Assembly (NCBI GenBank): GCA_017857895.1
Contig: JAFMCG010000008.1
Span: 1 to 36,731, forward strand
Reading direction: 5' to 3'
Length of the DNA: 36,731 nucleotides
From: Burkholderiaceae bacterium
GTDB lineage: Bacteria; Pseudomonadota; Gammaproteobacteria; Burkholderiales; Burkholderiaceae_B
Shown here: in pieces, positions 1 to 36,731 of the stretch
Position numbering within the stretch: position 1 is the stretch's first letter
How the letters are laid out: every line of letters starts with the position of its first letter
The notes under the pieces: model-generated
Databases searched by the model: none
What the model saw: the letters and a program-made list of their open reading frames with translations, nothing else
Told to the model about the DNA's origin: nothing
Program-made: the position numbers and the translations under genes

Positions 1-73
1 TGACGCACTGGAGCAGGCTGCTGGTGGTGCGCAGGGGGGAAACAGTAATCAGTACACTGTGTGCTGGTGTTAG
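1..73 (+). CDS. RiPP/bacteriocin-like precursor peptide 1, 3' portion (5' truncated by window): ...DALEQAAGGAQGGNSNQYTVCWC*
   Basis: Manual translation in the frame that matches precursors 2 and 3. Same DALEQAAGGAQGG leader/core junction, stop TAG at 71-73. Confidence 0.75.
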   Translation, partial: DALEQAAGGAQGGNSNQYTVCWC

Positions 74-126
74 CCATTACTGACCGGTAACCCATACCCA
101 CTTGGGTACTCAACCTAGGAGTCAAT

Positions 127-270
127 ATGAACATTGAACTTGATGAAGTAGTTGTACAGGATGTCTCTGATGACGCGCTCGAGCTTGCTGCTGGTGGTGC
201 GCAGCTGCAGGGGGGATTCCATTCACAAATATACACTGCATGCATGCCGGCAGTTGGGTGTAGCAGTTAG
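127..270 (+). CDS. RiPP/bacteriocin-like precursor peptide 2 (47 aa): MNIELDEVVVQDVSDDALELAAGGAQLQGGFHSQIYTACMPAVGCSS*
   Basis: ATG at 127 preceded by AGGAG (CCTAGGAGTCAATATG). Acidic leader, double-Gly motif, short Cys/Ser/Thr-containing C-terminus. Paralogous to 340..489. Absent from the ORF track, which lists only longer ORFs. Confidence 0.78.
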   Translation: MNIELDEVVVQDVSDDALELAAGGAQLQGGFHSQIYTACMPAVGCSS

Positions 271-339
271 CCATTTGTACTCCTAGCCATTGCTGACAGC
301 TAACCCATACCCACTTGGGTACTTAACCTAGGAATCAAT

Positions 340-489
340 ATGAATATTGAACTTGATGAAGTTGTTGTGCAGGATGTTTCTGATGACGCACTGGAGCAGG
401 CTGCTGGTGGTGCGCAGGGGGGGTGTGACAGTATGAACAGCTTTCCTTGCTCCGTCTCGGTGTTGGTGTTAGATATTGCTGACCGGTAA
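340..489 (+). CDS. RiPP/bacteriocin-like precursor peptide 3 (49 aa): MNIELDEVVVQDVSDDALEQAAGGAQGGCDSMNSFPCSVSVLVLDIADR*
   Basis: The first 26 aa differ from precursor 2 at one position (Q/L). Conserved upstream spacer CCTAGGAATCAATATG. Different C-terminus. Confidence 0.75.
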   Translation: MNIELDEVVVQDVSDDALEQAAGGAQGGCDSMNSFPCSVSVLVLDIADR

Positions 490-525
490 CCTACAACCTT
501 GGTCGTGGGTACTATAAGTAAGACT

Positions 526-546
526 GCCACCTTCGGGTGGCTTTTT
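526..546 (+). terminator. Intrinsic terminator after the precursor cluster
   Basis: GCCACC-TTCG-GGTGGC-TTTTT: perfect 6-bp stem, UUCG-type tetraloop, T-run. Confidence 0.8.
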
Positions 547-782
547 AACGCCCGAGCAGCATCGTTTGAGCAAAATACAGTGCATAGGTGTGCTAGGAGT
601 CCCGAACAGAATTAGGGGGGTGGGGGTACGGTGGGGTCGGCAGATCCCGCTTTTAATTTTTTGGTGGGGTTTCGCTTTCAAAGCGGATGACACCCCCTAG
701 GGGTAAGCAATGTGCAAATGACTCGGGTGATGGTTTGTTGATCGAAATTTCTTGGGTATGCCTTTGGGTATGTAAAAATAAA

Positions 783-801
783 AAACGCCCCGAGAGGCGC
801 T
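783..801 (-). terminator. Probable terminator downstream of tRNA-Ser
   Basis: On the minus strand GCGCCTCTCGGGGCG followed by TTTTTTATTTTT. Confidence 0.55.
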
Positions 802-816
802 TAATTATTGAATTAC

Positions 817-907
817 TGGCGGACAGAGGGGGATTCGAACCCCCGATACGCTATGAACGTATACACGCTTTCCAGGCGTGCGCCTTCAACCGCTCGGCCA
901 CCTGTCC
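817..907 (-). tRNA. tRNA-Ser (anticodon GGA), CCA encoded
   Basis: Minus strand GGACAGGTGGCCGAGCGGTTGAAGGCGCACGCCTGGAAAGCGTGTATACG...GGGGGTTCGAATCCCCCTCTGTCCGCCA. Acceptor stem, GGA anticodon in a 7-nt loop, long variable arm and T-loop GGTTCGAATCC are all present. Confidence 0.95.
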
Positions 908-1003
908 TACACGAGCCGGTGAATTCCCGACCACGCAAGGGCTGAAGTTTAACAGAGACTTGCTAATGGAATATTTCGGTCTTGTTTGTGCTGTTCTGGG
1001 GTG

Positions 1004-1621
1004 TTATTTGTGTTGCAGGATGCGTTGCACGTAGCGAGCGATGGTGTCGATTTCTAAATTAACTTGGTGACCGGGTTTGACGTGCTGCAGGGTTGTGACT
1101 TGCATGGTGTGTGGGATCACGTTGATGCTGAACTCGGTGCCCGTCTCGATGTCTGTGACGTCGTTAACAGTCAGGCTAATCCCGTTGACGGTGATCGATC
1201 CTTTGTAGGCTAGGTACATGCCGAGCGACTTGGGTGCATGTATGACAAGCAACCAAGATTCTCCAACGGATTCGAATTTGACGACCTGACCCAAACCATC
1301 GACGTGACCGGAAACCAAATGGCCACCGATCTGATCACCTATCTTGAGTGACTTCTCTAAGTTCACCGGACCTGGCTTTTGTAGGCCCATTGTTTTGTTG
1401 AGGCTTTCACGCGAAACGTCAGCCGTGAAGTGCTGGCTCTCTGGTAATGACGTCACGGTCATGCACGCGCCTTCGATGGCGATTGAGTCTCCGAGTTTGA
1501 CGTCAGACATATCCAAACCACCCACTTCAATCAGAAGCCTCACGCCACTGTCGGCTTGTCCGGGGTGAATCGTCTCAACTTTTTTAATCTGGCCAACGGC
1601 GGCCACAATGCCTGTGAACAT
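1004..1621 (-). CDS. ribE: Riboflavin synthase, alpha subunit
   Basis: MFTGIVAAVGQIKKVE... start, duplicated lumazine-binding repeats (ACMTV, SLTVNDV, SINVIPHT). The ORF track start (1786) is an upstream extension. Confidence 0.95.
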   Translation of the reverse strand: MFTGIVAAVGQIKKVETIHPGQADSGVRLLIEVGGLDMSDVKLGDSIAIEGACMTVTSLPESQHFTADVSRESLNKTMGLQKPGPVNLEKSLKIGDQIGGHLVSGHVDGLGQVVKFESVGESWLLVIHAPKSLGMYLAYKGSITVNGISLTVNDVTDIETGTEFSINVIPHTMQVTTLQHVKPGHQVNLEIDTIARYVQRILQHK

Positions 1622-1643
1622 TCGTTTTCCCCTGAAATGATGC

Positions 1644-2804
1644 TTATTGCATGCGCTGGTTGTTGGCTTGGATGTGATCCACCAAGGCCTGCCAACGATT
1701 GATCGTGCGAGCCCTGACTCGGATATCGGGCTCAAAAGTCGCATGATCGATAAAGGCCAGTTGTCCCGCCTCACTGAGTTGGTCAATGCCGGGTAGTTTC
1801 ATCATGGGCAAACCATCGCCCAAGAACATCGGTGCCATGTAAAGCAACAACTCATCGACGCAATCCGACTGCCAAAAGGCCCCATTTAAGTTGGCGCCAG
1901 CCTCAACATGCAACTCATTGATGCCATGGCTACCCAGCCAGCGCAGCACAGCCGGCAAGTCGACCTTACCGGGCTGATTGGCTTGCGGCACTTCAATAAT
2001 CTTGGCACCCAAATCCTTAAGCGCTTGTTGCTTGGATTGGTCAGTGCTCGCAGTAAAGATCAACAAGCCCGGTGTCTGCATCAATTTGGCCGTTAGAGCG
2101 ACATCAAGCTTGTGATCAATCAAGGCCCGCAGTGGCTGTCTGGGCGTCTCAACTGCCCGTACATTCATTTGCGGATCATCGGTCTTCACCGTCCCGATAC
2201 CCGTCAACACACAACAACTGCGCGCACGCCAGTGATGACCATCGGCACGCGCCAAAGGCCCCGTGATCCACTGCGACTCACCACTGGGCAAAGCGGTTTT
2301 AAGATCCATCGATGCCGCAATCTTCAACCACGTGTAAGGCACGCCGCGAACCATACGCGACACAAAACCTGGGTTCACTTCCAGCGCCGGCATGGCCAAC
2401 ACACCAACCGTGACCTCAATGCCCGCAGCCCTGATTTGCTCGATGCCACGACCCGCCACCGCGGGATTAGGGTCAACGTGACCAATCACCACCCGCGCTG
2501 GCTTCACCTTTAGCAACGCATCTGTACAAGGTGGGGTCTTGCCGTGGTGGCTACAAGGTTCAAGCGTGACATACACGGTCGCGCCGTCAATGGATTGCTG
2601 ATTTTTTTTGGCGTCTCGCAATGCCATGATCTCAGCGTGAGCGTCACCAGACTTTTGAGTGACGCCCTGGCCAATCACTTGTCCATCCTTAACGATCAAG
2701 CAACCCACGCGAGGGTTCGGTGTGGGCACATACAAGGTTGAGTACGCCAATTCCAAGGCCTGAGCCATGAAATGTTGATCAGTGGCCAAACGGTCATCGG
2801 TCAT
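1644..2804 (-). CDS. ribD: Bifunctional diaminohydroxyphosphoribosylaminopyrimidine deaminase / 5-amino-6-(5-phosphoribosylamino)uracil reductase
   Basis: Cytidine-deaminase-like HAEIMAL and [14 protein letters not shown] motifs plus a C-terminal reductase domain. Confidence 0.95.
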
Positions 2805-3271
2805 CGCTTGCGGCCCGTGGGTGGCATCTGCATTTCTTTAATGGCTTGCACAAATTCACCAATATCCTCAAAACTCTTGTATACCGACGCAAACCTCACA
2901 TAAGCCACCTTATCGAGCTTGTTGAGTTCTTGCATCACAAGGGCACCAATTTTTTCTGTTGAGACCTCTCGCTCACCGCTCGTGAGCAACTGCTCTTCGA
3001 TGCGGTGCGCCACTTGATCAATTTGATCAAGGCTGACAGGGCGTTTTCTGAGGGCGAGCTTCAAGCTCGCCTTCAGTTTCAGTGGGTCGTATTCGTGGCG
3101 GCTGCTGTTGCGCTTAACCACCGTTGGCATCGACAACTCAGCACGCTCGTAAGTCGTGTAGCGGCGATCACATTTCTCACAACGGCGACGACGTCGAATG
3201 ACATCGCCCTCTTCGCCGATACGAGAATCAACAACCAGTGTCTCGGAATGACCGCAAAAAGGACACTTCAT
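2801..3271 (-). CDS. nrdR: Transcriptional repressor NrdR (ribonucleotide reductase regulator)
   Basis: [17 protein letters not shown]...[18 protein letters not shown] zinc ribbon plus ATP-cone. Confidence 0.96.
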
Positions 3272-3298
3272 TCGATATCGTCAGCCGCCCTGAACAGA

Positions 3299-4543
3299 TT
3301 AACGGTAAACCGGAAACGCGCTGGTCAAAGCATGCACCCGCTCACGCACAGACTCTAAATTGGCGCTATCCGTTGGCTTATCCAAAACGTCAGCAATCAA
3401 ATGCGCCGTCTCTTTGGCCTGATCTTCCTTAAACCCACGGGTGGTCATCGCTGGCGTCCCCAAACGCACACCGCTGGTCACAAAAGGCTTCTCTGGGTCA
3501 TTTGGAATCGCGTTCTTGTTGACCGTGATGTGCGCGTGGCCCAAGGCCTCTTCTGCGACCTTACCCGTGATGCCTTTGGCGCGTAAATCGACCAACATCA
3601 CATGGCTTTCGGTGCGACCCGACACAATACGCAGACCACGTGCAACCAAGGTCTCAGCCATCACTTGCGCATTTTTCACAACCTGCGCAGAGTAGGTTTT
3701 AAATTCAGGCGCCGAGGCTTCTTTAAAAGCCACCGCCTTGGCCGCAATCACGTGCATCAAAGGACCGCCTTGCATGCCTGGGAAGATAGCCGAGTTGATG
3801 CTCTTCTCGTGCTCAGACTTCATCATGATGATGCCGCCCCGAGGACCACGCAGGCCCTTGTGAGTGGTCGAGGTCACGAAGTCCGCGTAAGGCACGGGAT
3901 TGGGATAAGCACCACCGGCCGCCAAGCCAGAGAAGTGCGCCAAATCAACCAACAACAAAGCGCCACTGTCTTTGGCAATCTTCGAGAGACGCTCAAAATC
4001 CATGCGCAGCGAATAAGCCGAGGCGCCCGCCACAATCAACTTGGGCTTTTCTGTTTTGGCGAGATGCTCGACCTTGTCGTAGTCCAACACTTCATTGGCA
4101 TCCAAACCGTACTGCAAAAAGTTATACAGCTTGCCTGAGGCGTTCACGCTTGCGCCGTGGGTTAAGTGCCCGCCATCGGCCAAGCTCATACCAAGCACCG
4201 TGTCACCGGGCTTTAACACTGCCAAGTAAACCGCTTGGTTTGCTTGTGAGCCTGAGTTGGGTTGCACGTTAGCCGCTTGGGCGCCAAACAATGCTTTCAA
4301 GCGATCAATAGCCAGCTGCTCAACAATGTCCACAAACTCGCAACCACCGTAGTAACGCTTGCCGGGATACCCTTCAGCGTACTTGTTGGTCATCTGTGAG
4401 CCCTGAGCTTGCATCACCGCTGGGCTGGTGTAATTTTCAGAGGCGATCAGCTCGATGTGTTGCTCTTGGCGGATGTCTTCCTTTTGGATGGCATCCCACA
4501 CGTCTGGGTCAACACGGTCTAGGGTCAGTTTGCGGTCAAACAT
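3299..4543 (-). CDS. glyA: Serine hydroxymethyltransferase
   Basis: [48 protein letters not shown] motifs. Start set at MFDRKL. Confidence 0.97.
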
Positions 4544-4677
4544 TGGGTTCGTCCTGGCTAAAAGTCGACGGGAAAATAGCAATAGTGGAAATGCAATCAG
4601 GCGGCAAACACCGCCTGACCGACAACATGAACAATTTATGACTCATTATTGTACCGCCACCAGCACCCTTGTTGCCT

Positions 4678-5319
4678 TTACCCGACTTGTTTAGGGGCTA
4701 AGGCAGGGTTAAGCGTGTAGGTTCCCGTGAGGCTAGCCTGACCTAGGACGTGGCCTTGCATTGCTTTAACCGCCTGCGGCCCAGAAAACACGCCCTCTAG
4801 GGGCAGCTTATCCACGTCCAACGCATAAACCGTAAAAACATAGCGGTGGATCAGCGCATCATTCCAAGGCGGGCAAGGACCGTCGTAACCAAAATACTGG
4901 CCAGACATGTCGCGATCAGCGGCAAACCAGCCGGTATAGTCATTGGTACCTTGACGGGTTTCGTGTGGCGTTAAAGGCCCACCCTTTCCACGTGGCACCA
5001 CCTCATTAGAATATTCACCTTCTGCGATCTCACGCTTATCAGCAGCCAAATCCACCAAAACCCAGTGATAGAAATCAGCGCGCGGTAAGTCAGCTGGGAC
5101 TTCACGGCCCTCTTGATTAACATCATCAGGCCGTGTTGGTACATCCGGATCATGACAAATCACCGCAAACGAAAGCGTGCCAGCCGGCACCTCATCCCAA
5201 ACCAAATGGGGATTGAGGTTATCAGCCAAAGCCACGTGATTCTGAGAATCAATTTTTCCGAAGGCGTAGAGTTCTGGGATGCAAGCCTGATCAGCAAATG
5301 AAAGACTCGACAATTTCAT
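4678..5319 (-). CDS. YbhB/YbcL-family (PEBP / Raf-kinase-inhibitor-like) protein
   Basis: HLVWDEVPAGTLSFAVICHDPD, FYHWVLVDLA, YDGPCPPWNDALIHRYVFTVYALD. Confidence 0.88.
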   Translation of the reverse strand: MKLSSLSFADQACIPELYAFGKIDSQNHVALADNLNPHLVWDEVPAGTLSFAVICHDPDVPTRPDDVNQEGREVPADLPRADFYHWVLVDLAADKREIAEGEYSNEVVPRGKGGPLTPHETRQGTNDYTGWFAADRDMSGQYFGYDGPCPPWNDALIHRYVFTVYALDVDKLPLEGVFSGPQAVKAMQGHVLGQASLTGTYTLNPALAPKQVG

Positions 5320-5428
5320 GGCAAACTCCTTAAGTATTTCGGGCGGACAGCACCGCCTAGCAGGCCTTTAAAGAAAGTCCTGCCATCGCAGGGGCCCATG
5401 CCCTCTAGCAACCCCATCACATCAAGGT

Positions 5429-6655
5429 TTAGCTTACCTTAACACGGGCAAATTTACGTTTACCAACTTGTAAGATATAAATGCCAGGGCCTAGTGTTAA
5501 ACCCTTATCAGAGATCTTTTCGCCATCGACACGAACCCCACTCTGCTCTATATTTCGCTGCGCCTCAGAGCCAGAACTGACTAGTGCAGCATCGCGCAGC
5601 GCCTTCAAAATACCCACAGGGCCAGAGCCAAGCGAAACCTCAGGCATGTCCTCAGGGATCGCCCCATCACGGAACCGGGCTTCAAAGGCAGCCAAAGCGG
5701 CTTGCCCACTACCGACCCCATGGAAACGATCAACGATCTCTTGGGCCAACATCACTTTGATGTCCCGCGGATTGCGGCCCTCTTCGGTCTGCTTCTTAAG
5801 GCCTTCAATGTCTACCAAGGATTTAAACGACAACAGCTCAAAGTACTGCCACATGAGCGTGTCGGAAATCGACATGAGTTTGCCAAACATCGAATCGGAC
5901 GGCTCGCTGATGGCAATGTAGTTGCCTTTGGACTTGGACATTTTGTCGACACCGTCGGTGCCCACCAAAAGCGGCATCGTCAAAATGCACTGCGGCGTCT
6001 GCCCCATTTCCTTTTGCAGCTCACGGCCCACTAGCAAGTTGAACTTCTGGTCAGTGCCCCCGAGCTCAAGATCAGCCTTTAGCGCCACAGAGTCATAGCC
6101 CTGCATCAGCGGGTAAAGAAACTCGTGCACCGAGATGGCCACGCCATTGCGAAATCGCTGCGTAAAGTCCTCGCGCTCCATCATGCGCGCCACCGTATAG
6201 CGCGAAGCGAGCTCAATCATGCCCCGTGCCCCAAGCGGATCACACCACTCTGAGTTGTACCTAATTTCGGTCTTTTCTGGGTCAAGTACCAAGCTGGCTT
6301 GGGCGTAATAAGTTTTGGCGTTGGCCTCAATTTGCTCGCGTGTGAGCGGCGGACGGGTGTTGTTGCGTCCCGACGGGTCACCAATCATGGCGGTAAAGTC
6401 GCCAATCAAAAAAATCACCGTGTGCCCTAGGTCTTGTAACTGCCTGAGTTTATTGAGCACCACCGTGTGACCCAAATGGATATCTGGGGCTGTCGGATCA
6501 AGCCCGAGCTTGATGCGCAGCGGGATGTTTTCAGCGTGGCTGCGAGCCAGTTTTTGAATGAATTCTTGCTCGACCAATAGTTCGTCACAACCGCGTTTGG
6601 CGATCTGAAGACTTTCCTTCACAAGGTCGGTAATGGGGTACGTTTTTTGAGTCAT
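5429..6655 (-). CDS. tyrS: Tyrosyl-tRNA synthetase
   Basis: [33 protein letters not shown]-terminal S4 domain. Start set at MTQKTYPI. Confidence 0.95.
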
Positions 6656-6825
6656 GGCGGAAAAGTTTGGTTTGGGACTGAAACAAACGGTAACAGACGG
6701 GCGGTAACACCAAAAAACGTCTGTTCTCACCAGATGAAATCAACTACCATTATGACAGGAATCAATTCGGTCACTTTTCGTGTCCGATGATATTGTGCGA
6801 TTAAGTGCAACCGCTTCGATAATTT

Positions 6826-8244
6826 TTGACAAAAGACCCTATCGCAATGACCGACCTGCGCCAAGCGAACCACCTTCCGTTAAAGAAAAATCAACCAACG
6901 GTTTCTGGTCAGCAACGGCGCCCCCTCAAAACGGCACTCGGTCTGACCGTTGCGGGTTTGCTGGTTGGTGCTGGTGCCTTCGCCATGGTGCAGCCCTCAA
7001 AGTCGGTTCTACCCGAGCAAAGGGTCGTGGCCGATACCTTTTCCCTGCCCCTACCGGGGGCAGTTCCAAACGAGTCCACAGCAGCCGCTGACGATTACCG
7101 ACTTGAAACTCGGATTCAATCCGGTGACACCATTGCCAGCATCTTGTCGCGACTCGACGTTTCCGAGCAAGGCTTGATGGGTTTTATTACCGCCAACAAA
7201 GACACCCGCAAAGCCGCCCATCGGCTGGTACCGGGGCGCACCGTTCAGGCCTCGCTTGATGCCAATGGCGCCATGAACTGGGTGCGTTACATCCACACCC
7301 CAGGCACTGAAGACAAAGGCGAATATGTCACCGAGTATCTCGAGCTCGTCAAGAACCCAGATGGTTCATTTGCTGCCGAAGAAAAAGTTGCCAGCACCGA
7401 ATCCCAAACAAATATCGCATCTGGGCGCATTAAATCGTCATTGTTCGGCGCCACCGATCAGGCGGGTATCCCTGACGCGGTGACCATGCAAATCGCCGAG
7501 ACCTTGGGTGGTCGCTTGGACTTTGTGCGCGACATTCGAGAAGGCGATGAGTTTCGCGTGATTTACGAAACCCGGACCTTCGAAGGCCGGCCCGCTGGCG
7601 CCGGACGGGTTTTGGCGGTTGAATTCATCAATGCAAACAAACGCTTCGAAGCCCTGTGGTTTGAACCCAAAGATGGCTCGGGCGGTTACTACGACGCCGA
7701 TGGCAAGAGCCTGAGAGGGGCGTTTTTACGCTCAGCCATCCCGTTTACCCGGATCAGCTCTAAATTCGGTATGCGCAAGCACCCTATTCACAAGCGTTGG
7801 CGCTCACACAATGGCATCGATTTCGCAGCCCCAACGGGCACACCGATTCGAGCCACTGGCGACGGTGTGGTGCAGTTCATTGGCACCCAAGGTGGCTACG
7901 GCAAAACCATTATTTTGCGCCACCCCAATAACATTACTACCCTATTTGCGCACCAAAGCCGCTTTGCCCAAGGCCTTAAACAAGGTGATCGGGTGTCGCA
8001 GGGGCAGACCATCGGATTCGTCGGCTCAACGGGCTGGTCCACTGGCCCTCACTTGCACTACGAATTTCGCATCAGCAACAAACCCGTCGATCCATTGGGC
8101 ATCAAGATGCCTGAAGCAATCGTCCTTGACAGTCAGCAACAACAACAATTTGCCGAAACCGCGCTGCCCTTGCGCGAGCAACTTAAAAAACTAGCCGTCC
8201 TTAATGAGGACAATGGTGATGCCTTACAACTCGCCAAACGTTAA
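6826..8244 (+). CDS. M23-family murein endopeptidase (OapA/LysM-like N-terminal region); start may be ATG 6847
   Basis: HNGIDFAAPTGTPIRATGDGVV and GWSTGPHLHYEFR (LytM HxH active site), N-terminal TM segment. Confidence 0.92.
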   Translation: MTKDPIAMTDLRQANHLPLKKNQPTVSGQQRRPLKTALGLTVAGLLVGAGAFAMVQPSKSVLPEQRVVADTFSLPLPGAVPNESTAAADDYRLETRIQSGDTIASILSRLDVSEQGLMGFITANKDTRKAAHRLVPGRTVQASLDANGAMNWVRYIHTPGTEDKGEYVTEYLELVKNPDGSFAAEEKVASTESQTNIASGRIKSSLFGATDQAGIPDAVTMQIAETLGGRLDFVRDIREGDEFRVIYETRTFEGRPAGAGRVLAVEFINANKRFEALWFEPKDGSGGYYDADGKSLRGAFLRSAIPFTRISSKFGMRKHPIHKRWRSHNGIDFAAPTGTPIRATGDGVVQFIGTQGGYGKTIILRHPNNITTLFAHQSRFAQGLKQGDRVSQGQTIGFVGSTGWSTGPHLHYEFRISNKPVDPLGIKMPEAIVLDSQQQQQFAETALPLREQLKKLAVLNEDNGDALQLAKR

Positions 8245-8268
8245 GCCAATCCGCCGCGAGGCTCTTCA

Positions 8269-9408
8269 GTGACTGCCCCTGCCGGATCATTCTATATCGG
8301 CTTAATGTCAGGCACGAGCCTCGATGGTGTTGATGGCGTATTGGTCAACATCGCAGCAGACGGTTCACCGAGCTTACTTGCACGTAGCAGCCGAAACATG
8401 CCGCTTGAGCTAAAGCGCGAGTTGTTGGCACTAAACGCCCCCACTGACAACGAGCTGCACCGCGCCCACATGGCGAGTATGGCCTTGGTCGATTTGTACG
8501 CCCAAACCGTTGCGGCTCTTTTGCGCGATGCCCGCCTTAACGCTTCTGAGGTTGTGGCCATCGGTGCACATGGCCAAACAGTGCGTCATCGACCCGATCA
8601 CGGTTACACGATCCAACTGAACGCACCCGCGCTCTTGGCAGAAAAAACGGGCATCGACGTGATCGCTGATTTTCGGTCTCGCGATATGGCTAGCGGTGGC
8701 CAAGGCGCGCCTTTGGTGCCTGCCTTTCATCAGGCTTTGTTTGCGTCTGCTCAGACCCGAGTCATCCTCAACCTTGGTGGTATCGCCAACGTGACTCTAC
8801 TTGAGCCTGGCTGGCCTGTGAGCGGCTTTGACACAGGACCCGCTAACTTATTAATGGACGGCTGGTGCCAACGTCACACCGGTCAACCCTACGACAGCGA
8901 GGGCTGTTGGGGTGATTCGGGCAAGGCCCATCAAGCGCTTTTGGACTGGATTTTGCGTTCTGAAGCTTGGTTTGATGCGCCACCACCAAAGTCCACGGGT
9001 CGCGATCAATTCAACTTGGCCTGGCTTGATACCCGTCTGGCCCAATTCGCCCAGCGCCAAGCCCAACACGGTTTAACAGATGCCATTTCTGCGGTTGACG
9101 TGCAAGCCACGTTGCAAATGCTGACCGCCTGTACGGTGACACGTGCAATCGCTCAACATGGCTTGGGACAGGGCACCATTTATGTTTGCGGTGGCGGTGC
9201 CAGAAATTTGGCGTTGTTGCGAAAACTACAGTCGCAATGGGCCGGTGATGTTCAAACCACGGACGCTCTTGGGGTACCGGCTCAAGATGTCGAAGCCATG
9301 GCATTTGCATGGTTGGCTTGGGCTCACCAGACAAAAAAAACCGGCAACCTACCAGAGGTTACCGGTGCTGCGGGTGGGCGCCTATTAGGCGCACGCTGGC
9401 CCGCATAA
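8269..9408 (+). CDS. anmK: Anhydro-N-acetylmuramic acid kinase
   Basis: GLMSGTSLDGVDGVLV, GHGQTVRH-like (GAHGQTVRHRP), LNLGGIANVT, GFDTGPANLLMD. GTG start. Confidence 0.95.
   Translation: MTAPAGSFYIGLMSGTSLDGVDGVLVNIAADGSPSLLARSSRNMPLELKRELLALNAPTDNELHRAHMASMALVDLYAQTVAALLRDARLNASEVVAIGAHGQTVRHRPDHGYTIQLNAPALLAEKTGIDVIADFRSRDMASGGQGAPLVPAFHQALFASAQTRVILNLGGIANVTLLEPGWPVSGFDTGPANLLMDGWCQRHTGQPYDSEGCWGDSGKAHQALLDWILRSEAWFDAPPPKSTGRDQFNLAWLDTRLAQFAQRQAQHGLTDAISAVDVQATLQMLTACTVTRAIAQHGLGQGTIYVCGGGARNLALLRKLQSQWAGDVQTTDALGVPAQDVEAMAFAWLAWAHQTKKTGNLPEVTGAAGGRLLGARWPA
9333..9366 (-). terminator. Putative intrinsic terminator for erpA, embedded in the 3' end of the anmK CDS
   Basis: Minus strand ACCGGTAACCT-CTGGT-AGGTTGCCGGT-TTTTTTT. 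The 11-bp stem has one position that is G.U in the minus-strand RNA but C.A in the plus-strand RNA. Confidence 0.7.
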
Positions 9409-9436
9409 AGCGCTAGAAATATTTAAACAGAGAAAC

Positions 9437-9805
9437 TTAAACAGAGAACGAAGAACCACAACCACATGTGGTGGTGGCATTCGGGTTACGAATCACAAAC
9501 TGTGCGCCTTCCAAGTCTTCTTTGTAATCAATCTCGGCACCCACCAAATACTGAAAACTCATGGGGTCGACAAGCAATTGAACGCCGTTTTTCTCGAGGG
9601 CGGTGTCATCTTCAGCCACGTCTTCGTCAAACGTAAAACCATACTGAAAACCTGAACAACCACCACCCTGCACAAACACGCGCAGCTTCAAATTCGGATT
9701 GCCCTCGTCGATCAGCAAATCTTTAACTTTCCCAGCAGCAGAATCGGTGAAAATAATCGGTGTGGGTGGGCTCTGAAGGTTGACGGTTTCAGTGACTGTG
9801 CTCAT
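9437..9805 (-). CDS. erpA: Iron-sulfur cluster insertion protein ErpA (A-type carrier)
   Basis: [18 protein letters not shown] and C-terminal CGCGSSFSV. Confidence 0.92.
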
Positions 9806-10148
9806 GGTGACTCCTTGTGTTGCCACAACGGACAACATCGATAAAACAACTTGTTATTAAAGATACGGCATTTCAGAACATGTTTCAGTATAAACCCTAA
9901 TTATTTCAAGGGATTGTGCCTTGCAAAGGCTCAAGCAAGGAAGTGTTTGGTTTAATGTCATTGCGGTGCTTGATTGTGCTGTTTTTAGCACCCAATATTT
10001 AGTCATACCCATCAATCTATTATCTATTTGGCAATCATATCCAAATAGGCATACACTTCGGATCCCTTAACGACTCATCAACCCAATGGATCGATTTACC
10101 GCGCTCATTTTTTTAGCGGTTAATTACCCTTTTGGTTGACCCAATCGA

Positions 10149-11606
10149 ATGTTTGCGCATTTCTTTCACAAAAAACCATTCCTCAATCTTCAAACGCCAG
10201 TTACTGACAATGCGCCCTTACCCCGTAGCCTGACCCTATGGCAATTAACACTGATGGGGGTTGGCAGCACCTTGGGCACGGGTATTTTTTTTGCCATGGC
10301 CGAAACCGTCCCTTTGGCAGGCCCTGGCGTGGTGCTGTCCTTTCTTTTGGCGGCCTTGACCGCTGGAATGACTGCCCTTTGTTACGCCGAGGTTTCAACA
10401 GCAATACCGGTCTCAGGCTCGTCTTACACCTTCACTTACGTCACCATGGGTGAAGGCATCGCGGTTTTGATTGGGGCTTGCCTGGTTTTAGAGTGGGGAA
10501 TTGCCGGTGCGGCGGTGGCCGTGGGCTGGAGCAGCTATTTAAATGAGCTCATCGGCCTAGTCAGTGGTCATGACATCCCCGTGCTGTGGCGTGAGTCGCC
10601 GTTTAAAAGAAACGTCACTGGGCTCGCATGGGGTGGTGAGGGTGCTGTAAACCTGCCCGCGTTGTTGTTGGTGTGGTTATGTGCGTTACTTCTTTTACGC
10701 GGGTCACGTGAATCGGCCAAACTCAATGCCGCACTGACCCTGACCAAGCTGGTGGTGCTGTTGTTGTTTGTGGCCATGTCGTTGCGCGTTTTTAACCGTG
10801 TGCATTTTGAGCCATTCATGCCGCACGGGTTTGAAGGTGTGGGCTCAGCGGCGGCGATTATTTTTTTCAGCTTCGTGGGCTTAGATGCTGTGGTCAATGC
10901 CAGTGAAGAGGTCGTGAACCCTCAGCGCAACATTCCCATTGCCATGATGCTGGCCCTGCTCATTGTCACGACCGTCTATGTCTTAGTGGCATTTAGCAGC
11001 TTGGGTGTTCAACCACCCGAGACCTTTGTCGGGCGCGGGGCAGCCCTAACCACCATCTTGCACCAAGCCACTGGCAGTCGGTTAAGCAGCGTGCTTTTGG
11101 CGATGGGTGCCGTGGTCTCTATCTTTAGCGTGACGCTGGTATCGTTGTTTGGTCAGGCTCGCATCTATTTCGCCATGGCGCGCGACGGCATGTTGCCCGC
11201 GGCCCTCAAGCGCGTCGACCCGCATACCTTTTGCCCGAGCCGAGGCACCCTACTGTCAGCGGCCGTGGTCTCACCTCTGGCAGCTTTTTTGCCAAGCCAC
11301 GTGCTTTGGGGTTTGGTCAGCATGGGCACGCTGGTCGTGTTTCTGGCCGTGGCGATTGCACTCATGCTGTTGCGCCATCAACAACCTGACCGTGCACCGG
11401 GGTTTCGCGTACCCGCTTATCCCTTTACGCCCTTGGCAAGCATCGCGGCCTGCCTCTATCTCATCACCAATTTAAGCACCACGGTCTATGCAATCTTTGC
11501 CCTGTGGATCGCCTTGGCTTTGATTTTTTACGCCGCCTATGCACGCCACGGCGCTGCTCGCGAGCGCCTTGTTCAAAGCCAACCTCAGGGCAATATCGCC
11601 ACCTGA
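10149..11606 (+). CDS. APC-superfamily amino acid permease (cationic amino acid transporter-like)
   Basis: [25 protein letters not shown]-like segment, [25 protein letters not shown], multiple TM segments. Confidence 0.9.
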
Positions 11607-12646
11607 GACAAGCCCGTGCCTTCAGGCAAACCAAACATCAGGTTCATGTTTTGTATGGCTTGCCCAGAGGCACCTTTAACCAAGTTGTCTTGAACAGCCA
11701 ACACAATCAAGCGATCAGGATGGCCAGGTGGCCGATGCAAGGCCAAGCGCAAGGTATTTGAGGCCCGTACAAAACGGGTCTCGGGCTGGCTGCCAGCCGG
11801 CATCACGTCGACGAAGGTTTCGTTTTGATAAAAAGACTCATATAAGGCTTGCAAGTCTATTGACTTGGCCTCGGGCAACAACTTCACATAAATCGTGCTC
11901 AACATGCCACGCACCATGGGTACCAAATGCGGAACAAAGGTCAGACCAACCGACACACCAGCTAGCTGATCGAGTTGGGCCTTAATTTCTGGGTGATGAC
12001 GGTGGCCTGCCACGCCATACGCTTTAAAGCTATCACTGACCTCAGAAAACAAGGCCCCGACTTCAGCCTTTCGCCCCGCACCACTAACGCCGGATTTTGA
12101 ATCGGCAATGATGTCGCCGGTGTCTATCAAAACTTTGGGTTTTAACAACGGCGCCAAACCCAACAACACGGTGGTGGGGTAGCAGCCAGGATTGCCAACC
12201 ACACGCGCGTTGGCAAGCGCATGGCGATTGAGCTCAGGCAACCCATAAATCGCTTTACGCAGAATCTCTGGACAACTGTGTGGCATTTTGTACCACTGCT
12301 CAAACACAGCTGTGTCTTGCAGACGAAAATCAGCTGCCAAGTCAATGATGCGCACGCCCGCATCAAGCAACTGTTGAGCCTGTGCCATGGCCACACCGTG
12401 AGGCGTCGCAAAAAACACCACCTCGCAATCAGTCAGGGCTGCTTCTTCAGGCGTCGTGAAGGCCAAATCCACATGGCCACGCAAGTTCGGGAACATATCA
12501 GCAACCGGTAAACCCGCTTCTTTGCGTGAGGTGATGGCGTGTAAGGTCACTTGGGGATGCTGCGCCAACAATCGCAGCAACTCAACCCCGGTGTAACCGG
12601 TACCGCCCACAATACCCACTTTGATTTTTGATGCGGTGTTTTGCAT
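11585..12646 (-). CDS. argC: N-acetyl-gamma-glutamyl-phosphate reductase
   Basis: [48 protein letters not shown]. Confidence 0.96.
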
Positions 12647-12730
12647 GACTGGCCCTTGGTATCAATTGATTCGTCAATGTGCTCATTCTAATGCCATGGC
12701 GGCTGGCCTCACCAGCCACACTAACAGTCG

Positions 12731-12774
12731 CCCCCCAAACAAAAACCGCCCGAAGGCGGTTTTTGTTTGGGGGG
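12731..12774. terminator. Long perfect inverted repeat acting as probable terminator between argC and rpsI
   Basis: CCCCCCAAACAAAAACCGCC-CGAA-GGCGGTTTTTGTTTGGGGGG: 20-bp perfect stem with internal A/T runs, immediately after the rpsI stop. Confidence 0.85.
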
Positions 12775-12784
12775 CAGGAAGCGA

Positions 12785-13177
12785 TTAACGCTTGCTGAAC
12801 TGTTTGCGACGACGTGCTTTGCGCAAACCCACTTTCTTACGTTCCACTTCGCGCGCATCGCGAGTCACAAAGCCTGCTTTTTTAAGTGGCGGCTTCAACG
12901 ACTCATCGTAGTCGATCAGTGCACGTGTGATGCCGTGACGGATTGCACCGGCTTGACCACTTTCACCACCACCGTGGACGTTGATATGAAAATCAAACGA
13001 CTCCAAGTGACCTGTCAGTGTCAAAGGCTGGCGCACGACCATACGGCCTGTTTCGCGAGCAAAGAACTCATCAACGGGCTTGCCGTTAACAACGATCTTG
13101 CCGCTGCCTTTTTTGAGAAAGACCCGAGCGACCGACGTTTTGCGGCGGCCCGTGCCATAGTTCCAGTTACCAATCAT
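12785..13177 (-). CDS. rpsI: 30S ribosomal protein S9
   Basis: [26 protein letters not shown]...C-terminal [17 protein letters not shown]. Confidence 0.97.
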
Positions 13178-13187
13178 GATCGCGTCC

Positions 13188-13616
13188 TTAGATTTCGAGT
13201 GGCTTAGGCTGTTGAGCGGCGTGTGGGTGCTCTGCGCCCGCATAAACCTTCAGCTTCTTGATCATCGCGTAACCCAATGGGCCACGGGGCAACATGCCCT
13301 TGACCGCTTTTTGGATTGCGCGCCCAGGATGACGCTCTTGCATTTTAAAGAAGTTAGTCTCGCTGATACCACCGGGGTATGTCGAGTGACTGTAGTACTT
13401 CTTATCTTGTGCTTTATTGCCGGTCACAACAATATCGGCGGCGTTGATGATGACAATAAAGTCACCCGTATCAACGTGCGGAGTGAACTCCGGCTTATGT
13501 TTGCCACGCAGACGGCGTGCGACTTCGCTGGCCACACGTCCAAGTACCTTGCCTTTTGCGTCAATCACAAACCAGTCATGCTTCACTTCCAGCGGCTGTG
13601 CCACGAAGGTTTTCAT
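13188..13616 (-). CDS. rplM: 50S ribosomal protein L13
   Basis: [59 protein letters not shown]. Confidence 0.97.
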
Positions 13617-13851
13617 GATGGGATTCCAATGAATTATTGAGTAGGGACCATCCCCACCCATGCCTACTTTTTGCACCACCGCACACCATCGAGGCGTTGT
13701 TAGTCGCCCGTACAGTTTGGCCCCTCAAACAGAGAAGCCAACGGAAATACAAAAGGTAACTAAAGATTCTACTATGAAAACCGAGACTTAGGCGAGTCTA
13801 GTCGCGTTTCAGTGACATGTCAGTGGCATTTTGGCGCCAACCACAGACCCC

Positions 13852-15225
13852 TCAGGTACCAGCAATTGACATGCGCTCAAGTAGAATTGAGCCTGTGGTC
13901 TTGCTGCCTCGGTTGAGCTCATCAGCTCCGATTTTGACGATTTGCTGGAACATGTCTTTCAAGTTGCCAGCGATCGTGATTTCCTGCACGGGGTACTGAA
14001 TTTGGCCGTTTTCGACCCAGTAACCAAAAGCCCCACGCGAGTAATCGCCCGTCACATAGTTCACCCCTTGGCCGATGAGTTCTGTGACCAGCAGGCCCGT
14101 GCCAAGCGCTTTGAGCATCGCCTCCAAGTCATCACCCGACTCGGTGTCTGTCGAGTACAACCGCAAATTGTGCGAACCACCCGCATGGCCGGTGGTCGAC
14201 ATGCCGAGCTTGCGCGCGGTGTAAGAAGACAGAAAGTAGCTTTGCAAGACACCGGCCGAGACAATTTGGCGCGGCATGGTGCGCACGCCTTCATCATCAA
14301 AGGCACCTGAACCCATGGCCCCGGGAATAAAGGGGTTTTCATCGACCATGATGTGTTGGGGAAACAAAGACTGTCCCAAGCTATCTGGCAAGAAAGTGGT
14401 TTGTCGGTACAAAGCGCCGCCACTGACGGCCTGGGTCAAAGCACCGAGTAGGCCAAGTGCCAAGGGCGCCTCAAACAACACCGGCACTTGGCGTGTCGAC
14501 AAGCGCCGGGCGTTTAGGCGAGCCAACGCCCTTTGAGCCGCATAACGGCCTACGGTTGCCGGATCGGCCAAGCGGTCAGCCCGTCGATCACTGGTGTACC
14601 AATAGTCACGTTGCATGTTATTGCCGCGACCCGCAATGGGTGAGACTGACAAGCCGTGGCGCGTGTAAGTGTAGCCATCTAAAAAGCCGCGCGTGTTGCC
14701 CAGCACAAACTGGCCTTCGTGGCTATCAACGCCCGCGCCTTCGGAATTGGTAATGCGCTTATCCACGTCTCGGGCGGCTTGTTCGGCCTCAAGCGCCAAA
14801 GTGGCGGCTTTCTCAACCGAAATATCCCAAGGGTGATAAAGCGACAAATCAGGGCTCGTGGTCAACAACAAATCGCTTTCTTGTGGCAGGCCAGCCGCAG
14901 GGTCTTCAGCGGTGAATCGCGCAATGTGCCAGGCCGCTTGCACAGTTTGCTCGAGCGCCTGGCGAGAAAAGTCAGACGTCGAGGCAGAGCCCCGGCGTTG
15001 GCCGGCAAAGACGGTTATCGACAAAGAGCGATCGCTGGTCTGTTCAACGGTTTCTATTTCGCCCAAACGCACATTAACCGCCAAGCCTTGACCAGCCGAG
15101 ACTTCGGCGGCCGCGTCAGTCGCACCCAGCGATTTGGCATGGTCGAGCGCCTGCGTCACCAGATCCTCAAACTCAGCACGATGTTGGCGATGTGGCAAGG
15201 GTTGCATAGCGGCTCTCTTAAACAA
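13852..15225 (-). CDS. pmbA: Metalloprotease PmbA/TldE (TldD/PmbA family)
   Basis: GAMGSGAFDDEGVRTMPRQIVSAGVLQSYFLSSYTARKLGMSTTGHAGGSHNL...YVTGDYSRGAFGYWVENGQIQYPVQEITIAGNL. Confidence 0.95.
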   Translation of the reverse strand: MFKRAAMQPLPHRQHRAEFEDLVTQALDHAKSLGATDAAAEVSAGQGLAVNVRLGEIETVEQTSDRSLSITVFAGQRRGSASTSDFSRQALEQTVQAAWHIARFTAEDPAAGLPQESDLLLTTSPDLSLYHPWDISVEKAATLALEAEQAARDVDKRITNSEGAGVDSHEGQFVLGNTRGFLDGYTYTRHGLSVSPIAGRGNNMQRDYWYTSDRRADRLADPATVGRYAAQRALARLNARRLSTRQVPVLFEAPLALGLLGALTQAVSGGALYRQTTFLPDSLGQSLFPQHIMVDENPFIPGAMGSGAFDDEGVRTMPRQIVSAGVLQSYFLSSYTARKLGMSTTGHAGGSHNLRLYSTDTESGDDLEAMLKALGTGLLVTELIGQGVNYVTGDYSRGAFGYWVENGQIQYPVQEITIAGNLKDMFQQIVKIGADELNRGSKTTGSILLERMSIAGT

Positions 15226-15293
15226 AATGTTGATTCAAGTCCAAATCGGACTAATCTCGTATCATAGCGAAGTCATACTAACCACTCCAGGCC

Positions 15294-15851
15294 ATGAACG
15301 AATTAGAAACCCCCGAGGACAACGACCTCCCCGAAAGACCGAGTAAAACGCAAATCAAACGCGAAATGCTTGAGCTATTGGCGCTGGGCAAACGTGTTGT
15401 CGAGCTCAGCCCAGATCGCGTCAAGCAGTTACCGCTGTCAGAAAAACTGGAAGAAGCGGTACTACTGGCGCAAAAAACCAACAGTCGCGAGGGCAAAAGA
15501 CGGCAAATCCATTACGTGGGCAAGCTCATGCGAGACGCCCAAGCGCAAGCCATCATGGATCAAATCGAGACCTGGGAAAAAGGTTCTGTGGCCGATACCG
15601 CCTACATGCACACGCTTGAGCGTGACCGCGAGCGGCTCTTAAACGACGATCAAGCGCTCACTGAATGGCTCAACAAATACCCAGACACAGACGTGCAAGC
15701 GTTTCGCGCCATGATTCGAGCTGCCCGCCAAGAGCACACCAAGAACGCTGCCCTGCTGCCTGGCCAAGCCCCACAGAAGAAACACTATCGTGCGCTTTTT
15801 CAAGCAATTAAGGCCGCCAACTCAGGCCCCGATGATAGCGACAGCCAGTGA
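15294..15851 (+). CDS. yjgA: YjgA/DarP-family ribosome-associated protein
   Basis: [34 protein letters not shown]...[16 protein letters not shown]. Confidence 0.9.
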
Positions 15852-15902
15852 AACCACTGCTTTTAAGAACCACTGAGTAGACACCACAAAAGGAGCGTTC
15901 CC

Positions 15903-16583
15903 GTGAGTGCATTGCCCGCGCTTGAAGCCATTGAAATTGAAACCGGCCCGAAACCAACCCATAGCGTCATCTGGCTTCATGGCCTTGGTGCTGACGGCAA
16001 CGACTTCGCACCATTGGTGCCTGCGATGCAACTGCCCGAAAGTCTTGCTGTGCGCTTTGTGTTTCCACACGCGCCAGTGCAACCGGTGACCATCAATGGC
16101 GGCATGGCCATGCGCTCTTGGTATGACATCTTGGAACCTACCTTGGTCCGGCGTGAAGACGAAGCCGGGATTTTGGCGTCAGAACAAGCCATCCACACCT
16201 TGATCGAACACGAAATCGCACGCGGCATACCAAGCGAGCACATTCTTTTGGCGGGCTTCTCACAGGGCTGCGCCATGACGCTGCACACGGGTCTGCGCTT
16301 TCCAAAACGCTTGGCTGGGTTGATTGGCTTATCGGGTTATTTACCACTTGCTGACCGTGTTGCTGGCGCCTTTCATCCAGCCAACCGCGACACGCCGATG
16401 TTTATTGCTCACGGCAGCCACGACCCTGTCGTGGCACTTGAGCGTGGTGTGGCCAGTAAAGATTTACTCTTGGCTCACGGCTACAACGTGCAATGGCACA
16501 CCTACCCCATGGCGCACAGCGTTTGCCCTGAAGAGGTGGGCGATATCGCACGCTTCATGCACAAAGCCTTATCGTCGGGCTAG
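15903..16583 (+). CDS. Alpha/beta-hydrolase carboxylesterase (phospholipase/carboxylesterase family)
   Basis: SVIWLHGLGADGNDFAPLVP, LLAGFSQGCAMTLHTGL (GxSxG), AHGSHDPVV. GTG start with AAAGGAG upstream. Confidence 0.9.
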   Translation: MSALPALEAIEIETGPKPTHSVIWLHGLGADGNDFAPLVPAMQLPESLAVRFVFPHAPVQPVTINGGMAMRSWYDILEPTLVRREDEAGILASEQAIHTLIEHEIARGIPSEHILLAGFSQGCAMTLHTGLRFPKRLAGLIGLSGYLPLADRVAGAFHPANRDTPMFIAHGSHDPVVALERGVASKDLLLAHGYNVQWHTYPMAHSVCPEEVGDIARFMHKALSSG

Positions 16584-19058
16584 CCCCAAGTCTAACCAAA
16601 CGCGCCGCATACCCGGATCATCAGGATCCGGGTCGTTGACCATCCCCAAGCCCACCATTAACGACAACATGGGGCGATTGTTGGCCAACACCAAACCTTC
16701 GATATAGGCCAAGCCTTGCTGGCGCGCCGCCTCAATTAAGCTCGTCATCAAACGTCTACCCAAGCCACGCGCCTGCCACACATCAGCAATCACAAGCGCG
16801 TATTCCGCCCCCAGGCCATCAGGGTTGCGCAAATAATGCGCCAACCCAATGATGGTCTGGGGGCGGTCCTGGTGATCACGATCCAAAGACTCAATGGTCG
16901 CGACCAAGGCGAGCTCTCGGTGGTAATCGACTTGGGTGTAGCGCGCCAACATGCGCGGTGTTAATTCACGCATCATCGACACAAACCGCATGTACCGCGC
17001 CTGTGCAGACAAGAGCCGCGTGAAGTCTTGCAAGGCCTGTGCGTCATCGGGTCGGATCGGGCGCAGCACACCCTCTTGACCATCAGGCAGCGGCAAACGT
17101 TGAACCCATTGGCGTGGATAGGGGTGAATTGCCATGTGCGGGTAACCCCCAAGGGCCGGGTCTGCGATGGCGCTCGTTGGATCCAACGTCACCGACAAGC
17201 CAGCGACTTTAAGCCGATCATGCCGAATGACAATCGGATCAAGTCTGAGCGCCAAAACAGCGGGACACTCGCTCACCAAGTCTGAAATGAGTTCGAGCGC
17301 AATCAACAATTGCTTGAACACGGCGTTTGAAAAGTGCTCGCGCGGCAATTTTTGCCAAAACTGGCTGCGTTGAACCATGCGTTTGGCCAAAAAATAATTC
17401 AACGGCACCAGGTCAGCGCCAGCTTGGTCAGGCGAAAAGACACCCAAAACGCCACCCGCACCGAACCGAATAACCGGCCCAAAGCGGGCATCGCGCGTGA
17501 CGCTAATTGAGGACGGCACCTCGAGCACTGACAAAGCCTCATCGCCCAAGGTGGCGTCTACACCCATCGCCTGCAAAGGCTGCAGTGGCACATGAAACGC
17601 GGCTAGCAACGCCCAAGCGTCTGGCCCATCTAGCTGTGTTTTACCGGCGTCTTGCCAGTGTTGAATAAGGCGACGCGTTTGTTCTAAATCGGGCTTCTTG
17701 TGGTCAGGCTCTGTGGGCTGGATCTGCAACAAAAGCTGCTGGTTATAGTGGTAGCGCGCCAAAATACCAAAAGCATTGGCGGCAGATTCTGGGGTGCGAA
17801 AGGCCGAAGCACCCGCATCGTCAAGCACGCGACGGATGGATCGCATGTCCGCATCACCCATAAAGCACGTTACCACCGGCTTGGCGGCTTTGGGAGCGAG
17901 TTGCGCCAGTAAAGTGGCCACCGCTTTAAAGTCGGTGCGCCGGTCTGGGGCAAGCATCACCAACACACCGTCGACCTCATCATCAGCAATCAGCGCGCTC
18001 ATGATGTCATTGAGTAACGATGCCGTTAAGGGTTGGTGTGTCACCACAGGGTTGAGCGCTAACGCGCCTGGCTCAAGCAGCTTGCCCAAGCGGCGACGAG
18101 TCGCAGCCCCAAGGACGGCTTTTTCAATCGGGCCACCTTCAACGGCCAAATCTAAGGCCAACTGGGCTGGGCCCTCGCCATTGGCAAACACCGCCACGCG
18201 CCGCCCTACTGGGCGGCGACTGTAGCCAAACACTTTGATCGCCGAGAACAGCTGAATAAAGTAGGTCACACGCACCACACCAGCCCGCCGCAAGGCCGCA
18301 TCAAAAGCCAAATCGGCCATCAAGGGCTCGTTGGCTGCGCCCGAACGCAGCACGACCACGGGTTTGATACTGGCCGCAGCCCTTATGGCACTCATGAATT
18401 CCCGACCCGAGCCGATATCCTCTAAATAAATAGCGATGCTGTCAGTGCGTGGATCACCGGCCAAATAGTCGAGTACTGCTGGCAATCGGGTGATGCCTTC
18501 ATTACCCAAGGCGATTGCTGTCGAAAACCCAATGTGCACATCATCAGCCCAATCCATGACCCCAGCCATGACGGTACGCGATTGGGCCACCAATGCCGCT
18601 CGGCCAGCGCGCGCTAGTAAAGGGTGCTGACTGAGATTGAGACCCAAGTGAGGGCGCTGCAACCCGAACGAAAAAGGGCCCAGCAAAGCGCACTGGTGTT
18701 CGCGTGCCCAGGTGTTACAAAACCCACGCGTTCGGGCTGGGTTTGGATCAACCACATCGTGCGCCATCACGATCATGGCGCACGGTCGATACGGTGCCAC
18801 GGCTGCCAAGGTTGACTCAATGAGTAACGGCGGCACTGCAATAACAACCAATTCGACCCGTTCGGTGGCGGCAACACCCGTGAGTTTTTCGGGCACAGTG
18901 GGGGCCTGCCCACTTTCGAACGCCACCGCTGTGCTGCGCGCGCGCAGCCCTGAAGGCAAGGCTTGAAACAACGGCAACACACGATCACTGACCACCAACA
19001 AACTACGCGGTTGAAACAACGGATCAAGGGCGTGGCGAAACATCATCTGGTGGCCCAA
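16569..19058 (-). CDS. Pat-like fusion: ADP-forming acyl-CoA synthetase-like domains plus C-terminal GNAT acetyltransferase
   Basis: N-terminal CoA-binding/succinyl-CoA ligase-like region (LFQPRSLLVVSD..., VAVFANGEGPAQLALDLAV), ATP-grasp-like middle region, C-terminal LPDGQEGVLRPIRPDDAQALQDF...ALVIADVWQARGLGRRLMTSLIEAAR GNAT motif A. Confidence 0.85.
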   Translation of the reverse strand: MGHQMMFRHALDPLFQPRSLLVVSDRVLPLFQALPSGLRARSTAVAFESGQAPTVPEKLTGVAATERVELVVIAVPPLLIESTLAAVAPYRPCAMIVMAHDVVDPNPARTRGFCNTWAREHQCALLGPFSFGLQRPHLGLNLSQHPLLARAGRAALVAQSRTVMAGVMDWADDVHIGFSTAIALGNEGITRLPAVLDYLAGDPRTDSIAIYLEDIGSGREFMSAIRAAASIKPVVVLRSGAANEPLMADLAFDAALRRAGVVRVTYFIQLFSAIKVFGYSRRPVGRRVAVFANGEGPAQLALDLAVEGGPIEKAVLGAATRRRLGKLLEPGALALNPVVTHQPLTASLLNDIMSALIADDEVDGVLVMLAPDRRTDFKAVATLLAQLAPKAAKPVVTCFMGDADMRSIRRVLDDAGASAFRTPESAANAFGILARYHYNQQLLLQIQPTEPDHKKPDLEQTRRLIQHWQDAGKTQLDGPDAWALLAAFHVPLQPLQAMGVDATLGDEALSVLEVPSSISVTRDARFGPVIRFGAGGVLGVFSPDQAGADLVPLNYFLAKRMVQRSQFWQKLPREHFSNAVFKQLLIALELISDLVSECPAVLALRLDPIVIRHDRLKVAGLSVTLDPTSAIADPALGGYPHMAIHPYPRQWVQRLPLPDGQEGVLRPIRPDDAQALQDFTRLLSAQARYMRFVSMMRELTPRMLARYTQVDYHRELALVATIESLDRDHQDRPQTIIGLAHYLRNPDGLGAEYALVIADVWQARGLGRRLMTSLIEAARQQGLAYIEGLVLANNRPMLSLMVGLGMVNDPDPDDPGMRRVWLDLGLARR

Positions 19059-19158
19059 TGAGACAGCGGCTGATCTGGCTCTAAAATAACAACTTATTTC
19101 ATCGTAGCAAACTAATGCTGCGCCACAACTGTTTTATCGTGTCGTCACTCAAAGAGCC

Positions 19159-20565
19159 ATGACCCAATCACCTGCCACTCGCGTCCGTACCCGCTTCGCC
19201 CCTTCACCAACCGGCTTTCTACACCTTGGAGGCGCTCGCACCGCGCTTTATGCTTGGGCCTATGCCAAACACCATCAGGGCGACTTTGTGCTGCGTATTG
19301 AAGACACTGATTTAGAGCGCTCAACACCTGAAGCTGTGCAAGCCATTCTCGATGGCATGGCCTGGCTTGGGCTGACACCCGACGAAGGCCCTTTCTATCA
19401 AATGCAACACATGACGCGCTATAAAGCCGTCATCACCCAGATGTTGGCCGATGGCACGGCTTACCACTGCTACAGCACGCCTGAAGAAGTCAATGCGATG
19501 CGCGAGCGTGCCCGCGAGCTGGGCTTAAAACCAAAATACGATGGCACATGGCGCCCCGAGCTCGGTAAAACACTGCCAGTCGTGCCAGCCAACCAAGCCC
19601 CCGTGGTGCGCTTTAAGAACCCCTTGAGTGGTGCCACGCAATGGCACGACATGGTCAAAGGCCCAATCAGCATCAACAATGAAGAGCTTGACGACCTGAT
19701 CATCGCACGCCCAGACGGCACACCCACTTACAACTTTTGTGTGGTGGTCGATGACTGGGACATGAACATCACCCATGTCTTGCGCGGTGACGACCACGTC
19801 AACAACACGCCCCGCCAAATCAACATCCTAAAGGCCTTAAACGCCCCACTACCCGAATATGGCCATCTGCCAATGATTCTTGGCCCCGACGGCGAGAAAC
19901 TCTCCAAGCGCCACGGTGCGGTCAGCGTCATGGCTTACGAGCAAGAGGGTTACTTGGCTGAGGCCATGATCAATTACCTGGCGCGCTTGGGCTGGAGCCA
20001 TGGCGACGAAGAGATTTTCTCGCGCGAGCAGCTCGTTCAATGGTTTGATTCAAACAGTTTGTCGAAATCAGCCTCGCAATGGGATCCCAAGAAACTCAAC
20101 TGGGTCAATGCGCATTACATCAAAGCCGCTGACAACCACTGGTTGGCAGACGCCATTAGCCCACGCCTAGTGGCGCTGGGCGCTGACCCGCTGAAGATCG
20201 ACTTGCCCCAAGCCGTCGAATTACTCAAAGACCGTTGCGAAACGCTGGTCCAACTCACAGAGGCCAGTCTACTTTTTTGCGGGGCGCCTGTCGCACCTGA
20301 TCCTGAACTCGTGGCCAAGCACATCAATGATGAGGTCAGGCGTGCGGTGGCTGACTTTACGCAAGAGGCTACCGAGGTTCAGTGGCAACGCCAAGCCATT
20401 GGTGCTTTGATCAAGTCAGTTCTGGCGCAACACCAGATGAAAATGCCACAGTTGGCCATTCCATTGCGCTTGATCGTGGCTGGCACCACACAAACCCCCG
20501 CCATTGATGCGGTGCTTGAAATCATGGGCCGCGAGGCTGTTTTAAAGAGACTGCGGTCTTTTTAG
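19159..20565 (+). CDS. gltX: Glutamyl-tRNA synthetase
   Basis: [24 protein letters not shown] and [12 protein letters not shown] signatures. Confidence 0.97.
20544..20563 (+). terminator. Tentative weak intrinsic terminator overlapping the gltX 3' end
   Basis: AAAGAGAC-TGCG-GTCTTTTT: short A/U-rich stem with one G.U pair, ending in a T-run. Confidence 0.3.
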
Positions 20566-20868
20566 GACTAGGTCAGCAACCCTCAAAATATAAAGCAGTC
20601 TTTTGGGCCACCGATTATCCCTTTCTGAGTCGTCTCACGTTTCGTGAGCGCTCACACCTGCCACAACCCTGAAATGCAAGCACGCATTTTTTTATGGTGG
20701 GGATCGTGGCAAGAACCACACAACTTTAACCATCGACGACGATTTTGACATCACGGGCTGGCTTAAGACATGCCTTTGGCTACCGTCTTTTTAAGGTTTT
20801 TGTTGATCATAATCTAGGGTTTGCCCGAATTTTTTTGGCCAGATTTGTCTTGCTCGGATCGAACTAAG

Positions 20869-20884
20869 ACACTAGAATTTGTGC
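20869..20884 (+). promoter_or_regulatory. NrdR box 1
   Basis: ACACTAGAATTTGTGC, close to the NrdR consensus ACACWATATATWGTGT. Confidence 0.75.
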
Positions 20885-20899
20885 TTAAAGCATTTCTAA

Positions 20900-20915
20900 G
20901 CACTACATCTTGTGT
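20900..20915 (+). promoter_or_regulatory. NrdR box 2
   Basis: GCACTACATCTTGTGT, 31 bp (about three helical turns) from box 1, as is typical of paired NrdR boxes. Confidence 0.78.
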
Positions 20916-20986
20916 TTAGACACCAAATTCTATGATCCCGATTATTGACAAATACACGGGGTCTCATGTCTCTAGCAGGAGCCGCC

Positions 20987-23890
20987 ATGCAAGTCACTAG
21001 CACCGTAAAACCCACTTCAGAACAAGTACCCGTTGGGCAAACCGCTGACGTCCAGCCTAAGCCTAGCCAATGGTCAAACTACAACATTATTCGCCGTAAC
21101 GGCGCGGTCGTTAACTTCGAACCGAGCAAAATCGGGATTGCGATGACCAAGGCCTTTTTGGCTGTTAACGGCGGTCAAGGTGCCGCCTCAGCTCGCGTGC
21201 GCGAGTTGGTTGAGCAGTTGACTGGCCAAGTGGTGGGCTCGTTGGTTCGCAGCCGACCAAACGGTGGCACGTTTCACATCGAAGACATTCAAGATGCTGC
21301 CGAACTGGCGCTGATGCGCTCAGGCGAGCACGATGTGGCTCGGTCGTACGTCTTATATAGAGAGCGTCGCTCACAAGAGCGTGCCCAAGCCGGACAAGCC
21401 GCCTCACCTGCGACCGAGCACTCTATTACGATTAAGGAAAATGGCGTGTCCAAGCCATTGGACTTGGCCAAGCTCAAAGCAACGATCGAAGGCGCTGGCG
21501 TTGGCCTAGAAGAGTTCGTCGACACCGACTTGATTTTGAAAGAAACACTCAAGAATCTCTACGACGGTGTACCCATTGAAGAGGTCTATAAGTCAGCCAT
21601 CCTCGCAGCTCGGGTTCAAGTTGAAAAAGATCCCGCCTACAGCCGAGCAACCGCGCGCTTGTTGTTGCACTCAATTCGCAAAGAAGTACTTGAGCAAGAG
21701 GTCTCACAAGACGCGATGGTCACTGAGTACGCCAACTACTTTCCCAAGTTCATCAAGAAAGGGATCGAGGGCGGTTTGTTGAATCCTGAACTCGGCCAAT
21801 ACGATTTGAAACGCCTAGGCCTGGCTTTGGATGCTAAGCGTGACTTGCAATTTGACTACCTTGGGCTGCAAACACTGTATGACCGTTACTTTCTACACCT
21901 GAAAGGTCAGCGCATTGAACTGCCACAAGTGTTCTTCATGCGTGTGGCCATGGGTCTGGCATTGAGAGAAGTTAATCGCGAGGAACGTGCGGTTGAGTTC
22001 TACGAGATCCTATCGTCGTTTGACTTCATGAGCTCCACGCCAACACTATTTAACTCTGGCACTTTGCACTCACAACTGTCGTCTTGCTATCTCTCGACCG
22101 TTGAAGATGATCTCGATGGGATCTACGAAGCCATCAAAGAAAATGCCTTGCTCGCCAAGTATGCCGGTGGCTTGGGTAATGATTGGACGCCAGTGCGCGC
22201 CATGCGCAGCCACATCAAAGGCACCAATGGTGAAAGTCAAGGCGTTGTTCCATTTTTGAAGGTCGTCAACGACACGGCTGTTGCTGTGAACCAAGGCGGT
22301 AAGCGTAAGGGCGCGGTGTGTTGCTACCTCGAGACGTGGCACTTGGACATTGAAGAGTTTCTTGATTTGCGTAAAAACACCGGTGATGAGCGTCGCCGCA
22401 CGCACGACATGAACACCGCCAACTGGATCCCTGACCTTTTCATGAAGCGTGTCATGCAGGCTGGTGACTGGACCTTGTTTTCGCCATCAGACTGCCCTGA
22501 CCTGCACGACAAAGTTGGCCAAGCATTTGAAGAGGCCTACGTTGGTTATGAAGCGAAAACCATCAGCGGTGAAATCACGCTCTTTAAAACGATGCCAGCA
22601 CTCACGTTGTGGCGCCGCATGTTGTCCATGTTGTTTGAAACCGGCCATCCTTGGATCACTTTCAAAGACCCTTGCAACATTCGCTCACCGCAGCAACACG
22701 TGGGTGTGGTTCACAGCTCGAACCTCTGCACTGAGATCACCCTAAACACCAACGACTCTGAAATCGCAGTATGTAACTTGGGCTCTGTTAACTTGGTTGC
22801 CCACTTGACCGAGCAGGCCGATGGCAGCTTGCTACTCGATCACGACAAGTTAGAGAAGACCATCAACATCGCCATGCGCATGCTTGATAACGTGATCGAT
22901 ATCAACTATTACGCCGTGGACAAAGCACGCAACTCAAACCTGCGTCACCGCCCAGTCGGTTTGGGCATCATGGGTTTCCAAGATTGCTTGCACATGATGC
23001 GCATTCCTTACGCCTCCAATGATGCGGTTGAGTTTTCTGATCGATCAATGGAAGCGGTGTGCTATTTTGCGTACGCCGCATCAAGCAAATTGGCTGCCGA
23101 GCGCGGTGCATACGCGTCATACGATGGTTCACTTTGGTCGCGTGGCATCTTGCCGCAAGACTCGGTGGCCATGTTGCGCGAACACCGTGGTGGGTACGTT
23201 GAAGTCGACGATTCGAGCACGTTAGATTGGGATTCGTTGCGTGCACGCATCAAACAACATGGTATGCGTAACTCAAATTGCGTTGCAATCGCCCCAACCG
23301 CAACAATTTCAAATATCATCGGTGTGTCTGCATGCATTGAGCCTACTTATCAAAACTTGTACGTTAAATCAAACCTATCCGGCGAGTTCACTGTGGTTAA
23401 TCAAAACCTAGTGAGAGATCTCAAGAAGCTGGGCCTCTGGGACGAAGTCATGGTCGCTGACCTGAAATACTTCGACGGCAGTCTATCCAAAATCGATAGG
23501 ATCCCCAGTGCGCTACGCACGCTTTATGCCACCGCCTTTGAAGTTGATACCACTTGGATCGTGGAATGTGCGTCACGTCGCCAAAAGTGGATCGATCAAG
23601 CGCAATCGCTAAACATATACATGGCAGGTGCTTCCGGTAAAAAACTTGACGACACTTATAAGTTAGCGTGGTTACGTGGTCTAAAGACCACCTACTACCT
23701 GCGCACGCTCGGTGCCACAAGTGCAGAAAAGTCCACCGGCCAAGGTGGCGAGTTAAATGCGGTTAGTAGTGGTGCTGTCGGTGGTGTTGCTGCCGCGAGC
23801 CCAACACTGCCTGAAGCTGAAATCGTTGGTGTTGCTTGCACGATGAGACCTGGGGATCCCGGTTTCGAAGAGTGCGAAGCCTGCCAATAA
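20987..23890 (+). CDS. nrdA: Class Ia ribonucleoside-diphosphate reductase, alpha subunit (two N-terminal ATP-cone domains)
   Basis: [28 protein letters not shown]-terminal FEECEACQ. Two ATP-cone-like repeats in the first ~260 aa. Start at ATG 20987 chosen because of the GCAGGAGCCGCC RBS; the ORF extends upstream to 20945. Confidence 0.93.
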
Positions 23891-23910
23891 GCCAACGAAA
23901 GGAATTTGAT

Positions 23911-25098
23911 ATGTTGAACTGGAACGAAGAAACCATCACGACCCATAAGCCGGCGACAGCGCCAGCGACTGGCATCACATTGATCGACAACGGACTGCGC
24001 GAAGCCACCGGTGTGTTTGGTGATGTCGCCCTCCCAACCCCTGGCGTCACTGAAAGTGAGAGCACCACCAAGGTCGTACAACAACGCGTCAATGTTGCTG
24101 ACAAGCGCATCATCAACGCCAAAACTGACGTCAACCAACTGGTGCCGTTTAAATACAAATGGGCTTGGGAAAAGTACCTGGCCACTTGCGCCAACCACTG
24201 GATGCCGCAAGAGGTCAACATGTCGCGTGATATCGCGTTGTGGAAGAACCCCAATGGCTTGACCGAAGACGAGCGTCGTATTGTCAAACGCAACCTCGGT
24301 TTTTTTGTGACTGCTGACTCGCTGGCAGCGAACAACATCGTCTTGGGCACCTATCGCCACATCACGGCACCTGAGTGCCGTCAATTCTTGCTGCGCCAAG
24401 CCTTTGAAGAAGCCATTCACACACATGCTTATCAGTACATCGTTGAAAGCCTAGACTTGGATCAAGCCGAGATCTTCAATGCTTACAACGAAGTGCCCTC
24501 AATTCGTGCCAAAGACCAGTTCCTGATCCCATTCATTGACGCCATCGCTGATCCAAACTTCAAGACCGGCACGCCAGAAGACGATCAAACGTTATTGCGT
24601 TCTTTGATCGTCTTTGCCTGCCTGATGGAAGGCTTGTTCTTCTACGTTGGTTTCACACAGATTCTTGCACTGGGTCGTCAAAACAAAATGACTGGTGCCG
24701 CAGAGCAGTACATGTACATCCTGCGTGATGAATCGATGCACTGCAATTTTGGTATTGACTTGATCAACACCATTAAGCTGGAAAATCCTCACCTCTGGAC
24801 GCCAGCGTTTCGTGAAGAAATTCGTGAACTCTTTAGCAAGGCCGTTGAGCTTGAGTATGCGTACGCAGAAGACACCATGCCCCGTGGCGTGTTGGGTATG
24901 AACGCAGCCATGTTCAAGTCATACCTGCGCTTTATTGCGAACCGTCGTTGCCAGCAAATTGGCCTTGAGCCATTGTTTGCCCAGGAAGAGAACCCCTTCC
25001 CGTGGATGGCAGAAATGATTGATCTAAAGAAAGAACGTAATTTCTTTGAAACGCGCGTCATCGAGTATCAGACAGGTGGAGCACTGAACTGGGAATAA
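23911..25098 (+). CDS. nrdB: Ribonucleoside-diphosphate reductase, beta subunit
   Basis: [15 protein letters not shown] (metal-ligand Glu/His and radical Tyr positions), [24 protein letters not shown]. Start ATG 23911 with GAAAGGA RBS. Confidence 0.95.
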
Positions 25099-25162
25099 TC
25101 ACCTAGGTCAGAGACTCGAAACGCGAGCTATAACAGCGGCCGGCAAACAACTGGCTGCTTGA

Positions 25163-25214
25163 ATGACCACCCTTCGCTGGGGATGCCAAAGCATCCCCAG
25201 CGAAGGGTGGTCAT
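25163..25214. repeat. Perfect 24-bp inverted repeat with CAAA loop downstream of nrdB, no T-run
   Basis: ATGACCACCCTTCGCTGGGGATGC-CAAA-GCATCCCCAGCGAAGGGTGGTCAT. Confidence 0.9.
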
Positions 25215-25294
25215 ACCGCATTCGCAGCCTCAATCAATGCTAGCCGGAATCGGCAAAAGTGATTGTGGTTGTGAATAGCGCGAGCCTTGTGGTC

Positions 25295-25341
25295 GACCCA
25301 AAAAGGGCAGTCCTCAAGGCGCGCGTTCCTTGTTTTGGGTC
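25295..25341 (+). promoter_or_regulatory. Predicted structured 5' leader (possible three-way junction) of the AlaLys-rich H1-like gene
   Basis: GACCCAAAA(25295-25303)/TTTTGGGTC(25333-25341) enclosing AGG(G)CAG(T)CCT and CAAGG-CGCGCGTT-CCTTG. Lies ~10 nt before the AAGGAG RBS. Confidence 0.45.
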
Positions 25342-25363
25342 CCTGAACTAAAGGAGTTAGACA

Positions 25364-25891
25364 ATGGCAACAGCCAAAAAAGTAGCAAAGAAGGCGCCAG
25401 CCAAGAAAGCAGCCGTTAAGAAAGTCGCTGCCAAAAAGGCCCCGGCAAAGAAAGTAGTTGCTAAAAAAGCACCAGCTAAGAAAGCCGCTGCTAAAAAAGT
25501 AGTGGCTAAAAAAGCGCCTGCTAAGAAAGTCGCTGCTAAAAAAGTAGTGGCTAAAAAAGCGCCTGCTAAGAAAGCCGCTGCTAAAAAAGTAGTGGCTAAA
25601 AAAGCGCCTGCTAAGAAAGTCGCTGCTAAAAAAGCGCCTGCTAAGAAAGTCGCTGCTAAAAAAGCAGTTGCTAAAAAAGCGCCTGCTAAAAAAGCAGTTG
25701 CCAAAAAAGCACCTGCTAAGAAAGCACCCGCAAAAAAGGCTGTAAAAAAAAGTCCTAAAAAACCGGCTGCTAAAAAAGCTGCCGTAAGAAAGCCTGCAAC
25801 TACTGCGCCTTCAACCGCTGCCGCACCTGGTGCGAAAACAGCACTGAACCCAGCTGCATCATGGCCTTTCCCAACGGGTGGTCGTCCTTGA
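25364..25891 (+). CDS. AlaLys-rich histone H1-like DNA-binding protein
   Basis: [25 protein letters not shown]... with pentapeptide xxAKK periodicity, C-terminus [23 protein letters not shown]. Confidence 0.9.
25480..25690 (+). repeat. Coding tandem repeats (about 15-aa/45-bp and 5-aa periodicity) in the H1-like gene
   Basis: Repeated GCTAAAAAAGTAGTGGCTAAAAAAGCGCCTGCTAAGAAAG[TC/CC]... blocks with near-identical codons. Confidence 0.85.
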
Positions 25892-25920
25892 TCGTTTAAG
25901 GGATCGACTGCTTACCGGTC

Positions 25921-25952
25921 ACCGCCCAGCTTAAGCTGGGCGGTTTTTTTTT
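25921..25952 (+). terminator. Intrinsic terminator of the H1-like gene
   Basis: ACCGCCCAGCTT/AAGCTGGGCGGT followed by TTTTTTTT. Confidence 0.9.
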
Positions 25953-26008
25953 GCGTGCCAGGTTTATACAGATATTTGCTCATGATCGTGCGACAATGAC
26001 GGCATTAA

Positions 26009-26599
26009 ATGACTTTTAACGGTGCGTTGGCTTCAATGTCTGTTGATATCTTGCAATTTCTAATCGAGATTGGTTTCACAATCTTGGGGGCTGCCTTTCT
26101 AGCCAGGTGCTGGTTACACGCGATTCGGTTTCACCCGTTTAATCCGTTTTCGCAGCTTATTTTTAGGGCAACAGAGTGGCTGTCCAAGCCCTTGCGTGGC
26201 GTCTTACCCTCAGGCAAATCCATCGATTACGCCAGCCTTTTCGGGGCTTATCTGATCGCAGTGGTTTATCTGTTCGCACTTTGGGTAATCGCAACGCGCG
26301 CCTTACCACCCTACGAACTGATTGTGCCTGGGTTGATGGCCGCTTTGGTCACCCTGGGCCGTTGGTTACTGAACCTCATCATTTGGTTAACGCTGATTCA
26401 AGCCGTTCTTTCTTGGATCAATCCTTTGGCACCGATGATGCCGGTCCTACGAACGCTAACAGCACCGTTGCTCGAACCCATCCGACGCATCCTGCCAAAC
26501 TTCAGTGGATTTGATTTCTCACCGCTGGTGTTACTGATCCTGGCGCAAATCGCTATGATGGTACTTAGCCGAATCAATTTCACCTTATTCGGTGTTTAG
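26009..26599 (+). CDS. YggT-family integral membrane protein
   Basis: Two-repeat YggT architecture: RFHPFNPFSQLIFRATEWLSKPLRGVLPS and LIQAVLSWINPLAPMMPVLRTLTAPLLEPIRRILP. Confidence 0.88.
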   Translation: MTFNGALASMSVDILQFLIEIGFTILGAAFLARCWLHAIRFHPFNPFSQLIFRATEWLSKPLRGVLPSGKSIDYASLFGAYLIAVVYLFALWVIATRALPPYELIVPGLMAALVTLGRWLLNLIIWLTLIQAVLSWINPLAPMMPVLRTLTAPLLEPIRRILPNFSGFDFSPLVLLILAQIAMMVLSRINFTLFGV

Positions 26600-28953
26600 T
26601 GGTGTTGCTAGCTAACCGCTTGGGATTGGCGCTGCTACTACTCGGCTGCTTAATGGCAACCACCCATGCCTTTGCCCAAGTCACTTTGCTGCCAAGCGCC
26701 TTAGAAAAGAGTCTTCAGACGAAGATCACCGAGCAGGTCAAGACAGACCCAAGCCCCAACGACATCAATGCGCAGCGCAAAACATTAGAAGCTGGACTCG
26801 CACAAGCAAAGGAAGCATTGGGTATCCGAAGCAACGAATTGCGTGCGCTGACAGGACAAAACACAATTGAAAAAAATGACCTGGCCGACACGGTTCGCTC
26901 ACTCGGCCTGATCACAGCACGTTATCAACATGCACTCGATGGATTGAAAGCGCTTGAGCGCTTATCCGAACAAGTCAAACAAAGTCGCACTGAAATCCAA
27001 AACTGGATGCCGCCTAGCGGGGGGCCACCTTGGCCGTTGTCCCTCGGTGATCAAACCTACATCACCATGATGCAGGCATCTCATGCTGCCAAACAGCTTG
27101 ACGGCCACACACAAATGCTAAAACGCAATCAAGCCGCCCTTCTCAAACAACGGCGCGATCTTGAAATTGAACGCAACCAAATTTTGAATCAATCGTCCCA
27201 ATCGCGCCTGAACCATCGCAACGCCGCTTCTAACGCTCAGTTATTAAGCCTTCAGACCGAGTTATCGGCTGTGGAACTCGAGTTGGTGTTCTCAGATATC
27301 CGCTTGCAATCCAATTACCTTCGCCAAACAAGCGAAACCCTCAATGCAGAAGCCGCTGGCAAAAACTGGGCCTACTTTGACAACCGCTTTACCTTTGACC
27401 CAATAGCCTTCAAACGGATTGATGATCAAATCAAAGCCGATCTGGTTAAGAACGCTCATCAACGTCAAGAAACTCGAGCGCGTTTTGATGAAGCCCTGAG
27501 CCAAGCTTGGACGGCCACTGCTGCTTTAAACACGGTAAGCGCTGCGCCTGATGCGACTGCGCAATCGATCGCATCAGCGCAGCGGGCAGTCAAACTCTCC
27601 GATGCTCAAATGATAGTGGCGCGTATGCGTCGCGACATTACCTTCTATGAAATGGAAATGTTGAGTGTCACACAGCGACTTTGGCAGATGCGGTTTGACA
27701 TATACAACGGCAATGATAAATCGCTTGATTTGCAGAGCCTGTTCTCCGAATATGGGGATATCGGACTTCAGCTCAAGGAATGGCTCGATTACGATACCCT
27801 CTATATTGAAGAAAAAAATCGGGCAATGCGCGAGCTACGTAATGCCGCTGTTTTGGCTGAGAGCGAAGAAGAAGCAAACTATCTCAACGCGATGGCCGAG
27901 ACAGCGCAACAAGAGATCTTAGTGCTCGGTGAGGCCGTTACTAATATTGAAAGCGTACAAGTGCTTCTCACACTCACGCAACGCGAGCTGACGCAATTCC
28001 GTGATCAAGCGAATTGGAAGGCACAGCTCGGTTATGTGGCAAACGATATCAAAGACTTTACGCATTGGCTTTGGCACTTCCAGCTATTCACGGTGACAGA
28101 CAACATCGTTGTGGATGGTCGGACAATCACCACTGAACGCAGCATCACCATTGGCAAAAGTATTGGTGCCATTCTGATTTTGATTTTGGGGTTTGTACTG
28201 GTTAGACGAATCATGACAAGCGTCATGAAAATTGCGATGCGTCGCAACAAAGTCACACAGAATACTGCCATGATTGTCACGCGGTGGATCACGCTCTTTG
28301 CGGGACTGACGTTAATCATTTTCAGCTTTATTTTGGTGGATATCCCGCTGAGTATTTTCGCCTTTGCCGGTGGTGCCTTAGCCATTGGGATCGGTTTTGG
28401 GGCGCAAAATCTTTTACAAAATCTGATCAGTGGCTTGATGCTGCTGATTGAAAAGCCAGTACGCGTGGGTGACTGGGTAGAGGTCGGTGGCCTAACAGGT
28501 ACTGTCACTTCGATTGGTATTCGCTTTTCCACATTGCTAAGCCCCACTGGCACAGAAAATCTCGTGCCCAACAGCGTGCTCGTGCAAGAGAAACTGGTGA
28601 ACTGGACCTACTCGTCGCCAGAGGTGCGGCGTGAAATTGAAATTTGGGTCGACTACACGGCAGATGCTGATCACGTCACCGATTTGCTCATGCTCGCCGC
28701 CTCACAAAACCCAGTGGTACTGACAACGCCATCACCGCGGATTTTGCTCGATAGCTTTACCGATCGTGGCATGCTCTTCAAACTACAGTTCTGGGTCCCA
28801 ATGGTCCCGAACGTCAGTGGCCCAGTCGTGATGAGCGAAGTCAGGCGTGAGATCTATGCCAGCTTCAAGCACCACGGCATCGCTTTTGCCTACCCACACC
28901 GCACCATCGACTTCAACGGTGGCGCAACGCCGGTTAACGAGCCCCGGGCATAG
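26599..28953 (+). CDS. Large MscS-family mechanosensitive channel (signal peptide, coiled-coil periplasmic domain)
   Basis: FAFAGGALAIGIGFGAQNLLQNLISGLMLLIEKPVRVGDWVEVGGLTGTVTSIGIRFSTL. GTG start overlapping the yggT stop (TAGTG). Confidence 0.9.
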   Translation: MVLLANRLGLALLLLGCLMATTHAFAQVTLLPSALEKSLQTKITEQVKTDPSPNDINAQRKTLEAGLAQAKEALGIRSNELRALTGQNTIEKNDLADTVRSLGLITARYQHALDGLKALERLSEQVKQSRTEIQNWMPPSGGPPWPLSLGDQTYITMMQASHAAKQLDGHTQMLKRNQAALLKQRRDLEIERNQILNQSSQSRLNHRNAASNAQLLSLQTELSAVELELVFSDIRLQSNYLRQTSETLNAEAAGKNWAYFDNRFTFDPIAFKRIDDQIKADLVKNAHQRQETRARFDEALSQAWTATAALNTVSAAPDATAQSIASAQRAVKLSDAQMIVARMRRDITFYEMEMLSVTQRLWQMRFDIYNGNDKSLDLQSLFSEYGDIGLQLKEWLDYDTLYIEEKNRAMRELRNAAVLAESEEEANYLNAMAETAQQEILVLGEAVTNIESVQVLLTLTQRELTQFRDQANWKAQLGYVANDIKDFTHWLWHFQLFTVTDNIVVDGRTITTERSITIGKSIGAILILILGFVLVRRIMTSVMKIAMRRNKVTQNTAMIVTRWITLFAGLTLIIFSFILVDIPLSIFAFAGGALAIGIGFGAQNLLQNLISGLMLLIEKPVRVGDWVEVGGLTGTVTSIGIRFSTLLSPTGTENLVPNSVLVQEKLVNWTYSSPEVRREIEIWVDYTADADHVTDLLMLAASQNPVVLTTPSPRILLDSFTDRGMLFKLQFWVPMVPNVSGPVVMSEVRREIYASFKHHGIAFAYPHRTIDFNGGATPVNEPRA

Positions 28954-29446
28954 GCGCGACGCGTGTCACACCGGTCCCGCTAATCACCTGCACACGCTGA
29001 CCGACTGTTATTGGCTCATCCGCCTCTTGGGCAATCACGCGGGTTTCACCATTATCAAGTCGCACGGTGATTTCTAGGCCATCACTTTTGCCCATGCCTT
29101 CCTCGACTTTATTGCCAACGAGTGCACCCAAGATGGCACCCCCGACAATGGCCAAATCTCGTCCAACGCCACCACCCACGGCGCTGCCCGCCACACCACC
29201 CAAAGCACCACCGGCGACCATACCAGCACCTGATGTCTTGTCTTGTTGAATCACGATCGAACGCACATTGGTGACCGTGCCGTTGCGAACGATCTGTTCA
29301 GACTGGGCTTGGCTGTAGGTGTAGACTTTAGATGACGCGCTTGGCGTGCTGCATCCAGCTAGGCCAACGGCTAACAATAACAAAAGACCAGAGAGCGCAT
29401 ATTGACGTGCACCCGACTTAAGTAGGCGTGCTGAAGATTTGTTCAT
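28934..29446 (-). CDS. Glycine-zipper 2TM outer-membrane lipoprotein
   Basis: Lipobox LAVGLAGCS; GAGMVAGGALGGVAGSAVGGGVGRDLAIVGGAILGALVGNKVEE. Confidence 0.85.
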   Translation of the reverse strand: MNKSSARLLKSGARQYALSGLLLLLAVGLAGCSTPSASSKVYTYSQAQSEQIVRNGTVTNVRSIVIQQDKTSGAGMVAGGALGGVAGSAVGGGVGRDLAIVGGAILGALVGNKVEEGMGKSDGLEITVRLDNGETRVIAQEADEPITVGQRVQVISGTGVTRVAPMPGAR

Positions 29447-29483
29447 GGCAATTAATCCGATCAAAAAAGGTTCTGAATCTATC

Positions 29484-30419
29484 TTACAACGTGACGCCAT
29501 AAGTGCTTTGCATCAACGTGCCAATTTCAGCCAATGACGGGGTGTGATTTTGTGGTCCACGCGAAGCAATTTTTAGGGAACCCATCACATTGCCCAGCAT
29601 ACACGCCTTTTCCCATGACCAGCCTTGGGTCAAACCGTGTAGAAGTCCTGCCCGATGGGCATCACCACAACCTGTCGGATCGACCACAGCCGTGGGTTTG
29701 ATGGGTGCAATGTCAATGGCTTGGCCCGCCAAGTAAAGCGTGGCACCTTCAGCGCCACGGGTCACCACCACCGCATCGAGATCCTCAGCCAGACTTTTGG
29801 GTGTGCGGCCGGTTCGCTCCTGAACCACACTGGCTTCATAGTCATTAAAAGCCAATGCACGCGCTTTACCAAAGACGGACAATAAGTCGGGGCCGTCAAA
29901 CAATGGCATCGCCTGACCCAAATCAAAAATAAACGGAACACCCGCCTTCGATAAACGGTCAATATGTGCCAGCATGCCGGCTTTTGAGTCTGGCGCCACA
30001 ATCGCCCAAGCAGCACCTTGTGCTGAGGCAACGTTGTCGGCCGAACGGTCCATGGCACCAGGGTGAAACGCGGTGATTTGATTGTCATCAAGATCAGTCG
30101 TGATAAAACATTGCGCGGTAAACATATCGGGTAGTAGACGGATATTCTCAGTGGGAATCCCAAGGCGCTTGAAGCGCTCAAGATAGTCACCGGCATCTTG
30201 GCCAACGGTAGCGACTGGCAGAGGTTGACCGCCCAATAGCTTAAGGTTGTAAGCGATGTTGCCTGCGCAGCCACCAAACTCTTTACGCATGGTCGGCACC
30301 AAGAAAGACACGCTCAGCGCATGAATGCGATCTGGCAGGATGTGCTCTTTAAATCGCCCGTCAAAGACAGCAATCGTGTCAAACGCCACTGAGCCGCAGA
30401 TCAAAACTTGTGAAGACAT
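29484..30419 (-). CDS. PfkB-family carbohydrate/nucleoside kinase (adenosine kinase-like)
   Basis: FGGCAGNIAYNLKLLG and VVDPTGCGDAHRAGLLHGL (PfkB signatures). Confidence 0.87.
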   Translation of the reverse strand: MSSQVLICGSVAFDTIAVFDGRFKEHILPDRIHALSVSFLVPTMRKEFGGCAGNIAYNLKLLGGQPLPVATVGQDAGDYLERFKRLGIPTENIRLLPDMFTAQCFITTDLDDNQITAFHPGAMDRSADNVASAQGAAWAIVAPDSKAGMLAHIDRLSKAGVPFIFDLGQAMPLFDGPDLLSVFGKARALAFNDYEASVVQERTGRTPKSLAEDLDAVVVTRGAEGATLYLAGQAIDIAPIKPTAVVDPTGCGDAHRAGLLHGLTQGWSWEKACMLGNVMGSLKIASRGPQNHTPSLAEIGTLMQSTYGVTL

Positions 30420-30443
30420 ATTTTTTACCCGGCAAGCGGGCTC

Positions 30444-31514
30444 CTATGGAAAGAATTTTTCAACTTCAAAGCCGCTAACGGTTGAACCCGTTACCCGCAT
30501 TGGTATTTCAAGACTGGCTTCTTGCTGCGCACCAAATGGTCGCGCCAACAAGTCAGGGGGCAAATATTCTGAAGGTGCAAGTGCACGTCGAATCACCACC
30601 GTTCCCGACGCGTCTGAAAACACAACCATCAAACTCGGCCATGGTTGTGCGCGGTCAAAACGATTTTGCAAGGTCAGACGCAAAACATAGTCATGCACAC
30701 CGGCCACGGGTTGATTGGTGGCCAATTGCAAAGAAGAACCCACCACAAAAATCCGTTCAATTCGCCGCACATAACCCACCTCGCAACCCAAGGGCCGGCA
30801 TACTTGCTCAAGAAGCGGGCGCAAGGTCGGCACGCTACTGGCGACATCATCGCGATAAACGTATAGCAATTGCCCCAACAAAACCAATGAAAGCGCAACC
30901 GCACCCGACAACCAAATCAAAGCCCTCGATGGCGACTCTGGCTCTTCGTCTTCCATGAAATCGGGCACTGTTCGACCAAAAGCCGACGGGTCATCACCGC
31001 GCAAGCGCGCCTCACCCACAATCTTGACTGCAGGCTCAGCCCGTTCGGGTACCGACCACTCAGGCTCAGCCGTCTCGTCGGTGAATGATTTAAAAACAGG
31101 TTCAGAACGACCCGATACTGGTGCTGAAGGATAAGTCGTCAGTGACGGTTCTGTGGGCTCAGTAGTCACAGAGGACTGAAATGACGATGACGGCTTCGAT
31201 GCCCAAGCCGCCGTGGTGGGTGCACGGCGTTCAGCCACCATTCGAAAGACCTCAGGCGCGGCAGAGGCGGCGGGCATGACAGGCACCATTACCTTTGCAG
31301 GCTCTTGTTCGAGCTCTGATTCAAGCGCTGGGGTTGGCGTTGATTGCTCACCGACTTTTTGAGTCAAAGTCGGCAAACTGTCTTGCAGACACTCAAAACC
31401 ATCAAACACATGTGAGCATTGCCCACACCGTACCAAACCATCGTGCAGTCGCAACAGATCAGCGGTCACGGCAAAGCCGCTATCGCACTTGGGGCAGCGT
31501 GTCACCAAACTCAC
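30444..31514 (-). CDS. Zinc-ribbon / DUF3426 membrane protein
   Basis: N-terminal MSLVTRCPKCDSGFAVTADLLRLHDGLVRCGQCSHVFDGFECL (MJ0042-type), single TM segment, DUF3426-like C-terminus. Confidence 0.85.
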   Translation of the reverse strand: MSLVTRCPKCDSGFAVTADLLRLHDGLVRCGQCSHVFDGFECLQDSLPTLTQKVGEQSTPTPALESELEQEPAKVMVPVMPAASAAPEVFRMVAERRAPTTAAWASKPSSSFQSSVTTEPTEPSLTTYPSAPVSGRSEPVFKSFTDETAEPEWSVPERAEPAVKIVGEARLRGDDPSAFGRTVPDFMEDEEPESPSRALIWLSGAVALSLVLLGQLLYVYRDDVASSVPTLRPLLEQVCRPLGCEVGYVRRIERIFVVGSSLQLATNQPVAGVHDYVLRLTLQNRFDRAQPWPSLMVVFSDASGTVVIRRALAPSEYLPPDLLARPFGAQQEASLEIPMRVTGSTVSGFEVEKFFP

Positions 31515-32440
31515 GACGCTTGCTCACTAGGCCGTTGGCCTGCCAAACACACCCAACCGTCTAGGGCCTGCCAGACGGTCAGTGCAATCCACGGCTGATA
31601 AAAAACCGCCACTTCTTCAGCCTGGCGCTCTAACACGCCAGAGAGCACCAAAGAACCACCTGGTTTGACACGCTGACTGAGCATTGGCGCCAACACCTTT
31701 AAAGGGTTCGACAAAATATTGGCCACCACGACATCAAACTGCCCGTCTGGCAATGCGTCGGTTAACCCTGCATTCAATGTGACTTGGTTGACCGTGGCGT
31801 TGTACTCGGTGGACTCGACGGCCTGCTCGTCAATGTCGATTGCCCACGTGTCACCAGCGCCTAGGCGCCGTGCCGCGATCGCTAAGATGCCTGAACCGCA
31901 GCCGTAATCCAACACAGTAGCGTTTGCCGGTAGCTCGCTTGTGAGCCAACGCAAACAAACATGGGTGGTGGGATGGCTACCTGTGCCAAACGCCAGGCCA
32001 GGATCCAGTGCCAAGGTGATGCGGTCAGTGACTGGCAAATCTTCTTGATGCCAGCTCGGCACAATGAGTAGTCGATTGCCCACGGGTATGGGACCAAACT
32101 GCGATTGCGTCAACCGCACCCAGTCTTCGTCAGGTACTTCTCTAACCTGCCATGTGGTGTCCAAATCAAAAGACAATTGTTGCTGTGCTTGAAGCATCAC
32201 CTGCTGCGGATCAACCCCATCGGCCAGCAAAGCCAACACGCGGTTGGTTTGCCAACCTTGCGGCGAGGCTTCGCTGCCGGGCTCACCAAATATCGGCTGC
32301 TCTTCAGGCGTATCGAGATCAGCATCCTCAACCGAGGCACACAACGCGCCCGCTTCAAGCAAGGCGTCAGTGACCGAATCAGCCTGCTCACCCGGGCAAT
32401 ACAGAACCAGTTCACGCATGACGTTTGCCTCCGACCCCAA
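31511..32440 (-). CDS. prmA: Ribosomal protein L11 methyltransferase
   Basis: LALDPGLAFGTGSHPTTHVCLRWL, VLDYGCGSGILAIAARRLGA, VVANILSNPL. Confidence 0.94.
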   Translation of the reverse strand: MGSEANVMRELVLYCPGEQADSVTDALLEAGALCASVEDADLDTPEEQPIFGEPGSEASPQGWQTNRVLALLADGVDPQQVMLQAQQQLSFDLDTTWQVREVPDEDWVRLTQSQFGPIPVGNRLLIVPSWHQEDLPVTDRITLALDPGLAFGTGSHPTTHVCLRWLTSELPANATVLDYGCGSGILAIAARRLGAGDTWAIDIDEQAVESTEYNATVNQVTLNAGLTDALPDGQFDVVVANILSNPLKVLAPMLSQRVKPGGSLVLSGVLERQAEEVAVFYQPWIALTVWQALDGWVCLAGQRPSEQAS

Positions 32441-32476
32441 GGACCAGCAAGGCCCCTACAAACCCCTCAATCACAA

Positions 32477-33823
32477 TTAGGGGCGCTCTGCCAATTTGTG
32501 CTCAAGGTAGTGAATGCTCGTACCGCCTTCCATGAATCGAGTATCAACCATCAACTCCCGGTGCAAGGCGACGTTGGAACTAATGCCTTCAATCACAATC
32601 TCTGACAAAGCGGTCCGCATACGGGCCAAGGCTTGCTCTCGACTATCGCCATAGGTAATGACTTTGGCGATCATTGAATCATAGTAGGGCGGTACAAAGT
32701 AACCGTTAAAGGCATGCGAATCAATTCTCACGCCTGGGCCACCAGGCATGTGCCAATTGGTGATTCGACCAGGACTGGGCACAAATTTAAAGGCGTCTTC
32801 GGCATTGATCCGGCATTCAATCGCATGACCACGGAATTCGATGTCACGTTGTTTTAACGTGAAGGGCTCACCGGCTGCAATCCGAATTTGCTGCTGCACC
32901 AAGTCGATGCCCGTGATCAGCTCCGTGACGGGGTGTTCAACCTGAATTCGGGTGTTCATTTCGATGAAGTAGAACTCATTGTTCTCAAACAGAAACTCGA
33001 ACGTACCCGCACCCCGATAACCAATTTTGCGGCAAGCCTCAGCGCAACGCTCACCGATTTTCTCGATCAGCTTACGGGGTATGCCAGGCGCTGGGGCCTC
33101 TTCAATCACTTTTTGATGGCGACGTTGCATCGAGCAGTCGCGCTCACCAAGCCAAACCGCCTGCTTGCCACCGTCGGCCAAAATCTGAATTTCCACATGG
33201 CGAGGGTTTTCGAGAAACTTCTCCATGTAGACTTCCGGGTTGTTAAACGCCGCGCCAGCTTCTGTTTTGGTCATGGTGACCGCGCTCAGTAACGCAGCCT
33301 CCGTGTGAACCACGCGCATGCCGCGTCCACCGCCACCGCCAGCGGCCTTAATAATGACGGGATAACCCACCTCACGCGCGGTTTGAATGATCACTTGTGG
33401 ATCGTCAGGCAACGCCCCCTCAGAGCCTGGCACCACGGGCACACCCGCGGCGATCATGGCTTGCTTGGCGCTGACTTTGTCACCCATCAAACGGATTGAT
33501 TCCGAGCGTGGCCCAATGAATACAAATCCACTTTTTTCGACCCGTTCAGCAAAATCGGCATTTTCAGACAAGAACCCATAACCAGGGTGAATCGCTTGCG
33601 CATCAGTTACTTCAGCGGCGGAAATAATAGCCGGCATGTTCAAGTAACTGTCTTTTGATGGCGCTGGGCCAATACAAACCGACTCATCAGCCAGACGCAC
33701 GTATTTGGCATCGCGATCGGCTTCGGAATGAACCACTACCGTCTTGACGCCCAATTCACGGCAGGCGCGCTGAATGCGCAATGCGATTTCGCCTCGATTG
33801 GCGATCAGAATTTTTTCAAACAT
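32477..33823 (-). CDS. accC: Acetyl-CoA carboxylase, biotin carboxylase subunit
   Basis: [53 protein letters not shown]. Confidence 0.97.
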
Positions 33824-33825
33824 GG

Positions 33826-34281
33826 TTACACAATCACAAACAAGGGCTGTCCATACTCGACCGGCTCGCCGTTGTTGACTAGGATCTCCTTAACGACACC
33901 CGCTTTGTCGGCTTCAATCTCGTTTAACAGTTTCATGGCCTCAATGATGCAAAGTGGCTGACCCTGTTGCACCGATTGACCCACCTCAACAAACACGGCT
34001 GAGCCAGGGCTCGGCGACCGGTAAAACGTACCAACCATGGGCGATTTAACCGTATCGGCCTCTAGCGCAACTGGCGCTACCGGCGCTAACGCTACCGGAG
34101 CCGCTGACTCATTGGCAACGGGTGCAGGGGCGGCATGCACGGGCGCGGGCGCCGCAGCATAGGCAACAGGCGCGCTCGACTTGACGATCTTGACTTTGTC
34201 CTCACCCTCGGTGATTTCGAGTTCGGCGATGTCAGACTCCGCGACCAAATCAATCAGTGTTTTGAGCTTACGTAAATCCAT
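33826..34281 (-). CDS. accB: Acetyl-CoA carboxylase biotin carboxyl carrier protein
   Basis: [32 protein letters not shown], Ala/Pro linker, [15 protein letters not shown] biotinylation motif. Confidence 0.96.
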
Positions 34282-34347
34282 GATGAATTTTCCCAGAGGG
34301 TCAGTTAAATAGAGCAAATAAAAATCATTTGTGTGTTTGGTCGCCGA

Positions 34348-34800
34348 TTAAAGTTTTGGCGATAGCGGTTGCTTGAGCGCAAACATCAAGGCGGCATGAT
34401 AACCCTCAACGCCCAAACCGGCGATCACGCCTACGGCGATCGCCGACAAGTACGAATGATGGCGAAAAGCTTCTCGGCGATAGACATTTGAAAGGTGAAC
34501 CTCGACAAACGGCAAAGCGACACCAGCCAAAGCATCACGAATGGCAACGCTGGTATGGGTATACGCACCCGCATTGATCAAAATAAAGGTGGTGCCATCG
34601 GTGAGCGCTTGCTGAATTCGATCAACCAGCACACCTTCCGAATTGCTTTGAAATGACGACAGTTGGGCACCTTTTGAATGTGCCGCTGCCAACAACTCGG
34701 CATCAAGTTGTGCCAAAGTCTGTGTGCCATAGATGGCCGGCTCCCTTTGCCCCAATAGGTTCAGGTTCGGGCCGTGTAAAACCAAAATGCGGTGTGACAT
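34348..34800 (-). CDS. aroQ: 3-dehydroquinate dehydratase type II
   Basis: [75 protein letters not shown]. Confidence 0.96.
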
Positions 34801-34907
34801 GGTGATCGTTCGCTCGTCTTGACGGTTTTGTCCATCATAGCGCATCAAAAGACCTTCAAGAGTGCCTAAAGCGTCTATCTTTCATTCATTTGTTGTTATT
34901 TTCGCAG

Positions 34908-35474
34908 TTAAACCGCTGAACCGCTTACCAGTTTGGCCACTTGTGCGCTCAGTGAATCGGGGTCGACAGGCCCCAAAATCACAGGACCAAGATCGCCTTG
35001 GGCGCGCACCAAAACCGTGAACGGCAACCCGCCGGCCACATTACCCAATGCCCGCACAAGACCAAGCCCGCCATGCCCCGCCACAAAAATGGGGAAGGAT
35101 ACGGGTATCTTTTTCACAAATTCGGTCACATTTGACGCCGTATCAATGGCAATCCCCAAGAACTGTGCGCCCGGGTGTTGTTGCGCCAACCGATTCAAAT
35201 CAGGCATTTCTTTCACGCAGGGCGGGCACCATGTGGCCCAAAAATTAATCACCAGCGGGCGATCCCGCCATTGCGCCATGCTCTGTTCGTTACCTGCCAT
35301 GTCTGGTAATACAGCCGCAAAAAACGACTCGATACCTGGCGTAGTCGCATTCTCCGAGCGAATGGCTCGGTTGGCCTGGGGCGCACGTCGTGAGCTCTGT
35401 TGCCATCCAAAGTAGCCAACACTACCCATGGCTGCTAAACCAACGGCGCCAATAATTGCAGTTCTTCTCTTCAT
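34908..35474 (-). CDS. TlpA/ResA-like thiol-disulfide oxidoreductase
   Basis: VINFWATWCPPCVKEMPDLNRL (CxxC thioredoxin motif), N-terminal TM segment. Confidence 0.9.
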   Translation of the reverse strand: MKRRTAIIGAVGLAAMGSVGYFGWQQSSRRAPQANRAIRSENATTPGIESFFAAVLPDMAGNEQSMAQWRDRPLVINFWATWCPPCVKEMPDLNRLAQQHPGAQFLGIAIDTASNVTEFVKKIPVSFPIFVAGHGGLGLVRALGNVAGGLPFTVLVRAQGDLGPVILGPVDPDSLSAQVAKLVSGSAV

Positions 35475-35594
35475 AGCCTAATCATAGCGCCGCAAAGCCA
35501 AATATAACGACCTAACCATCTACAATGCTGACCAAGCGGACGGTAATTGATTGTTTTAAAGCGCCCGCGATGGCGTTCAAAGGAACCTATTCTC

Positions 35595-36731
35595 ATGCAC
35601 CTGCACATCCTAGGCATCTGCGGCACCTTCATGGGCGGCCTCGCCCTGATTGCGAGAGCAGCGGGTCACCGCGTGACGGGTTGCGACCAGGGCGTGTATC
35701 CACCCATGAGCACGCAGCTTGAGGAACAGGGTATTGACCTCATTGAAGGGTTTGGCGCTGACCAACTGGCGCTCAAACCTGATTTATATGTGATCGGTAA
35801 TGTCGTGAGTCGCGGCAACCCCCTAATGGAAGCCATCCTCAATCAAAACGCTGCGTTCATTTCAGGGCCTCAGTGGCTAGGCCAGACAATCCTTAAAGAC
35901 CAACACGTGCTGGCGGTGGCTGGCACCCACGGCAAAACAACCACCAGCGCCATGCTGGCTTGGATTCTGCAACGCACAGACCAACAGCCCAATTTCTTGA
36001 TTGGTGGGATTGCCCCTGGGCTTGGTGTGTCTGCTCGATATGAGCCAAACAACAAACTTTTTGTGATCGAAGCCGACGAGTACGACACCGCATTTTTTGA
36101 TAAACGATCCAAATTTGTGCATTACCGCGCACGCACGGCCATTCTTAACAACTTAGAGTATGACCACGCCGACATTTTTCCTGATCTTGGCGCCATCGAA
36201 ACACAATTCCACCATCTGGTTCGAACGGTGCCCGCGCTCGGTCAAATTGTCATGCCAGTCGGTGAACCCGCGCTTGAACGAGTCATCGAACGGGGGTGTT
36301 GGACCCCGGTGGAGCGAACAGGTCATGCCGACGGCTGGCATCAGCAAGAAACCGACAGCACTCAAAACCCCATGATCTACCGCGGCACACAAGCTGTGGG
36401 AGCCCTGCAATGGTCACTCACCGGCGCTCACAACACCCAAAACGCACTGGCTGCGTTAGCAGCCGCGCATCACGTGGGCATCGCGCCTAGCGTCGCACTA
36501 GAGGCGTTGAATCAATTTGAGGGTGTCAAACGACGCATGGAAGTGCGCGGTACGGTCAACAACATCACCGTTTTTGATGACTTTGCCCACCACCCGACAG
36601 CCATTGAAACAACACTGAATGGGTTACGTAACAGCAATCCCAATGCTCGCATCATCGCCGTACTTGAGCCGCGCTCAAACACCATGAAACTTGGTGCCAT
36701 GGCTTCACGCCTAACGGCCTCGCTAGCCTGC
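35595..36731 (+). CDS. mpl: UDP-N-acetylmuramate:L-alanyl-gamma-D-glutamyl-meso-diaminopimelate ligase (3' truncated by window)
   Basis: MHLHILGICGTFMGGLALIARAAGHRVTGCDQGVYPPMSTQLEEQGI, VAGTHGKTTTSAMLAW. Open to the window end (379 codons), so absent from the ORF track. Confidence 0.93.
   Translation, partial: MHLHILGICGTFMGGLALIARAAGHRVTGCDQGVYPPMSTQLEEQGIDLIEGFGADQLALKPDLYVIGNVVSRGNPLMEAILNQNAAFISGPQWLGQTILKDQHVLAVAGTHGKTTTSAMLAWILQRTDQQPNFLIGGIAPGLGVSARYEPNNKLFVIEADEYDTAFFDKRSKFVHYRARTAILNNLEYDHADIFPDLGAIETQFHHLVRTVPALGQIVMPVGEPALERVIERGCWTPVERTGHADGWHQQETDSTQNPMIYRGTQAVGALQWSLTGAHNTQNALAALAAAHHVGIAPSVALEALNQFEGVKRRMEVRGTVNNITVFDDFAHHPTAIETTLNGLRNSNPNARIIAVLEPRSNTMKLGAMASRLTASLAC

What the first reader, a model, noticed from the sequence alone, without database searches (positions are those of the whole stretch)
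1..546. Unlisted tandem RiPP/bacteriocin-like precursor array: invariant leader, hypervariable core
Three consecutive + strand micro-ORFs share the leader MNIELDEVVVQDVSDDALE(Q/L)AAGGAQ; precursors 2 and 3 differ at one residue over 26 aa, and precursor 1 is truncated by the window edge. Downstream of the double-Gly motif they diverge completely: GGNSNQYTVCWC; LQGGFHSQIYTACMPAVGCSS; GGCDSMNSFPCSVSVLVLDIADR. Each core is short and has two Cys plus Ser/Thr residues. Conserved acidic leader, GG-type cleavage motif and diversified Cys/Ser/Thr core are the hallmarks of leader-guided RiPPs (lanthipeptides and related, or GG-exported bacteriocins). The exact class cannot be decided without the modification enzymes, which are not in this window. 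The ORFs are below the ORF track's size range and would be easy to miss in annotation.
Basis: partly seen in the sequence, partly recalled or inferred. Interest (0 to 1): 0.92.

Follow-up and report, generated by a model that had tools for sequence, protein, structure and literature searches.

The report
Prochlorosin-like lanthipeptide array in freshwater betaproteobacteria
A row of tiny genes at the edge of this freshwater bacterium's contig encodes peptides with one shared tag and very different tails; relatives carry up to 15 such genes per genome plus one enzyme of the kind that ties such tails into ring-shaped peptides, a make-many-products-with-one-enzyme strategy best known from marine cyanobacteria.

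Summary
Three precursor genes (the first cut by the contig end) share a near-invariant 24-residue leader ending in GG and have unrelated Cys/Ser/Thr cores. The leaders of precursors 2 and 3 differ by six silent and one replacement codon, so they are translated or recently were. The leader recurs in 20 of 269 genomes of the bacterial family, in only two genera: Zwartia and the window's own unnamed genus. There are 1-15 copies per genome, in tandem or scattered. Sixteen of those 20 genomes also carry a class II lanthipeptide synthetase (LanM), against 6 of the other 249. Every full-length LanM beside these leaders has the CCG zinc motif linked to promiscuous ProcM-type enzymes; all but one degenerate paralogue keep the dehydratase motif. 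LanM is missing from this draft genome. However, the array sits at the tRNA-Ser(GGA)/ribE site where two Zwartia genomes carry LanM, and the contig breaks inside a repeated leader. Best reading: a prochlorosin-like, one-enzyme-many-substrates class II lanthipeptide system in betaproteobacteria. It differs in a short leader that is not Nif11-type and in the lack of a recognisable C39 transporter. No paper found describes it. Products, export and function are untested.

The parts
2..73 (+). Precursor 1, 3' part only (DALEQAAGGAQ|GGNSNQYTVCWC*); 5' part lost at contig edge
   Evidence: (leader part E 0.009); contig is G000:C153:1-36731
95..108 (.). Palindrome TACCCACTTGGGTA between precursors 1 and 2; related palindromes flank most precursors in relatives
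   Evidence: sequence; longer Zwartia form ACCCACACCCACTTGGGCGTGGGT: 20 copies within 400 bp of precursors, 0 in 638 kb elsewhere
117..121 (+). AGGAG ribosome-binding site of precursor 2
   Evidence: sequence
127..270 (+). Precursor 2: leader MNIELDEVVVQDVSDDALELAAGG (127-198), core AQLQGGFHSQIYTACMPAVGCSS
   Evidence: (E 1e-17)
308..321 (.). Second copy of palindrome TACCCACTTGGGTA between precursors 2 and 3
330..334 (+). AGGAA ribosome-binding site of precursor 3
   Evidence: sequence
340..489 (+). Precursor 3: leader MNIELDEVVVQDVSDDALEQAAGG (340-411), core AQGGCDSMNSFPCSVSVLVLDIADR; C-terminus reads through the out-of-frame TGTTAG at 467-472
   Evidence: (E 4.5e-18)
471..600 (+). Conserved 3' flank of the array, repeated next to precursors in relatives; part of it 90-100% identical to Zwartia
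   Evidence: e.g. 64/64 bp with G238:C22
526..546 (+). Intrinsic terminator GCCACC-TTCG-GGTGGC + TTTTT
   Evidence: same hairpin follows many precursors in relatives
817..907 (-). tRNA-Ser(GGA), its 3' end facing the array; shared insertion site in both genera
1007..1621 (-). ribE (riboflavin synthase), syntenic anchor next to the array and next to LanM loci in Zwartia G267/G268

Best explanation
The array encodes class II lanthipeptide precursors of a one-enzyme-many-substrates (prochlorosin-like) system. A CCG-type LanM, encoded just beyond the contig edge or elsewhere in this incompletely assembled genome, recognises the short acidic leader MNIELDEVVVQDVSDDALExAAGG. It dehydrates Ser/Thr in each core and closes (methyl)lanthionine rings on the Cys, and the leader is then removed at or near the double-Gly. 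Because recognition rests on the leader, cores are free to diversify, and cells carry a small library of cyclic peptides. Shown by sequence: precursors, leader conservation and selection, co-occurrence and adjacency with LanM in relatives, enzyme motifs, shared tRNA-Ser/ribE site. Inferred: LanM in this organism, ring formation, leader cleavage, export, biological role.
For: Leader profile hits 20/269 family genomes, 1-15 copies each. 71 full-length leaders average 79% identity while most core pairs are below 40% identical. Leader pN/pS is 0.25 over 2485 pairs; 70 of 71 cores have Cys and 69 have a Ser/Thr upstream of a Cys. Cys is 9.4% in frame against 4.1% in shuffled core DNA. LanM (PF13575) is in 16 of the 20 leader genomes and 6 of the other 249. 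Same-genus G006 has leaders 1 kb and 0.25 kb from LanM-type genes; its C35 protein hits NCBIfam lanti_2_LanM at E 6e-220 and aligns with LicM2 and CylM structures. All intact LanMs have the DxHxxN dehydratase motif and WCHG...CCG zinc motifs. Synteny: in Zwartia G267, LanM - precursor - tRNA-Ser - ribE; in G268, LanM - transposase - tRNA-Ser - ribE; here array - tRNA-Ser - ribE. G006's ribE contig also stops at that tRNA-Ser. In the isolate Zwartia hollandica (G238), nine precursors sit on two contigs and the only LanM on a third, so they must be modified in trans.
Against: No LanM sequence in this genome, though it is 89% complete in 207 contigs. No C39 peptidase in 19 of 20 leader genomes, and the one hit is a type I secretion-like fused ABC protein, so export and leader removal are unexplained. 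No mass-spectrometric or expression evidence. CCG-promiscuity is a correlation taken from the literature.
Confidence: 0.85

Rival explanations
1. Relict array: this lineage lost LanM and the three precursors are decaying leftovers of the system still working in G006 and Zwartia.
For: No LanM or LanM fragment in the draft genome; pre3 has a C-terminus that reads past the usual Cys-stop; decayed copies exist in relatives, e.g. L111.
Against: Pre2 and pre3 leaders differ by silent changes only except one residue; all ORFs and ribosome-binding sites are intact; the contig breaks exactly inside the repeat where LanM lies in relatives, which explains its absence; close relative G006 (ribE 98% identical) keeps a LanM with all motifs.
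Confidence: 0.1
2. Unmodified double-glycine bacteriocins or signal peptides, with Cys forming disulphides, not lanthionines.
For: Double-Gly-like leader end; short leader; some C-terminal Cys pairs.
Against: Adjacent and co-occurring LanM; no C39 transporter, which such bacteriocins normally need; core Ser/Thr nearly always upstream of Cys.
Confidence: 0.03
3. A repeat DNA family (REP-like element) that happens to contain open frames, not genes.
For: Strongly conserved flanks with palindromes and terminators, dispersed around genomes.
Against: Leader codons evolve with silent excess (pN/pS 0.25); orthologous cores in different genomes also show silent excess (pS 0.40, pN 0.046 for L103/L112); no stops in 71 cores while other frames carry about 3% stops.
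Confidence: 0.02

Closest known systems
Prochlorosins / SyncA-SyncM (ProcM-type class II lanthipeptides of marine picocyanobacteria)
   Same: One CCG-motif LanM, many precursors with conserved leader and hypervariable cores, many encoded far from the LanM (PMC10027976, PMC10783134, PMC7268733).
   Different: 24-residue leader with no Nif11 hit, against about 60 residues in the Nif11 family (PMC10783134); betaproteobacterial; no C39 transporter found; LanM often beside a GNAT acetyltransferase.
Lacticin 481-group / type-A class II lantibiotic precursors (PF04604, NF040664)
   Same: Short acidic leader ending in a GG/GA-like site, class II LanM; 2 of 22 precursors have weak PF04604 hits (best E 4.5e-4) and 1 a weak NF040664 hit.
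   Different: Most precursors do not hit; cores are unrelated to lacticin 481; no LanT/immunity cluster; many cores per genome.
Class II LanM synthetases CylM and LicM2 (PDB 5dzt, 6st5)
   Same: The dehydratase and cyclase domains of the G006 LanM align with both structures.
   Different: CCG instead of CHG at the cyclase zinc site; the known pair serve one or two substrates (own knowledge).

Membership tests
Class II lanthipeptides | LanM synthetase (DUF4135 dehydratase + LanC cyclase) in the same genome | tested here: inconclusive
   Present in 16 of 20 leader genomes and beside leaders in G006 and Zwartia; not in the window's incomplete draft
Class II lanthipeptides | Intact dehydratase and zinc-binding cyclase motifs in the associated LanM | tested here: met
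   DxHxxN, WCHG and CCG in the complete Zwartia LanMs checked and in G006 C35
Class II lanthipeptides | Core with Cys and Ser/Thr behind a leader | tested here: met
   70/71 cores with Cys, the exception cut by a contig end; 69/71 with Ser/Thr before a Cys
Class II lanthipeptides | Lanthionine rings in the product | not testable with these tools
   needs expression and mass spectrometry
Prochlorosin family | CCG-motif LanM with many dispersed, hypervariable-core substrates | tested here: met
   in relatives, not in the window's own draft
Prochlorosin family | Nif11-type leader | tested here: not met
   no Nif11 hit for any of 22 precursors in Pfam or NCBIfam at E<=1; leader only 24 aa
Prochlorosin family | C39-peptidase ABC transporter for GG leader removal | tested here: not met
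   absent from 19/20 leader genomes; the single hit is a type I secretion-like fused ABC protein

The most novel reading that the evidence does not exclude
Freshwater Alcaligenaceae evolved, separately from cyanobacteria, a combinatorial lanthipeptide system: one CCG LanM, a new short leader family, rapidly diversifying precursor cassettes bounded by conserved DNA (even the final Cys-stop TGTTAG lies in the conserved flank), and leader removal and export that do not use a C39 transporter.
Probability: 0.4. Interest if true: 0.75.

Novelty: new variant of a known kind. Interest (0 to 1): 0.62.

Why it matters
Prochlorosins have stood as the main example of natural combinatorial lanthipeptide libraries, and their purpose is unknown. 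A second lineage with the same design but an unrelated leader, in culturable freshwater bacteria (Zwartia hollandica, Z. vadi), lets one ask what the libraries are for, whether CCG enzymes drive substrate spread, and how leaders are removed without C39. It also offers a LanM guided by a much shorter leader, which is useful for making cyclic peptide libraries.

Tried and rejected
LanM in the window's genome: none. C39 peptidase in leader genomes: none usable; the G268 hit is an ABC protein with fused halves, not a LanT. Leader outside the two genera: none in 399 order and 369 class genomes, in viral contigs or plasmids; the scan of 85,462 species genomes gave only Zwartia-type and sister-genus records plus one MAG labelled Nitrosomonadales. 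Known precursor families: only weak type-A lantibiotic / lacticin 481 hits. Other shared neighbours of precursors: besides LanM and a GNAT acetyltransferase, only housekeeping synteny or the abundant Bug-type receptor genes. Known RNA element in the flanks: only the tRNA. Integron-like cassettes were considered because conserved DNA bounds the variable cores; no convincing attC pattern by eye, and no integrase search was left in budget. Whether ProcM-like systems in betaproteobacteria are in closed-access papers (e.g. Zhang 2012, Cubillos-Ruiz 2017, Arias-Orozco 2021) could not be checked: the two looked up are not held. An open review says homologous clusters were estimated in alpha- and gammaproteobacteria (PMC12328550).

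Full report
OBSERVATION. The window is a whole contig (G000:C153) of a draft genome, 89% complete in 207 contigs, and its first base falls inside a repeated leader. The two complete leaders differ in seven codons, six of them silent. The repeat spans about 134 nt at 90% identity including upstream DNA. A terminator closes the array at 526-546.

RELATIVES. A search of nine genomes of the same genus found four more copies in one close relative, G006, whose RibE is 98% identical: MNIELDEVVVQDASDDELEQAAGGSQGGLLWPTVNGHDCCVASW; MNIELDEVVEQDVSDNVLEQAAGGVQGGAYNGFFWNTRPAC; MNTELDEIVEQDISEDALEFAASGAHAQGNWPTVHFFSTSGCL; and a contig-truncated VVQDVSDDALEQAAVGAQGGGTCDNVVSTVC. Across the family the leader profile hit 20 of 269 genomes in two of 43 genera, up to 15 copies per genome. 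Contig names from the public-genome scan identify the second genus as Zwartia, including the isolates Z. hollandica LF4-65 and Z. vadi IMCC34845; the Z. vadi paper places the genus in the freshwater GKS98 cluster of Alcaligenaceae (PMC10535154). Nothing was found in 399 genomes of the order, 369 of the class, viral contigs or plasmids. The order and class searches are even samples, and the public-genome scan needs a near-match to short leader patterns, so more distant leaders could be missed.

PRECURSORS. From the fetched loci about 75 leader-bearing ORFs were extracted, 71 with a full leader. Mean leader identity is 79%; most of the core pairs fall below 40% identity. Leaders show silent excess (pN/pS 0.25; these pairs are not independent, so this is descriptive). 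Cores are short (mean 19 residues counted from residue 25), rich in Gly, Cys and Thr; 70/71 contain Cys and 54 have Cys within the last three residues. A few cores recur in different species (AYAQVSWLNLQTHCVA, GKYSVAWNYYCG, QMNYTVIKSYAGCNC types), and the well-separated pairs show silent excess (L103/L112 pS 0.40, pN 0.046; L105/L108 0.47, 0.085). So some individual cores are maintained, while sister copies in an array differ completely.

ENZYME. In G006 one copy lies 1.06 kb before a 1076-aa LanM with a GNAT acetyltransferase between, and the truncated copy lies 254 nt before a 1018-aa LanM-like gene. The 1076-aa protein is LanM by NCBIfam (E 6e-220) and Pfam and aligns to LicM2 and CylM. LanM occurs in 16 of the 20 leader genomes and 6 of the other 249. 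The complete Zwartia LanMs and the G006 C35 LanM have DxHxxN and, at the cyclase zinc site, WCHG...CCG. CylM and LicM2 have CHG there. The literature links CCG to substrate-promiscuous LanMs such as ProcM and SyncM (PMC10027976, PMC10783134). In Z. hollandica the one LanM is on a different contig from all nine precursors, as reported for many prochlorosin genes (PMC7268733). The C135 paralogue of G006 has lost the dehydratase residues (YKPK to YALQ, DxHxxN absent) but keeps the cyclase zinc residues.

WHY LANM IS NOT IN THE WINDOW. No LanM is in the held genome. In Zwartia G267 the order is precursors, GNAT, LanM, precursor, tRNA-Ser(GGA), chromate-transporter-like pair, ribE; in G268 it is precursor, LanM, ISL3 transposase, tRNA-Ser, ribE; in G246 a decayed precursor sits at the same tRNA. 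In the window it is precursors, tRNA-Ser, ribE. In G006 the ribE contig ends two bases beyond that tRNA. Repeated leaders and flanks evidently break assemblies here. I therefore infer that LanM lies to the left of the window, but this is inference. The site is a variable one: G002 has a tyrosine integrase directly beside the same tRNA-Ser.

FLANKS. The DNA after the cores is conserved: TGTTAG (Cys-stop) + CTATTGCTGACCGGTAACCC + palindrome + GCCACCTTCGGGTGGCTTTTT + AACGCCCGAGCAGCATCG. One 64-bp stretch is identical between the window and Z. hollandica, and the palindrome, terminator and tail occur almost only within 400 bp of precursors in the fetched loci. So each gene behaves as a unit of conserved leader, variable core and conserved tail. 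How the core varies is unknown; precursor 3, and three relatives ending in VLAIADR or VLPIAER, look like frame changes that run past the Cys-stop.

EXPORT. No C39 peptidase was found in 19 of 20 leader genomes, and the one hit is a type I secretion-like fused ABC protein. The same search does find C39 in 8 of 14 control genomes. So the GG-like end may be cut by something else, or the peptides may stay inside; this is the main gap in the mechanism.

STATUS. Class II lanthipeptide: strongly supported through relatives, with product chemistry untested. Works like the prochlorosin system: supported. Member of the prochlorosin family: no, since the Nif11 leader and C39 features were tested and not met. 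No paper in the open library links Zwartia and lanthipeptides, but subscription papers could not be read.

Noticed in passing
L013:352-3408 (G006:C135): LanM-like protein of 1018 aa that has lost its dehydratase active-site residues but keeps the cyclase zinc residues, directly after a precursor whose leader ends AAVG, and between two copies of the precursor 3' flank, beside another tRNA-Ser: possibly a cyclase-only LanM.
   Followed up: partly
L012:10067-10972, L084:1149-2063 and four other loci; truncated in L073:7196-7408: A GNAT acetyltransferase of about 300 aa lies directly upstream of LanM in six genomes, possibly a tailoring or self-protection enzyme.
   Followed up: partly
window 817-907; L202:9078-10271: tRNA-Ser(GGA) next to ribE is a variable site across the genus: integrase in G002, AAA/DUF4143 protein in G001, lanthipeptide genes in G000 and Zwartia.
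   Followed up: partly
window 471-600 and about 30 matches in Zwartia and G006: Short DNA flank kept 90-100% identical between genera, repeated next to precursors; function (mobility, RNA, recombination) unknown.
   Followed up: partly
L114-L122, L131, L137 and others (CAMBFI, CAMCZQ, CAMCII records): Public MAGs titled 'Bordetella parapertussis' group with Zwartia in these genome sets; the titles look like misnaming of Zwartia-like bacteria.
   Followed up: no
window 25364-25891: Alanine/lysine-rich KKAPAKK repeat protein (histone H1-like), common in betaproteobacteria.
   Followed up: no
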